DNA from: Corallococcus carmarthensis
GTDB lineage: Bacteria; Myxococcota; Myxococcia; Myxococcales; Myxococcaceae
DNA: 54,440 nucleotides
Assembly: GCF_003611695.1 (NCBI RefSeq)
Contig: NZ_RAWE01000048.1
Coordinates: 1-54,440 of the forward strand
Direction: 5' to 3'
Below the pieces are notes generated by a model. That model saw only the letters and a program-made list of their open reading frames with translations, ran no database searches and had not been told where the DNA came from. Shown here one piece after another: positions 1 through 54,440 of this stretch (its first letter is position 1; each line of letters starts with the position of its first letter). A program made the position numbers and the translations under genes.

Positions 1-384
1 GCGCTCACGGGCCTGGTGGGGGTGGGCGGCGGCTTCCTCATCGTCCCCGCGCTGGTGCTCCTGGTGGGCCTGCCCATGAAGCAGGCGGTGGGCACCAGCC
101 TGCTCGTCATCGCGCTCAACTCCTTCGTGGGTTTCGCCGGCTACCTGGGCCACGTCGAAGTCCCCTGGCTCTACCTGGGGATCTTCACGGCCATCGCCGT
201 GGCGGGCATCCTCATGGGCACCTGGGCGTCCCACTACGTCTCCCAGGCGGCGCTCAAGCGGGCCTTCTCCGTCTTCCTCGTCGTGATGGGCGTCTTCATC
301 TTCTTCAAGAACCGGGCGGCGCTCACGCACCCGGGCGATGCGCAAGCGACGCCCGCGGCCGCCACGGCGGCAACGCCCCGGTGA
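1..384 (+). CDS. TauE/SafE family membrane permease, 3' part (5' end outside window)
   Basis: The reading frame is open from the first base and stops with TGA at 382-384, so only the C-terminal 127 residues are visible. It contains the Gly-rich start of the second half of a TauE/SafE permease ([16 protein letters not shown]), the typical [14 protein letters not shown] segment, and three or four hydrophobic helices, then a short Ala/Thr-rich tail. Members of this family export sulfite or sulfonates or move other small organic anions across the inner membrane; the substrate cannot be told from sequence. A methionine-like start at base 16 exists but lies inside the conserved repeat, so it is not the true start. 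Family assignment is firm. Confidence 0.85.
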
Positions 385-494
385 AGTCCCTGTCAGTTCA
401 AGGAGAGGCGGATACTCGCGCCGTTGACCGTGCTCACGATCGTCATCCGTGCGTCACCCGCCACGGCAGCCGCGCGCGAACCTCCGAGCCCCAG

Positions 495-533
495 AAAACG
501 AAAAAGGCCGGCTGCCACAGGGGCAACCGGCCT
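495..533 (-). terminator. intrinsic terminator of tRNA-Thr
   Basis: Read on the minus strand, directly after the tRNA 3' end, an 11-bp GC-rich stem (506-516 pairing with 522-532) with a 5-nt loop is followed by a T-rich stretch (complement of 496-505). This is a textbook Rho-independent terminator placed 10 bases past the tRNA. Confidence 0.8.
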
Positions 534-542
534 TCTTCTTCT

Positions 543-618
<76 letters not shown>

Positions 619-635
619 GCACCGAAAGCGGCGCG

Positions 636-664
636 TAAGTACCATCCGCATCCGGACCCGGCAA
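636..664 (-). promoter_or_regulatory. sigma-70-type promoter of tRNA-Thr
   Basis: On the minus strand TTGCCG (659-664) is separated by exactly 17 bases from TACTTA (636-641). Transcription would start about 7-10 bases later, shortly before the mature tRNA 5' end at 618. The spacing and position fit a housekeeping promoter; the -10 is only a moderate match. Confidence 0.55.
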
Positions 665-787
665 GGAGTTTCTCCGCGCCTTTTCAAGCGCCCTCCCCCA
701 CGCCCGCTTCTATCCCCCAGAAGCCCTGACATTCATGACACAGCGCATCTGGCGGAGTGACACACCGCGTCGGCTAAGTCCGCGACT

Positions 788-808
788 TTTCTCCATTATT
801 TGGAGAAA
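788..808. promoter_or_regulatory. 8-bp inverted repeat upstream of the dehydrogenase gene
   Basis: TTTCTCCA (788-795) and TGGAGAAA (801-808) form a perfect inverted repeat with a 5-base AT spacer, 108 bases before the dehydrogenase start. A weak promoter-like pair, TTGAAC at 828-833 and CATAAG at 852-857 (18-base spacer), lies just downstream. The arrangement suggests an operator, but no regulator can be named. The rest of 619-916 shows no gene. Confidence 0.35.
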
Positions 809-916
809 TGGTCGCCTGCCAGCGCGGTTGAACTCGCGTGGCGCCTATGCACATAAGGGCACCGCTTTCCCCAGCGGCCCCCATTCCAGGTGGGCCCTCA
901 AGGAGCACGTTCCATC

Positions 917-2467
917 ATGGCCAGCGAAGAGACTTTCATGCGCGCCCCGGCCCCTACGCCCAAGCGCACCATCTACACGGAGGCGATGGAGATCTTCCAC
1001 TTCGCGGCGGATCTCATCGGCCTGGACAAGCGGGTGCGTCTGGAGCTCGAAGAGCCCGACTACGAGCACATCTTCTACGTCACCGCGAAGCTCAAGGACC
1101 GCCTGGTCCCCCTGCTCCCGGAGGAGGCCAAGACCTTCGCGGACCTGCCCGTCACCCAGGTGCGCAACCCCGAAGGCCTGGAGCGCCTGGCCAACGGCAA
1201 CCTCATCCTGAACGGCCGCGCCCTGCTGGGCTCCGACGTCGCCATCCGCCACGGCCACCTGCGCCTGCCGGACGGGCTCGTCTACCAGCTGGTGCCCGGT
1301 GAGTCGCAGCGCTTCAAGGCCTACCGCGTCCAGCACAACCAGGCCCGCGGCCCGTACAAGGGCGGCCTGCGCTACCACCGCGAGGTGTCCCTGGACCTCT
1401 TCAAGGCCCTGGCCGCGGAGATGACCTGGAAGACGGCCATCGCGGAAGTGCCCTTCGGCGGCGGCAAGGGCGGCATCCAGCTGGACCCGCGCGAGTACGG
1501 CCGCGAGGAGATCGAGGCCATCACCCTGCGCTTCATGTACCGGCTCAAGAGCCTCATCGGGCCGAACATCGACATCCCGGCGCCGGACGTGGGCACCAAC
1601 CCGGAGATCATGGCGCTGCTCTACCGCCAGTTCTCCGACGGTGAGCGCGAGCGCCACAACCTGCGCGGCATCGTCACCGGCAAGGACGTGCGCATCGGCG
1701 GTTCCGAAGGCCGCGGCAAGGCCACCGGCCAGGGCGTCGCGTTCTGCATCGAGGACTACTACGCCGACCGCGGGGAGAGCGTGAAGGGCAAGACCTTCGT
1801 CCTCCAGGGCTTCGGCAACGTGGGCAGCCACGCCGCCATCATCCTGTCGAACATGGGCGCGCGCCTGCTCGCGGTGAACGACGCCGACGGCTCCGTCTTC
1901 AACGGCGACGGCATCGACGTGAACGCGCTGGCCGCCTACGTGGCGGACCCCAAGAACCTCAAGCGCTCCGTCATCGGGTTCCCCGGCGCCCAGCGCATCG
2001 AGAAGAAGGACCTGTGGGACGTGCAGGCGGACATCCTCGTCCCCGCCGCCCTCGGTGGCGAAATCACCGCGGACGTCGCGGAGCGCCTCAAGGTCAAGCT
2101 CATCGCGGAAGGCGCCAACGGCCCCACCACCCCGGAGGCCGACCGCGTCCTGCAGAAGCGCGGCATCGAGCTCATCCCGGACATCATCGCCAACGCCGGC
2201 GGCGTGACGGTGTCCTACTACGAGTGGATCCAGAACAAGCGCATGGAGCGCTGGAGCGAGGCGGAAGTCGATCAGCGCCTCGAGCGCGCCATGAAGCGCA
2301 ACTACCGCATCATCCGGGACATCTCGCGCAACCAGCCGCGCAAGACGGAGATGCACGACAGCCGCCCGTACTGCATCGGGAAGACCGTGGACAGCCGCTG
2401 CGCCGCGATGATCCTCGCGCTCAAGCGCATCGAGGCCCACTACCTCCTCGAGGGCTTCTCGCAGTAA
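917..2467 (+). CDS. Glu/Leu/Phe/Val dehydrogenase (glutamate dehydrogenase type)
   Basis: A 516-residue cytosolic enzyme that reversibly deaminates an amino acid, most likely glutamate to 2-oxoglutarate and ammonia, with NAD(P). The dimerisation/substrate domain carries the Lys-containing PYKGGLRYH and the PFGGGKGGI segment; the Rossmann domain carries GFGNVGSH. Both are hallmarks of the ELFV dehydrogenase family. The length exceeds the common 410-450 residues because of an N-terminal extension of about 90 residues and some extra C-terminal sequence. ATG at 917 was chosen because AGGAG lies at 901-905; a longer in-frame start at 890 has no ribosome site. Cofactor preference cannot be read with certainty. 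A convergent PilZ gene follows. Confidence 0.93.
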   Translation: MASEETFMRAPAPTPKRTIYTEAMEIFHFAADLIGLDKRVRLELEEPDYEHIFYVTAKLKDRLVPLLPEEAKTFADLPVTQVRNPEGLERLANGNLILNGRALLGSDVAIRHGHLRLPDGLVYQLVPGESQRFKAYRVQHNQARGPYKGGLRYHREVSLDLFKALAAEMTWKTAIAEVPFGGGKGGIQLDPREYGREEIEAITLRFMYRLKSLIGPNIDIPAPDVGTNPEIMALLYRQFSDGERERHNLRGIVTGKDVRIGGSEGRGKATGQGVAFCIEDYYADRGESVKGKTFVLQGFGNVGSHAAIILSNMGARLLAVNDADGSVFNGDGIDVNALAAYVADPKNLKRSVIGFPGAQRIEKKDLWDVQADILVPAALGGEITADVAERLKVKLIAEGANGPTTPEADRVLQKRGIELIPDIIANAGGVTVSYYEWIQNKRMERWSEAEVDQRLERAMKRNYRIIRDISRNQPRKTEMHDSRPYCIGKTVDSRCAAMILALKRIEAHYLLEGFSQ

Positions 2468-2497
2468 CCGGTCCGTCCGGCTCCCGCTTCGCCCCCC

Positions 2498-2542
2498 GGG
2501 GCACGGTGTCTTCCCTCTTCACAAGGGGAAGGGCCGTGCCCC
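2498..2542. terminator. bidirectional hairpin between dehydrogenase and PilZ genes
   Basis: GGGGCACGG (2498-2506) pairs with CCGTGCCCC (2534-2542), and an inner CTTCCC/GGGAAG pair extends the structure. It sits between two convergent genes and probably stops transcripts from both sides. U-tracts are weak (GTGGTGTTT on the plus side). Confidence 0.6.
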
Positions 2543-2550
2543 GTGGTGTT

Positions 2551-2910
2551 TCAGTGCATCACCCGCTCGCGGTCCACCAGGAGCAGCGGCGCGTCATCCA
2601 GGGTCTCGTAGGCCACGATGCGCAGCCCCACCCCGCGGCTGTTGCCGGGCCGCCCGTCCTTGCGGCCAAAGGCCAGCGCCACCTGGTAGCGGACCTCGCA
2701 CAGGCACGTCATCTCCGTGCCGTCCTCGCCCGCGAACGTCACCTTCAGCTTCTCGCCCAGACCCAGCGAGTCGCGCACCTCGATGAACATGCCCCGCGCG
2801 CTGATGTTGCGGCCAATGCCCCGCATCATCCCGTCCTGCGTGGACAGGTACACGGTGAAGATCTTGTCGAAGCGGAGGTTGGAGCGGCGTTCCTGGGGCT
2901 GCGTGTTCAT
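2551..2910 (-). CDS. PilZ domain protein
   Basis: A 119-residue single PilZ domain. The RxxxR-type motif is RRSNLR near residue 8, and the second motif is NISARGMFIE, with Asn where the usual DxSxxG has Asp. PilZ domains bind cyclic di-GMP and pass the signal to motility, exopolysaccharide or development targets; stand-alone PilZ proteins are numerous in myxobacteria. The longest frame runs 42 codons further upstream into non-conserved sequence. ATG at 2910 with GGAG about 12 bases before it fits the domain border. The Asp-to-Asn change may weaken ligand binding (inference). A perfect inverted repeat lies about 50 bases upstream. Confidence 0.85.
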   Translation of the reverse strand: MNTQPQERRSNLRFDKIFTVYLSTQDGMMRGIGRNISARGMFIEVRDSLGLGEKLKVTFAGEDGTEMTCLCEVRYQVALAFGRKDGRPGNSRGVGLRIVAYETLDDAPLLLVDRERVMH

Positions 2911-2962
2911 TCGGGGAGGGCTCCGAAACAGGTGGGGACAGGGGCAAACTACACGGTAGCCA

Positions 2963-2988
2963 GATGTAGGCAAATAATCACCTACATC
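2963..2988. promoter_or_regulatory. inverted repeat (operator-like) upstream of the PilZ gene
   Basis: GATGTAGG (2963-2970) and CCTACATC (2981-2988) are perfect 8-bp half-sites separated by an AT-rich 10-base spacer. The minus-strand spacer holds GATTAT, a possible -10 for the PilZ gene starting at 2910. The half-site spacing, about 18 bp centre to centre, suits a dimeric regulator. Confidence 0.45.
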
Positions 2989-3118
2989 CACCCTGACACA
3001 CCATGACGCACGCTGGCGCACCCTGTTCCGTTTCACGGGAAAGCGCTGCCCCCGGCGCGGCCTTCAGTGGCAGCATCCGAGGGCTGTCCATCCCCCCTTT
3101 TTCCGGGAGTTTCTCTCC

Positions 3119-3754
3119 GTGAACCGCTTCCTGGCCGCCGCCTTTGCCCTCCTTGTGCCCACGCTCGCCCTGGCCGACGTGGACTCGCGCTTCGCGAAGC
3201 TGCGTGACGAGTCCGAGCCCCTGGGCGGGCTGGGGGCCTTCCTGGAGAAGTACGTGGGCGAATGTGACGGGGCGCTCGTGGATCCGCAGTGCAAGCAGCA
3301 GGCGGAGGCCTTCCGCAAGAAGTACACGGGCAAGCGCCTGTACATGATCGTCACCGAGGACGACGCGGGCATGCTGTCCGCGGGCGACTTCAACCCCGGC
3401 ACCAACGAGTACACCATCAACATCACGCCCTTCTTCGCGGGCGGGAAGTACGGCATGAGCCACGGCGCGCCGAAGAAGGCGGACGCGCAGGGCAACCCGG
3501 TGATGAACTACCTCACGGTGAGCGGCACGGCGCCGGAGATGTGGAACGGCGGCACCTTCCAGCGCGTCTTCAGCACCCGGGGCGTGCGCGCGCAGGTCGT
3601 CTTCACGCCGCAGTCGGTGTGGACGCTGCCCAAGAAGGGCGGCGGGAAGAACTACGGCGTCAACGCCCGCATCGAGGCCATCCTCGTCACCGAGGGCCGC
3701 ACCGGCAACCAGATGGGGCTGTGGATCAACGGCAAGGACGCGGCCGCGAAGTAG
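3119..3754 (+). CDS. secreted protein of a myxobacterial family (DUF6066-like)
   Basis: A 211-residue protein with a clear Sec signal peptide: short N-terminus, hydrophobic FLAAAFALLVPTLALA, cleavage near ALA-D20. The mature part has two Cys (GECDGALVDPQC) and no enzyme motif I recognise. It resembles a conserved family seen in myxobacteria (DUF6066, from memory), and its function is unknown. The start is GTG at 3119 with GGGAG about 10 bases upstream. It stands alone, convergent with the HtrA-like protease gene 18 bases away. Secretion is well supported; function is open. Confidence 0.8.
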   Translation: MNRFLAAAFALLVPTLALADVDSRFAKLRDESEPLGGLGAFLEKYVGECDGALVDPQCKQQAEAFRKKYTGKRLYMIVTEDDAGMLSAGDFNPGTNEYTINITPFFAGGKYGMSHGAPKKADAQGNPVMNYLTVSGTAPEMWNGGTFQRVFSTRGVRAQVVFTPQSVWTLPKKGGGKNYGVNARIEAILVTEGRTGNQMGLWINGKDAAAK

Positions 3755-3772
3755 CGCGGCCGGCCGCGGCGT

Positions 3773-5305
3773 TCAGCGGGCGATGGCGATGTACTGGAGC
3801 GCGTCGCCCCGCTGGACGCGCAGGAGGATGCTGGCCCCGGCGCTGCCCCGCTCCAGGGCGGCCTTCACCGCGGCGGTGTCCTTCACCCGGCGGCGGTTCA
3901 CCTCCATGACGACGTCGCCCGCGCGAAGGCCGGCCTGCTCCGCCGGGCTGCGCGGCAGCACGCCGGACACGAGCGCGCCCAGGAAGGCCTCGTAGCCCAG
4001 GGGCGCCGCCACCTCCGGCGTCAAATCCCGCAGCACCAGCCCCAGATCATTCGCGGAGCTGCCGCCCCGGTTGGAGAGCCCTTCGGTGGCCTCCTGCGCG
4101 GGCCGGGCGACGAGCCGCACCGCCACCTCCTGGGTGCCGCCGTCGCGCAGCAGCGTCAGCTTCGCCTCCGTGCCCGGCGCCAGGAGCGCCACCTTGCGCA
4201 ACAGCTGGAGGTAGCTGCCAATGGGCCGGCCGTTCACCGCCACCAGCCGGTCCCCGGGACGGATGTGCGCCTGGGCGGCGGGGCTGCCCCGGTAGACGTC
4301 CTTCACCACCGGCGCCGTGGCGGTGGCGTCCGCGCCGTCCTCGTTGATGACGACGCCCAGCCAGCCGCGCTCCAGCTTCCCGTTCTCCCGCAGGTTGGGC
4401 AGCAGGTCCTTGACCAGGTTGATGGGCACCGCGAAGCCAATGCCCTGCCCCTCGCTGATGATGGCGGTGTTCACGCCAATCACCTCCCCCTTCATGTTGA
4501 AGAGCGGGCCGCCGGAGTTGCCGGGGTTGATGAGCGCGTCCGTCTGGATGAAGTCGTCGAACTGGCCCACGCCCAGCACGCGCTCCTTCGCCGAAATCAT
4601 CCCGTGCGCCACCGAGTGGTCCAGGCCGAACGGGTTGCCGATGGCCACCACCCAGTCCCCCACCTCCAGCGCGTCGGAGTCCCCCAGGAACACCGAGCGC
4701 AGCGTCCCCAGCCCGGCGCCATTCAACCGCAGGAGCGCCACGTCCGTGGACGCGTCGCGGCCCACCACGTCGGCGGGGAACTCGCGGCCGTCCGCCAGCC
4801 GCACGGACACCTGCTGCACCGGCACCTCGCGGGGGCCATCCTTTCCGGGCGTGACGCCGGAGCCGGACGGGTTCACCTCCGGGCCCTGCGCGTTGGCCAC
4901 CACGTGGTTGTTGGTGACCACGAGCCCGTCGGGCGTCAGCACGAAGCCGGAGCCGGTGGAGCGCTTCACCGCGCCCACCACCGCGCCGGGCGCCACCGTG
5001 GTGATGTTCACCACGCCCGCCTCCACCGCGCGGATCAGCGGCGCCAGCGACGTGGGGGGCGTGAAGTGGGGCAGGCCCGCGTAGCCCTTGGGACGCTCGC
5101 GCCACAGCGAGGACACGCCCGCGGTGGCAGGGGCGTCCGCCACGGGCAGCGGAGCGGCGAAGAAGGCGATGTGCTCGCGCACCCGGGCCTGGAGCCAGGG
5201 CGTGAGCGGATCCTCGGCGGCTCCCGCCACCGGGGCGAGCGCCACCGCGAAAAGGACGCTGAGCAGTCGGACGGACACGGGGCGGCAGCTTACACGGCGG
5301 GCCAT
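3773..5305 (-). CDS. HtrA/DegP-type periplasmic serine protease
   Basis: A 510-residue protein: signal peptide (about residues 1-30), trypsin-like domain with His134 (TNNHVV), Asp188 (STDVALLR) and Ser264 (NPGNSGGPL), then two PDZ domains (about 310-400 and 420-505). HtrA proteins degrade or refold damaged periplasmic proteins. An insertion of about 25 residues follows the catalytic His. ATG at 5305 is preferred over an in-frame TTG at 5320 because it directly precedes a basic-hydrophobic signal sequence. It is the last gene of the leftward ftsH, sigma1.1-like, grpE group, but a hairpin separates it from grpE, so it may be transcribed on its own. Confidence 0.92.
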   Translation of the reverse strand: MARRVSCRPVSVRLLSVLFAVALAPVAGAAEDPLTPWLQARVREHIAFFAAPLPVADAPATAGVSSLWRERPKGYAGLPHFTPPTSLAPLIRAVEAGVVNITTVAPGAVVGAVKRSTGSGFVLTPDGLVVTNNHVVANAQGPEVNPSGSGVTPGKDGPREVPVQQVSVRLADGREFPADVVGRDASTDVALLRLNGAGLGTLRSVFLGDSDALEVGDWVVAIGNPFGLDHSVAHGMISAKERVLGVGQFDDFIQTDALINPGNSGGPLFNMKGEVIGVNTAIISEGQGIGFAVPINLVKDLLPNLRENGKLERGWLGVVINEDGADATATAPVVKDVYRGSPAAQAHIRPGDRLVAVNGRPIGSYLQLLRKVALLAPGTEAKLTLLRDGGTQEVAVRLVARPAQEATEGLSNRGGSSANDLGLVLRDLTPEVAAPLGYEAFLGALVSGVLPRSPAEQAGLRAGDVVMEVNRRRVKDTAAVKAALERGSAGASILLRVQRGDALQYIAIAR

Positions 5306-5346
5306 GGCGTCAGGGCCCAACAGACCGGTGGCCTCCGCCCTTCCCG

Positions 5347-5377
5347 GCCCGCGCCCCGGATTTCAGGGGACGCGGGC
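5347..5377 (-). terminator. hairpin downstream of grpE
   Basis: GCCCGCG plus CCCC (5347-5357) pair with GGGG, a bulged A, and CGCGGGC (5366-5377). The stem has 11 pairs and lies 13 bases after the grpE stop on the minus strand. No U-tract follows, so it may attenuate rather than fully stop transcription into the protease gene. Confidence 0.45.
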
Positions 5378-5389
5378 ACGAGAGGGACT

Positions 5390-5980
5390 TCAGGCCTGGG
5401 CCGGGGCCACGTACCGGGCGACCTTCACCCGGGCGGGGCGGATGATGCGGTCCTTCAGGCGGTAGCCCGCGCGGAACTCGGCGACCACCTTCTGGTCGTC
5501 GGCCGGCACCGGCGTCACTTCCATGTCCGCCGCCTCGGCGATATTCGGATCATACGGGCGCCCCACCACCTGGAGGCGCTCGATGCCGGTGGCCTGGGCC
5601 TTGGACAGCAGGCTGTCGCGGATCATCCGCACGCCCTGCACCAGGGGGGAGGTGTCCTGCTGGCTGTTGGCCAGCACCAGGTCCAGCTCGTCGATGGCCT
5701 CCAGGAGCGTGCGGGCCACGTTGCCGCGCTCCACGTCCAGCATCCGCTCCCGCTCGCGGGTGAGGCGCTGCTTGAACTCCTCCCGGTCCTTGGTGAGGTC
5801 CTGGAGCCCCCGAGCCAGCTCGTTCACCCGGTTGCGCGCCGCCTCCAGCTCCGCCCGGAGCCGCGCCACCTCGCCATCCTGGGCAGCCTCGGCCTGCGTG
5901 TCGGAGTCCGCGCCTTCCGCCTGGGTGTCGGCGGGGGCCTGCGTCTCCGGGGTCTCATCGCTGCGGGGATTGCCATCCAT
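5390..5980 (-). CDS. grpE: GrpE, nucleotide exchange factor for DnaK
   Basis: A 196-residue protein of normal GrpE length. An acidic, Ala/Thr-rich N-terminal tail (1-35) is followed by a long coiled coil (about 36-110) and a C-terminal beta domain. GrpE signatures include the helix with DLVLAN, the GVRMIRDSLLSKAQATGIER segment and the FRAGYRLKDRIIRPARVKVA end. It releases ADP from DnaK and acts as a heat sensor in the chaperone cycle. dnaK and dnaJ are not adjacent. It has its own well-formed promoter about 50 bases upstream. The start at 5980 is the ATG opening the acidic tail. Confidence 0.96.
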   Translation of the reverse strand: MDGNPRSDETPETQAPADTQAEGADSDTQAEAAQDGEVARLRAELEAARNRVNELARGLQDLTKDREEFKQRLTRERERMLDVERGNVARTLLEAIDELDLVLANSQQDTSPLVQGVRMIRDSLLSKAQATGIERLQVVGRPYDPNIAEAADMEVTPVPADDQKVVAEFRAGYRLKDRIIRPARVKVARYVAPAQA

Positions 5981-6031
5981 TGTCGAACCTGCGCCAGGGG
6001 TTGGAAGAAGCGGACCTCGGTGAGCGGCGCG

Positions 6032-6059
6032 AACCTAACCGCGAGGGAGGCCCTGTCAA
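6032..6059 (-). promoter_or_regulatory. sigma-70-type promoter of grpE
   Basis: On the minus strand TTGACA (6054-6059), a perfect -35, is followed after 16 bases by TAGGTT (6032-6037). Transcription would begin near 6025, about 45 bases before the grpE start. It nearly abuts the stop codon of the preceding gene, whose last base is 6065. Confidence 0.6.
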
Positions 6060-6064
6060 CGCGC

Positions 6065-6313
6065 CTAGTGGTTGGAGGGGGCCGCGGGCGGCGCCTCCGC
6101 CATGAAGCCGTGATCCACCTGCCCCGTCACCTCGTCGATGATCTCCACCTGGGCGGCGCGCAGGGAGTAGTAGAGGAGCCACCGCTCGGCGGCCGTCAGC
6201 GTCCCCGGGGGCAGCGCCTCCTCGATCTCCTGTACCGTGAGCCGGCCGTCCTTCAGGCCCTTGGCGAACAATGCTTTCCGCGCGACGTAGCTCTTCCCAA
6301 TCCGGTTCTCCAC
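6065..6313 (-). CDS. stand-alone sigma-70 region 1.1-like protein
   Basis: An 82-residue protein. Residues 10-65 match the pattern of sigma-70 region 1.1 (a helix, then GRLTVQEIEEALPPGTLTAA, a helix, then VEIIDEVTG), the N-terminal autoinhibitory domain of primary sigma factors. No other sigma region is present. I chose GTG at 6313 because AAGGAGG sits 7 bases upstream; the longer ATG frame at 6352 starts inside a terminator-like hairpin. It lies between ftsH and grpE on the same strand. A free region 1.1 could mimic DNA in the RNA polymerase cleft or bind sigma, which is inference. Fold similarity is judged by eye from pattern only. Confidence 0.7.
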   Translation of the reverse strand: MENRIGKSYVARKALFAKGLKDGRLTVQEIEEALPPGTLTAAERWLLYYSLRAAQVEIIDEVTGQVDHGFMAEAPPAAPSNH

Positions 6314-6343
6314 GGCGACGCCTCCTTGTCGTTGGAAAGTAAT

Positions 6344-6389
6344 TTCGCCCACCGGTCACCGCAGGCTGGCGGTGGATCCGGTGGGCGAA
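6344..6389 (-). terminator. long hairpin between ftsH and the sigma 1.1-like gene
   Basis: TTCGCCCACCGG (6344-6355) pairs perfectly with CCGGTGGGCGAA (6378-6389), and inside it CACCGC pairs with GCGGTG (6357-6362 with 6369-6374). It lies 30 bases after the ftsH stop. The minus-strand sequence after it (ATTACTTTCC) is only partly U-rich, so it could be a terminator or an attenuator controlling the next gene. Confidence 0.55.
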
Positions 6390-6418
6390 GGGCTGCCCGG
6401 AGGGCAGGCAGGCTCAGC

Positions 6419-8473
6419 TCAAGAGTCGAGCTTGCCTTCAGCGTGCTGCGTGGGCGGGACGGCCGGCTCGGACTCCGTGCCCCCCACGGGGTGCGCGGAG
6501 ATGACCGTGCGGGCCTCGGGGTGGAGCAGGCCGCGCTGCGCCTGCACCTTGGGCCCCAGGATGGTGATCATCGCCTCCTCCTCGATGACCTCCGTCGCCA
6601 GGAGCCGCGCCGCCAGGGCCTCCACCTTCTCGCGGTTGACGTTGAGGACCTCCCGGGCGCGGTCGAGCGCCTCGGAGACCATCTTGCGGACCTCTTCGTC
6701 GATCATCCGCGCCGTCTGCTCGGAGTAGCTGCGCGTCTCCGGCAGGCCCGCGGAACGCAAGAAGCCCGGTCCCTGTTCACCGCTCAGCGCCACCGGACCC
6801 AGCGTGCTCATGCCGTAGTCGCGGACCATCATCTTGGCGATCTCCGTCGCCTGCTTGATGTCGTTGGACGCGCCGGTGGACACCTCGCCGATGAAGATCT
6901 CCTCCGCCGCGCGGCCGCCCATCATGCCCGCCATCTTGTCGCGCAGTTCGTCCAGCGACATGAGGTAGCGGTCCTCCAGGGGCAGCGACATGGTGTAGCC
7001 CAGCGCCGCCAGGCCTCGCGGGATGATGGACACCTTCGTCACCCGCTCGGCGTAGGGCAGCATCCAGCCCACCACCGCGTGGCCCGCCTCGTGGTGCGCG
7101 ACGATCTCCTTCTCGCGCTCGTTCATGCGGCGGTTCTTCTTCTCCAGACCCGCCACCACGCGCTCGATGGCCTCCTCGAAGTCCGCCCGCATCACCGCGT
7201 CGCGGTTCTTGCGCGCGGCGAGCAGCGCCGCCTCGTTCACCACGTTGGCCAGGTCCGCGCCGGCGAAGCCCGGCGTGCGCGAGGCGATCTGCTTGAGGTC
7301 CACGTCCTGGCCCAGCTTCACGCCCTTGGCGTGGATCTCCAGGACCCGCTCACGGCCGCGCTTGTCCGGACGGTCCACCAGCACCTGCCGGTCGAAGCGG
7401 CCCGGGCGCATCAGCGCGCTGTCCAGAATCTCCGGACGGTTCGTCGCCGCCAGGATGATGAGGCCCGCGCGGCTGTCGAAGCCGTCCATCTCCGCGAGCA
7501 GCTGGTTGAGCGTCTGCTCGCGCTCGTCATGGCCGCCGGCCACGCCCGAGTTGCGGCTCTTGCCGATGGCGTCCAGCTCGTCGATGAAGATGATGCACGG
7601 CGCCTTCGCGGTGGCCTGGGCGAAGAGGTCGCGGACACGGGCCGCGCCGACGCCCACGAACATCTCCACGAACTCCGAACCGGACAGGTTGAAGAAGGGC
7701 ACGCCCGCTTCACCCGCCACGGCCCGGGCCAGCAGCGTCTTGCCCGTGCCCGGAGGGCCCACGAGCAGCACGCCCTTGGGGATGCGGCCACCCAGACGGC
7801 GGAACTTCTCCGGCGTCTTGAGGAACTCGACGATCTCGCGGAGCTCGTCCACGGCCTCGTCCACGCCAGCCACGTCCTTGAAGCCCACGCCGGTGTCGTT
7901 TTCCGCCTGCACCTTCGCGCGCGTCTTGCCAAAGGACATGACGCTCTGCGGACCCTGGCCCATGCCGCCGGACATCCGGCGCATCATGAAGCTCCAGAAG
8001 AGGATGAGCAGGCCCATGGGGATGAGCCAGATCCACAACACTTCACTGAAGCTCGACTGCGGGACGGCCTCGAACTGGATGCCCTTCTGCTCCAGCAGGG
8101 GCACCAGGCCCTCGTCACCGGGGACGCGGTAGGCCATCCACGGCAGGGCGCTGGGCTCGCTGCGCAGGGTGCCGCGCTCGCCCGGAGGCGGCTGGGCATT
8201 GTCCTTGAGGAAGCCCTTCACCCACTCATTGGAGATCTGCACACGGCTGAACTGGTTGTTCTCCACCGCGTCGCGCAGTTGGCTGTACGACACCCGGCGC
8301 ACGCCCGCGTCCTGAAACACGTTCCGGAACAGCAGGAACCCCAGGACGAGCAGGAGGATGTAGCCCAGTGGTGAGCCGAACTTGAACCCACCTTTCGTGG
8401 GTGTTGGCTTGTCGCTCTTCTTTCCGCGCGGGCCCATCCCCGGCGGCAGGTCCTGTGGCTTCATCGTCGGCAC
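6419..8473 (-). CDS. ftsH: ATP-dependent zinc metalloprotease FtsH (copy 1 in window)
   Basis: A 684-residue protein: cytosolic Lys/Pro-rich N-tail, transmembrane helix (about 32-50), periplasmic domain, second helix ([18 protein letters not shown]), AAA+ domain with [19 protein letters not shown] and the second region of homology, then the M41 protease with HHEAGH as zinc site. It degrades membrane and regulatory proteins. GTG at 8473 has GGAGGG 5 bases upstream; ATG at 8464 is the alternative. It differs from the second window copy by a longer N-tail and a longer periplasmic segment, so it is a paralogue rather than a recent duplicate. A 21-bp near-palindrome lies just upstream. Confidence 0.95.
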
Positions 8474-8496
8474 GCTCGCCCTCCCCCTCCCCCGTA

Positions 8497-8517
8497 CACA
8501 CGACACCATGTCGTATG
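8497..8517. promoter_or_regulatory. 21-bp near-perfect palindrome upstream of ftsH copy 1
   Basis: Half-sites CACACGACA (8497-8505) and TGTCGTATG (8509-8517) are mirror images with one mismatch, separated by CCA. The element sits 24 bases before the ftsH start and could bind a dimeric regulator or block the transcript start. Confidence 0.45.
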
Positions 8518-8612
8518 ACGGTTCCCTCAGCCGGCCAAAGATGGTCACCCCCGCCAAGCCGTCAACCGCAGGGCGTGACAGGACGACGACGAACGCGGGC
8601 CCGACTGTCCGA

Positions 8613-9551
8613 TCAGCGGCAGTCGACGCGGACCAGGGGCTCCCTTGCGAACTCACTGCCCAACAGGTAACCGCGCCCGTCCTCGAGGAACGTCACGGCC
8701 TCGGCCTGGGCCTGGCTGGCTCCCGGCACTTCCACCACCTGCGCCTGGACGAAGTCCTCCAGCCGCTTCGCGTCCGGGCGGCGCAGCTCCCAGACGCGGG
8801 TGTACGTGCGCACCAGCAGGCGCTCGCCGGAGGGGTGCAGGGCGGCGGCGGTGGACAGGCGGTCCACGTCATCCGGCACGCGCAGGGTGCCCAGCTTGCG
8901 AGCCTTGCCCATGCCGCCGGGCTTCAGGCCCTCCACCGCGTACAGGTCGCCCAGGGACGCACGCGTCTTCGTGAGCACGCCCACCTGGCCGGAGCGGGTG
9001 TCGACGATGAGTGACTCGGCGTCGTGAGCGCCGTCCTCATAGGTGAAGGGCAGCGACTCCACCGGGAGCGTGGCGTCCGCGACGGTCGCGGGCTCGGGCA
9101 GCCGGAACAGCCGCACCTCCTTGCGCCGCTCGAAGTTGTCGCCGGTGTCCGCCAGGAAGATGCAGGACTCCTTGCCGCCGGGCGCGCACGGGCCGACGGC
9201 GATGTCCTCGATGTCGCGGGGGTCCGCGCCGGTGAGCTTCAACGTGGCCTTCACCGCGCCCGTCTCGTCCAGGGCGAACAGCTCGAAGGCGTTGTTGGAG
9301 TCGTTGTGTCCCCAGAAGATGCCCGGGTGCTGCTGGCTGGCGGCCAGCCCGGACAGCTCCGGGACCTGGCGGGGCACGGCGCCCGTCTTGCGGCCGTCCG
9401 CGTAGATCACGCAGCCCTCCATCCCCGTGGCGGGCACCTGCTGCATGCCGGCGTCCGGCGCGTTGGCGCCGGTGGGGGTGGGACGGGAGCTGGAGCAGGC
9501 GGCGGACACGAGGAAGCCCGCGGCGGCGAGGAAGCGCGTGGAGGGACGCAC
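8613..9551 (-). CDS. secreted lipoprotein with beta-propeller-like repeats
   Basis: A 312-residue protein. The signal peptide ends in a lipobox (FLVSAAC), followed by a Ser/Thr/Pro linker. The mature part alternates short beta-rich motifs ([64 protein letters not shown]), which looks like a propeller of the strictosidine synthase or phytase-like kind; no catalytic set is certain. GTG at 9551 was chosen because the signal sequence starts there and it lies 2 bases after the Nudix stop codon, which suggests translational coupling. The 490-codon longest frame simply reads back through the Nudix gene. Confidence 0.78.
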
Positions 9552-9553
9552 GG

Positions 9554-9961
9554 TCAGTGGTCCAGGTCCAGCAGCCGGGCCAGCGTCTTCGCGTCCGCGT
9601 CGGGGAAGCGGTACTGGCCCATCTCCTCCAGCGCCACCCAGCGGTGGTCGTGCACGCGCAGGTGGTGGATCTCCGCGTCCGGGTGGCTCAGGCGGCAGCG
9701 GAACACGCGGAAGTCGATGTCGTAGGTCGGGTACTCGTGGCGGGTGTGCATCACCTGCTCGAGCACCTCGATGTGGACCCCCATCTCCTCCTGGAGCTCG
9801 CGGGCGAGCGCCACCGCGTCGTGCTCCCCCTCCTCCACCCGGCCGCCCGGGAACTCCCACAACAGGGGCAGCGACGCGGTGGGAGGACGCTGGGTGATGA
9901 GGTAGCGACCCATCTCGTTCTGGAGCATCGCGCCGACGACTCGCACGTGACGACGGGTCAT
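9554..9961 (-). CDS. Nudix hydrolase (MutT-like)
   Basis: A 135-residue single Nudix domain. The Nudix box is complete from Gly39 (GGRVEEGEHDAVALARELQE, then EMGV), with the catalytic REXXEE glutamates. Size and the WEFPGGRVE lead-in resemble MutT-type 8-oxo-dGTP or (d)CTP pyrophosphatases that clean the nucleotide pool, but the exact substrate cannot be fixed. ATG at 9961 is preceded by GAGGAGAAGTGA, a good ribosome site. The lipoprotein gene follows after 2 bases, so the two form an operon. Confidence 0.9.
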   Translation of the reverse strand: MTRRHVRVVGAMLQNEMGRYLITQRPPTASLPLLWEFPGGRVEEGEHDAVALARELQEEMGVHIEVLEQVMHTRHEYPTYDIDFRVFRCRLSHPDAEIHHLRVHDHRWVALEEMGQYRFPDADAKTLARLLDLDH

Positions 9962-10295
9962 TCACTTCTCCTCGATTGGGGTCCCAAAGATGGACGGCAG
10001 GGTGCGGCGGCGTAACACAGCGCCTGCCCGGCGCCAATGCGCAAGGCCCCTCCTTGGGAGCAGCGTGCGCATGGCCGGGACGCGTGGCCACCCCGCCCGG
10101 CCCCGTCCTGGAGGGGCGGGTCCGGAGTCTCGGCGTGGGGGCTCCGGAAGGCCCGGTGGAGGGCTGGACCCTGGGGGGAGCGGGCTGTTGGGGACTTCAC
10201 GTCAGGAGGAGGCGCTCCCCGGCCGGGCCGCCATCCACGAGGGGGGCGTGTGGGATTCAAGTGACGCGAGGGCCGGATGGCGCCATGCTCGGGGG
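9962..10295. other. gene-free stretch between divergent Nudix and XRE genes
   Basis: 334 bases without a supportable gene. Long GC-rich frames run through it but have no codon or domain signal. It must hold the Nudix promoter (minus) and the XRE promoter (plus). I see several GC-rich short stems but no confident promoter pair. Confidence 0.5.
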
Positions 10296-10532
10296 ATGAC
10301 ACAGAGTCGGAGAGAGCGGGCCGAAGCGCTTGGCGCCGCGCTGAAGGCAGCGCGGCAGCAGGCGGGGCTCTCCATGGAGGAAGTCGCCGAGCATCTGGAA
10401 CTGGGCGTGGAAGTCCTGGCCCGCGTCGAGCGAGGGGTGATGGTCCCCACCATCCCCACGCTGAGCCGGCTGTGCGCCCTGATGAAGCTGGATCCGGACA
10501 GCCTGCCGGACCTCCCGGAGCTGAGTGATTGA
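10296..10532 (+). CDS. small XRE-family helix-turn-helix protein
   Basis: A 78-residue protein that is essentially one HTH_XRE/Cro-CI domain: RERAEALGAALKAARQQAGL, SMEEVAEHLELGVEVLARVERG, PTIPTLSRLCALMKL. It probably binds DNA as a dimer and has no sensor domain. ATG at 10296 follows GGGGG at 10291-10295, a weak ribosome site; frames starting upstream at 9990 add only non-conserved Arg/Gly-rich sequence. It stands alone and is convergent with the MaoC-like gene. Its target is unknown. Confidence 0.85.
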   Translation: MTQSRRERAEALGAALKAARQQAGLSMEEVAEHLELGVEVLARVERGVMVPTIPTLSRLCALMKLDPDSLPDLPELSD

Positions 10533-10539
10533 CGCGTCT

Positions 10540-10562
10540 GGCGGGCCCCTCTCCGGCCCGCC
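10540..10562. terminator. bidirectional hairpin between XRE and MaoC-like genes
   Basis: GGCGGGCC (10540-10547) pairs perfectly with GGCCCGCC (10555-10562) around a 7-base loop, in the 48-base gap between convergent genes. No U-tract. Confidence 0.45.
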
Positions 10563-10580
10563 GGCGCGCCGCCCGTCTCT

Positions 10581-11453
10581 TCAGCCCAGCCGCCCCACGA
10601 GGTGCGGCTTCCCCTCCTCCGACAGCACCCGGAACGCCACGCCCGCGGACTCGCGAGCCGTCTGGAACGTCACCCGGGAGGGCAGGAGGAGGGGCTTCTT
10701 GAAGTCGCAGTCCAGCCCCAGCGCGTCCGCCTGGGCCGCCTCCCCCAACTCCGACACGCAGCGCGCGAGCGTCCACATGCCGTGCGCGATGGCACGCGGG
10801 AAGCCGAAGGGCTTCGCGGTGATGGCGGTGAGGTGGATGGGATTGAAGTCGCCGGAGGCCCGCGCGTAGCGGCGCCCGGTATCGGCGGGGATGCTCCAGG
10901 GCGAGGGACGGCTGGACGCGAAGCGCGCGTCGTCCGGCGGCGGGGCCTTGCGAGCGCCATCCGCGTCCTTCCGGGTGGCATGGCGGCGCAGCATGGTGCT
11001 GACGGCCTGCCACAGCAGCTCGCCCGTGTCCTGGGACTCCACCCGCGTCTCGATGTCGAACTCGTGGCCGGCGGGCACTTCCCGCTGGCCGTCGAAGCGG
11101 CAGGCCACGGTGAGCGCGGCGGTGTCCGGCAGGCGGCGGTGCTGCTGGATGTGGTTGCGCACGTGCACGGTGCCCAGCACGGAGTACGGGAAGTCGGGCA
11201 GGCCCAGGAGCTGGAGGTGCAGCGGCGTCGCGAGCACCTGCGGGTACGTGAGCGGCAGGAAGCCGTCGGCGTCGAAGCCGCACGCGGTGCGGTAGCGCTC
11301 CAGCAGCACGGGCGACGCGCGGCAGCCATGGGCCCGCAGCGTCAGGGCCGGCAGCGTGGTGCGGCCCCGGGACTTCCCGAAGGGCAGCGCCGCGCGCAGG
11401 AGCGTGGCGGGCATCGCCGGGAGCGAGTGCAGGTCGAGGATGGGAGCGGACAT
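10581..11453 (-). CDS. MaoC-like (double hotdog) dehydratase-family protein
   Basis: A 290-residue protein with a degenerate N-terminal hotdog (about 20-140) and a C-terminal MaoC-like hotdog (about 180-285). The hydratase-type motif YARASGDFNPIHLTAITAK supplies the Asp and His expected of R-specific enoyl-CoA hydratases, followed by AIAHGMWTLARC. Such proteins hydrate or dehydrate acyl-CoA or acyl-ACP thioesters in fatty acid or polyketide metabolism. It lies 58 bases downstream of the sigma-54 activator on the same strand and might be co-transcribed with it. Substrate is unknown. Confidence 0.86.
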   Translation of the reverse strand: MSAPILDLHSLPAMPATLLRAALPFGKSRGRTTLPALTLRAHGCRASPVLLERYRTACGFDADGFLPLTYPQVLATPLHLQLLGLPDFPYSVLGTVHVRNHIQQHRRLPDTAALTVACRFDGQREVPAGHEFDIETRVESQDTGELLWQAVSTMLRRHATRKDADGARKAPPPDDARFASSRPSPWSIPADTGRRYARASGDFNPIHLTAITAKPFGFPRAIAHGMWTLARCVSELGEAAQADALGLDCDFKKPLLLPSRVTFQTARESAGVAFRVLSEEGKPHLVGRLG

Positions 11454-11511
11454 GCGGCGGATTCTCCGACACCCGCCCCCGCCGCGCCCGGGATTTGTGA
11501 GTCCGCCGGTG

Positions 11512-12798
11512 TCAGCTCTTGAGCCCGTGCCGGCGCAAGAGCCGGTACAGGTAGACGCGGTCCATGTCCGCGGCGGCGGCGGCCTGGGACACCTTGCCTC
11601 CGTGCAGCTTGAGGAGCGCTTCGACGTAGTCGCGCTCGAAGGACTCCAGCGCCCGGCGCCGCGACTCCGCGTACGTCAGCAGCGGGTCCACCGCACGGGA
11701 GGCGGGGACCAGGGGATTCGCGGCATCGGGCGCCGTGGGTGGCAGCGCGCTCTGGAAGACGAGGCAGCGCTCCAGGTGGTTGCGCAATTCGCGCACGTTG
11801 CCCGGCCAGGCGGCGCGCTGGAGCCGTGCGAGGAAGTCCGGCGTGGTGAGCTTGGCGAGCTGTTCGGGCGTGGCGCCCAGCCCCGCGAGGATGCGCTCGA
11901 CGATGAGCGGGATGTCCTCCGTGCGCTCGCGCAGTGACGGAATCGGGATGCCCACCACCGCGAGGCGGAAGTAGAGGTCCGCGCGGAAGCGGCCCGCCTG
12001 GACCTCCTCGCGCAGATCGCGGTGCGTGGCCGCGATGACGCGCACGTTGACCGCCTGGTACGTGTTGGAGCCCAGCCGGCGGATCTCCCGGTTCTCCAGC
12101 ACGCGCAGCAGCTTCGGCTGGAGCTCGGCGGGCAGTTCGCCAATTTCGTCCAGGAAGATGGTGCCGCCGTCGGCCTCCTCGAAGGCGCCCACGCGGCGCT
12201 GGATGGCGCCGGTGAAGGCTCCCTTCTCATGGCCGAACAGCTCGCTCTCCAGGAGGTTGGGCGGGAGCGCGCCGCAGTCCACGACGAGGAAGGGCGCGTT
12301 CGCGCGGGCCCCGGAGCGGTGGATGGCGTGCGCCGCGCGGCTCTTGCCCGTGCCCGTCTCCCCTTCCAGCAGCACCGTGGCGTTGCTCGCCGCCGCGCAC
12401 GCCATGCGCTCGAAGCTGGCCCGCGTCGCGGCGGAGGTGGCGACCAGGTCTCCGAAGGTCGCCCGCTCCGACGTGGGCAGCGGACCGGGCTCTTGCTTCA
12501 ATTCAGGGAGCGCTTCCGTCTGCCTTCGCGGCATCGGCAGTGCGTCCTCGAAGTCCGGCCCCATCGCCGGTCGCTCGGGCACCACCACCTCGTCCCGCGC
12601 GTCGTGGCGCGCGAGCGGATGGCCCCCCGTGGATCCGCTCCGCCCCCGGGCTCGAGACTGACGCCACCGGACCCCGTCCACGTAGGTCCCCGGACGTTCA
12701 TCCGGGGCCCGCGCGCGCGCCCCCTTCTGCTCCGGCTTCATCTCGCAGTGGAAACGCGACACGGCGGACTCCTCGTTCGACAGGTTCATTGAGGACAC
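11512..12798 (-). CDS. sigma-54-dependent transcriptional activator with truncated FHA-like N-terminus
   Basis: A 428-residue protein. The AAA+ domain (about 115-340) has Walker A GETGTGKS, the sigma-54 contact loop GAFTGA, Walker [11 protein letters not shown] and an arginine-finger region; a Fis-type helix-turn-helix ends the protein ([20 protein letters not shown]). The first 60 residues contain [11 protein letters not shown] and GTYVDGVR, which are core FHA motifs, but the front third of an FHA domain is missing and the part after GTYVDGVR loses the fold. Only 39 bases separate its start from the stop of the next gene, so there is no room for the missing part. It may have lost phosphothreonine binding while keeping the output domains. 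Confidence 0.9.
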
Positions 12799-12837
12799 GG
12801 TTCCCCCCGGGACCGATGGGCGTGTGGTGGACCGCGC

Positions 12838-14592
12838 TCAGTAGGCGCGGAGGATCTTCAGACGCCAACCCTGCGGCCACAGCTCGTCGTAGCGGCCGCG
12901 GTAGCCGCTGTAGTCCGAGTCGTACCACTGCGACTCGCCCGCGGTGCTCGGCCGCCACACCGCCGTGTAGAGCGTCTGCCCGTTCACCACGAACGGCTCC
13001 AGCAGCTTCAGGCGCCAGCCCTGCGGCCACAGCGAGTCATACGTCGCGCGGTAGGAGGCGTACGTGACGCCATACACCTGCAGCTCGCCCTCGGTGCTCG
13101 GGCGCCACACGGCCGTGTAGTACGTCTGCCCGTTCACCACGTACGGCTGGAGCAGCTTCAGGCGCCAGCCCTGCGGCCAGAGCGAGTCGTACGTCGCGCG
13201 GTACGACGCATACGTGGCGCCGTAGAGCTGGAGCTCGCCCTCGGTGCTCGGGCGCCACACGGCCGTGTAGTACGTCTGTCCGCTCACCACGTACGGCTGG
13301 AGGATCTTCAGGCGCCAGCCCTGCGGCCACAGCTCGTCGTACTTCGCGCGGAAGGCCGTGTACGAGGCGCCGTAGAGCTGGAGCTCGCCCTCGGTGCCCG
13401 GGCGCCAGACGGCGTTGTAGAGCACCTGCGTTCCCACCACGTACGGCTGCAGCGTGTGCAGGCGCCAGCCCTGCGACCAGAGCTGATCATACTTCTCGCG
13501 GTAGTCCGCGTAGGTGCGGGCGTAGGCCTGGATCTCCGACTGCGTGCCCGGCTCCCACACCGCCGTGAAGGTGCCCGGGAGGTTGGGGACGCCCACGTCC
13601 GTGTACTGGGTGATGCGGCACGTGGACGTGTTGGGCAGCGGCACCTCATTGCGGCGCAGCGCGCAGGCGCGGATGGCGGCGGCGGCGCTCGCGTTGTCCG
13701 CGTCGTAGTACGTGGAACCCGGCGTCATCCAGATGGGCGACGCGGGCGAGTGCGGGTTCTTCGCCACCTCCGACGTCGCGGTCGCGCGGATGCCCAGGTC
13801 CAGCGCCACGCCGTCGTCGTAGGTCACCTGGTTGTTCGTGCCCATGCGGTGGCAGCCCAGGCACACGTTGCCGGCGACCTCCACCTTGTAGGCCTTCCAC
13901 GTCGCGAAGTCGGCGCCGATGAAGCGGTAGGGCTGGTCGCGGTTGAAGCCGAAGTCGCCCGCGCCCGGCAGCTTGTTCACGCCGGTGACCTGCGTCAGGT
14001 ACGGCGAGCGGACGATGGCCCCGTTGTCATGGCAGCGCACGCAGCGGATGGACGCCGTGTCCGCGGGCGTCTTCCAGCTCCACGCGCCCGTGCCCTTGGA
14101 AGGCGCCTTCACGTCCGCGCCGTAGAGGGTGCCCAGCGCCTGGTAGAAGCAGGTGGCGCCGTTCTTCTTGTTCGTCTGGATGACGGCGATGTCGCCGTAG
14201 TAGTTCGCCGCGTTCCCCTGCTTGCGGCAGTGCGCGACGATGGACACGTCCGCCGTGTCCTTCAGCACCTGGAAGCGGCTGCCCGGATCACACTGCTGGT
14301 TGAGCCGGTTGGGCCGGTCACACTTGCCGTTGACGTGATTCGTCGTGGGCACCACCGTGCCCAGCTCGCAGTTGAAGTCCGGCACCGTCGCGCCGATGGC
14401 CGCGTCACACTTGGCCGCGTACTGCTCCAGCGTGTCCGACAGCGCCGACGTCTGCTGGGCGAGGACGGGCTCATCGGAGGACGACACGAGCCGGTGCTCG
14501 GCGTTCATTCCAGTGCCATCACCACACGCGCCCAGCCCGGCCGTGACGGCCAGGCCCAGCAGGGCCCACACCGCACGCAACGAAGTCTTCAT
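12838..14592 (-). CDS. lipoprotein with two c-type heme sites and five BTRD1-like repeats
   Basis: A 584-residue protein. Residues 1-23 form a lipoprotein signal (LGLAVTAGLGAC). The central part has two CxxCH heme-binding motifs, CVRCH and CLGCH, and many Cys, consistent with a cytochrome c-like domain outside the inner membrane. From about residue 340, five tandem units of about 50 residues follow, each with AVWRPxTxGE, YxxxYD and LWPQGWRL; this pattern is the bacterial tandem repeat domain 1 type (polyglycine hydrolase-like repeat). ATG at 14592 starts the signal peptide and has GAGAGG 8 bases upstream. Electron transfer is possible but no partner is evident; the repeats may bind carbohydrate or peptide (inference). 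Confidence 0.82.
   Translation of the reverse strand: MKTSLRAVWALLGLAVTAGLGACGDGTGMNAEHRLVSSSDEPVLAQQTSALSDTLEQYAAKCDAAIGATVPDFNCELGTVVPTTNHVNGKCDRPNRLNQQCDPGSRFQVLKDTADVSIVAHCRKQGNAANYYGDIAVIQTNKKNGATCFYQALGTLYGADVKAPSKGTGAWSWKTPADTASIRCVRCHDNGAIVRSPYLTQVTGVNKLPGAGDFGFNRDQPYRFIGADFATWKAYKVEVAGNVCLGCHRMGTNNQVTYDDGVALDLGIRATATSEVAKNPHSPASPIWMTPGSTYYDADNASAAAAIRACALRRNEVPLPNTSTCRITQYTDVGVPNLPGTFTAVWEPGTQSEIQAYARTYADYREKYDQLWSQGWRLHTLQPYVVGTQVLYNAVWRPGTEGELQLYGASYTAFRAKYDELWPQGWRLKILQPYVVSGQTYYTAVWRPSTEGELQLYGATYASYRATYDSLWPQGWRLKLLQPYVVNGQTYYTAVWRPSTEGELQVYGVTYASYRATYDSLWPQGWRLKLLEPFVVNGQTLYTAVWRPSTAGESQWYDSDYSGYRGRYDELWPQGWRLKILRAY
12841..13569 (-). repeat. five tandem about 150-bp coding repeats (BTRD1-like units)
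   Basis: Five in-frame copies of 150, 150, 150, 150 and about 129 bases. Copies 3 and 4 are the most alike (TAVWRPSTEGELQ, then YASYRATYDSLWPQGWRLKL in both). The first copy is the most diverged (AVWEPGTQSE). Near-identity of the middle copies points to recent duplication or gene conversion. Confidence 0.88.
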
Positions 14593-14677
14593 GACGAATG
14601 CCTCTCGCTTCCCTGGAGACACGGCGACGACGCGCGCGTGGAGGCATGCCTTCCGTCAGCCGACGGCTGGACCTGTG

Positions 14678-14697
14678 GCCCGGGACCCCTCCCGGGC
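14678..14697. terminator. hairpin in the gap between two leftward genes
   Basis: GCCCGGGA (14678-14685) and TCCCGGGC (14690-14697) form a perfect 8-bp stem with a 4-base loop, between the 741-residue unknown gene and the two-heme lipoprotein gene. No U-tract, so termination is only possible. Confidence 0.35.
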
Positions 14698-14777
14698 ATG
14701 TTCCTGCACCCCTCATGGGGCATTACGCCGGGGCTTCTGGATATTCCCGGACATTTCCCCCGGGCTTTTCGGCGGGG

Positions 14778-17003
14778 TCAGCGCACCGTGAGGTCCACCA
14801 CGAACTCCGCGGCGGTGTCCCCCTCGCGCGCCGCGTCCACCACGTCGGGTCGTTCGTCGCCCACCCACAGGCCCAGCACGTCGTAGACCAGCCACTGCGC
14901 CAGGGATCGGGACGCCCCCTGCGCGGAATCGCGCGGCACGCCGGACAGGGCGCCCTGCGCCTCCATCAGGGCCCGCGCCAGCCGCGCGGGCACCACCCAG
15001 CACTCCGGGCGCACGAAGGCAGGCACCAGGAAGAGGCAGAACGCGGCCTCCGTGCGCGTGAGCAGCGCATCCAGGCGCTCGCGGCCCAGGCGGAACGTTG
15101 GCAGCCACTGCCCCTCTCCGCGCTGCTCCAGCTTCGCCACCGGCACGCGGACCACGCGGCGCGTGCGCACGAAGCCCTCGCGCTCCACGGACACGACGAA
15201 GGCCACCTCCGTGGCCCCGTCCGTGGGCGCGGCCGGCTGACGGTGCACGGCCATGGACAGGGACAGCGGTGAGGCCACCAGCGAACCCAGGTCCGCCTGC
15301 ACGCGCTCCAGCTCCGAGCGCAGGCCTTCGAGCAGCCCCGCGACCAGCTCCGACGTCTCCTCGCGGAAGCGCTGCGGATGACGCTGGGCGGCTTCCGCCT
15401 CCACGCGGCCCACCGCGCCCACGAGCAGGTCCTCCAGGTCGCGGTCGCGCAGCCACGTGCGGCCGCCCACGGGCACCGCGCGCGTCGTGTGCAGATGGCG
15501 CAGGGAGGCGGTCAGCGTCGTGGGCTCGGAGGGCTCAAAGGGAGGCGCGTGCTTCCCCTGCCCTGCTCCGGCCTGGAGGAAGGACTGGAGCGCACGGGCG
15601 CGGAAGCGGGCCCGGGGGGACGGGTGCTCCAGCAGGCGGCGCACCTGGCGCCGGTCCGTGGCGGTGCGCACCAGGGCCAGCGTGGCCAGCTCCGCCTCCG
15701 ACGAAGCTTCATCGGGCGCGCACCACAGGAGGAACTCGATGGCCGCCTTGCGCAGCACGGGCTTCCTGCCCATGCGCCAGGTCACCTCCTTGCGCCAGGC
15801 GACCAGCCCGTCCAGGCCGGGCCGCGCGGGCGTGCGGAAGCGCGGCCACATCTCCGCGCACTCCTCCGCCAGCCACACCAGGTGCGTGAAGCCGGGCAGT
15901 GACTCCAGCTTCGCGCGAGCGCGGGTGCGCCGCTCGAAGGCCTCCGGCACGCCGCGCCGGATGGAGGCACGGAACAGGCGCTCCTCCAGCCACAGGAGCG
16001 CGAGCGCCAGCGCGGGCTCGCTCTTGCGCATCGTGCCCTGACAGTGGTCGAGCACGAAGCGCGCATGGCCCAGGTCGGCGGCCGTCTCGAAGTCGCTCTG
16101 CACGAGCGCGCCCAGGGCTCCGCGCAGCCCGTCCACCGGAGGCGCGTCGAAGAGCGTGAGCAGGTCGCAGAGGTTCTCCACCACCGCGGGCGGCCCGCCC
16201 ACCTCCACGGTGCGCGCCAGCAGGAGCCCCGCGCGCGAGCACCAGTCCGGCTCCTTGCGCCCGTTGGGGTAGCACGCGAGGAAGCCGCGCATGCCGCTGC
16301 GGCCGTCCGGCGACGTGGCCAGCGCGAAGAGGCGTTCGCCCAGCACTTCACGGGCCTCGGGCCAGGGGATGCGGGCGGCGCGCGTGCGGATGAAGTCGGT
16401 GAGCTTGTCGCGGCCGCCGTCGCGGGTGTCGGGGAGCAGGGAGCGCAGCTGCTCCAGCAGGTCCACCGACTTCGCGCCCGTGCCCATGACGTACTTCAGG
16501 TCCACCTCCACGGCGTCCTGGAAGCGCAGCGCGCGGCCGTCGTAGGTGCAGGGCACGTCGCGCACCAGCGTCGACAGCGCTTCCGGGTGGCGCTTGAGGT
16601 AGCGCGTCAGCACCGTGGACACGGTCACGGTGGTCTCGCGTTGGATGCGTTCGGCGTTCTCCGTGTCGCCCGCGTCGCGGAGCGCCATCACCGCGGCGCG
16701 CTGCCGCGCGAGCACCTGCTTCAGCAGGCCCGGGCGCGGATCCTCGTAGGGCCAGAGCAGCTCGTTGAGGGTGGACAGGAGGAAGAGGAGCTCGGCCGGA
16801 GTACGCTCGCCAGGGGACAGCCGCTCCCACGCGGCGGCCTGGGCCCGGTTGCGCTCCTCCAACGAAGCACCGCGCACCCAGCGGGCGAAGTCCTCGCGCC
16901 AGTCCGCGCTCGACGCCACGGCCTCCTGGGGCGCCGTGGCGGCGACGCGCGCATGGAGCGCCTGGAGTGACTCCGGCCAGGAGGCTTCAACCAACGGCTG
17001 CAT
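14778..17003 (-). CDS. unrecognised 741-residue cytosolic protein
   Basis: I do not recognise this protein. It has no signal peptide or transmembrane helix, is rich in Arg, Leu and Ala, and most of it (about 1-560) looks alpha-helical and repeat-like. The C-terminal 180 residues are different: beta-rich ([23 protein letters not shown]) and then a helix-rich end with [18 protein letters not shown]. No nucleotide-binding or nuclease motif is visible. ATG at 17003 has GAGG 4 bases before it. It starts 15 bases after the FdhF/YdeP-type oxidoreductase gene, so the two are probably co-transcribed. Real coding is supported by strong third-position GC over 2.2 kb. Confidence 0.8.
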
Positions 17004-17018
17004 GCGACCTCGACGGGC

Positions 17019-19379
<2,361 letters not shown>

Positions 19380-19569
19380 GTCCCACCTCTTCGCGCGGCG
19401 CGACTCTACCGCGCCCGCGCGTTCCCGACAGGCGGGGGGCTTGGCGCGGCTCTCCCGGTATCACCCGGAAACTGGCATTCCAAGCTTCCCGGGACTCATG
19501 CAGGATGTCTCACAAGCGGCGTGCCCTTGAGAGGCGCCCGCGCCCCCCGCAGTCCTGGAGTGCCTTCAC

Positions 19570-19992
19570 ATGAACGCCATCCGTCCCTTCGCCGCCGCCG
19601 CGCTGCTCCTGTCCGCCCCTGCCCTGGCCGCGCACAGCATCCAGTCCACCCACGGTCTGTACATCGGCGACAACACCGGCACCTACCCGGCCTCCGGCGT
19701 CAACCTGAACATCAGCTGGAACGAGAGCACCTTCGCCGCCTACGCGAGCTTCCACGGCGTCGCCAACGGCAACACCTACGACTTCAACCTGGTGGGCTCG
19801 TCCGTCACGTCCGTCACCGCCTTCAACATCACCGGCCTGTGGAACATCCAGCGCAATGGCGTGCTCATCTGCGCGGGCTGCACCGGCAGCGCCTATGGCC
19901 TGGACGCGTCGGTGGGCAACGCCATCAAGTTCTACGACAGCACCTACCGGTACCACTTCAGCGCCTACGTGGACGCGCGCCAGGACTACTGA
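19570..19992 (+). CDS. small secreted protein of unknown function
   Basis: A 140-residue protein with a signal peptide ([21 protein letters not shown]). The mature part of about 120 residues is Asn/Ser/Thr/Tyr-rich, beta-looking, with one Cys pair (ICAGC) that could form a tight disulfide or a metal site. No family recognised. It is divergent from the oxidoreductase gene. The gap 19380-19569 shows no clear promoter. A hairpin follows the stop codon. Confidence 0.78.
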
Positions 19993-20014
19993 CGCACGGC
20001 GTCCAACAGGTCAC

Positions 20015-20046
20015 GGGGGGACGTCCGCCATGCACGGCGGCCCCCC
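20015..20046 (+). terminator. hairpin after the small secreted protein gene
   Basis: GGGGGG (20015-20020) pairs with CCCCCC (20041-20046) and CCGCC (20025-20029) with GGCGG (20036-20040). It lies 23 bases past the stop and before hutU. No U-tract. Confidence 0.4.
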
Positions 20047-20120
20047 GCTGCCCCGGGGGTTCGGTTAGGGTGCCCGCCAAAGCGCCCCTTCCTGGCGCCC
20101 TCTTTCCAGGAGTCTTCCGC

Positions 20121-21776
<1,656 letters not shown>

Positions 21777-21786
21777 AGTGCGCCGG

Positions 21787-22506
21787 ATGCCAGTTCGCGT
21801 CCGAGCCTTCGTGATGACCGCGGTGATGGGTGTGCTCGCGGCCTGCACACCCACCACCGCCGGGCCCATGGTGATGCGCATGGGCCCGGGCCTGCCCCAG
21901 GAGAACTTCTTCCAGGTGGGCGTGCGCGCCGGCCCCCGCCTCAACGCCCCGCAGCTGTCGGAGCGCGGGGAGAACGACGCCTTCCAGGGCGACGCGAAGC
22001 CCTTCGTGGCCAACCAGTGGGGCATCGCCCTCGACGGCTCGGTGACGGTGCCCGTGAGCGAACGGCTGGCGTGGCACCTGGGCCTGCAGGGCGAATTCGT
22101 CGGCCTGCCCGTGCCCGCCTACGGCGTCTACACCGGCGTGTCGTACTACATCGGTTCGGAGCGGCTGGGCCTGTCGCCGGCCCTCTCCCTGCGGGGCGCG
22201 TCCGACTTCGGCCTGGGAGAGAACGACAGCACCAGCAGCCTGTTCGGCGCGGAGGCCACCTGCGCGTTCACCGTGCAGCCGGAGCCCGGCATGTCGCTGG
22301 GCCTGGTGCCGTTCATCAGCGTGCAGCAGTCACTGGTGAACCCCGGCTCGCAGGTGACGACGTACTTCTACGGCGCCGTGGTGGCGGCGCAGCTCAAGTT
22401 CGGCGAGACGCGCACGAAGCTGGAGCTGTCCGGCGGCTTCGGCCGGGCGCACTCGGGCGACACCAGCTGGAACGCGCCCGTCGTGGGCGCACGCGGAGGA
22501 CGCTGA
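21787..22506 (+). CDS. lipoprotein, probable outer-membrane beta-rich protein, inside the hut locus
   Basis: A 239-residue protein with a lipoprotein signal (FVMTAVMGVLAAC). The mature part is dominated by alternating amphipathic strands (WGIALDGSVTVPVSERLAWHLGLQGEF, YFYGAVVAAQLKFGETRTKLELSGGF) like an 8- to 10-stranded barrel, without an identified family. The start is uncertain between GTG at 21778, which overlaps the hutU stop, and ATG at 21787. It lies 10 bases after hutU and 2 bases before hutI, so it is certainly in the operon and may help bring in or sense histidine or urocanate (inference). Confidence 0.78.
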   Translation: MPVRVRAFVMTAVMGVLAACTPTTAGPMVMRMGPGLPQENFFQVGVRAGPRLNAPQLSERGENDAFQGDAKPFVANQWGIALDGSVTVPVSERLAWHLGLQGEFVGLPVPAYGVYTGVSYYIGSERLGLSPALSLRGASDFGLGENDSTSSLFGAEATCAFTVQPEPGMSLGLVPFISVQQSLVNPGSQVTTYFYGAVVAAQLKFGETRTKLELSGGFGRAHSGDTSWNAPVVGARGGR

Positions 22507-22508
22507 GC

Positions 22509-23774
22509 ATGGAAGCCCTGGACCTGTGGGTGCGCAACACCTCCGAGGTGCTCACCGTGGAGGGCACCCACCGCGAGCCCGCGGAGACCGCCCTCACCCC
22601 GCGCCCGGGAGCGGGCATTGGCGTGAAGGACGGACGCGTGGCCTACGTGGGCCCGGAGGCGGGCCTGCCGAAGGGCGCGCTCACGGACGCGACGGAGGTC
22701 ATCGACGCCGAGGGCGGCTTCGTGGGCCCGGGCTTCGTGGATCCGCACACGCACCTGGTGTTCGCGGGCGAGCGCTCCCACGAGTTCGACCTGCGCAACC
22801 AGGGCGCCACGTATCTCGAAATCGCGAAGGCGGGCGGCGGCATCGTCAACACGGTGAGCGCCACGCGCGCCGCGAGCGAGGAGGAGCTGGCGACGCTCGC
22901 CCTGCCCCGCCTGGAGCGGCTGCTCGCGCAGGGCGTGACGACCGCCGAGGTGAAGAGCGGCTACGGCCTGTCCCTGGCGGATGAGCTCAAGATGCTGCGC
23001 GCGGTGCGCCGGCTGGGTGCGCTGTCACCGCTGGAGCTGGTGCCCACGCTGCTGTGCGCGCACGCCGTGCCCGCGGAGTACAAGAGCCGCCGCGCCGAGT
23101 ACTTGGACCTGTGTATCAACGAGATCTTGCCCGCCGTGGCGCGCGAGGGCCTGGCGCGCTTCTGTGACGTCTTCACGGAGGAGAGCGCCTTCACAGTGGA
23201 CGAGTCGCGCCGGCTGCTCAACGCGGCCAGGGCGCTGGGCCTCACGCCGCGCCTGCACGCGGATCAGCTCACCGCGTGTGGCGCATCAGCGCTCGCCGCG
23301 GAGGTGGGGGCCGCCAGCGCGGACCACCTGGAGCAGGTGACGGACGAGGGCATCCGCGCGCTCGCCGCCGCGAACGTCACCGCCGTGCTCGTGCCCACCT
23401 CCACCCTCTTCCTGCGCATGCGCCCCTACGCGCCCGGCCGGAAGCTGCGTGACGCGGGCGTCAACATTGCTTTGGGTTCCAACGTAAATCCCGGTTCTTC
23501 CATGACGGAAAACACGGCCCTGGTGCTGGGGCTCGCCTGCCTGGAGAACGGCCTGTCAGCCGCGGAGGCCTACTGGGCCGCCACCCGAGGGGCCGCGCAA
23601 TGCTTGGGGTTGCAACGGCAGGGGCGTCTGGCCGTAGGTGATGCGGGCGACCTGGTGGTGTTCGCCTGTCGCAGTTACAGGCATCTGCCTTATCATCTGG
23701 GTATCAGTCACGCGCGCGTGGTGGTGAAGGGTGGACGTGTGGTGTTTCGCGCGCGAATGAATCACTGCCCCTGA
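22509..23774 (+). CDS. hutI: imidazolonepropionase
   Basis: A 421-residue amidohydrolase-fold enzyme that opens the ring of 4-imidazolone-5-propionate to formiminoglutamate, the third step of histidine catabolism. The metal site His pair is in FVDPHTHLVFAGER; substrate-site motifs are KSGYGLS, HADQLTACGA and ALGSNVNPGSSM. ATG at 22509 lies 2 bases after the lipoprotein stop, so coupling is likely. Codon use changes towards lower third-position GC after about 23460 (ATT GCT TTG GGT, GTA AAT), unlike the first two thirds of the gene, although the protein stays conserved. Confidence 0.97.
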   Translation: MEALDLWVRNTSEVLTVEGTHREPAETALTPRPGAGIGVKDGRVAYVGPEAGLPKGALTDATEVIDAEGGFVGPGFVDPHTHLVFAGERSHEFDLRNQGATYLEIAKAGGGIVNTVSATRAASEEELATLALPRLERLLAQGVTTAEVKSGYGLSLADELKMLRAVRRLGALSPLELVPTLLCAHAVPAEYKSRRAEYLDLCINEILPAVAREGLARFCDVFTEESAFTVDESRRLLNAARALGLTPRLHADQLTACGASALAAEVGAASADHLEQVTDEGIRALAAANVTAVLVPTSTLFLRMRPYAPGRKLRDAGVNIALGSNVNPGSSMTENTALVLGLACLENGLSAAEAYWAATRGAAQCLGLQRQGRLAVGDAGDLVVFACRSYRHLPYHLGISHARVVVKGGRVVFRARMNHCP

Positions 23775-23861
23775 GTGGATGCCGCTGAACAACTGGCATC
23801 GGCCGAGGGGGCAGGTGGAACTTCCCTCGTGGGCCGGCCGTTGTAGAGATCAGCTGCCACC

Positions 23862-24731
23862 ATGTGCCGATTATTTGGATTCAGATCCGCCGTTCCCGCC
23901 GCGGTCCACACTGCTCTGGTGACCGAGAGGAATTCCCTCCTCATCCAGTCGCGTGAGCACAAGGACGGCTGGGGCATCGCTACCTATGGCCCGGAGTGCG
24001 CCCCGCTCGTCGCGCACGGCGTGGGTCCCGCGCACAGCGACCCCGACTTCGAGCGCGTGTCGAGCCAGGTCTCCGCGCGCACCGTGGTGGCGCACATCCG
24101 CCAGGCGAGCGTGGGAGCGGTGGAGCTGCGCAATTCGCACCCGTTCCACTTCGGCCGCTGGTCCTTTGTGCACAACGGCACGCTGCGCGAGTTCGCGAAG
24201 CACAAGGCCACCGTGGAAGGGCTCATCCACCCGGAGCTGCGCGTCAACATCAAGGGCACCACGGACAGCGAGCGCTGCTTCTACCTGTTCCTGTCGCGGC
24301 TGTCGGCGCGCGGGCCGCTCGACGGAACAGTGAGCGTGGAGGCGATGGCGCAGGCGCTCGCGGAGACGATGACGCTGGTGTCCACGCTGACGGACGTGCC
24401 GGGAAGCCGCGAGCCGAAGGAACGCTCCGCGATGAACTTCCTCGTCACGGACGGCGAGGCGATGGTGGCCACGCGCCGCAACCGCACCCTCTTCATCTCC
24501 TCCGGCATCGGCGGCTGCCCTGAAGGCCTGCGCGCGCCGAACACGGGCGTGCCGCTGCAGCAGTTCCTGGTCGCCAGCGAGTCGCTGTGCGGCGGGCCGC
24601 ACTGGGTGCCCGTGGATGAAGAGGACGTGGTGGGCGTGGACTCGCGGCTCGTGTTCCACCGCTGGAAGGTGCAGACGCTGGCGGACGGGGTGCTGAACCC
24701 GCGGCCGCAGGCCCAGCACTCCGTGGCCTGA
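23862..24731 (+). CDS. class II glutamine amidotransferase (YafJ-like)
   Basis: A 289-residue protein with an Ntn-type glutamine amidotransferase domain. Cys2 (MCRLFGF) becomes the N-terminal nucleophile once Met is removed. Later marks are HKDGWGIA, RQASVG, NSHPFHFGRWSFVHNG and TDSERCFYLFL. It would release ammonia from glutamine; no synthase domain is fused, so the acceptor is unknown. E. coli YafJ and the ergothioneine enzyme EgtC belong to the same group, but no egt gene is near. It lies 87 bases after hutI and ends 1 base from the convergent tsaE. Confidence 0.9.
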   Translation: MCRLFGFRSAVPAAVHTALVTERNSLLIQSREHKDGWGIATYGPECAPLVAHGVGPAHSDPDFERVSSQVSARTVVAHIRQASVGAVELRNSHPFHFGRWSFVHNGTLREFAKHKATVEGLIHPELRVNIKGTTDSERCFYLFLSRLSARGPLDGTVSVEAMAQALAETMTLVSTLTDVPGSREPKERSAMNFLVTDGEAMVATRRNRTLFISSGIGGCPEGLRAPNTGVPLQQFLVASESLCGGPHWVPVDEEDVVGVDSRLVFHRWKVQTLADGVLNPRPQAQHSVA

Positions 24732-24732
24732 T

Positions 24733-25218
24733 TCAGCCCAGCCACGCCTCGAGCAGCGCCGCCGGACGCGCGCCGAAGGCCTCCACGTCGAGGCTCCGCG
24801 CGTCCTCTCCCGCATGGCGGAGCGTGACGCGCAGGAAGTCGCGCGGCGCGGCCTGGGGGATGCGGTCCAGCCACTCCACCAGCATCGCGTGATCGCCTCC
24901 CACCAGGTCCAGGAACCCGGTGGCGTACAGCTCGTCGTAGTCCGTCAGGCGGTAGAGGTCCGCGTGGTACAGCGGGATGCGGCCTTCGTACGGGTACACG
25001 ATGGCGAAGGTGGGACTGGCCACCTCGGACTGCGCCACGCCCGCCCCTTCCGCCACGCCGCGCACCAGGTGCGTCTTGCCCGCGCCCAGGTCGCCAACCA
25101 GCCCCACGAAGTCCCCGGGCTGGAGCAGCTGCCCCAGCTTCACGCCCAGCCGGTGCGTCTCCTCCGGCGAAGGCGACACCAGCCGCCGTGAGCGCGTGGG
25201 CTGCGCCGCACCGCTCAT
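24733..25218 (-). CDS. tsaE: TsaE, tRNA threonylcarbamoyladenosine biosynthesis ATPase
   Basis: A 161-residue protein. The Walker A is GDLGAGKTHLVRG (about residues 42-54); TsaE marks also include SPTFAIVYPYEG, LYHADLYRLTDYDEL and the Walker B-like LVEWLDRIPQ. It works with TsaB and TsaD to make t6A at position 37 of ANN-decoding tRNAs. ATG at 25218 overlaps the last codons of nnr (ATGA), the usual tight coupling. It is the last gene of the leftward housekeeping cluster. Confidence 0.94.
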   Translation of the reverse strand: MSGAAQPTRSRRLVSPSPEETHRLGVKLGQLLQPGDFVGLVGDLGAGKTHLVRGVAEGAGVAQSEVASPTFAIVYPYEGRIPLYHADLYRLTDYDELYATGFLDLVGGDHAMLVEWLDRIPQAAPRDFLRVTLRHAGEDARSLDVEAFGARPAALLEAWLG

Positions 25219-26747
25219 CGTTCCCACCGCACCCAGACGTGGCCCAGGCCCACCAGGAGGTCCGTGGCGATGAGGCCCATCAGCCCGCGCTGCTGGGCCA
25301 TCAGGTCGCCCGCGAGCCCGTGCGCGTAGACGGCCGTCCACGCGGCCCTGGGCAGCGGGATGCCCTGCGCGAGCAGCGCGCCGCACACGCCCGACAGCAC
25401 GTCACCGGTGCCGCCGGTGGCCATGCCCGCGTTGCCCGTGGGGTTGATGAACACGCGGCCGCCTGCCTCCGCGATGAGCGTGCGCGACCCCTTGAGCACC
25501 ACCGTGACGTTGAGCGACGTGGCCATGTTGAGCGCCACGCCCACGCGGTGCGCCTGCACGTCCTTCGTCGTCCGGCCCCACAGCCGCGCCATCTCCCCGG
25601 GGTGCGGCGTGAGCAGCACGGGCCCCTTCGCCCGGCGCAGCACCGTGAGGTCCTCCGCCACCGCGTTGAGCGCGTCCGCGTCCAGCACCGCGGGAACGTC
25701 CACCGAGGCCAAGAGGTCGCCAATCAGCGCGCCCGTCTCCGGACCCCGGGGGATGCCCGGGCCCATCACTAGCGCGTCCTTGCCCTCCAACGCGGCCTTG
25801 AGTGCCTCCAGGTCGCCCTTCCCCAGCGGGCCTTCACCGGGCAGCGCGACGCCCATGATCTCCGGCGAGTGCGCCATCACCCACGGCAGCGCCTCCGCGC
25901 GCGTGGCCACCGTGACGAGCCCCGCCCCGCTGCGCAGCGCGGCCAGGGCCACCATCGCCGCGGCGCCCGTCTTGCCCGGGCTGCCCGCCACCACCAGCAC
26001 GTGGCCGTAGGTGCCCTTGTGCGAATCCGCGCGGCGCTTGGGCAGCGCCTCCCGCGCGTCCTTCTCCTCCACCCGGAACAGCTCCGCGCCGGACACCGCG
26101 CGCGTGGACTCACCGCCCAGGCCGATGTCCACCCGCCGCACGTCGCCGCACAGCGAAGCACCGGGCTCCAGCTCATGCGCGGGCTTCACGAAGCCGAAGG
26201 CCACCGTGACGTCCGCCTCCACGCACGGCGAGAAGGGCTCCGCGGTGTCGCTCTGCAGGCCGGACGGCACGTCCGCGGCCACCACCTTCGCCCCCGCGCG
26301 CCGCCACCGCGCCACGGTGCCAAGGGCGTCCGCGAAGACGCCCTCGGGCGCGCGCTTCAGGCCGGTGCCGAAGAGGGCATCCACCACCACGTCGCCCGGG
26401 CCCGCCTCCGGCAGCGCCTCGAAGGCACGCGGCGACTCACCGAAGCCCTCCAGCGCCTGGAGGTTGCGCTTCGCCTCCGGGGTGAGCTTCCCGGTGTCCC
26501 CCACCAGCGACACCACCACGCGAGCGCCCCCCTCCAACAGGAAGCGCGCGGCGACCAGGCCATCCCCACCGTTGTTGCCGGGGCCGCAGAGCACCGTGAA
26601 GCGCCCGCCCTTGCCCGCGACACTCCGGGCGGCCTCCGCGAGCGCCCGGCCCGCGTTCTCCATCAACAACCCGGACGGCATCCCGTGCTGGTCCTGGGCG
26701 GCCTTCTCGGCCTCGCGCATCTGGTTCGCGGTGAGCACGCGCTGCAT
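25215..26747 (-). CDS. nnr: bifunctional NAD(P)H-hydrate repair enzyme Nnr (epimerase plus dehydratase)
   Basis: A 510-residue fusion. The N-terminal YjeF_N epimerase domain (about 1-215) holds VLCGPGNNGGDGLVAARFL and DALFGTGLKR; the C-terminal ribokinase-like ADP/ATP-dependent dehydratase (about 230-505) holds VVAGSPGKTGAA, LTPHPGEMARL and GMATGGTGDVLSG. Together they repair R- and S-NAD(P)HX formed by damage to NAD(P)H. The longest frame starts at a TTG (26756); ATG at 26747 with GGAGG upstream is better. It overlaps tsaE by 4 bases and follows acpS by 14 bases. Confidence 0.95.
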   Translation of the reverse strand: MQRVLTANQMREAEKAAQDQHGMPSGLLMENAGRALAEAARSVAGKGGRFTVLCGPGNNGGDGLVAARFLLEGGARVVVSLVGDTGKLTPEAKRNLQALEGFGESPRAFEALPEAGPGDVVVDALFGTGLKRAPEGVFADALGTVARWRRAGAKVVAADVPSGLQSDTAEPFSPCVEADVTVAFGFVKPAHELEPGASLCGDVRRVDIGLGGESTRAVSGAELFRVEEKDAREALPKRRADSHKGTYGHVLVVAGSPGKTGAAAMVALAALRSGAGLVTVATRAEALPWVMAHSPEIMGVALPGEGPLGKGDLEALKAALEGKDALVMGPGIPRGPETGALIGDLLASVDVPAVLDADALNAVAEDLTVLRRAKGPVLLTPHPGEMARLWGRTTKDVQAHRVGVALNMATSLNVTVVLKGSRTLIAEAGGRVFINPTGNAGMATGGTGDVLSGVCGALLAQGIPLPRAAWTAVYAHGLAGDLMAQQRGLMGLIATDLLVGLGHVWVRWER

Positions 26748-26761
26748 GGGTTCCAACCTCC

Positions 26762-27136
26762 CTACTTCGTCTGGAGCACCACCGTGGCCGCGGCCACGCC
26801 GGCATCATGGGTGAGCGCGAGCATCGCCTCCCACCCCCGCGCTTCCATCACTTCACGGGCCACGCCGGAGAGCACGAAGCGCGGCGGACCGCCCTCGCGC
26901 ACCACCTCCATGTCCCGCCACTTCACGCCCGGAGGCACGCCCATCGCCTTCACCAGGGCCTCCTTCGCCGCGAACCGGGCCGCGTACGCGCTGGCCGCGT
27001 CGTGGCGCGGGGCGCAGTAGGCCCGCTCGCCGTCGGTGTACACGCGCGCGAGGAACGCCTCCGCGCGCGGCCCGTTCAGGATGCGCTGGATGCGCTCGAT
27101 GGAGCAGAGATCCAACCCCAGGCCGACGATGGACAT
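26762..27136 (-). CDS. acpS: holo-[acyl-carrier-protein] synthase
   Basis: A 124-residue AcpS-type phosphopantetheinyl transferase. It moves 4'-phosphopantetheine from CoA to a Ser of apo-ACP, switching on fatty acid synthesis. Metal-binding motifs are GLGLDLCSIERI (Asp) and ARFAAKEALVKAMG (Glu). ATG at 27136 lies 5 bases after pdxJ, so the genes are co-transcribed. Normal length. Confidence 0.96.
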   Translation of the reverse strand: MSIVGLGLDLCSIERIQRILNGPRAEAFLARVYTDGERAYCAPRHDAASAYAARFAAKEALVKAMGVPPGVKWRDMEVVREGGPPRFVLSGVAREVMEARGWEAMLALTHDAGVAAATVVLQTK

Positions 27137-27141
27137 GCCGT

Positions 27142-27867
27142 CTACCCCGGGTCGCGCATCAGTTCGAGCATCTCGCGCACCGCGCGCTCGAAGCCCACCA
27201 GCACCGCGCGCGCCACGATGGCGTGGCCGATGTTCAGCTCGTCGATCTCCTGGATGCGCGCGATGGCCTGCACGTTGTCGTAGTTGAGCCCGTGGCCCGC
27301 GGCCACGCCCATGCCCAGCTTCGCGCTCGCCTTGGCCGCGTCCACGATGCGCGCCAGCTCCCGCGCGCGCTCCTTCTCGTTGCGCGCCTCGCAGTAGCGG
27401 CCCGTGTGCAGCTCGATCCGGTCCGCGTTCACCTTGTGCGACGCGCGCACCTGGTCCAGGTCCGGGTCGATGAACAGCGAGACGGCGATCTCCCCGTCCT
27501 TGAGGTTCTTGATGATCTTCGCGATGGATTCGCGCTGGCCCGCGACCTCCAGGCCGCCCTCGGTGGTGAGTTCCTCGCGCCGCTCGGGGACGAGCGTCAC
27601 CACGTCCGGCTTGTACTCGTAGGCGATCTTCACCATCTCCGCGGTGGCGGCCATCTCCAGGTTCAGGAGCGTCTGCACCGTGTCGCGGAGGATGCGCAGG
27701 TCCCGGTCCTGGATGTGGCGCCGGTCCTCGCGCAGGTGGATGGTGATCTGCCGGGCGCCGGCCAGCTCCGCCATCGCCGCGGCCGTCACCGGATCCGGAT
27801 ACACGGTGCGCCGCGCCTGACGCAGCGTCGCCACGTGATCCACGTTGACACCCAGTCGCTGTCCCAT
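27142..27867 (-). CDS. pdxJ: pyridoxine 5'-phosphate synthase
   Basis: A 241-residue TIM-barrel enzyme that condenses 3-amino-2-oxopropyl phosphate with deoxyxylulose 5-phosphate to pyridoxine 5'-phosphate. Signatures are [15 protein letters not shown] at the N-terminus, [38 protein letters not shown] and VAAGHGLNY, with [12 protein letters not shown] near the end. It starts the short acpS, nnr, tsaE run. A 101-base gap separates it from glmM. Confidence 0.97.
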
Positions 27868-27968
27868 CGTCCCGCTCCTTGCGCTGGCGCGGTGCGGGAT
27901 GGTCCAAAGGCCCGGGCCCGCGCCGGCCCCTCTATTCGTGGCCGGCGTCCGGAAGTCAACCGCTGTCG

Positions 27969-29363
27969 CTAACCGTTCAGCGCCTTGGAGAGCGCCTCGA
28001 CGATTTCGCGGGCGTACGCCTCGTTGCGCGCCGCGTCCTCGCCCTCAATCAGGACGCGGGCCTTGGGCTCCGTGCCGGAGAAGCGCACCAGCACGCGGCC
28101 ATTATTGCCCAGCTTCTGCTCCACGTTCTTGATGGCCTTCATCACCGTGGGCAGCTCGCCCAGCTCGCGCTTCTGTTTCACCACGACGTTGAGCAGCGTC
28201 TGCGGCACCGGCTGGAAGATGGAGGCCAGCTCCGACAGCGGCTTCTGCTGACGGCACATCACGGCCAGCAGCTGCAGCGCCGCGAGCGTGCCGTCGCCCG
28301 TGGTGGTGTGGTTCAGGAAGATGAGGTGGCCGCTCTGCTCGCCGCCCAGGCTGTAGCCATTGCGGCGCATCTCGTCCACGACGTGCCGGTCACCAACGCG
28401 CGTGCGGACGACCTTCACGCCCCACTGCGACACCGCGCGCTCCAGGCCGATGTTGCTCATCACCGTGGAGACGAGCGTCTTCTTCTTCAGCTCCTTGCGC
28501 GCGACGAGCTCACCCGTGCAGATGGCCATGATGGCATCGCCGTCCACGACGTTGCCCTTCTCGTCCACGACGATGAGGCGGTCCGCGTCGCCGTCCAGCG
28601 CGACGCCCAGGTGGGCGCCGTGCTTCACCACCGCCTTGGCCAGGCCCTCCGGGTGGAGCGCGCCGCACTTGTGGTTGATGTTCTTGCCGTCCGGGGACAC
28701 GCCCAGCGCGATGACCTTCGCGCCCAGCTCCTCCAGCACCGCCGGCGCCGTGCGGTACGCCGCGCCGTTGGCGCAGTCCACCACGATGGTCATCCCCTCC
28801 AGCGTCAGCTCGCGGGGGAACGTGGCCTTCAGGTAGACGATGTAGCGGCCGCGCGCGTCGTCCAGGCGGATGGCCCGGCCGATCTTCGTCGCCGTGGGGC
28901 GGATGTTGTCGATCTCGCCGCTGGAGACCAGCTCTTCAATCTTGGCCTCCGTCTCATCCGGCAGCTTGAAGCCGTCGCGCCAGAAGAACTTGATGCCGTT
29001 GTCCTGGTACGGGTTGTGGGACGCCGAGATGACGGCGCCCGCGTCCGCGCGCATGGACGTGGTGAGGTTGGAGATACCGGGCGTGGGCAGCGGGCCCACC
29101 TGCTCCACGTCGACGCCCATGGAGATGAGGCCGGCGGACAGGGCCTGCTCCAGCATGTAACCGGAGAGGCGCGTGTCCTTGCCCACGATGACGCGGTGGC
29201 GGTGCGGACCGTTGCGGATGAGGTACGCCAGGGCGCGGCCGAGCTTCATCGCGACCTCGGCCGTCATCGGATAGACGTTGGCGACACCACGAACGCCGTC
29301 CGTGCCGAACAGCCGCTCCGTCTTCTGAGCTTCCTTGGGGGGCATGTCCATCCTGTACGCCAT
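27969..29363 (-). CDS. glmM: phosphoglucosamine mutase
   Basis: A 464-residue enzyme converting glucosamine 6-phosphate to glucosamine 1-phosphate for peptidoglycan and LPS precursors. The four phosphohexomutase motifs are visible: active phosphoserine [16 protein letters not shown], metal loop DGDADR, sugar-binding GEQSGH and phosphate-binding [17 protein letters not shown] at 29363 has GGAG 8 bases before it, which adds a few residues ahead of [11 protein letters not shown]. Its own promoter is likely in the 164-base gap after folP. Confidence 0.96.
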
Positions 29364-29447
29364 GTGTGCCGCTCCACCTTTCCCATTGCCGGAAGGGCTC
29401 CGGCCACTCGCGTCCGGGGCTTATACCCCGTCCGGCACGTGGGCCCG

Positions 29448-29476
29448 AAGCTAGGGATGCGGTGCCACCCAGGCAA
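29448..29476 (-). promoter_or_regulatory. candidate promoter of glmM
   Basis: On the minus strand TTGCCT (29471-29476) and TAGCTT (29448-29453) are separated by exactly 17 bases. The start would be near 29441, about 80 bases before the glmM ATG. The form resembles the tRNA promoter in this window (TTGCCG with 17-base spacer). Confidence 0.5.
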
Positions 29477-29527
29477 GCGCCCGGGCGTGCGCACCCGTCC
29501 CCTTTGCGACGCAAGGGCTTGCACCCG

Positions 29528-30751
29528 TCAGCCGCCGTACAGGTCGCCCCCACCCCGGGCGCCTCGGATGGCGTCCGCCACCGCGAGCGCGTCCCGGGCC
29601 TCCGCCACGTCGTGCACCCGCACCACGTCCGCGCCGCCCAGGACGGCCATGGCCGCCACCGAGCCCAGGGTGGCCGCCAGGCGCTCCTGGGGGCCCTTGC
29701 CGCCCGTCAGCTTCCCGAGGAAGGACTTGCGGCTGGTGCCCACCAGCAGGGGCTGCCCCAGCCCACGCAGCTCTTCCAGCCGGCGCAGCAGGAAGAGGTT
29801 GTGCTCCAGCGTCTTGCCGAACCCGATGCCCGGATCCACGAGGATGCGCTCGCGCGGGATGCCCGCCTCGGTGGCCTGGAACATCCCCTCCTCCAGGTAG
29901 TCCATCACCTCGCCCACCACGTCCGCGTACTGGGGCGCCTGCTGCATCGTCTTGGGCATGCCCTGGGTGTGCATCAGGCAACACGCGGCGCCTGCCGCGG
30001 CCACCACGCCCGCCAGCGCCGGGTCCGAGTGGAAGCCGGTGACGTCGTTGATGAGGTGGGCCCCGGCCTTGAGCGCCTCCTTCGCCACCGCCGCCTTCAT
30101 GGTGTCCACGGAGATGGGCACGGTGGAGCGGCGCTTGATGCCCTCCACCACCTGGAGGATGCGCGACAGCTCCTCGTCCACGGACACCGGGAGGGAGCCC
30201 GGCCGGGTGGACTCGCCGCCCACGTCGAGGATGTCCGCGCCCGCGTCCACCAGCTTCAGCGCGTGCTCCACGGCGCTGGAGGCGTCCGGGAAGCGGCCGC
30301 CGTCGGAGAAGCTGTCCGGCGTCACGTTCACCACGCCCATGAGGTACGTGCGCGTGCCCCACTCGAACCGGCGCCCGCTCAGGGTCAGCGCCGGCATGGG
30401 CGCGGGGGACAGCACCTCCTCCAGCACGCGCGCCAGGCCGTCCGTGCGGGGGGACTTCCTGGCGAGCGAGATCAGCCGGTCGAACTGCTGGCGGCTGCCG
30501 GACAGGAGCACCTCGCCGGGATGGTCCAGGTGTCCACCCGGCGTCCAGGTGGGCAGCTTCTCGCGCTCCTTGGAGCCATACGGCGGGACCAGCTCCTCCT
30601 CGTAGGAGGGACGGCCCCCGGTGATGAGCACGTGGGCGTAGCCCAGCTCTCGCGTCAGGTGCTCGCGGTTGCGGGCGGACAGGTTCAGGCGGCGGAGGAC
30701 CAGCGACAGGTCCTCGGGACGATCACGGGAGATGAGGCGGGCGCGCAGCAC
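29528..30751 (-). CDS. folP: dihydropteroate synthase with N-terminal extension
   Basis: A 407-residue protein. The C-terminal part (about 125-400) is a complete dihydropteroate synthase that joins pterin diphosphate and p-aminobenzoate in folate synthesis: MGVVNVTPDSFSDGG, DVGGESTRPGS, DPGIGFGKT, GTSRKSFLGKLTG and VRVHDVAEARDAL. About 120 extra N-terminal residues (RLISRDRPEDLSLVLRRLNL and on, ending ISLARKSPRTDG) are not part of the usual 270-residue enzyme and show no motif I know. GTG at 30751 is the start that keeps the extension; its ribosome site is weak. It lies between ftsH and glmM, all leftward. Confidence 0.93.
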   Translation of the reverse strand: MLRARLISRDRPEDLSLVLRRLNLSARNREHLTRELGYAHVLITGGRPSYEEELVPPYGSKEREKLPTWTPGGHLDHPGEVLLSGSRQQFDRLISLARKSPRTDGLARVLEEVLSPAPMPALTLSGRRFEWGTRTYLMGVVNVTPDSFSDGGRFPDASSAVEHALKLVDAGADILDVGGESTRPGSLPVSVDEELSRILQVVEGIKRRSTVPISVDTMKAAVAKEALKAGAHLINDVTGFHSDPALAGVVAAAGAACCLMHTQGMPKTMQQAPQYADVVGEVMDYLEEGMFQATEAGIPRERILVDPGIGFGKTLEHNLFLLRRLEELRGLGQPLLVGTSRKSFLGKLTGGKGPQERLAATLGSVAAMAVLGGADVVRVHDVAEARDALAVADAIRGARGGGDLYGG

Positions 30752-30858
30752 GGTCAGGACCCCTTCAGAGCGTGAGGGCGGCGAGGGGTCAGTGTCGCCG
30801 CTTCGCCCGGTCCAGGGAAGGGAGGACGGCGGGAACGCGCGCGTGAAGCCGCAAAGCA

Positions 30859-30892
30859 GAAGGCCCTCCCCGGTTCCATGGGAAGGGCCTTC
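30859..30892 (-). terminator. hairpin downstream of ftsH copy 2
   Basis: GAAGGCCC (30859-30866) pairs with GGGCCTTC (30885-30892) with a partial inner stem. It sits between the ftsH stop and folP. The following minus-strand sequence (TGCTTTGCGG) has only a short U-run, so termination may be partial. Confidence 0.5.
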
Positions 30893-30921
30893 GTCACTTC
30901 AGGAGGGAACCGGGAAGGGCG

Positions 30922-32838
<1,917 letters not shown>

Positions 32839-32947
32839 GTTTCAGCTGCCCTTTCGGTACTCGGCGGGATGAGGGCCGTGCCAGGAGGAACCCTGGCGAA
32901 GTTCGTCATGTGCCCGGCGCCCGCCCGTGTGCAGGCCAGCGACGGAC

Positions 32948-32975
32948 CGTATCAGCAACAGTAAAAAGCCCTCAA
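32948..32975 (-). promoter_or_regulatory. candidate promoter of ftsH copy 2
   Basis: In the AT-richer gap between tilS and ftsH, the minus strand has TTGAGG (32970-32975), a 16-base spacer that includes a TTTTTA run, and GATACG (32948-32953). The leader would be about 100 bases. The -10 match is modest. Confidence 0.4.
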
Positions 32976-33019
32976 CTATTTAGGGGACCGCGACCATCCC
33001 CCGTTTCGAAGCATCGACT

Positions 33020-34387
33020 CTATAACGGAGGGGTCCGCCGTTCGCTTGAAGCCGGCGGGAACGCCCACAGCGAGTGTCGGCAAGCCATCTCGCGCGAAGG
33101 CGCCCCGGGTTCGACGGAGCGCGGCAGGAGCCCGGGAAGCCACAGCGGGGCATCGCGCGCGTCCACCACCACGGGCTGCGCGGCCCGCGCCTCCGCCGGG
33201 ATCCGGGCATCCACCAGCGCGTCCTGCACCTTGCGATGGCCCGCGCGCGTGCGGACGCGGTCGCCCTGCTTCCTCGAACGTACCGTGAGTGGCCACGCTG
33301 TCCCCTCCTCCAACATCAAGCCCAACACTCCCGGGGGAGCGGATCCTTCCGCCACCTGGAAGCGCCACGCACCAAAGTTCCCCTGGGCCCCCGGTCCTGG
33401 GAGCACCAGCGGCGAGGGAGGCGCTTCCCGTTCGCACCCCACGCAGCGCACCCGCCCGCCGGTCACCTTCAGGAGGAGGCCGTCGCTGAGAGCCACGGCG
33501 CCCCCGCGCGCCACCACGTCCCGCGTGCGCTCCAGCGTGGCGTGGTCCACCCGCGCGCCCGCCACGCCCAGCAGCCGGGCGAGCACCCGGCGCGACAGCG
33601 GAGGCTCCAGCGCGCGCAGCCCCACGGCGTCCAGCCCTCCTCCAGGCAGCGCCAGCCGCTCCCAGGCCGCGTCCGCCAGCCCGGCGAGCAGGGCTTCGTC
33701 CTCGGAGGCGAGGCGCGCGAAAGTGGCCAGGTGCTCCACGGTGCTGAAGCCCGCCGCGCGGTTCAGCGCGGGAAGCACGTCCAGGCGCATGCGCGTGCGG
33801 AAGAGGGAGGGATCCGCGTTCATCGGATCACGCACGAACCCCACCTCCTCGGTGGCCAGGAAGGCGAGCACGTCCTCGCGCGAGCACGCGAGCAGCGGGC
33901 GGAGGAGCGTGGGTGCCCGGGCGTGGATGGCTCGTGCGCCCCGGAGCGCGGCGCCGCGGGACAGGCGCATCAGCAGCGTTTCGGCCTGGTCGTCGAGCGT
34001 GTGGCCGGTGGCCACGAAGTCCAGTCCGCGCTCCTGCCGCAGGACCTCCAGGGTCGCGTAGCGCGCCGCTCGCGCCCGGGCCTCCATCCCCGCGCCGGGC
34101 GACAGCGCGAGCCGCCGGACGTGGCAGGTCAGGCCCAGGCGTGCGGCCAGGCCGACGACGGAGGTCACCTCCTCCGCGGCTTCCGCCCGGAGGCCATGGT
34201 CCACCGTCGCCACCTCCACGCGCAGCGCCAGCGCCTCGCGAACACGCGCCGTTCCCACGAGGAGCGCGGTGGAGTCCGCCCCTCCGGAGACCGCGAGCAG
34301 CACCGAGCGGGAGGCGGCGCCGTGCCCGGCATAGGAGCGGGCGAGCGCGGCGGGCAGCGAGGGACGTTCAGGAGACGCGCGAGGCAT
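33020..34387 (-). CDS. tilS: tRNA(Ile)-lysidine synthetase
   Basis: A 455-residue N-type ATP pyrophosphatase. The PP-loop is LLAVSGGADSTALL near residue 30; other TilS marks are VDHGLR, ATGHTLDDQAETLLMRLSRG and RPLLACSREDV, with a C-terminal substrate-binding domain (RKQGDRVRTRAGHRKVQDALVD split by the usual basic segment). It converts C34 of the minor tRNA-Ile to lysidine so that it reads AUA. It is the first gene of the leftward cluster leading to ftsH. ATG at 34387. Confidence 0.95.
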   Translation of the reverse strand: MPRASPERPSLPAALARSYAGHGAASRSVLLAVSGGADSTALLVGTARVREALALRVEVATVDHGLRAEAAEEVTSVVGLAARLGLTCHVRRLALSPGAGMEARARAARYATLEVLRQERGLDFVATGHTLDDQAETLLMRLSRGAALRGARAIHARAPTLLRPLLACSREDVLAFLATEEVGFVRDPMNADPSLFRTRMRLDVLPALNRAAGFSTVEHLATFARLASEDEALLAGLADAAWERLALPGGGLDAVGLRALEPPLSRRVLARLLGVAGARVDHATLERTRDVVARGGAVALSDGLLLKVTGGRVRCVGCEREAPPSPLVLPGPGAQGNFGAWRFQVAEGSAPPGVLGLMLEEGTAWPLTVRSRKQGDRVRTRAGHRKVQDALVDARIPAEARAAQPVVVDARDAPLWLPGLLPRSVEPGAPSREMACRHSLWAFPPASSERRTPPL

Positions 34388-34586
34388 GGCGCCAGCGATG
34401 GAATGGAGGGAGGGGTGACCGGGTTACAGATTCGCGGTGGGCGGAAGGCGTGGGAATGCGTTCCATGATTCCCACAATGGATGGACGCGGGGCGGAAATA
34501 GAACGGCGCCCCACGGTTGTTGGTCGGACGTTCTGGACTTCATGACGTTGGACCTAGGGGTCCCCCCCCTCCCCCTCTGGGTCCAC

Positions 34587-34619
34587 GGGGCCGCTCGGAG
34601 ATTCGCTCCCTGCGGTCCC
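34587..34619 (+). ncRNA. conserved-looking stem of a possible small RNA or leader
   Basis: GGGGCCGC (34587-34594) pairs with GCGGTCCC (34612-34619; one G-U), and inside it GGAG (34597-34600) pairs with CTCC (34606-34609) around ATTCG, with symmetric TC/CT internal loops. An intrinsic terminator follows 11 bases later, so a transcript with two stacked hairpins should end near 34671. Its 5' end is not visible. No known RNA family (SRP, 6S, tmRNA, RNase P, Pxr) was recognised. Confidence 0.4.
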
Positions 34620-34628
34620 TCTTTCCGA

Positions 34629-34671
34629 AGCGCCCCGGTCTCCCTCGTGGAGGCCGGGGCGTTTCTCTTTT
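34629..34671 (+). terminator. strong intrinsic terminator upstream of the TIGR04563 genes
   Basis: A 13-bp stem, CGCCCCGGTCTCC (34631-34643) with GGAGGCCGGGGCG (34649-34661; one G-U), a 5-base loop CTCGT, and then TTTCTCTTTT. This is the best terminator in the window, yet no plus-strand gene ends here; the nearest upstream gene (tilS) points the other way. Confidence 0.85.
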
Positions 34672-34820
34672 CAGCTGTCAATGCAGTGTCGGAAGCGGAG
34701 CGTTCAGCACTCGGGCGCACGCTTGAGTGCTCCGAAACCGTTGACCCTTCAGGGCGTCTGTCGGATAACCGCTCCGGTGTGTTCAGGTCGTCACCTCGAA
34801 TCCGCCCCGGAGACCCAGGC

Positions 34821-35030
34821 ATGGCAGGCACCGACAAGCGCAAGCAGTCGCTGTACTTCCCCGAGGAGATGCTGAAGGAGATCCAGGAGGAGGCGAACCG
34901 GCAGGACCGTTCCCTCTCATGGGTGGTGCAGCAGGCCTGGAAGATCGCCCGCGACCGCATCAAGTCATTCCCTGCCGTGAACGACGTCACTGGCGACGAG
35001 CGCACGGACCCGCGCGAAGAAAGGCCGTAA
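34821..35030 (+). CDS. TIGR04563-type small protein (first of a tandem pair)
   Basis: A 69-residue protein. The core RKQSLYFPEEMLKEIQEEAN and the following RQDRSLSWVVQQAWKIAR match the family TIGR04563, known from myxobacteria and relatives (recalled, not searched). The beta strand followed by two helices resembles a ribbon-helix-helix DNA-binding fold, so a role in transcription is likely but not shown. ATG at 34821 has GGAG 9 bases upstream; the longer frame reads through the terminator region. Its paralogue starts 9 bases after its stop codon. Confidence 0.82.
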   Translation: MAGTDKRKQSLYFPEEMLKEIQEEANRQDRSLSWVVQQAWKIARDRIKSFPAVNDVTGDERTDPREERP

Positions 35031-35039
35031 GGCAGGGCC

Positions 35040-35321
35040 ATGGCCACCACGGATCACCGCAAGCAGTCACTCTATTTTCCCGAGGACATGCTGGAAGAGA
35101 TCCAGCGCGAGGCGACGCGACAGGATCGTTCCCTGTCGTGGATCGTCCAGCAGGCGTGGAAGGTCGCCCGCGCCGACATCCGTCGGATGCCTTCGGTCAA
35201 TGACGTGCTGGGCCCCCTGCCGCCACGGCCGGTGGCCGCCGCGGCGCAGACGGCCACCTCCGCTCCGGCGGTGGTGACGGCCAGCGCCCCGGCCTCATCG
35301 GACGAGCCCTCCAAGACGTAA
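35040..35321 (+). CDS. TIGR04563-type small protein (second of a tandem pair)
   Basis: A 93-residue paralogue of the preceding gene: RKQSLYFPEDMLEEIQREAT then RQDRSLSWIVQQAWKVAR, over 80% alike in the core by eye. The tail of 35 residues is Ala/Pro/Thr-rich and unrelated to that of the first copy. The 9-base gap between stop and start shows tandem duplication and co-transcription. Two related ribbon-helix-helix-like subunits could form a heterodimer. Confidence 0.82.
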   Translation: MATTDHRKQSLYFPEDMLEEIQREATRQDRSLSWIVQQAWKVARADIRRMPSVNDVLGPLPPRPVAAAAQTATSAPAVVTASAPASSDEPSKT

Positions 35322-35367
35322 GGGGCCGTCCACCCCGGCCCTCGCAAGCCTTCCTCCGCGCGCGACG

Positions 35368-36198
35368 TCAGCGCGGAGCGGGCCGGGCGGGCCGGGCACA
35401 GTTATCGAAGACGATGCGTGGGGCTTCCTTCAGCGCCTGGACCGGGCTGGGGTACGTGCTCTTCATGTACGCCGCCGCGATGTTGGCGTCCGTGCCGCCC
35501 AGCTTGCGCGCCGTCACCGGGTTGCGGTCCGGGTCCTGTCCGGCGTTGCCCAGGATGCCGCCGTAGCCGTCCCCGCCATCCAGCACGAACGTGGACATCG
35601 CCACGCGGTAGCGGATGGACGCGTCGTCGCGCGCGGGGATGGACACCGTGCGGCCCTTCACGCGCAGCTCCGTCACGCGCTGGCCCGCGGCACGCGCGCA
35701 GTCCACGCGCAGGGTGGTGCCGTCGGACACGTGGAGGAACGCGCCGGACGGCGACACGATGGCCTGCCCTTCCAGCGCCAGCGCCTCCACGGAGTGTTCG
35801 AAGAGGCCCACGAGCTGCTTCTCCGTGAGGTCCACCGTCACGACGAGGTTCTCGAAGAGGATGACCTCGTGCAGGACGCCGTCGGTGAGCGGCCCCGTGC
35901 GCAGCGACGGCCGGGTGACGCACAGGCCTTCGTCGCGCAGCGAGCCGCCGTTGATGATGCCCAGCTCGGTGGGCTTCGCGGCGCCGTCCTCCGCGTGGAG
36001 GAACGCGTCCGCGGCCAGCTGCCCCAGCGCGTTGTTGTCGTGCCGGGTGAAGGCGGAGGCCAGCTGGACCTCTTCCCCCAGGTAGCCCACGACGGCGTCG
36101 GGGTCGTCCACCAGCGGGGTGCAGGAGTCGTTGTACGCGAGGCACCCGGGCAGGAGCGCGAGTGCCGCGAGCGCGGCGGTGAGGTGGCGGCGGTCCAT
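35368..36198 (-). CDS. lipoprotein with a lone 5'-nucleotidase C-terminal domain
   Basis: A 276-residue protein. The signal ends in a lipobox (LALLPGC, about residue 19). The mature part matches the 5'-nucleotidase C-terminal substrate-binding domain: LGQLAADAF, GIINGGSLRDEG, FENLVVTVDLTEKQLVGLFEHSVE and FVLDGGDGYGGILG. The N-terminal metallophosphatase domain that normally does the catalysis is absent, so it may only bind nucleotides or work with a separate phosphatase. Its ATG overlaps the TGA of the TonB-dependent receptor gene (TGATG), so the two are translated together. Confidence 0.85.
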   Translation of the reverse strand: MDRRHLTAALAALALLPGCLAYNDSCTPLVDDPDAVVGYLGEEVQLASAFTRHDNNALGQLAADAFLHAEDGAAKPTELGIINGGSLRDEGLCVTRPSLRTGPLTDGVLHEVILFENLVVTVDLTEKQLVGLFEHSVEALALEGQAIVSPSGAFLHVSDGTTLRVDCARAAGQRVTELRVKGRTVSIPARDDASIRYRVAMSTFVLDGGDGYGGILGNAGQDPDRNPVTARKLGGTDANIAAAYMKSTYPSPVQALKEAPRIVFDNCARPARPAPR

Positions 36199-39100
36199 CA
36201 GTAGAAGGCCCTCAGGGTGAGGTAGCCGGATACGCCCTCGCGAGGCAGCAGGCCGGTGACGCGGTCCGGGCGGGGCACGTCGTCGCGCAGGTCGTGGTCG
36301 AAGAGGTTCTGCGCGAAGAGCGTCACCTCGAAGTGCTCCCAGATGGGTTCGGTGCGCAGCTGCGCGGTGATGAGGCTGTAGGCGGGAATCTTGTAGCGGC
36401 GGATGAGCTCCAGCGTGGAGCGGTTGTTGTTGCGGCGCTCGGCGCCGGAGCGCACCACCACGTCCAGGTTCACCCAATCCCCCAGGGGCATGGACACGCC
36501 CGCGTTGAAGCGCGCCTGGGGCACGTCCGTGAGCAGGCGGGCCTGTTCCGGCAGCTCCAGGTCCTGCGCGCGTGACAGGCTGGCGTTGACCCACGCGGCG
36601 GCGCGCTTGGACGCCTCCAGGCGGGCCTCCGCCTCCACGCCGTACACGCGCACGCCCAGCTCGCGGTTGCGCAGGGGGACGATGTTGCCGCTGGTGTCCA
36701 CCGGGGTGATGGGCGAGGCGAAGTTCTGGAGGAAGCCGTTGGCGCGCACGCGCACGCGGGTGTCGCCGGCGGCCTGGACCAGGTCCACGCCCAGCTCGAA
36801 GGTGTCCACGGTGGTGGGCTGCAGGAGTGGGTTTCCCTCGAAGCGGCCCTGGTTGTAGTCGGTGTCGGGGATGCGCTCGACCAGCTCCTGGGGCGTGGGG
36901 GCACGGAAGGCGCGGCCGTACAGCGCCTTGAGGACGAGCGCGTCCGACGCGGCGATGACCAGACCCACGCGCGGGTTGACGCGCACCACCATCTTGCGGG
37001 CGTCGAGCGTGCCCGCGTCCGCGTCAGGCAATTGCGTGGCGTCCAGGCGCAGGCCGAAGGTGAGCGTGAGCGCGGAGAGGACGGTCCACTGGTCCTGCGC
37101 GGAGAGGCCCAGGTTGAGGCGGCTGGAGGCCGCGCCCTGCGTGAGGTCCACGAGCCCTTCGGGGGCGGCGGGGCTGGGGCGCAGGCGGCCGTCGAGCGTG
37201 TAGTTCGTGGTGTAGTCGTATTGGGACAGGGACTGCTGTTCCGCGACAAAGCCCAGGGTGAGGTGGTTCTCCTTCGCCAGCGCGAGGTCCGCGTCCACGG
37301 AGGCCGTCACGGTGCGCACGGTGACCTGCGTCTGTTCCTGGAGGCCGTCCGGGAAGAGGCGGTCCGCGCCGTCGCCGGTGCGGAAGTCGTGGGGCGTGAG
37401 CTGGAACAAACGGTCGGTGGACTGCTGATCGAAGCCCAGCCGGGCGCGCACCTGGCCGCCGTCGGAGAAGGGCCGCTCCCACGTGAGGTCGGCGAGGAGC
37501 ACGTTCCAGGACAGCTCCGAGTCATTGCCCACGGTGTCGAACAGGCCGACGAGGGCATCGCGCTTCTCCGCGAGGTAGCGCGCGGTGACGCCCACGCGGC
37601 CAGCGCTGTCCAGGCCGTAGGACACGCCTCCGCCCGCGTTGACGAGGAAGCGTCCGTCACGGGTGCGGCCCGCGGGTTCATCCACGTCGCGCAGACCCTG
37701 GTCCACGGACTCGTCGTCGAGTGCATCGTGGTCGATGACGAGCGAGTCCCCTTCCTGGGTCCACAGGTCCAGGTCCGCGAACAGGCGCAGGTCGCCGGTG
37801 GTATGCGCGGCGGACAGGTGGCCGTCGGTGGCGAGCGCGAGCCGGCCGTCGTCGCGGGGGACGCCGCCCGTGGTGACGGCGCCGCGCACGCCGTCGGAGT
37901 GGTTCGTGATGAGGTTGACGACGCCCTGGAAGGCGCCCGCGCCGTAGATGGCGGAGCCGGGGCCGCGGATGACCTCGATGCGCTCCAGGTTCTCCACCGG
38001 CAGGTTCATGAGGGCCTTGCCGTCGAAGAAGTTGTTGAGGCGGTGGCCGTCCAGGAGGAAGAGGACCTCCGCGTCGTTGCGCAGGCCCCGGATGGCGGTG
38101 CGGTGGAAGCCCTGCACGTCGCGGCTGACGGACACGCCGGGCACGACGTCCAGCACGTCCGACACCGTGCGGGCGCCCAGCGCGATCATCTGCGCGCGGT
38201 TGAAGGAAGCGCCAATGGCCGGCACGGTGCGGACGGCCTCCTCCTGGAGGGACGTCACCGCGAGCACGTCCTCCGCGCTGTAGAGCGCCAGGTCGTCATC
38301 CATGGCGGTGCGCGAGGAAGAAGAGGACGCGCGGGAGTCGGCGCGGGTATCCGGAGGGACGTCCGCGTTGAGCGCGGCCATGGCGTCGTCGGAGCTGGAG
38401 GCGCGGGACGCTCCGGTGTCCGTACGGCCGGGAGTCCGCGGGTCCGTACCGTTCGCGCGCGGCGAGGCACGCGAGTCGGATGCATCCGTGCGAGGCGCGG
38501 CGCGTGAGGCGTCCGTGCGGGACGAAGAGCTTGAATCTGTCGCATCCGTCCGGCTCGGGACTCGCGAGTCCGTACCGGCCACGCGGCTCGAAGCCCGTGG
38601 ATCAGAGGTCGCATCCGTTCGGCTCGGAGCGCGCGGGTCCGTACCGCTGGGGGTGCCGGGTGCTCGTGAATCGGAGGTCCCCGGCCGGGTGGACGAACGG
38701 GCGTCCACGCTGTCCGCACGATTCGGCGTCCGCGAATCGGGGGGCCCCGCCTGGGTCGACGCACGCGCATTCGTCCCATCCGGACGGCTCGTCGAAGGAG
38801 TCGGTGGTGGAGTGCGCGCGGGTTCATCGTCCTCCCCTCCCCCGGACGGCGGCGCGAAGGCATCGATGTCGGGCGCGGACTTCGGATCCTCGCGGGTTCC
38901 CTTGCGAACCGGCGGCGCCCGGACCGGCGGGGGCACCGGGGTCTGCGCTCCCACCATCACCCTCGCGGGCCGGAGCGCGGACATGAAGAGGGGCGTGCGC
39001 GCCCCATCCACCATCGCCGCCTCGATGAAGTACTCCACGCCGGGGGACACCATGTGCTCGGCGGGGAGGATCGCGCGGTACAGGTCTCCGTACTGGAGTT

Positions 39101-39320
39101 CCATCGGGACCTGGACGTATGGCTCGCCCGGACCGCGGTAGCGGACGAAGAGCTCCAGCACCTTGCCGCCATCCACCAGCGTCGCATCCAACTGGAGGGG
39201 CTGCCGGACCTCCGCGCGCTGCGGTGGCGCGTGCAACAGCGCGGGTTCCTGCGCGTGGACGGGGGCCGCGACGAACACCACGGCACAGAGGATGAGGGTG
39301 CGAGGAAGAACGGTCTGCAA
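36198..39320 (-). CDS. TonB-dependent outer-membrane receptor with low-complexity linker
   Basis: A 1040-residue protein. Signal peptide 1-23, an Ig-like beta domain (about 25-125), a Ser/Thr/Arg/Asp/Pro-rich linker (about 126-340), a plug (about 345-475, with ARTVSDVLDVVPGVSV, TAIRGLRND, LFLLDGHRLNN and IEVIRGPGSAIYG), then a beta barrel to the C-terminal Phe-Tyr. It should import a large ligand using TonB energy; ligand unknown. The start is TTG at 39320 with no ribosome site; no other start precedes the signal peptide. The next gene, a lipoprotein with a nucleotide-binding-type domain, is coupled by TGATG. Confidence 0.92.
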   Translation of the reverse strand: MQTVLPRTLILCAVVFVAAPVHAQEPALLHAPPQRAEVRQPLQLDATLVDGGKVLELFVRYRGPGEPYVQVPMELQYGDLYRAILPAEHMVSPGVEYFIEAAMVDGARTPLFMSALRPARVMVGAQTPVPPPVRAPPVRKGTREDPKSAPDIDAFAPPSGGGEDDEPARTPPPTPSTSRPDGTNARASTQAGPPDSRTPNRADSVDARSSTRPGTSDSRAPGTPSGTDPRAPSRTDATSDPRASSRVAGTDSRVPSRTDATDSSSSSRTDASRAAPRTDASDSRASPRANGTDPRTPGRTDTGASRASSSDDAMAALNADVPPDTRADSRASSSSSRTAMDDDLALYSAEDVLAVTSLQEEAVRTVPAIGASFNRAQMIALGARTVSDVLDVVPGVSVSRDVQGFHRTAIRGLRNDAEVLFLLDGHRLNNFFDGKALMNLPVENLERIEVIRGPGSAIYGAGAFQGVVNLITNHSDGVRGAVTTGGVPRDDGRLALATDGHLSAAHTTGDLRLFADLDLWTQEGDSLVIDHDALDDESVDQGLRDVDEPAGRTRDGRFLVNAGGGVSYGLDSAGRVGVTARYLAEKRDALVGLFDTVGNDSELSWNVLLADLTWERPFSDGGQVRARLGFDQQSTDRLFQLTPHDFRTGDGADRLFPDGLQEQTQVTVRTVTASVDADLALAKENHLTLGFVAEQQSLSQYDYTTNYTLDGRLRPSPAAPEGLVDLTQGAASSRLNLGLSAQDQWTVLSALTLTFGLRLDATQLPDADAGTLDARKMVVRVNPRVGLVIAASDALVLKALYGRAFRAPTPQELVERIPDTDYNQGRFEGNPLLQPTTVDTFELGVDLVQAAGDTRVRVRANGFLQNFASPITPVDTSGNIVPLRNRELGVRVYGVEAEARLEASKRAAAWVNASLSRAQDLELPEQARLLTDVPQARFNAGVSMPLGDWVNLDVVVRSGAERRNNNRSTLELIRRYKIPAYSLITAQLRTEPIWEHFEVTLFAQNLFDHDLRDDVPRPDRVTGLLPREGVSGYLTLRAFY
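38313..38795 (-). repeat. low-complexity coding region (SRTDAT-type imperfect repeats) in the receptor
   Basis: About 160 codons (receptor residues 176-336) made mostly of Ser, Thr, Arg, Asp, Ala and Pro, with recurring SRTDATDS, TDSRVPSRTDA and RTDASDSRAS. Third positions vary between copies, so the repeats are old or under selection for composition, not recent slippage. Confidence 0.75.
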
Positions 39321-39331
39321 GATTGACGAAG

Positions 39332-39360
39332 ATGGTCCGTTGCAGGGCCATTCGAGTCAA
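39332..39360 (-). promoter_or_regulatory. candidate promoter of the TonB receptor operon
   Basis: On the minus strand TTGACT (39355-39360) and GACCAT (39332-39337) are 17 bases apart. Transcription would start about 5 bases before the TTG codon at 39320, giving an almost leaderless message, in line with the lack of a ribosome site. Confidence 0.4.
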
Positions 39361-39432
39361 GCAAGCCACCTGCCCGCGCCCCGCTGATTTTTTGCCGCCC
39401 CCGCGAGCGCATGCGACGGTGCCTGTCGCTCC

Positions 39433-40992
39433 ATGCGCGCGTCGCTTGCCCTTCACCTCGCTCTCTTCCGCCGCCAACGCGCCCAGATCGCCCGGGTGGT
39501 CGAAGGCCGCACCGAAGCCTTCCGCGCCTACGAGGCCCGCTACCGCCGGCGTACGAGCACGTACCAGCGCGTGGTCCCCCTGACCCACGTGCACCAGCGC
39601 ATCTCGGCGTCGGACCTCGTCTACGTCGGCGACTACCACACGCTGCCGCTCGCCCAGCAGACCTACCTGGACCTCGCCGAGCGCGCCCTCGCCTCCGGCC
39701 GCCGCGTCGTGCTGGCGCTCGAGTGCGTGGAGGGCCGTCACCAGTCGGCCCTCGACGCGTACCTGGCGGGACGCCTGCCCGAGCGCACCCTGCTGTCGCG
39801 GCTGGGCCACGGCCCCACCCCGGGCTTTGGTCCGGGCGCGGGCATCCGCGCCGTGCTGAACTTCGCGAAGCGCCACAAGCTCCAGGTGGCCGCCATCGAC
39901 AGACGTGCGCAGGGTGAGCGTTCACTCGCACTGCGCGACGCCTTCGCCGCGGAGCGCATTGCCCGCGTGGCCCGCGCGGAGGACGTCCCTCTGGTGATGG
40001 TGCTGGTGGGCCAGTTCCACGCCGCGCCCTGCCACCTGCCCGCGCAGGTGGAGCGCGCGCTGGGAGACGCCCATCCGCGCCGCGGGCTCGTCGTGTACCA
40101 GAACGCCGAAGGCCTCTGGTGGCGGCTCGCGCGCGAAGGCCGGTTGGGCAGCGCGGAGGCCGTGGAGCTGGCGGACGGCGCGCTGTGCCTGATGAACGCC
40201 TCACCCGTCCTCTGCCAGCAGAGCTTCCTGGACTACCTGGAGGCCGAAGGCGACGACGCGCCCCTGCTGGACCGCAGCGCCGCGGAGCGCTTCCGCGACA
40301 TGGCGGAGCTCATCGGCGGACTCGCGGGCGTGTCCGTGGGCCGCGAGCTGGATTCGGTGGAGGTGACGACGGCGGCGGACGGCGACGTGCTCGCCCGCAT
40401 CCGCCGGCGCGGCCGCTTCACCCAGGCGGAGCTGTCCCAGCTGCGCAAGCACATCCTGTCGCGTGAGAGCGGCTACATCCCGCGCGCGCGCACGGCCTGG
40501 CTCGCGTCGCTGTCCCTCAACCACGCCGCGGAGGAGGCCGCCCACTTCGTGCGTCACTGCGCCGTGGGCGACGCCATGGACGCCCCGCGCGGCGCGTCCG
40601 AGGCCTTCTACGCGCGCTGTCTGGAAGAGGCCCTGGGCTTCTTCGGCTCCAAGCTGATCAACCCGCGCCGCGCCTGCCCCAGCGTCACGGAGTGGGCGAA
40701 GCGCTTCGGCGAGGCCCGGGGCCTGGAGCGGCAGATCGCCGCCTTCGTGCTCGCCCACAAGGCCACGGAGTCCGAGGCCCCCGACGAGGCCGTGAAGCTC
40801 CTCCCCCTGCGCCGCGACCGCCTGTTCCATGGCGTCAGCCACGCGCTCGGGTACCTGCTGGGGGACAGCCTCTACCGCGCCTTCGACGCGGGCCAGGTGG
40901 ACACCGAGGACATCCGCGCCCTCTTCCGGGATCCGCTCGTGGATCCGCGCGGCGCGTACCTCACCTGGGCCGCGCGCCTTCGCGGTCTCTAG
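39433..40992 (+). CDS. ChaN-family (haem-binding-like) protein with extra C-terminal domain
   Basis: A 519-residue protein. Residues 60-290 match the ChaN/EreA-like fold: DLVYVGDYHTLPLAQQ, VVLALECVEGRHQSALDAYLAG, GIRAVLNFAKRH, and VMVLVGQFHAAPCHLP. Campylobacter ChaN binds haem, and other members are proteases or esterases. Unlike those lipoproteins it has no signal peptide, so it is probably cytosolic. The C-terminal 220 residues (EEAAHFVRHCAVGDAMD to the end) are helical and unassigned. It is divergent from the TonB receptor, which could hint at a shared iron or haem role (inference). Confidence 0.82.
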   Translation: MRASLALHLALFRRQRAQIARVVEGRTEAFRAYEARYRRRTSTYQRVVPLTHVHQRISASDLVYVGDYHTLPLAQQTYLDLAERALASGRRVVLALECVEGRHQSALDAYLAGRLPERTLLSRLGHGPTPGFGPGAGIRAVLNFAKRHKLQVAAIDRRAQGERSLALRDAFAAERIARVARAEDVPLVMVLVGQFHAAPCHLPAQVERALGDAHPRRGLVVYQNAEGLWWRLAREGRLGSAEAVELADGALCLMNASPVLCQQSFLDYLEAEGDDAPLLDRSAAERFRDMAELIGGLAGVSVGRELDSVEVTTAADGDVLARIRRRGRFTQAELSQLRKHILSRESGYIPRARTAWLASLSLNHAAEEAAHFVRHCAVGDAMDAPRGASEAFYARCLEEALGFFGSKLINPRRACPSVTEWAKRFGEARGLERQIAAFVLAHKATESEAPDEAVKLLPLRRDRLFHGVSHALGYLLGDSLYRAFDAGQVDTEDIRALFRDPLVDPRGAYLTWAARLRGL

Positions 40993-41052
40993 GCTCGCGC
41001 AGACGCCAACGCAGCTGAATCCGGCGCCTGCTTGCAGCTACCATCCAGCGGC

Positions 41053-41718
41053 ATGACCCCATCTCCTCGCCGCCTCACGGGCGCTGCATCAGCACTCCTC
41101 CTGTCCCTCGCGGTCGGCCTCTTGCTGCCAGGGTGCTTCGCCGAACAGGGCGCCTGCGTCCATGGCTCGAACCTGTACTTCTGTTCGGAAGACACCGCGG
41201 ACGATTGCCGCGACTTCTGGTGCGACGGCTGGGAGTACTGCGCCTACTTCGACGGCGACTCGTGCGCGGACGTGGGCTTTTCAGACGAAACGGTCGACCT
41301 GGACAGCTACTCGGAGCCGAGAACGCCCGATTGGAGCTGGGGAACGCCCTCAGGCGGCTCGAGCTCGGGCAGCGGCGGCGCGTGCGCCTACTACGATTCG
41401 AGCCTGAACCGCGTGCTCTGTGATCAGCGCGCCGGGGCCTCCAGCTGTTCGGGCAAGTGGATGGGCAGCGGCACCAACTGTTCCAGCCTCAAGTGCACGA
41501 GCAACACCGACCCCAACAGCTGCACCGTGTCGGGAGGAAGCTCGGGCGGCACCTGCACGTCCACATACCAGGGCCCCACCGGCGATGCGCAGGTCTATAC
41601 CCAGTGCGCCTCCGTGTGGAACTACCGCTGCCAGCAGAAGAACGACAGCGCGGCGGACCAGAACTGCCTCGTCTACGACTCGCTCGAGGCCACGGTGGAG
41701 TGCCCGTACTGCCCCTGA
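41053..41718 (+). CDS. Cys-rich secreted lipoprotein
   Basis: A 221-residue protein. The lipoprotein signal ends in LLLPGC. The mature part has about 20 Cys, enough for a tightly cross-linked exoprotein, and a Gly/Ser linker (TPSGGSSSGSGG) near the middle that joins two Cys-rich halves. No known family. ATG at 41053 is preferred over the in-frame start at 41032 because it opens the basic signal region. Convergent with the LysM gene. Confidence 0.8.
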   Translation: MTPSPRRLTGAASALLLSLAVGLLLPGCFAEQGACVHGSNLYFCSEDTADDCRDFWCDGWEYCAYFDGDSCADVGFSDETVDLDSYSEPRTPDWSWGTPSGGSSSGSGGACAYYDSSLNRVLCDQRAGASSCSGKWMGSGTNCSSLKCTSNTDPNSCTVSGGSSGGTCTSTYQGPTGDAQVYTQCASVWNYRCQQKNDSAADQNCLVYDSLEATVECPYCP

Positions 41719-41741
41719 GCGTTCCTCAACGGGCCAGAGCA

Positions 41742-41767
41742 GGTGGACCGCGAGCCAGCGGTCCACC
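41742..41767. terminator. bidirectional hairpin between convergent genes
   Basis: GGTGGACCGC (41742-41751) pairs perfectly with GCGGTCCACC (41758-41767) around a 6-base loop. It separates the Cys-rich lipoprotein and LysM genes; no U-tract. Confidence 0.55.
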
Positions 41768-41786
41768 GCGCCAGGAGCCCTGAGGC

Positions 41787-42182
41787 TCAGGCCTTGTTGA
41801 CGATCGTCTTCGGCGGCAGCTTGAGCACCTGGCCCACCTTGATGTGGTCCGGGTCCTTGAGCTGATCCTTGTTGGCCTCGAAGATCTTCGTGTACAGCTT
41901 CATGTCCCCGTAGATGTCCTTGGCGAGCTTGCTGAGCGTGTCGCCGGACTTCACGGTGTGGACGCCGTAGGGCTCGGCGTGGGTCACGTTGAGCATGACC
42001 ATGACCTCGTCGTTCCACTTCGGGTGCTTCGCCTTGATCTGATCCCACATGCGATCGCGGTCGAAGGCGTGGTCGACGGCGCCCTTGATGACGAGCTTGC
42101 CGTTCTCCTCGCGCGTTTCGATCTTCGCGCCCACGCTCTTCGCCACGTCCAGCACGTCCTGATAGTCGTTCTGCAAGGCCAT
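41787..42182 (-). CDS. Kbp/YgaU-like BON-LysM protein
   Basis: A 131-residue protein. The C-terminal LysM (YGVHTVKSGDTLSKLAKDIY, then LYTKIFEANKDQLKDPDHIK and VGQVLKLP) closely follows the pattern of E. coli Kbp (YgaU), a cytosolic potassium-binding protein; the N-terminal half has a BON-like layout (ETREENGKLVIKGAVD). There is no signal peptide, again as in Kbp. ATG at 42182 has AGGAG 7 bases upstream; the longer frame adds a basic stretch without support. It could sense potassium, by analogy only. Confidence 0.84.
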   Translation of the reverse strand: MALQNDYQDVLDVAKSVGAKIETREENGKLVIKGAVDHAFDRDRMWDQIKAKHPKWNDEVMVMLNVTHAEPYGVHTVKSGDTLSKLAKDIYGDMKLYTKIFEANKDQLKDPDHIKVGQVLKLPPKTIVNKA

Positions 42183-42291
42183 CCGCGTTCTCCTGTCGTG
42201 AGGGCGCGAACTCAAGCACCGCGCCCACTGGCAATGACGGGCCGCCGGGAAAGGCGTGAACGAAGCTCAACACTGCGGCGCCAGGAGCTGT

Positions 42292-43239
42292 TCAGAGCAC
42301 CACGTCCGCCCCACCCTCCGGTTCGGCCTTCAGGTCCTCGGGCGGTGCGAAGGTGCCGTCCGGCCGCAGCTCGCGCAGGACCTCTTCGCGGCTCAGGCGC
42401 ACCGCGCGGATGGTGCCATCCGGCGACAGCGCGTAGACGCAGTCCTGGTCCGCCGCGCCGACGAAGAGGCCGCCCAGCGAGGGGTAGAGCATCACCAGCG
42501 CGAGCTCCGTCTCCAGCGGCCCCGGGAAGAGCACGTGCGCGTGCGCGGAGAAGGGAGGCCGCTCGCCGTCCGGGTCCGGCGCGACGGACACGGGGATGAG
42601 CCCCTGGTGCAGGGGCAGCTCCTGGAGTTTCTGACGGCCGTCCTTGCTGAAGCGGAAGCGGAAGTCGCCGCCCAGCAGGTACAGGTTCGAGTCGTCGAAG
42701 CCCTGGAGCACGTACACGGTGATGCCGCCGTCCTCCTCCACGACGATGGGGTTGAGCTGCTTGCGGCCGTGCACCTGGAAGACGCGCTCGCAGGCGGCGC
42801 TCACGGCGCGGGCCAGGGCGTCCATGCCTTCGGGCAGGGACTCGACGGGGAAGTCCTCCATCTCGCCGGAGAACTCGACGGGCGCGCGGTACGCGTACGC
42901 GGGGACGAACGCGTCCTGCGGATTGAAGCGGCCGAAGACGGCGTACCAGGCGTTGCCGCGCGGCACGGTGAAGAACCAGTTCATCTTCGTGCGGTCCAGG
43001 TCCGGACGCTCGAGCAGCAGGTCCGTGGCGCGGATGGCGCCCTGCTCCGATTCGACGATGTACCGGGCGCGCTTCTGCACGCGCTGGAGCTCCGCGTCCG
43101 CCACCAGCACCACCGGCGAATCCGCCGCGTCCGGCGTGTCCTCCGGGGCCTGCTGCGTCACCGCGGCTTGCGTCGCGCTGGAGTGCGCGCGGCAGCCCGC
43201 GGTCAATGCGACGAGGGCGACGAGGAGGCTGCGAAGCAT
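42292..43239 (-). CDS. secreted lipoprotein of unknown function
   Basis: A 315-residue protein with lipobox VALTAGC. The mature part begins with a short Ala/Gln/Asp-rich linker, then a compact domain with a conserved-looking core (MNWFFTVPRGNAWYAVFGRF, PVEFSGEMEDFP, VVEEDGGITVYVLQGFD) and ends with a segment on values (PSLGGLFVGAADQDCVYALSPDG). No family is recognised. ATG at 43239 has GGGAG 5 bases upstream. It lies between the LysM gene and a Spy-like gene, all leftward, with hairpins between them. Confidence 0.78.
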   Translation of the reverse strand: MLRSLLVALVALTAGCRAHSSATQAAVTQQAPEDTPDAADSPVVLVADAELQRVQKRARYIVESEQGAIRATDLLLERPDLDRTKMNWFFTVPRGNAWYAVFGRFNPQDAFVPAYAYRAPVEFSGEMEDFPVESLPEGMDALARAVSAACERVFQVHGRKQLNPIVVEEDGGITVYVLQGFDDSNLYLLGGDFRFRFSKDGRQKLQELPLHQGLIPVSVAPDPDGERPPFSAHAHVLFPGPLETELALVMLYPSLGGLFVGAADQDCVYALSPDGTIRAVRLSREEVLRELRPDGTFAPPEDLKAEPEGGADVVL

Positions 43240-43258
43240 GGGGACTCCCGCGGACGAA

Positions 43259-43291
43259 AGGGCCCGGTCAGTCTGTGCCGACCGGGGCCCT
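43259..43291 (-). terminator. intrinsic terminator after the Spy-like gene
   Basis: On the minus strand AGGGCCCCGGTC pairs with GACCGGGCCCT (43280-43291 with 43259-43269, one bulged base), followed by TTCGT. It lies between the Spy-like gene and the lipoprotein gene. Confidence 0.6.
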
Positions 43292-43321
43292 CGCGTCACG
43301 TCCCCCACTCACGGCGGGACC

Positions 43322-43708
43322 TCAGGCGCCCTGCTGCGTGGGCGCCAGCGCGGCTTTGATCTTCTGCTTCAGCGCCTTGCGGCGCTCCTTGAACTGCTCG
43401 CGCTGGGACTCGTCCACCTGGCCGTTGGCGGCGGCGCGCGCGGCCTTCATCTCCTCGTGGAGCTGCCTGGCCTCCGCCTTGAAGCTGTCGGCCTGGGCCT
43501 GCGTCAGGCGCCCTTCGGCGACCTGCTTGTCCAGCCGCTGCTCCATGTGGCCGAACTTGTGGCCCCCACCGCCGTGCTTGCCCCGGCGCCCCTCGCACTG
43601 GCCGGTCTTGTTGGCGGAGTCGGACGGCGCGGCCGTCTGGGCGAGCACGGGCACGGCGATGAGCAGCGTGGCGATGGCGGTACCGCGAAGCATGGACTTG
43701 AGCGACAT
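43322..43708 (-). CDS. Spy/CpxP-like small periplasmic protein
   Basis: A 128-residue protein with a signal peptide (TAIATLLIAVPVLAQ). A Gly/His stretch (GKHGGGGHKFGH) precedes a long, highly charged helical region with the LTQAQADSFKAEARQLHEEM pattern typical of Spy/CpxP-like chaperones or metal-responsive proteins. The His cluster could bind metal. Sequence similarity is only of pattern, so the family is tentative; secretion is firm. Confidence 0.75.
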   Translation of the reverse strand: MSLKSMLRGTAIATLLIAVPVLAQTAAPSDSANKTGQCEGRRGKHGGGGHKFGHMEQRLDKQVAEGRLTQAQADSFKAEARQLHEEMKAARAAANGQVDESQREQFKERRKALKQKIKAALAPTQQGA

Positions 43709-43835
43709 GGTGTGTGGACTCCGGGTTCAGGTCAAAACGCTCCGGGAGCAGCCGCGCAGGCCCGCTTCCCGTCGCGCTCTGACACTCAAAACCCCGGAGC
43801 CCACGGAAGGTTAAATCCCGTCCGGAAACCGCCGG

Positions 43836-44387
43836 TTACTGGCAGTCCGCCATGCTGTAGGTGAAGTCCTGGCGCGGCGTGTGGCCCGGGTCCTGGTTGA
43901 TGGCCGCGATGCTCAGGTCCGTGTACGACACCGTCTGCGTGCCGCCGATGACCATCTGCGTGCGCTGCACGCGCGTGGTGGACAGCACCACCTTGCCCGT
44001 CGTGCCGTTGGGCTCGATGCGGAAGCAGTTCAGGATGCGCGGATCCACCGTGGAGCGGTTGCACCGCGTGTACTGCCCCAGCACCACGCGCTGCTGGTAC
44101 GTGCAGCGGCAGTCCCACGGGTCATAGGCCTCCGTCACCGTGGCCGCCTCGTAGCCCATGGCCGTCTGGACCACTTCCAGGTAGCTGCCGTCCTGCGGCT
44201 GCGTGCAGCGCAACACCGTGTCACCCACCGCGCCCTGCTTCACCTCCGCCAGCGACGGCTCCACCGCCACCTGGGCGCCCGCCTCGATGGCGTTCAGCGG
44301 ATCCCGCGCACCCGCGCCCTCACAGCCCAGGCCCAGCATCGACACACCCAGCAGCAGCACAGCGGACGCACGCAGTGACATCTTCAT
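43836..44387 (-). CDS. secreted lipoprotein of unknown function
   Basis: A 183-residue protein with lipobox LGLGC. The mature part carries six or more Cys (CTQPQ, WDCRCTYQQ, CNRST, NCFRIE, and a final CQ) that could form disulfides, and Thr/Val-rich strands. No family recognised. ATG at 44387 directly opens the signal peptide, with GTAGGAG upstream. A terminator hairpin separates it from the methyltransferase gene. Confidence 0.78.
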   Translation of the reverse strand: MKMSLRASAVLLLGVSMLGLGCEGAGARDPLNAIEAGAQVAVEPSLAEVKQGAVGDTVLRCTQPQDGSYLEVVQTAMGYEAATVTEAYDPWDCRCTYQQRVVLGQYTRCNRSTVDPRILNCFRIEPNGTTGKVVLSTTRVQRTQMVIGGTQTVSYTDLSIAAINQDPGHTPRQDFTYSMADCQ

Positions 44388-44399
44388 GGACGGCTCCTA

Positions 44400-44432
44400 C
44401 AAAAGGGGGATGTCCGGATGGACCCGGACATC
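44400..44432 (-). terminator. intrinsic terminator after the methyltransferase gene
   Basis: On the minus strand GATGTCCGG and CCGGACATC (44424-44432 with 44409-44417) form a 9-bp stem with 6-base loop, followed by CCCCTTTT. It sits between the methyltransferase stop and the lipoprotein start. Confidence 0.7.
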
Positions 44433-44477
44433 ACACCTGTAGGCTTTTGCGGCTCCCGAGCGCAACGCCCTTCTGTG

Positions 44478-45272
44478 TCACGATCGCGAGGCGGGCTTCA
44501 GCGCCCGGGTGGCGATGAAGGTGGACAGGAACGTGGAGAGCAGGTCCTTCGCCTCGAACTTGTCCTCGAACAGGTTCGTGAGCACGAAGCCCGCATCCAG
44601 CTGCCCGCCCAGCTGATCCTCCAGCGAGTGGCCCACGCACATGGGCTCGTTCTTGTCGCTGTACCGGCGGCGCTCCTCGTCGGTGAGGCTGGTGAAGTCG
44701 GAGTACGGCATCGTGTACTTGAGCCGCATCACGCCCTTCTCCTCCTCGGCAGGGTCGAAGAGGTAGCGCACTGGGTTGCAGATGCCCGACAGGAGCACGC
44801 CGCCCGGACGCAGCACACGGAAGGCCTCGCGCCACACCGGCCGGATCTCCTCCGCGAAGCAGTTGGAGCACGGGTGGAAGATGAGGTCGAAGCTCCCGTC
44901 GGCGAAGGCGGACAGGTCCCGCATGTCGCCCTCCACGTACTGGAGCGTCAGGCCCTCGCGCTCGGCCACCTTCCGGTCCTGCGCCAGCTGCGCGGGCGAG
45001 TTGTCGAACACGGTGACTCGCGCGCCCGCCGCCGCGAGCACCGGGCACTGCTGGCCGCCCGCGCTCGCCAGGCCCAGCACGTCCTTGCCCTTCAGGTCCC
45101 CGAACCACGCGCGCGGCACGGGCTTCGTCGGGGTGAGCACCACGCTCCAGTCGCCCCGCCGCGCGGCGGCGATGACCTCCGAGGACACCGGCACCGTCCA
45201 CGGATTGTTCCGGCCCACCTCTCCGTTCCACGCCTCGCGGTTGTACGTCCGCACGTCCAGGTCAGTCTTCAT
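44478..45272 (-). CDS. class I SAM-dependent methyltransferase
   Basis: A 264-residue protein of the Methyltransf_11 type. The SAM-binding motif I is DVLGLASAGGQQCPVLAAAG, acidic motif II VFDNSPAQL, and post-I YVEGDMRDLSAF; FDLIFHPCSNCF and EAFRVLRPGGVLLSG follow. The modified substrate is unknown; its SDR and FAD-monooxygenase neighbours suggest tailoring or detoxification of a small molecule. Its start overlaps the end of the SDR gene by 11 bases, so the two are co-translated. Confidence 0.9.
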   Translation of the reverse strand: MKTDLDVRTYNREAWNGEVGRNNPWTVPVSSEVIAAARRGDWSVVLTPTKPVPRAWFGDLKGKDVLGLASAGGQQCPVLAAAGARVTVFDNSPAQLAQDRKVAEREGLTLQYVEGDMRDLSAFADGSFDLIFHPCSNCFAEEIRPVWREAFRVLRPGGVLLSGICNPVRYLFDPAEEEKGVMRLKYTMPYSDFTSLTDEERRRYSDKNEPMCVGHSLEDQLGGQLDAGFVLTNLFEDKFEAKDLLSTFLSTFIATRALKPASRS

Positions 45273-46038
45273 GCAGCACCCGTCCTTCCATGCCTCCAGC
45301 CACGGTGACGACTTCGCCCGTCACGTGGCCGGAGATGCGATCCGACGCGAGCGTCACCACGACGCGCGCCACGTCCTCTGGCTGCCCCACCTTGCGCAGC
45401 GGCATCGTCCGCGTGACGCGGCCGACGAACTTCGGGTCCCCCAGCTTGTCGCGGTTGCGGTCCACCGCCGTCCAGCCCGGGCACACCACGTTGACGCGGC
45501 CCATGGGCGCGATGCGGTGAAGTTCGTTCTTCAGGCTCTTCACGAAGCCGGCCGCCAGCGCGCCCTTCGCCGCCGCGTAGTCCGTGTGGCCCGCTTCACC
45601 GAAGAGGCCCGCCGTGGAGCTGATGATGACGATGGTGCCCGTGCCCGTGGTCTCCACGTGGCGAAGGAACGCGCGGCAGCTCAGGAACACGCTGTCCAGG
45701 TTCTGCGCCAGCGTGCGGCGCCAGCGCTCCAGTGACATCCGCCACAGCGGTTCGTCGGGCGCGGGATACACGCCGGTGTTGCACACCAGCACGTCCAACC
45801 GGCCCAGATCCTTCACCGCCTGCGGCACCAGCGCGTCCACGTCCGCCTCCACCGTGAGGTCCGCGCGCACGGCCGCGCCGCCCACTTCGCGCGCAAGCGC
45901 CGCCGCCTTCTCCTGGCTGCGGTGGTAGTGCACCGCCACCTTCGCGCCCTCGCCCGCGAACGCACGCACCAGCGCGGAGCCGATGCCGCCCGCGCCCCCG
46001 GTCACCAGCACACCCTTGCCCTGCAGTCCCGTGTCCAT
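45262..46038 (-). CDS. short-chain dehydrogenase/reductase (SDR)
   Basis: A 258-residue classical SDR. The NAD(P) site is LVTGGAGGIGSALV, the NxxG element CNTGVY, the catalytic Ser in IIISSTAGLF and the YxxxK in YAAAKGAL. It would reduce or oxidise an alcohol or ketone with NAD(P). ATG at 46038 gives the usual short SDR lead; ATG at 46056 is an alternative 6 residues longer. It is the middle gene of a TetR, SDR, methyltransferase run. Confidence 0.9.
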   Translation of the reverse strand: MDTGLQGKGVLVTGGAGGIGSALVRAFAGEGAKVAVHYHRSQEKAAALAREVGGAAVRADLTVEADVDALVPQAVKDLGRLDVLVCNTGVYPAPDEPLWRMSLERWRRTLAQNLDSVFLSCRAFLRHVETTGTGTIVIISSTAGLFGEAGHTDYAAAKGALAAGFVKSLKNELHRIAPMGRVNVVCPGWTAVDRNRDKLGDPKFVGRVTRTMPLRKVGQPEDVARVVVTLASDRISGHVTGEVVTVAGGMEGRVLHED

Positions 46039-46212
46039 CGCTTCGCGACTCCCCATGGGCTCCCGTCAGGCCGGGAGGAATGCGCGGCATGATGCCCGAG
46101 CCGTCCCGGGTGGACAGCCGGATGCAGCGGCGGTGTCGCCAGGTGCATCGTCAGGTGCTCTGCGTGCGGGGCAGCGGGACGAACTGCGCGCTGGGCTCCT
46201 GACAGCGCCGCG

Positions 46213-46839
46213 CTACGGCGTGGCCAGTCGCGCGCGGATGCCCTCGACGAGCAGGTCCAGCCCGAAGGCGAACCGGCGGTCGAAGTCGCGGTCCAGGATG
46301 GCGTCCACCGCGCCCGCCGCGTGGGGATAGCGCGCCGAGGCGAGTTGACGCAGCGCCCCTTCCCGCTCTTTCGCTTCCACCTCCTGCGCGCTGAGGCCCT
46401 GCTCCTCGATGGTGAAGCCCAGCACGTAATCCAGCGCGGTGAACGCCGCCCAGCCCGCTGTCCGCGAGTCGAACCCCGCGCGTGTGAGCGCGCCGATGAG
46501 CGTGTCCGCGATGCGCAGCGTGTGCTCGGACACCACGAAGGTGCCGGCATACACGCGGGCGCCGTCCCGGTGGGACCGGAACGCGCGCCGCAGCTCCTCC
46601 GCCACGGTGCGCACCACCGGCTCCCACGGCGACTCCGCCGTCAGCGTCCGCGCCACGTCCCGCACCAGCGAGTCCGCCATCGCGTCCAGCAGGGCCTGCT
46701 TGCCCGGGAAGTGCCAGTACAGCGACGGCGCCTGGATGGAGAGCGCCTTGGCCAGGACGCGCATCGTGAGGCCTTCCAGGCCGTGCTCGTCCAGCAGCGT
46801 CCACGCCGCCGCCACCACCTGCTCCCGCTGGATTCGCAT
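46213..46839 (-). CDS. TetR-family regulator (TetR_C_1 type)
   Basis: A 208-residue repressor-type protein. The N-terminal HTH (REQVVAAAWTLLDEHGLEGL, LAKALSIQAPSLYWHFPGK) is close to TetR; the C-terminal part (LDYVLGFTIEEQ) is the ligand-binding dimer domain of the tetracycline-repressor group. It is divergent from the FAD monooxygenase across two palindromes (46869-46883 and 46890-46902) that it very likely binds. The closeness to tetR and a Rox-like monooxygenase suggests a drug or polyphenol as inducer (inference). Confidence 0.93.
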   Translation of the reverse strand: MRIQREQVVAAAWTLLDEHGLEGLTMRVLAKALSIQAPSLYWHFPGKQALLDAMADSLVRDVARTLTAESPWEPVVRTVAEELRRAFRSHRDGARVYAGTFVVSEHTLRIADTLIGALTRAGFDSRTAGWAAFTALDYVLGFTIEEQGLSAQEVEAKEREGALRQLASARYPHAAGAVDAILDRDFDRRFAFGLDLLVEGIRARLATP

Positions 46840-46861
46840 GCCCTGTCCGGCCCTCGTTGGC

Positions 46862-46905
46862 TTGACAAACTAACAGCGTTAGTCGATCCCTAACAACGTT
46901 AGTTT
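46862..46905. promoter_or_regulatory. twin palindromic operators between TetR and FAD monooxygenase genes
   Basis: ACTAACAGCGTTAGT (46869-46883) and CTAACAACGTTAG (46890-46902) are two near-identical palindromes, half-site CTAAC, 20 bp apart centre to centre (two helical turns). A plus-strand TTGACA (46862-46867) overlaps the first one, so binding should block the monooxygenase promoter; the divergent tetR promoter lies in the same 91-base gap. Confidence 0.85.
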
Positions 46906-46930
46906 GACGCCTTCGGGCGGGAGGTCGGTC

Positions 46931-48397
46931 ATGGCGGAGGTCCTCGATGTGGCGGTGGTGGGAGGAGGTCCCACCGGGCTGTGGCTCGCGTGCGAGCTGG
47001 CGCTGGCGGGCGTCCGGGTGGAGCTGTTCGAGCGGCGCGCGGAGGCCGTGCGCGAGTCGCGGGCGCTGACGCTGCATCCGCGCTCGCTGGAGGTGCTGGC
47101 GCTGCGCGGGTTGGAGGGGCGGTTCCTGGAGCGGGGACGGCCGCTGCCCACCGGGCACTTCGCGATGCTCGACACGCGCCTGGACTTCAGCGTCCTGGAC
47201 ACGCGCTTCCCCTACACGCTGTTCCTTCCGCAGGCGGTAACGGAGGCCCTGCTGGAGGAACGGGCGCGGGAGCTGGGCGTGGCCGTGCGGCGCGGCCACA
47301 CCGTGGAGGCCCTGCGGCAGGACGGCGAAGGCGTCGACATGGAGGGCGCCACGGACGCGGGCACCTTCCGGATCCGAGCACGCTACGTGGTGGGCGCGGA
47401 CGGGGCCCGGAGCGCGGTGCGCAGGCTGGCGGGCATTCCGTTCCCGGGGACGGACGTGACGCGCACGGCGGTGTTGGGGGACGTGACGCTGGGCGCACCG
47501 CCGGTCCAACCCGCCCTCGGCATTTCGAACGAACGGGGCGGCGTGATGGTGGTGCCCATGGCCCCAGGGGTCCACCGCATCGTCGTCAGTGATCCGCTCC
47601 GCGAGAAGGCGCCCGTGCGCGAGCCCGTCACGCTGGAGGAGTTGAGGGAGAGCACGCTGCGCATCGCGGGCTCGGACTTCGGCATGCGGGAGCCCCGGTG
47701 GCTGTCGCGCTTCGGCAACGAGACGCGGCTCGCGGAGCGCTACCGCGAGGGGCGCGTGCTGCTCGCCGGAGATGCCGCGCACATCCACTTCCCGGCGGGA
47801 GGCCAGGGGCTCAACGTCGGCCTGCAGGACGCGATGAACCTGGGATGGAAGCTCGCGGCGGTGGTGAGGGATGGCGCACCGGAGGCGCTGCTCGACAGCT
47901 ACTCTCGCGAGCGCCGACCCGTGGGTGAGGCGCTGATCCACAACACGCTGGCGCAGACCGCCCTCATGGGCGCCACGCGCGAGACGCTGGCCCTGCGCAC
48001 GCTGATGAGCGACCTGATCCGTGAGCCGAAGCTGAACCGCCAGCTCGCGGACAACATCGGGGCGCTCGACGTGGGCTACGCGCCGCTGGACGTGCCCGCG
48101 CCAGAGGTGCGCTCACCGCTGCTGTCCGAGTGGTGCGGCCGCCGGCTGAGCGACGTGGAGTTCCAACAGCGGGACGGAGTGGACGTACGGCTCTACTCGG
48201 CACTGCACCCGGGCCGGTGGTTGCTGCTGGGCCTGGGAGAGGACGACTCACGCCCCCTGCCCCGCTGGGAGCCCGGCTGGCCCTCGCAGGTGACGACGTT
48301 GCGCGCAGGGGGCCGCGTGGGACGCGGGAACCTCGAAGGCGTGGGCGGCATGCTGGTGCGCCCGGACGGCCACGTCGGTTGGGCCTGGGCCGCCTGA
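46931..48397 (+). CDS. FAD-dependent monooxygenase (aromatic hydroxylase/Rox-like)
   Basis: A 488-residue group A flavoprotein. The ADP-binding motif is VAVVGGGPTGLWLACELALA, the middle DG motif is VVGADGARSAVR, and the GD motif is LLAGDAAHIHFPAGGQGLNV. The C-terminal thioredoxin-like part is present. Such enzymes hydroxylate phenols, polyketides or antibiotics (tetracycline- and rifampicin-type) using NAD(P)H and O2. ATG at 46931 has GGGAGG 6 bases upstream. It is divergent from a TetR gene, which probably controls it. Confidence 0.93.
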   Translation: MAEVLDVAVVGGGPTGLWLACELALAGVRVELFERRAEAVRESRALTLHPRSLEVLALRGLEGRFLERGRPLPTGHFAMLDTRLDFSVLDTRFPYTLFLPQAVTEALLEERARELGVAVRRGHTVEALRQDGEGVDMEGATDAGTFRIRARYVVGADGARSAVRRLAGIPFPGTDVTRTAVLGDVTLGAPPVQPALGISNERGGVMVVPMAPGVHRIVVSDPLREKAPVREPVTLEELRESTLRIAGSDFGMREPRWLSRFGNETRLAERYREGRVLLAGDAAHIHFPAGGQGLNVGLQDAMNLGWKLAAVVRDGAPEALLDSYSRERRPVGEALIHNTLAQTALMGATRETLALRTLMSDLIREPKLNRQLADNIGALDVGYAPLDVPAPEVRSPLLSEWCGRRLSDVEFQQRDGVDVRLYSALHPGRWLLLGLGEDDSRPLPRWEPGWPSQVTTLRAGGRVGRGNLEGVGGMLVRPDGHVGWAWAA

Positions 48398-48402
48398 GAC
48401 AA

Positions 48403-48436
48403 GAAGGCCCGGGGCGTCGTCCGCTCCCGGGCCTTC
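48403..48436. terminator. bidirectional hairpin between FAD monooxygenase and kce
   Basis: GAAGGCCCGGG (48403-48413) pairs perfectly with CCCGGGCCTTC (48426-48436) around a 12-base loop, in the 49-base gap between convergent genes. It likely serves both, though without long U-tracts. Confidence 0.65.
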
Positions 48437-48446
48437 GCGTGGAACC

Positions 48447-49274
48447 TCAGCCCAGGCGCAGCAACTGCCGGGCCTGTTCAGGGGTCGCGAGCTCACGGCC
48501 CGCGGCACGGGCCCGCTTCGCGGCCTCCGCCACCAGCTCGTAGTTGCCCTTCGCGAGCACGCCCTTGGACAGGTAGATGTTGTCCTCCAGGCCCACGCGC
48601 GCGTTGCCGCCACGCTTCGCGGCCTCGTCCACGAATGGGAGCTGCTGGCGCCCCACGCCCGCCACCGTCCAGGAGCTTCCCTCCGGCAGCGCGGCGATCA
48701 TGAAGTCCAGCACCTCCGGCCGCGCCTGGAGCGTGCCCGGCACGCCCAGCACGAAGTCGAAGTGCGCCGGCAGCTCCACCAGCCCCTCCTTCGCCAGGTA
48801 GCGCGCCTCGTCGATCATCCCGACGTCGAAGCACTCCAGCTCCGGCTTGAGACCGATGCTCTTGATGCGCTTCGCGATGTCGCGCACCAGCGGCCTCGGG
48901 TTCCAGAACACCTCTTCCCCGAAGTTCACCGTGCCGGTGGTGAGCGTGGCCATGTCCGGCTTGTCCGCGCCGGTGAGCGTGAGCCCGCCGCACCGCTCGT
49001 TCACGTCCATGCCCACCGCGCCGCCCGTGGACACCTGGACGAGCACGTCCGTGCGCTTGCGGATGGCGCGGATGGCCGCGCGGAACAGCTCCGCGTCCTG
49101 CGACGGCTTGCCGTCCGCCGTGCGCACGTGAATGTGCACCATCGCCGCGCCGGCCTCGCGGCACTTCGCGGCGTCTTCAGCAATCTCCTCCGCGGTGATG
49201 GGCAGGTACGGCGTCTGCTCGCGCGTCGTCTCCGCGCCCACCAACGCGGCGGTGAGGACCATGGGCTTGCTCAT
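48447..49274 (-). CDS. kce: 3-keto-5-aminohexanoate cleavage enzyme (BKACE family)
   Basis: A 275-residue TIM-barrel Zn enzyme. The metal-site HIHVR (residues near 46-50), [14 protein letters not shown] and [20 protein letters not shown] are BKACE (DUF849) signatures. Kce cleaves (S)-5-amino-3-oxohexanoate with acetyl-CoA to acetoacetate and L-3-aminobutyryl-CoA. The kal and kamDE neighbours make the lysine-pathway role very likely among many BKACE substrates. ATG at 49274 overlaps the kal stop (ATGA). Last gene of the operon. Confidence 0.92.
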
Positions 49275-49669
49275 CGCTGTCCCCGCTGCTTGTCCTTCGG
49301 AACGACGCAGGTGCCCGAAGCGCGGCACACCACCACCGCCTCCGGCAGCACGTCCGCCGCCGAGTCGTTCACGTCCGGCCGGGGACGGATGACCTTGCGC
49401 GCCTCGAAGCGCATCTTCCGCGACGTGTTGCCCGCGGAGACGATCTCGCCTTCCGCCTCGATGAAGTCGCCCGCGTACACCGGGGCCAGGAACTCCACGG
49501 AGTCGTAGGCGCGGAACAGCCCCTCGTCCCCGTCAGAGCGGATGCACAGCTCCGTGGCCACGTCCCCGAACAGGCCGAGCATCCGCGCCCCGTCCACCAG
49601 GTTGCCGCCGTAGTGCGCGTCATGGCTGCCCATGCGCAGCCGCAGTACCGCCTTGGTGCCAGTGCTCAC
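49271..49669 (-). CDS. kal: 3-aminobutyryl-CoA ammonia-lyase
   Basis: A 132-residue hotdog-fold protein. Marks are [21 protein letters not shown] and [14 protein letters not shown]. It removes ammonia from L-3-aminobutyryl-CoA to form crotonyl-CoA, the last step before common butyrate or beta-oxidation steps. It overlaps kce and kamE by 4 bases each, so the three are tightly coupled. Identification rests on the fold plus its place in the operon. Confidence 0.92.
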
Positions 49670-50451
49670 GTGGGTTCCCCCTGGTAGTGGGAGTCCGCGG
49701 ACTCCGTGCCCTCTTTCTTCATCACCGCGTGCACGATGTAGTTCGCCACGTCCGACGGCTTGGTGCCCGGCCCGAAGCCCGCGTCGAAGCCCAGCTCCAG
49801 CGCCAGCTTGTGGTCCACGCGCGGCCCGCCCAGCAGCAGGAGCGTCTTGCCGTGGATGCCCGCCGCCTTCGCCGCGTCGATGAACTGGCGCGAGTTGTCC
49901 TTGTGCACGTCGCGCTGCGTGACGACCTGCGAGACCAGGATGGCGTCCGCGTGCTTCGCGGTGGCCTTCTTGATGAGGTCCTCGTTGGGCACCTGGCTGC
50001 CCAGGTTGAACGCCTCGAACCCGGGGTAGCGCTCCAGGCCGTAGTCGCCCGCGTAGCCCTTCATGTTCAGGATGGCGTCAATGCCCACCGTGTGCGTGTC
50101 CGTGCCGGTGCACGCGCCGAAGACGACGATGCGGCGGCGCACCTTCTCCTTGATGAGCGCGTTGAGGTCGTCGAACCCCATCTTGCGCACCACCACTTCC
50201 GGCACGTCGATCTCCGCGTAGTCCAGCGTCACGTTGGAGCGGGCGTAGACGACGAAGAACGTGTACTGGTCCGCCGCGCGTTCGGCGGCCGCCACCTTCA
50301 CGTCCGTGAAGCCCATCTTCTTCGTGAACTGGGCGGCGGCCTCCTTGGCCTTCTCCGACAACGGCACCGGCAGCGTGAACGACAGCTGCACCATGCCGTC
50401 GTCGCGACGGTCGCCGTAGGGGCGGATGATCTGCTTGCTCGGCTTCACCAT
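49666..50451 (-). CDS. kamE: lysine 5,6-aminomutase beta subunit
   Basis: A 261-residue protein. The B12 base-off motif is in [20 protein letters not shown] (DxHxxG), followed by [20 protein letters not shown], and the Rossmann-like cobalamin domain ends in [11 protein letters not shown]. The Lys in NMKGYAG probably binds PLP, as in the clostridial enzyme (inference). With KamD it shifts the 6-amino group of lysine or beta-lysine to C5 by adenosylcobalamin radical chemistry. The gene is separated from kamD by one unrelated small secreted-protein gene, which is unusual. Confidence 0.95.
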
Positions 50452-50455
50452 CGAA

Positions 50456-50935
50456 CTACCCCTTCTTGGGCGGCGTGAACGTCACGCTGGTGCCCACCTT
50501 CTCGGCCACCTGGGCGAAACGGTCCTTCTTGCCCTGCTCCATGTAGAAGACCACCGACCACGTCGTCTTCCCGTTGCACCCCACGTACGTCACCGTGTCC
50601 ACGTTGCCGCTGCCGTCCGGCGCCGCGTCCGTGTCCGTCTTCGTGGCCGCCGGCTGGCCGCCCACCTTCATCATCGTCCAGCCGTCGCCGCCGATGCTCG
50701 CGAGGATCTTCGTGCGGCACAGCTCCGCCTTCATGCCCGCGGTCTGCACCGTGCCCACGTCCACCAGGAAGTACGCGTCGCCGGAGGGCGCCAGGAACTT
50801 CTCCGTGCCGTCCATGTTGGAGCGCGTCCACGCCGCCGGGGCCTTCAGCGCCACGTTCTTCACCGTCACGCTGCTCAACGCATCCGCGCTGCCGCCCGCG
50901 GCCACCATCACGGCAAGGAAGGTACTCAGGATCAT
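50456..50935 (-). CDS. secreted protein of unknown function inside the kam operon
   Basis: A 159-residue protein with a signal peptide (MILSTFLAVMVAAGGSADA). The mature part has a beta-rich layout (VKNVALKAPAAWTRSN, EKFLAPSGDAYFLVDVGT, TTWSVVFYMEQGKKDRF) and two Cys (CRTK, GCNG). No family recognised. ATG at 50935 overlaps the kamD stop (ATGA), with GGAGG 4 bases upstream, and its own stop is 4 bases from kamE, so it is part of the operon. Export is at odds with the cytosolic aminomutase subunits on both sides. Confidence 0.82.
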   Translation of the reverse strand: MILSTFLAVMVAAGGSADALSSVTVKNVALKAPAAWTRSNMDGTEKFLAPSGDAYFLVDVGTVQTAGMKAELCRTKILASIGGDGWTMMKVGGQPAATKTDTDAAPDGSGNVDTVTYVGCNGKTTWSVVFYMEQGKKDRFAQVAEKVGTSVTFTPPKKG

Positions 50936-52482
50936 GTCGCCTCCAGCATTTCCAGGAACGGGTTGAAGTAATCCGGCGCCTTCTCCAGCACGCCGTCCAG
51001 GCCCTTGCCACCGGTCTCCTCGCGCTTCACGTCGCCGAAGCGCCCCTTGCCGATGGCCGCCACCATGCCCTCGGTGTGGCACTCGCGCAGCAGCTCCTCC
51101 GCCTTGGCGAAGACCTCCCGCGCGCGGTTGGCGATCTTCCCGTCCTCGCGGACGGTGAACTCCTCGTCGATGCCCCGCGCCGCGCGGTGGATGTACGACG
51201 CGGACTTGAGCGCCACGTACCGGTCCGCGAGCAGCGGCGTGTGCATGGCCTCCGTCATCATGCCCAAGAGCTGGATGCCCTGCCGCGTCCAGATGGCCAC
51301 CAGGTCCGCCATCACGTCGTACGCGTGGCTGAAGAAGATGTCCGTCTCCTTGTGCTTCGTGGGCGGCATGTACTTGAGCGGCGCGTCCGGGAAGCAGCGG
51401 CGCACCAGCATCGCCTGCGACAGCTCCAGGAGCAGCGTGTCGTCGCGGTACGGGTCGATTTCGTACGAGTGCCCGATGCCCAGCTGCCAGTCCTTGAGGC
51501 CCGCGCGCTTGGCGAAGCACTCGTTGATGAACTGGCTGGCGATGACGGTGTGGGCCGCGTCGTAGGCATCCGCGGTGGTGATGTAGTTGTCCTCGCCGGT
51601 GTTGATGATGATGCCGGCCAGGGCGCAGATGCGGCGGCTGAAGTACTGGTCGATGAACGTCCGCCGCATGTTGATGTCGCGGAACAGGATGCCGTACATC
51701 GCGTCGTTGAGCAGCATGTCCAGCCGCTCGTACGCCGCGCAGAAGGCGATCTCCGACATGCACAGGCCGGACGAGTAGTTGGTCAGCTGGATGTAGCGCT
51801 TGAGCTTGCGGCTCTCGTCGTCCAGGGCCTCGCGCATCACGCGGAAGTTCTCCTGGGTGGCATAGGTGCCGCCGTAGCCCTCCGTCGTCGCGCCGTGGGG
51901 CACGTAGTCCAGGAGCGACTGCGCCGTGGAGCGGATGACCGCGATGACGTCCGCGCCCGCCTGGGCCGCCGCGCGCGCCTGGTCCACGTCGTCGTAGATG
52001 TTGCCGGTGGCGACGATGACGTACTTGTGCGGCGCGGGCGACATGGGGAACTGCTCGCGCAGGGCGTTGCGCTGGGCGATACGGGCCTTCAGCTCCGTCA
52101 TCGCCGCGCGGGCCTCCTCGCGCACGGCGTCGCGCAGGTTGGATTCCATCTCCGGCGACAGCAGGCCCATCTTGTCCGTGGGCAGCGCGGTGAGGCGCTC
52201 CACGGCGTCCAGCGGGCTGCTGGCCCCCAGTTGCAGCGCGCGGCCATACCAGTAGGCCGCGCCCCGGTTGAGCACCCCGGCGGACTTCAGCTTGTCCACC
52301 ATGAGGTTGGCCAGGGGCACGCCTCGTGCGCCCGCGCCGGAGATGCCAAAGAAGCGCAAGACGGTGCGCTCATTGGAGACAGTGGTGTTGCGTTGGATGA
52401 GGTCGAAGATCGGATTGACGATCTCGTCCGCCAGCTTGCGCGCCTCGGCAATCCGCGCGTCGTCGATAAACGGGCCTGACAT
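50932..52482 (-). CDS. kamD: lysine 5,6-aminomutase alpha subunit
   Basis: A 516-residue protein of normal KamD length with a PLP-binding TIM barrel. Typical segments are NTTVSNERTVLRFFGISGAG, KYVIVATGNIYDDVDQARAA, GADVIAVIRSTAQSLLDYVP, TTEGYGGTYATQENFR and INTGEDNYITTADA. It forms an alpha2beta2 enzyme with KamE. First gene of the leftward operon kamD, secreted protein, kamE, kal, kce; the lysine 2,3-aminomutase (kamA) and 3,5-diaminohexanoate dehydrogenase (kdd) that complete the pathway are not in the window. Confidence 0.96.
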   Translation of the reverse strand: MSGPFIDDARIAEARKLADEIVNPIFDLIQRNTTVSNERTVLRFFGISGAGARGVPLANLMVDKLKSAGVLNRGAAYWYGRALQLGASSPLDAVERLTALPTDKMGLLSPEMESNLRDAVREEARAAMTELKARIAQRNALREQFPMSPAPHKYVIVATGNIYDDVDQARAAAQAGADVIAVIRSTAQSLLDYVPHGATTEGYGGTYATQENFRVMREALDDESRKLKRYIQLTNYSSGLCMSEIAFCAAYERLDMLLNDAMYGILFRDINMRRTFIDQYFSRRICALAGIIINTGEDNYITTADAYDAAHTVIASQFINECFAKRAGLKDWQLGIGHSYEIDPYRDDTLLLELSQAMLVRRCFPDAPLKYMPPTKHKETDIFFSHAYDVMADLVAIWTRQGIQLLGMMTEAMHTPLLADRYVALKSASYIHRAARGIDEEFTVREDGKIANRAREVFAKAEELLRECHTEGMVAAIGKGRFGDVKREETGGKGLDGVLEKAPDYFNPFLEMLEAT

Positions 52483-52817
52483 GCGCGCACCCTACCCGAG
52501 CCCCGCGTGCTTCGGCTCAAGAACGCGGGCGCCCGCACGGCCAGCAAACGATGCCGCACCGCGCCTCTTGAATGGCGAGACGCATTACGCGAACGCCGCG
52601 CTTCCAGGGCCTCGGCGTGCCCTCCACCGAAACGTCGTTGCGAAACACAACACCGAAAACACAGGGGTCGCCACCACCGGGACTTCGGTGATTCCACCGA
52701 AAGGCCGGTGAATCGATCTGACACCCAGGCCCAACCTATTGAAATCACAGGAAATGAGGAGTCGGCACGGAGCGTGCTCTGGGGTTGGCCCGGTCCCCCG
52801 TAACCCCAGGAGTTCCT
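52483..52817. other. 335-base regulatory gap between kamD and catalase
   Basis: No supportable gene; a 98-codon plus frame (52507-52803) lacks codon bias and motifs. The gap holds the kamD promoter (minus) and the catalase control region. An inverted repeat TTCGGTG (52684-52690) / CACCGAA (52695-52701) and a sigma-54-like promoter at 52763-52778 are the clear signals. CACCGAAA-like words recur several times from 52625 to 52705. Confidence 0.55.
52763..52778 (+). promoter_or_regulatory. candidate sigma-54 promoter of the catalase gene
   Basis: CGGCAC-GGAGC-GTGCT: GG at 52764-52765 and GC at 52776-52777 are exactly 10 bases apart, and the flanks match TGGCAC-N5-TTGCW at 9 of 11 informative positions by my count. 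Transcription would start near 52789, 29 bases before the TTG start. Confidence 0.5.
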
Positions 52818-54362
52818 TTGAACCGACGCTCGTTGATGCTCGCGGTCCTGCTGACTGGCGCCCCCGTCCTCGCCGCCGGCAACCCTCCTCCCATCACCAC
52901 CGACTCTGGCGCTCCGCTGGGCACGAACCAGAGCTCCAAGACGGCCGGCCCCCGGGGCGGCGTCCTCCTGGAGGACTTCGCCCTCATCGAGAAGCTCGCG
53001 CGCTTCGACCGGGAGCGCATCCCGGAGCGCGTGGTGCACGCGCGCGGCGTGGGCGCGTACGGCTCCTTCGAAAGCTACGGTGACTTCTCCAACCTCACGC
53101 GCGCGTCCGTCTTCTCCCAGAAGGGCAAGAAGACGCCGATGTTCGTGCGCTTCTCCACGGTCATCCACCCCAGCGGTTCGCCGGAGACGCTGCGCGATCC
53201 GCGCGGCTTCGCGCTGAAGTTCTTCACGGACGAGGGCAACTGGGACCTGGTCGGCAACAACCTGCCCATCTTCTTCATCCGCGACGCCATCAAGTTCCCG
53301 GACATGGTGCACTCGCTGAAGCCGTCCCCCATCACCAACCGGCAGGATCCGAACCGCTTCTTCGACTTCTTCAGCCACCAGCCGGAATCCACGCAGATGC
53401 TCACCCAGCTCTATTCGGACCTGGGCATCCCGGCGAGCTACCGGCAGATGGACGGCAACGGCGTGCACGCCTTCAAGTTCGTCAACGCCAAGGGCCAGGT
53501 GAAGTACGTCAAGTTCAACTGGAAGTCGCAGCAGGGCGTGAAGGGCCTCACCGCGGAGGAGGCCACGAAGCTGGGCGGCCAGGACTTCCAGCACGCCACG
53601 CACGACCTCTACACGAACATCCAGGCGGGCAAGTTCCCCTCGTGGGAGCTGAGCGTGCAGGTGCTGGATCCCAAGGACCTGGACAGCTTCGCGTTCGATC
53701 CGCTGGACGCCACCAAGGAGTGGCCCAAGGACAAGCTGCCCCCGGTGAAGCTGGGCAAGTTCACCCTCAACAAGATGCCGGACAACTTCTTCGAGGAGAC
53801 GGAGCAGTCCGCCTTCTCCCCGGGCGTGATGCCGCCGGGCATCGAGCCGTCCGAGGACCGCCTGCTGCAGGGCCGCCTCTTCTCCTACGCGGACACGCAG
53901 CGCTACCGCCTGGGCGCCAACTACCTGTCGCTGCCGGTGAACCGCGCGCGCAACGCGGTGAACAACAACAGCCAGGCCGGCGCGATGAACAGCGGCAACA
54001 CGAAGTCGGACGTGAACTACGAGCCCAGCATCACGCGTGAGACGTCGGACACGCCCTCCGCCCTCTTCTCCAACGCGCCGCTCACCGGCACCACGCAGCA
54101 GCGCGCCATCGAGAAGACGGACAACTTCGCGCAGGCGGGCGCCTTCTACGCGGCGCTCGACGCGGCCGCCAAGGAGCGGCTCATCCAGAACCTGGCCGGC
54201 GACCTGGGCCAGGTGCGCGACGCGAAGGTCAAGGCGCGCATGGTGGGCCACTTCTACGCGGCCAACGCGGACTACGGCACGCGCCTGGCCAAGGCCGTGA
54301 ACGTGAAGCTGGACGACGCGAAGGCCACCCTCGCGCCGCTCGCGAACAGCGCTCAGCCGTGA
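52818..54362 (+). CDS. secreted (periplasmic) monofunctional catalase
   Basis: A 514-residue small-subunit heme catalase that dismutates H2O2. The catalytic His is H74 (RVVHARG), the Asn lies in DLVGNNLPIFFIRD, and the proximal Tyr in RLFSYADTQRYRLG. Unlike cytosolic catalases it starts with a signal peptide (NRRSLMLAVLLTGAPVLAAG), so it acts in the periplasm or outside. The start is TTG at 52818 with CAGGAG 6 bases upstream; an ATG-free N-terminus is confirmed by the signal sequence. A sigma-54-like promoter precedes it. A hairpin follows the stop. Confidence 0.94.
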   Translation: MNRRSLMLAVLLTGAPVLAAGNPPPITTDSGAPLGTNQSSKTAGPRGGVLLEDFALIEKLARFDRERIPERVVHARGVGAYGSFESYGDFSNLTRASVFSQKGKKTPMFVRFSTVIHPSGSPETLRDPRGFALKFFTDEGNWDLVGNNLPIFFIRDAIKFPDMVHSLKPSPITNRQDPNRFFDFFSHQPESTQMLTQLYSDLGIPASYRQMDGNGVHAFKFVNAKGQVKYVKFNWKSQQGVKGLTAEEATKLGGQDFQHATHDLYTNIQAGKFPSWELSVQVLDPKDLDSFAFDPLDATKEWPKDKLPPVKLGKFTLNKMPDNFFEETEQSAFSPGVMPPGIEPSEDRLLQGRLFSYADTQRYRLGANYLSLPVNRARNAVNNNSQAGAMNSGNTKSDVNYEPSITRETSDTPSALFSNAPLTGTTQQRAIEKTDNFAQAGAFYAALDAAAKERLIQNLAGDLGQVRDAKVKARMVGHFYAANADYGTRLAKAVNVKLDDAKATLAPLANSAQP

Positions 54363-54371
54363 CGTGACGCC

Positions 54372-54398
54372 GGGCCGCCGGTGACGCCACGGCGGCCC
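54372..54398 (+). terminator. hairpin after the catalase gene
   Basis: GGGCCGCCG (54372-54380) pairs perfectly with CGGCGGCCC (54390-54398) around a 9-base loop, 10 bases after the stop. Only a CCTTTCCC-type pyrimidine tract follows. Confidence 0.55.
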
Positions 54399-54440
54399 CG
54401 CTGCCTCCCCCCCTTTCCCGCCCCCGTCCCTGCCCAGGCA

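Follow-up and report, generated by a model that had tools for sequence, protein, structure and literature searches.

S11, an 82-amino acid protein encoded between ftsH and grpE in Corallococcus carmarthensis, is a real free-standing homologue of region 1.1 of the sigma-70 factors, as seen from both its sequence profile and its predicted fold. None of the individual lines of homology is overwhelming singly, and all of them indicate the same domain.

The S11 Locus

The window, which is the whole stretch of 54,440 nucleotides analyzed (contig NZ_RAWE01000048.1, from a genome of 10.8 Mb), contains the 82-codon reading frame between ftsH and grpE as described in the initial annotation, and the close relatives of the locus belong to Corallococcus and Myxococcus. 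The elements referred to below are arranged as follows.

6419-8470, (-) strand: ftsH-A, the FtsH whose clade is inherited together with S11, and probable orthologue of FtsHD (MXAN_4333)
6344-6389, (-) strand: hairpin in the ftsH-S11 spacer, followed by GAAATTA(C/T)(T/C)TT or similar at about 6336-6346
6321-6327, (-) strand: AAGGAGG ribosome-binding site of S11, seven bases upstream of the GTG
6065-6313, (-) strand: S11 (the name used here), 82 amino acids, GTG start at 6313 and stop at 6065
6032-6059, (-) strand: promoter-like TTGACA-N16-TAGGTT before grpE and downstream of S11, a loose pattern
5390-5980, (-) strand: grpE, probable orthologue of MXAN_4331
3773-5305, (-) strand: htrA/degP-type protease gene, conserved in the same block

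Closely related loci have an identical or similar purine box ahead of the S11 start. Elsewhere in the window, positions 12838-14622 on the (-) strand encode a protein in which the sequence type VWRPSTEGELQ.YG..Y..YR..YD.LWPQGWRL is repeated about five times.

The hairpin noted upstream of S11 proved to be real, with 13 consensus pairs of which four carry two-sided compensatory changes among 17 sequences ranging from Corallococcus to Archangium and including Myxococcus. The GAAATTA that follows it is invariant in the relatives compared, and the hairpin pattern occurs in a single copy in the genome. The hairpin is visible by eye in the closer loci and not in the more distant ones compared. A simple scan found no U-tract terminator between ftsH and S11. 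The grpE promoter that had been proposed downstream of S11 stands as a loose pattern only, present in all 16 spacers compared (TTGACA...TTA(G/C)GTT in 15 and ...TTAGCTT in locus L029), and a stricter sigma-70 scan of positions 5900-6500 returned no promoter. Given the lack of a U-tract terminator and the loose promoter pattern placed downstream of S11, S11 may be read together with ftsH through the hairpin, and grpE may be able to start separately.

Homology with the Primary Sigma Factor

The initial annotation held that S11 resembles only region 1.1 of a primary sigma factor, and the profile search against that family bears this out. The Pfam family PF03979 (Sigma70_r1_1) matches S11 over residues 13-67 with 25.4 bits against a curated cut-off of 22.5 bits, and it is the sole Pfam family matching the chain at E ≤ 1, with regions 1.2, 2, 3, and 4 of primary sigma-70 being absent. 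Across the whole genome at E ≤ 0.001 the family matches only RpoD (84.6 bits) and S11 (24.7 bits), both above the cut-off, so RpoD has kept its own region 1.1. Among 18 members of the S11 family 17 match PF03979 at E ≤ 0.1; L074, a distant member, falls under the cut-off with 20.0 bits. DUF2835 is weakly matched by three of the same 18 members (best E value 0.004), and a search of S11 against NCBIfam gave only a sub-threshold match to MzaA (10.8 of 800 bits).

Comparison in both directions leads to the same domain. Profile-profile alignment of S11 with 61 RpoD regions 1.1 gives a probability of 95.7% over 59 columns. A model built from these 61 RpoD regions only scores all 63 distinct S11 sequences at 9.9-28.7 bits, whereas 12,600 shuffled copies reach at most 7.1 bits with the same model, below every S11 score. 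In the reverse direction, the S11 profile A1, composed of 16 orthologues and run over 195 genomes of the phylum, gives weak matches of about 18-24 bits in addition to its strong ones (E < 1e-15). The 15 weak-match loci examined, taken from a longer list, all encode RpoD, with the match starting at RpoD residues 133-139 in region 1.1. A further S11 profile (A3) matches SigA among the PDB sequences with an E value of 0.0076.

The predicted fold, which could have spoken against the assignment, agrees with region 1.1 for both family members modelled. AlphaFold models of the window S11 and of a distant family member have pLDDT values of 80.5 and 81.6, respectively, and both show the order helix-strand-helix-helix-strand. 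A Foldseek search of the PDB with the window model places region 1.1 of Bacillus subtilis SigA (9a58, itself an integrative model, and 5mww) and Thermotoga maritima 2k6x at ranks 1-3, with weak E values of 0.15-1.7. With the distant-member model eight of nine matches fall on SigA entries or on chains F/L of Escherichia coli holoenzyme entries, which we take to be sigma-70, again with weak E values of at least 0.15. In the VIA comparison the window model gives Z scores of 8.1 (rmsd 3.1 over 60) and 7.9 (rmsd 4.1 over 66) with the next row at 2.7, and the distant-member model gives Z scores from 7.4 to 4.8 over seven rows. The C terminus of S11 consists of about 20 residues modelled at low confidence and contains no acidic run.

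Loss of Acidity and the Conserved Residues

The S11 core differs in charge from its counterpart in RpoD. The median net charge of residues 9-61 is 0 (-2 to +4, n = 63) compared with -11 (-12 to -5, n = 61) for the 59 columns of RpoD region 1.1; residues 7-58 of E. coli RpoD carry -9. The suggestion that the free copy acts as a DNA mimic is therefore rejected, as the core lacks the acidity of region 1.1. The N-terminal half of S11 is basic (residues 4-26, median +6, n = 63), and the acidic positions of helix 3 are replaced by a nearly invariant RWLLYYSL, with Trp-45 and Leu-46 aligned opposite Asp-Asp of RpoD and Tyr-49 opposite a serine. RpoD region 1.1 has the same median charge, -11, in genomes that carry S11 and in those that lack it.

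For conservation and charge, 63 distinct S11 sequences were kept at E ≤ 1e-10. Arg-12, Lys-13, Leu-15, Phe-16, Leu-25, Glu-29, Arg-44, Trp-45, Leu-46, Leu-47, Ser-50, and Leu-51 are invariant in all 63, and tyrosine is present at position 48 in 57 and at position 49 in 59 of them. The pattern suggests an exposed aromatic/basic face, and this face would therefore form a putative protein interface. The tails are variable in sequence, and histidine is the last residue in 32 of 50 distinct C termini.

Compared with Myxococcus xanthus over 73 codons, there are 26 synonymous and three non-synonymous differences and none at codon position 2, and S11 is, judging from such sequence comparison, under purifying selection. 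That S11 could be a spurious reading frame, of which high-GC DNA yields many by chance, or could resemble region 1.1 fortuitously has a vanishingly small probability and is ruled out by the purifying selection, the wide conservation, the agreement of profile and fold, and the shuffle control.

Homologues were found in related genomes. The profile search (E < 1e-15) detects S11 in 103 of 145 genomes of the order to which the window belongs and in none of 50 other genomes of the phylum. A separate scan covered 84,980 species genomes with peptide patterns taken from a single sequence, AERWLLYY included, and confirmed 40 of 203 stretches; with these single-sequence patterns none was confirmed outside Myxococcota or Deltaproteobacteria/Proteobacteria MAGs except L017. 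This exception is recorded as Comamonas sp. KCTC 72670, carries the locus at about 90% protein identity, and is probably a misnamed myxobacterial assembly. The pattern scan favors loci with AERWLLYY and so inflates the conservation of this motif in those loci; the phylum profile search is independent of the pattern, although its profile was built from such loci. A phage or plasmid origin was considered and rejected, with no S11 relative in viral contigs (profile A1), PHROGs, or plasmids (tblastn). Among the titles listed as matches in the open-access literature none concerns a stand-alone region 1.1 protein, and a full-text search of the open-access literature gave no mention of MXAN_4332. S11 is a small, strongly conserved, and apparently unstudied myxobacterial protein.

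Inheritance with One FtsH Clade

In the 40 contigs from the species-wide scan, FtsH is located upstream of S11 on the same strand in all 40, GrpE is detected in 33, and HtrA in 39. The proposed order of ftsH, small gene, and grpE accordingly holds for its ftsH-S11 part, whereas the grpE part does not hold throughout; in locus L032 htrA can open at position 5361, 112 bases past the S11 end at 5249, which leaves no room for grpE. The stress gene group in which S11 had been placed is likewise seen as a block at the locus, but the presence of S11 tracks the FtsH-A clade and not the whole group.

The FtsH beside S11 forms a distinct clade (24 rows, SH-aLRT 99, in a quick tree calculated without bootstrap). 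FtsH-A was defined by at least 735 bits against the window FtsH, the matches concerned having at least 60% identity, with the next score being 641 among the matches listed. Two partial matches covering the AAA domain only, at 62-63% identity, belong to the other FtsH type, to which they are 93% and 82% identical. More than one FtsH lineage is present in Myxococcota; the one linked to S11 is additional and has apparently undergone repeated loss.

Among the 145 genomes of the order, and counting FtsH-A among the matches listed, 101 have S11 with FtsH-A, two have S11 only, one has FtsH-A only, and 41 have neither, so that detection of the two agrees in 142 of 145. The exceptions are G020, in which S11 is present and the FtsH match is partial, G026, and G140. 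In five of the 41 genomes with neither (G050, G106, G142, G143, and G147) no FtsH is detected at E 1e-60, and only partial matches are seen in some others, which indicates that incomplete assemblies contribute to this class. Outside the order, G164 has an FtsH-A-like protein on a contig that stops just past the gene, with S11 not detected.

An RpoD tree of 61 rows, chosen to cover genera with and without S11 and omitting many near-identical Myxococcaceae, needs eight changes in S11, at least six of them forced by well supported branches. In seven independent pairs differing in FtsH-A, S11 changes the same way in five to six and the opposite way in none (median sign-test p 0.0625, with adjacency as a confounding factor); in six independent pairs differing in S11, FtsH-A changes the same way in four to five and the opposite way in none, with adjacency again confounding. 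As S11 and ftsH-A are usually adjacent, part of their co-loss may consist of single block deletions.

Individual genomes illustrate several routes by which the pair has been altered. The 18 HtrA loci of genomes lacking S11, some of which are short stretches, show neither S11 nor an intact FtsH-A, and GrpE still adjoins HtrA in 14 of them; those without GrpE are G044 (a contig edge), G158, G159, and G052. The GrpE-HtrA pair often outlasts the loss of S11 and FtsH-A. A clean block deletion is observed in G052, where the gap between MutT and HtrA is about 280 bp and the intervening genes are gone; MutT (at least 55% identity) occurs somewhere in 20 of 25 S11-negative genomes tested and was seen at the old locus in G052 only. 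In G056 and G155 S11 and FtsH-A are unlinked and both are retained. G140 has an intact FtsH-A frame directly before GrpE and no S11, which suggests that S11 is dispensable for keeping FtsH-A. In its sister G141 S11 was not found and an FtsH-A remnant with its middle deleted lies directly before grpE (L205, 3494-3723, (-) strand). G026 carries a diverged S11 (E value 7e-20) between MutT and HtrA, and FtsH-A was not found. S11 is also diverged in G160 (E value 4e-20) with FtsH-A present, and divergence of S11 alone is consequently no proof.

Discussion

Region 1.1 is known as the gatekeeper built into the primary sigma factor. S11 shares its profile and its best structural matches with region 1.1 of group-1 sigma-70 proteins (B. 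subtilis SigA, 5MWW; T. maritima RpoD, 2K6X; E. coli sigma-70), and differs from them in being a stand-alone protein of 82 amino acids that is neutral, has the conserved RWLLYYSL and ARKxLF motifs, and is fixed beside ftsH. The delta subunit of RNA polymerase (RpoE, HARE-HTH, PF05066) is, according to PMC7749165 and PMC10141391, similarly a small free-standing protein with a domain resembling sigma region 1.1. PMC7749165 describes a charge of -47 over residues 91-173 of B. subtilis delta and a binding site for its N-terminal domain on the polymerase surface between the beta' shelf and jaw. Unlike delta, S11 has no PF05066 match at E values up to 1 and no acidic C-terminal region, and it comes from a different phylum; the identification of S11 as a delta subunit was rejected, both the PF05066 domain and the long acidic disordered C-terminal region being missing. 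Delta structures are absent from the Foldseek matches, an absence that excludes nothing. The one PF05066 match of the genome lies elsewhere, as a HARE-HTH domain in a 754-amino acid open frame (L231; G000 C239:565-783). The stand-alone region 1.1 is a new form of a known domain, and delta is its nearest functional precedent.

The reading we favor, while holding it tentatively and at somewhat less than even confidence, is that S11 is a sigma-1.1 copy turned into a dedicated partner of the FtsHD-type FtsH. S11 would have diverged from region 1.1 of the primary sigma factor as a solitary copy and retained the small winged-helix-like fold, with the acidic positions swapped for the invariant or nearly invariant basic and aromatic set of Arg-12, Lys-13, Arg-44, Trp-45, Leu-46, Tyr-48, and Tyr-49. 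With this motif presumably exposed on the surface, S11 could be soluble and act as an adaptor or regulator, its basic/aromatic face binding the FtsH hexamer or the clients of FtsH, and binding would set the timing at which a putative client is degraded, control in this direction being likewise conjectural. The reading rests on the observed homology, the predicted fold, the conservation, the lost acidity, the fixed position after FtsH-A, and the co-occurrence with the FtsH-A clade, and it is favored over others by the co-inheritance and the neighborhood, an argument that is weakened by the adjacency of S11 and ftsH-A. Adaptors and modulators of FtsH include LapB/YciM, SpoVM, and HflKC, which are like S11 in being proteins genetically tied to one FtsH; to our knowledge none of them has the sigma-1.1 fold.

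Against an FtsHD partner it can be said that RNA polymerase is the more natural target for a sigma-factor domain, and the homology of S11 to region 1.1 in sequence and fold favors the main rival explanation, possible although doubtful in our estimation, in which S11 is a delta-like accessory of RNA polymerase. It would bind the polymerase surface or compete with region 1.1 of SigA and so shift promoter or sigma choice under stress, with FtsH-A degrading S11 to control its amount; E. coli FtsH controls the amount of sigma-32 by degradation. The S11 gene lies inside a heat-shock/envelope stress block, grpE of M. xanthus being heat-induced according to PMC11019930, and the N-terminal domain of delta offers an earlier example of a separate 1.1-like fold bound to the enzyme (PMC7749165). 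The loss of acidity (median 0 compared with -11) and the lack of a long acidic tail like that of delta argue against such a role, although polymerase binding by a non-acidic 1.1 fold would still be feasible, as the site of the delta N-terminal domain lies outside the channel (PMC7749165). The distribution also counts against it, in that the presence of S11 follows FtsH-A while RpoD is found with and without S11, and the charge of RpoD region 1.1 is equal in both groups.

That S11 and FtsH-A are mere neighbors lost by block deletion, with S11 having an unrelated housekeeping role, is unlikely. The two are adjacent in most loci and the deletion in G052 is of this kind, but the S11-FtsH order also holds in some lineages whose spacer lacks grpE, G056 and G155 keep both genes though these are unlinked, and a stand-alone role predicts more genomes having S11 without FtsH-A than the two of 103 seen, with FtsH-A counted among the matches listed. 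Slightly less probable still is a regulator that binds DNA or RNA, perhaps its own leader hairpin, through the basic N-terminal half and the winged-helix-like fold. The net charge of +6 in residues 4-26 (median of 63) and the hairpin with compensatory changes and invariant GAAATTA just upstream, single in the genome, are consistent with such binding. The most conserved residues of helix 3 are aromatic or hydrophobic (RWLLYYSL), which would be unlike a DNA-reading helix, and the hairpin is, by eye, limited to the closer loci among those compared, whereas S11 is older. We know of no DNA binding by region 1.1.

For the proposed partnership with FtsH-A, M. xanthus offers a connection to a described system. 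FtsHD and PopD are reportedly treated by Konovalova et al. in 2012. In M. xanthus DK1622 MXAN_4333 is FtsHD, which according to PMC4320627 is important for the ppGpp-regulated degradation of PopD, and this degradation frees PopC and leads to the C-signal. MXAN_4331 is a heat-induced GrpE (PMC11019930). A single number is free between MXAN_4333 and MXAN_4331, and the M. xanthus locus (L015) has the matching order FtsH-S11-GrpE; S11 would therefore correspond to MXAN_4332 and FtsH-A to FtsHD, and the PopD protease appears to be the FtsH beside S11.

One wider scenario, which we consider improbable as a whole, is that an early ancestor of the order duplicated a module of its primary sigma factor and adapted the copy as a cofactor of the second FtsH (FtsHD). 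Membrane-protease activity would thereby be coupled to the state of transcription or to the stringent response, and the cofactor could supply the missing (p)ppGpp relay to the FtsHD-dependent breakdown of PopD that starts C-signalling in M. xanthus. A solitary conserved region 1.1 that has lost its acidity and accompanies a single protease in evolution is a domain put to a new use, and suggests the re-use of a transcription-factor module as a partner of protein breakdown. If the reading of S11 as a partner of FtsH-A is true, S11 would be a concrete candidate for the link between ppGpp and FtsHD in M. xanthus.
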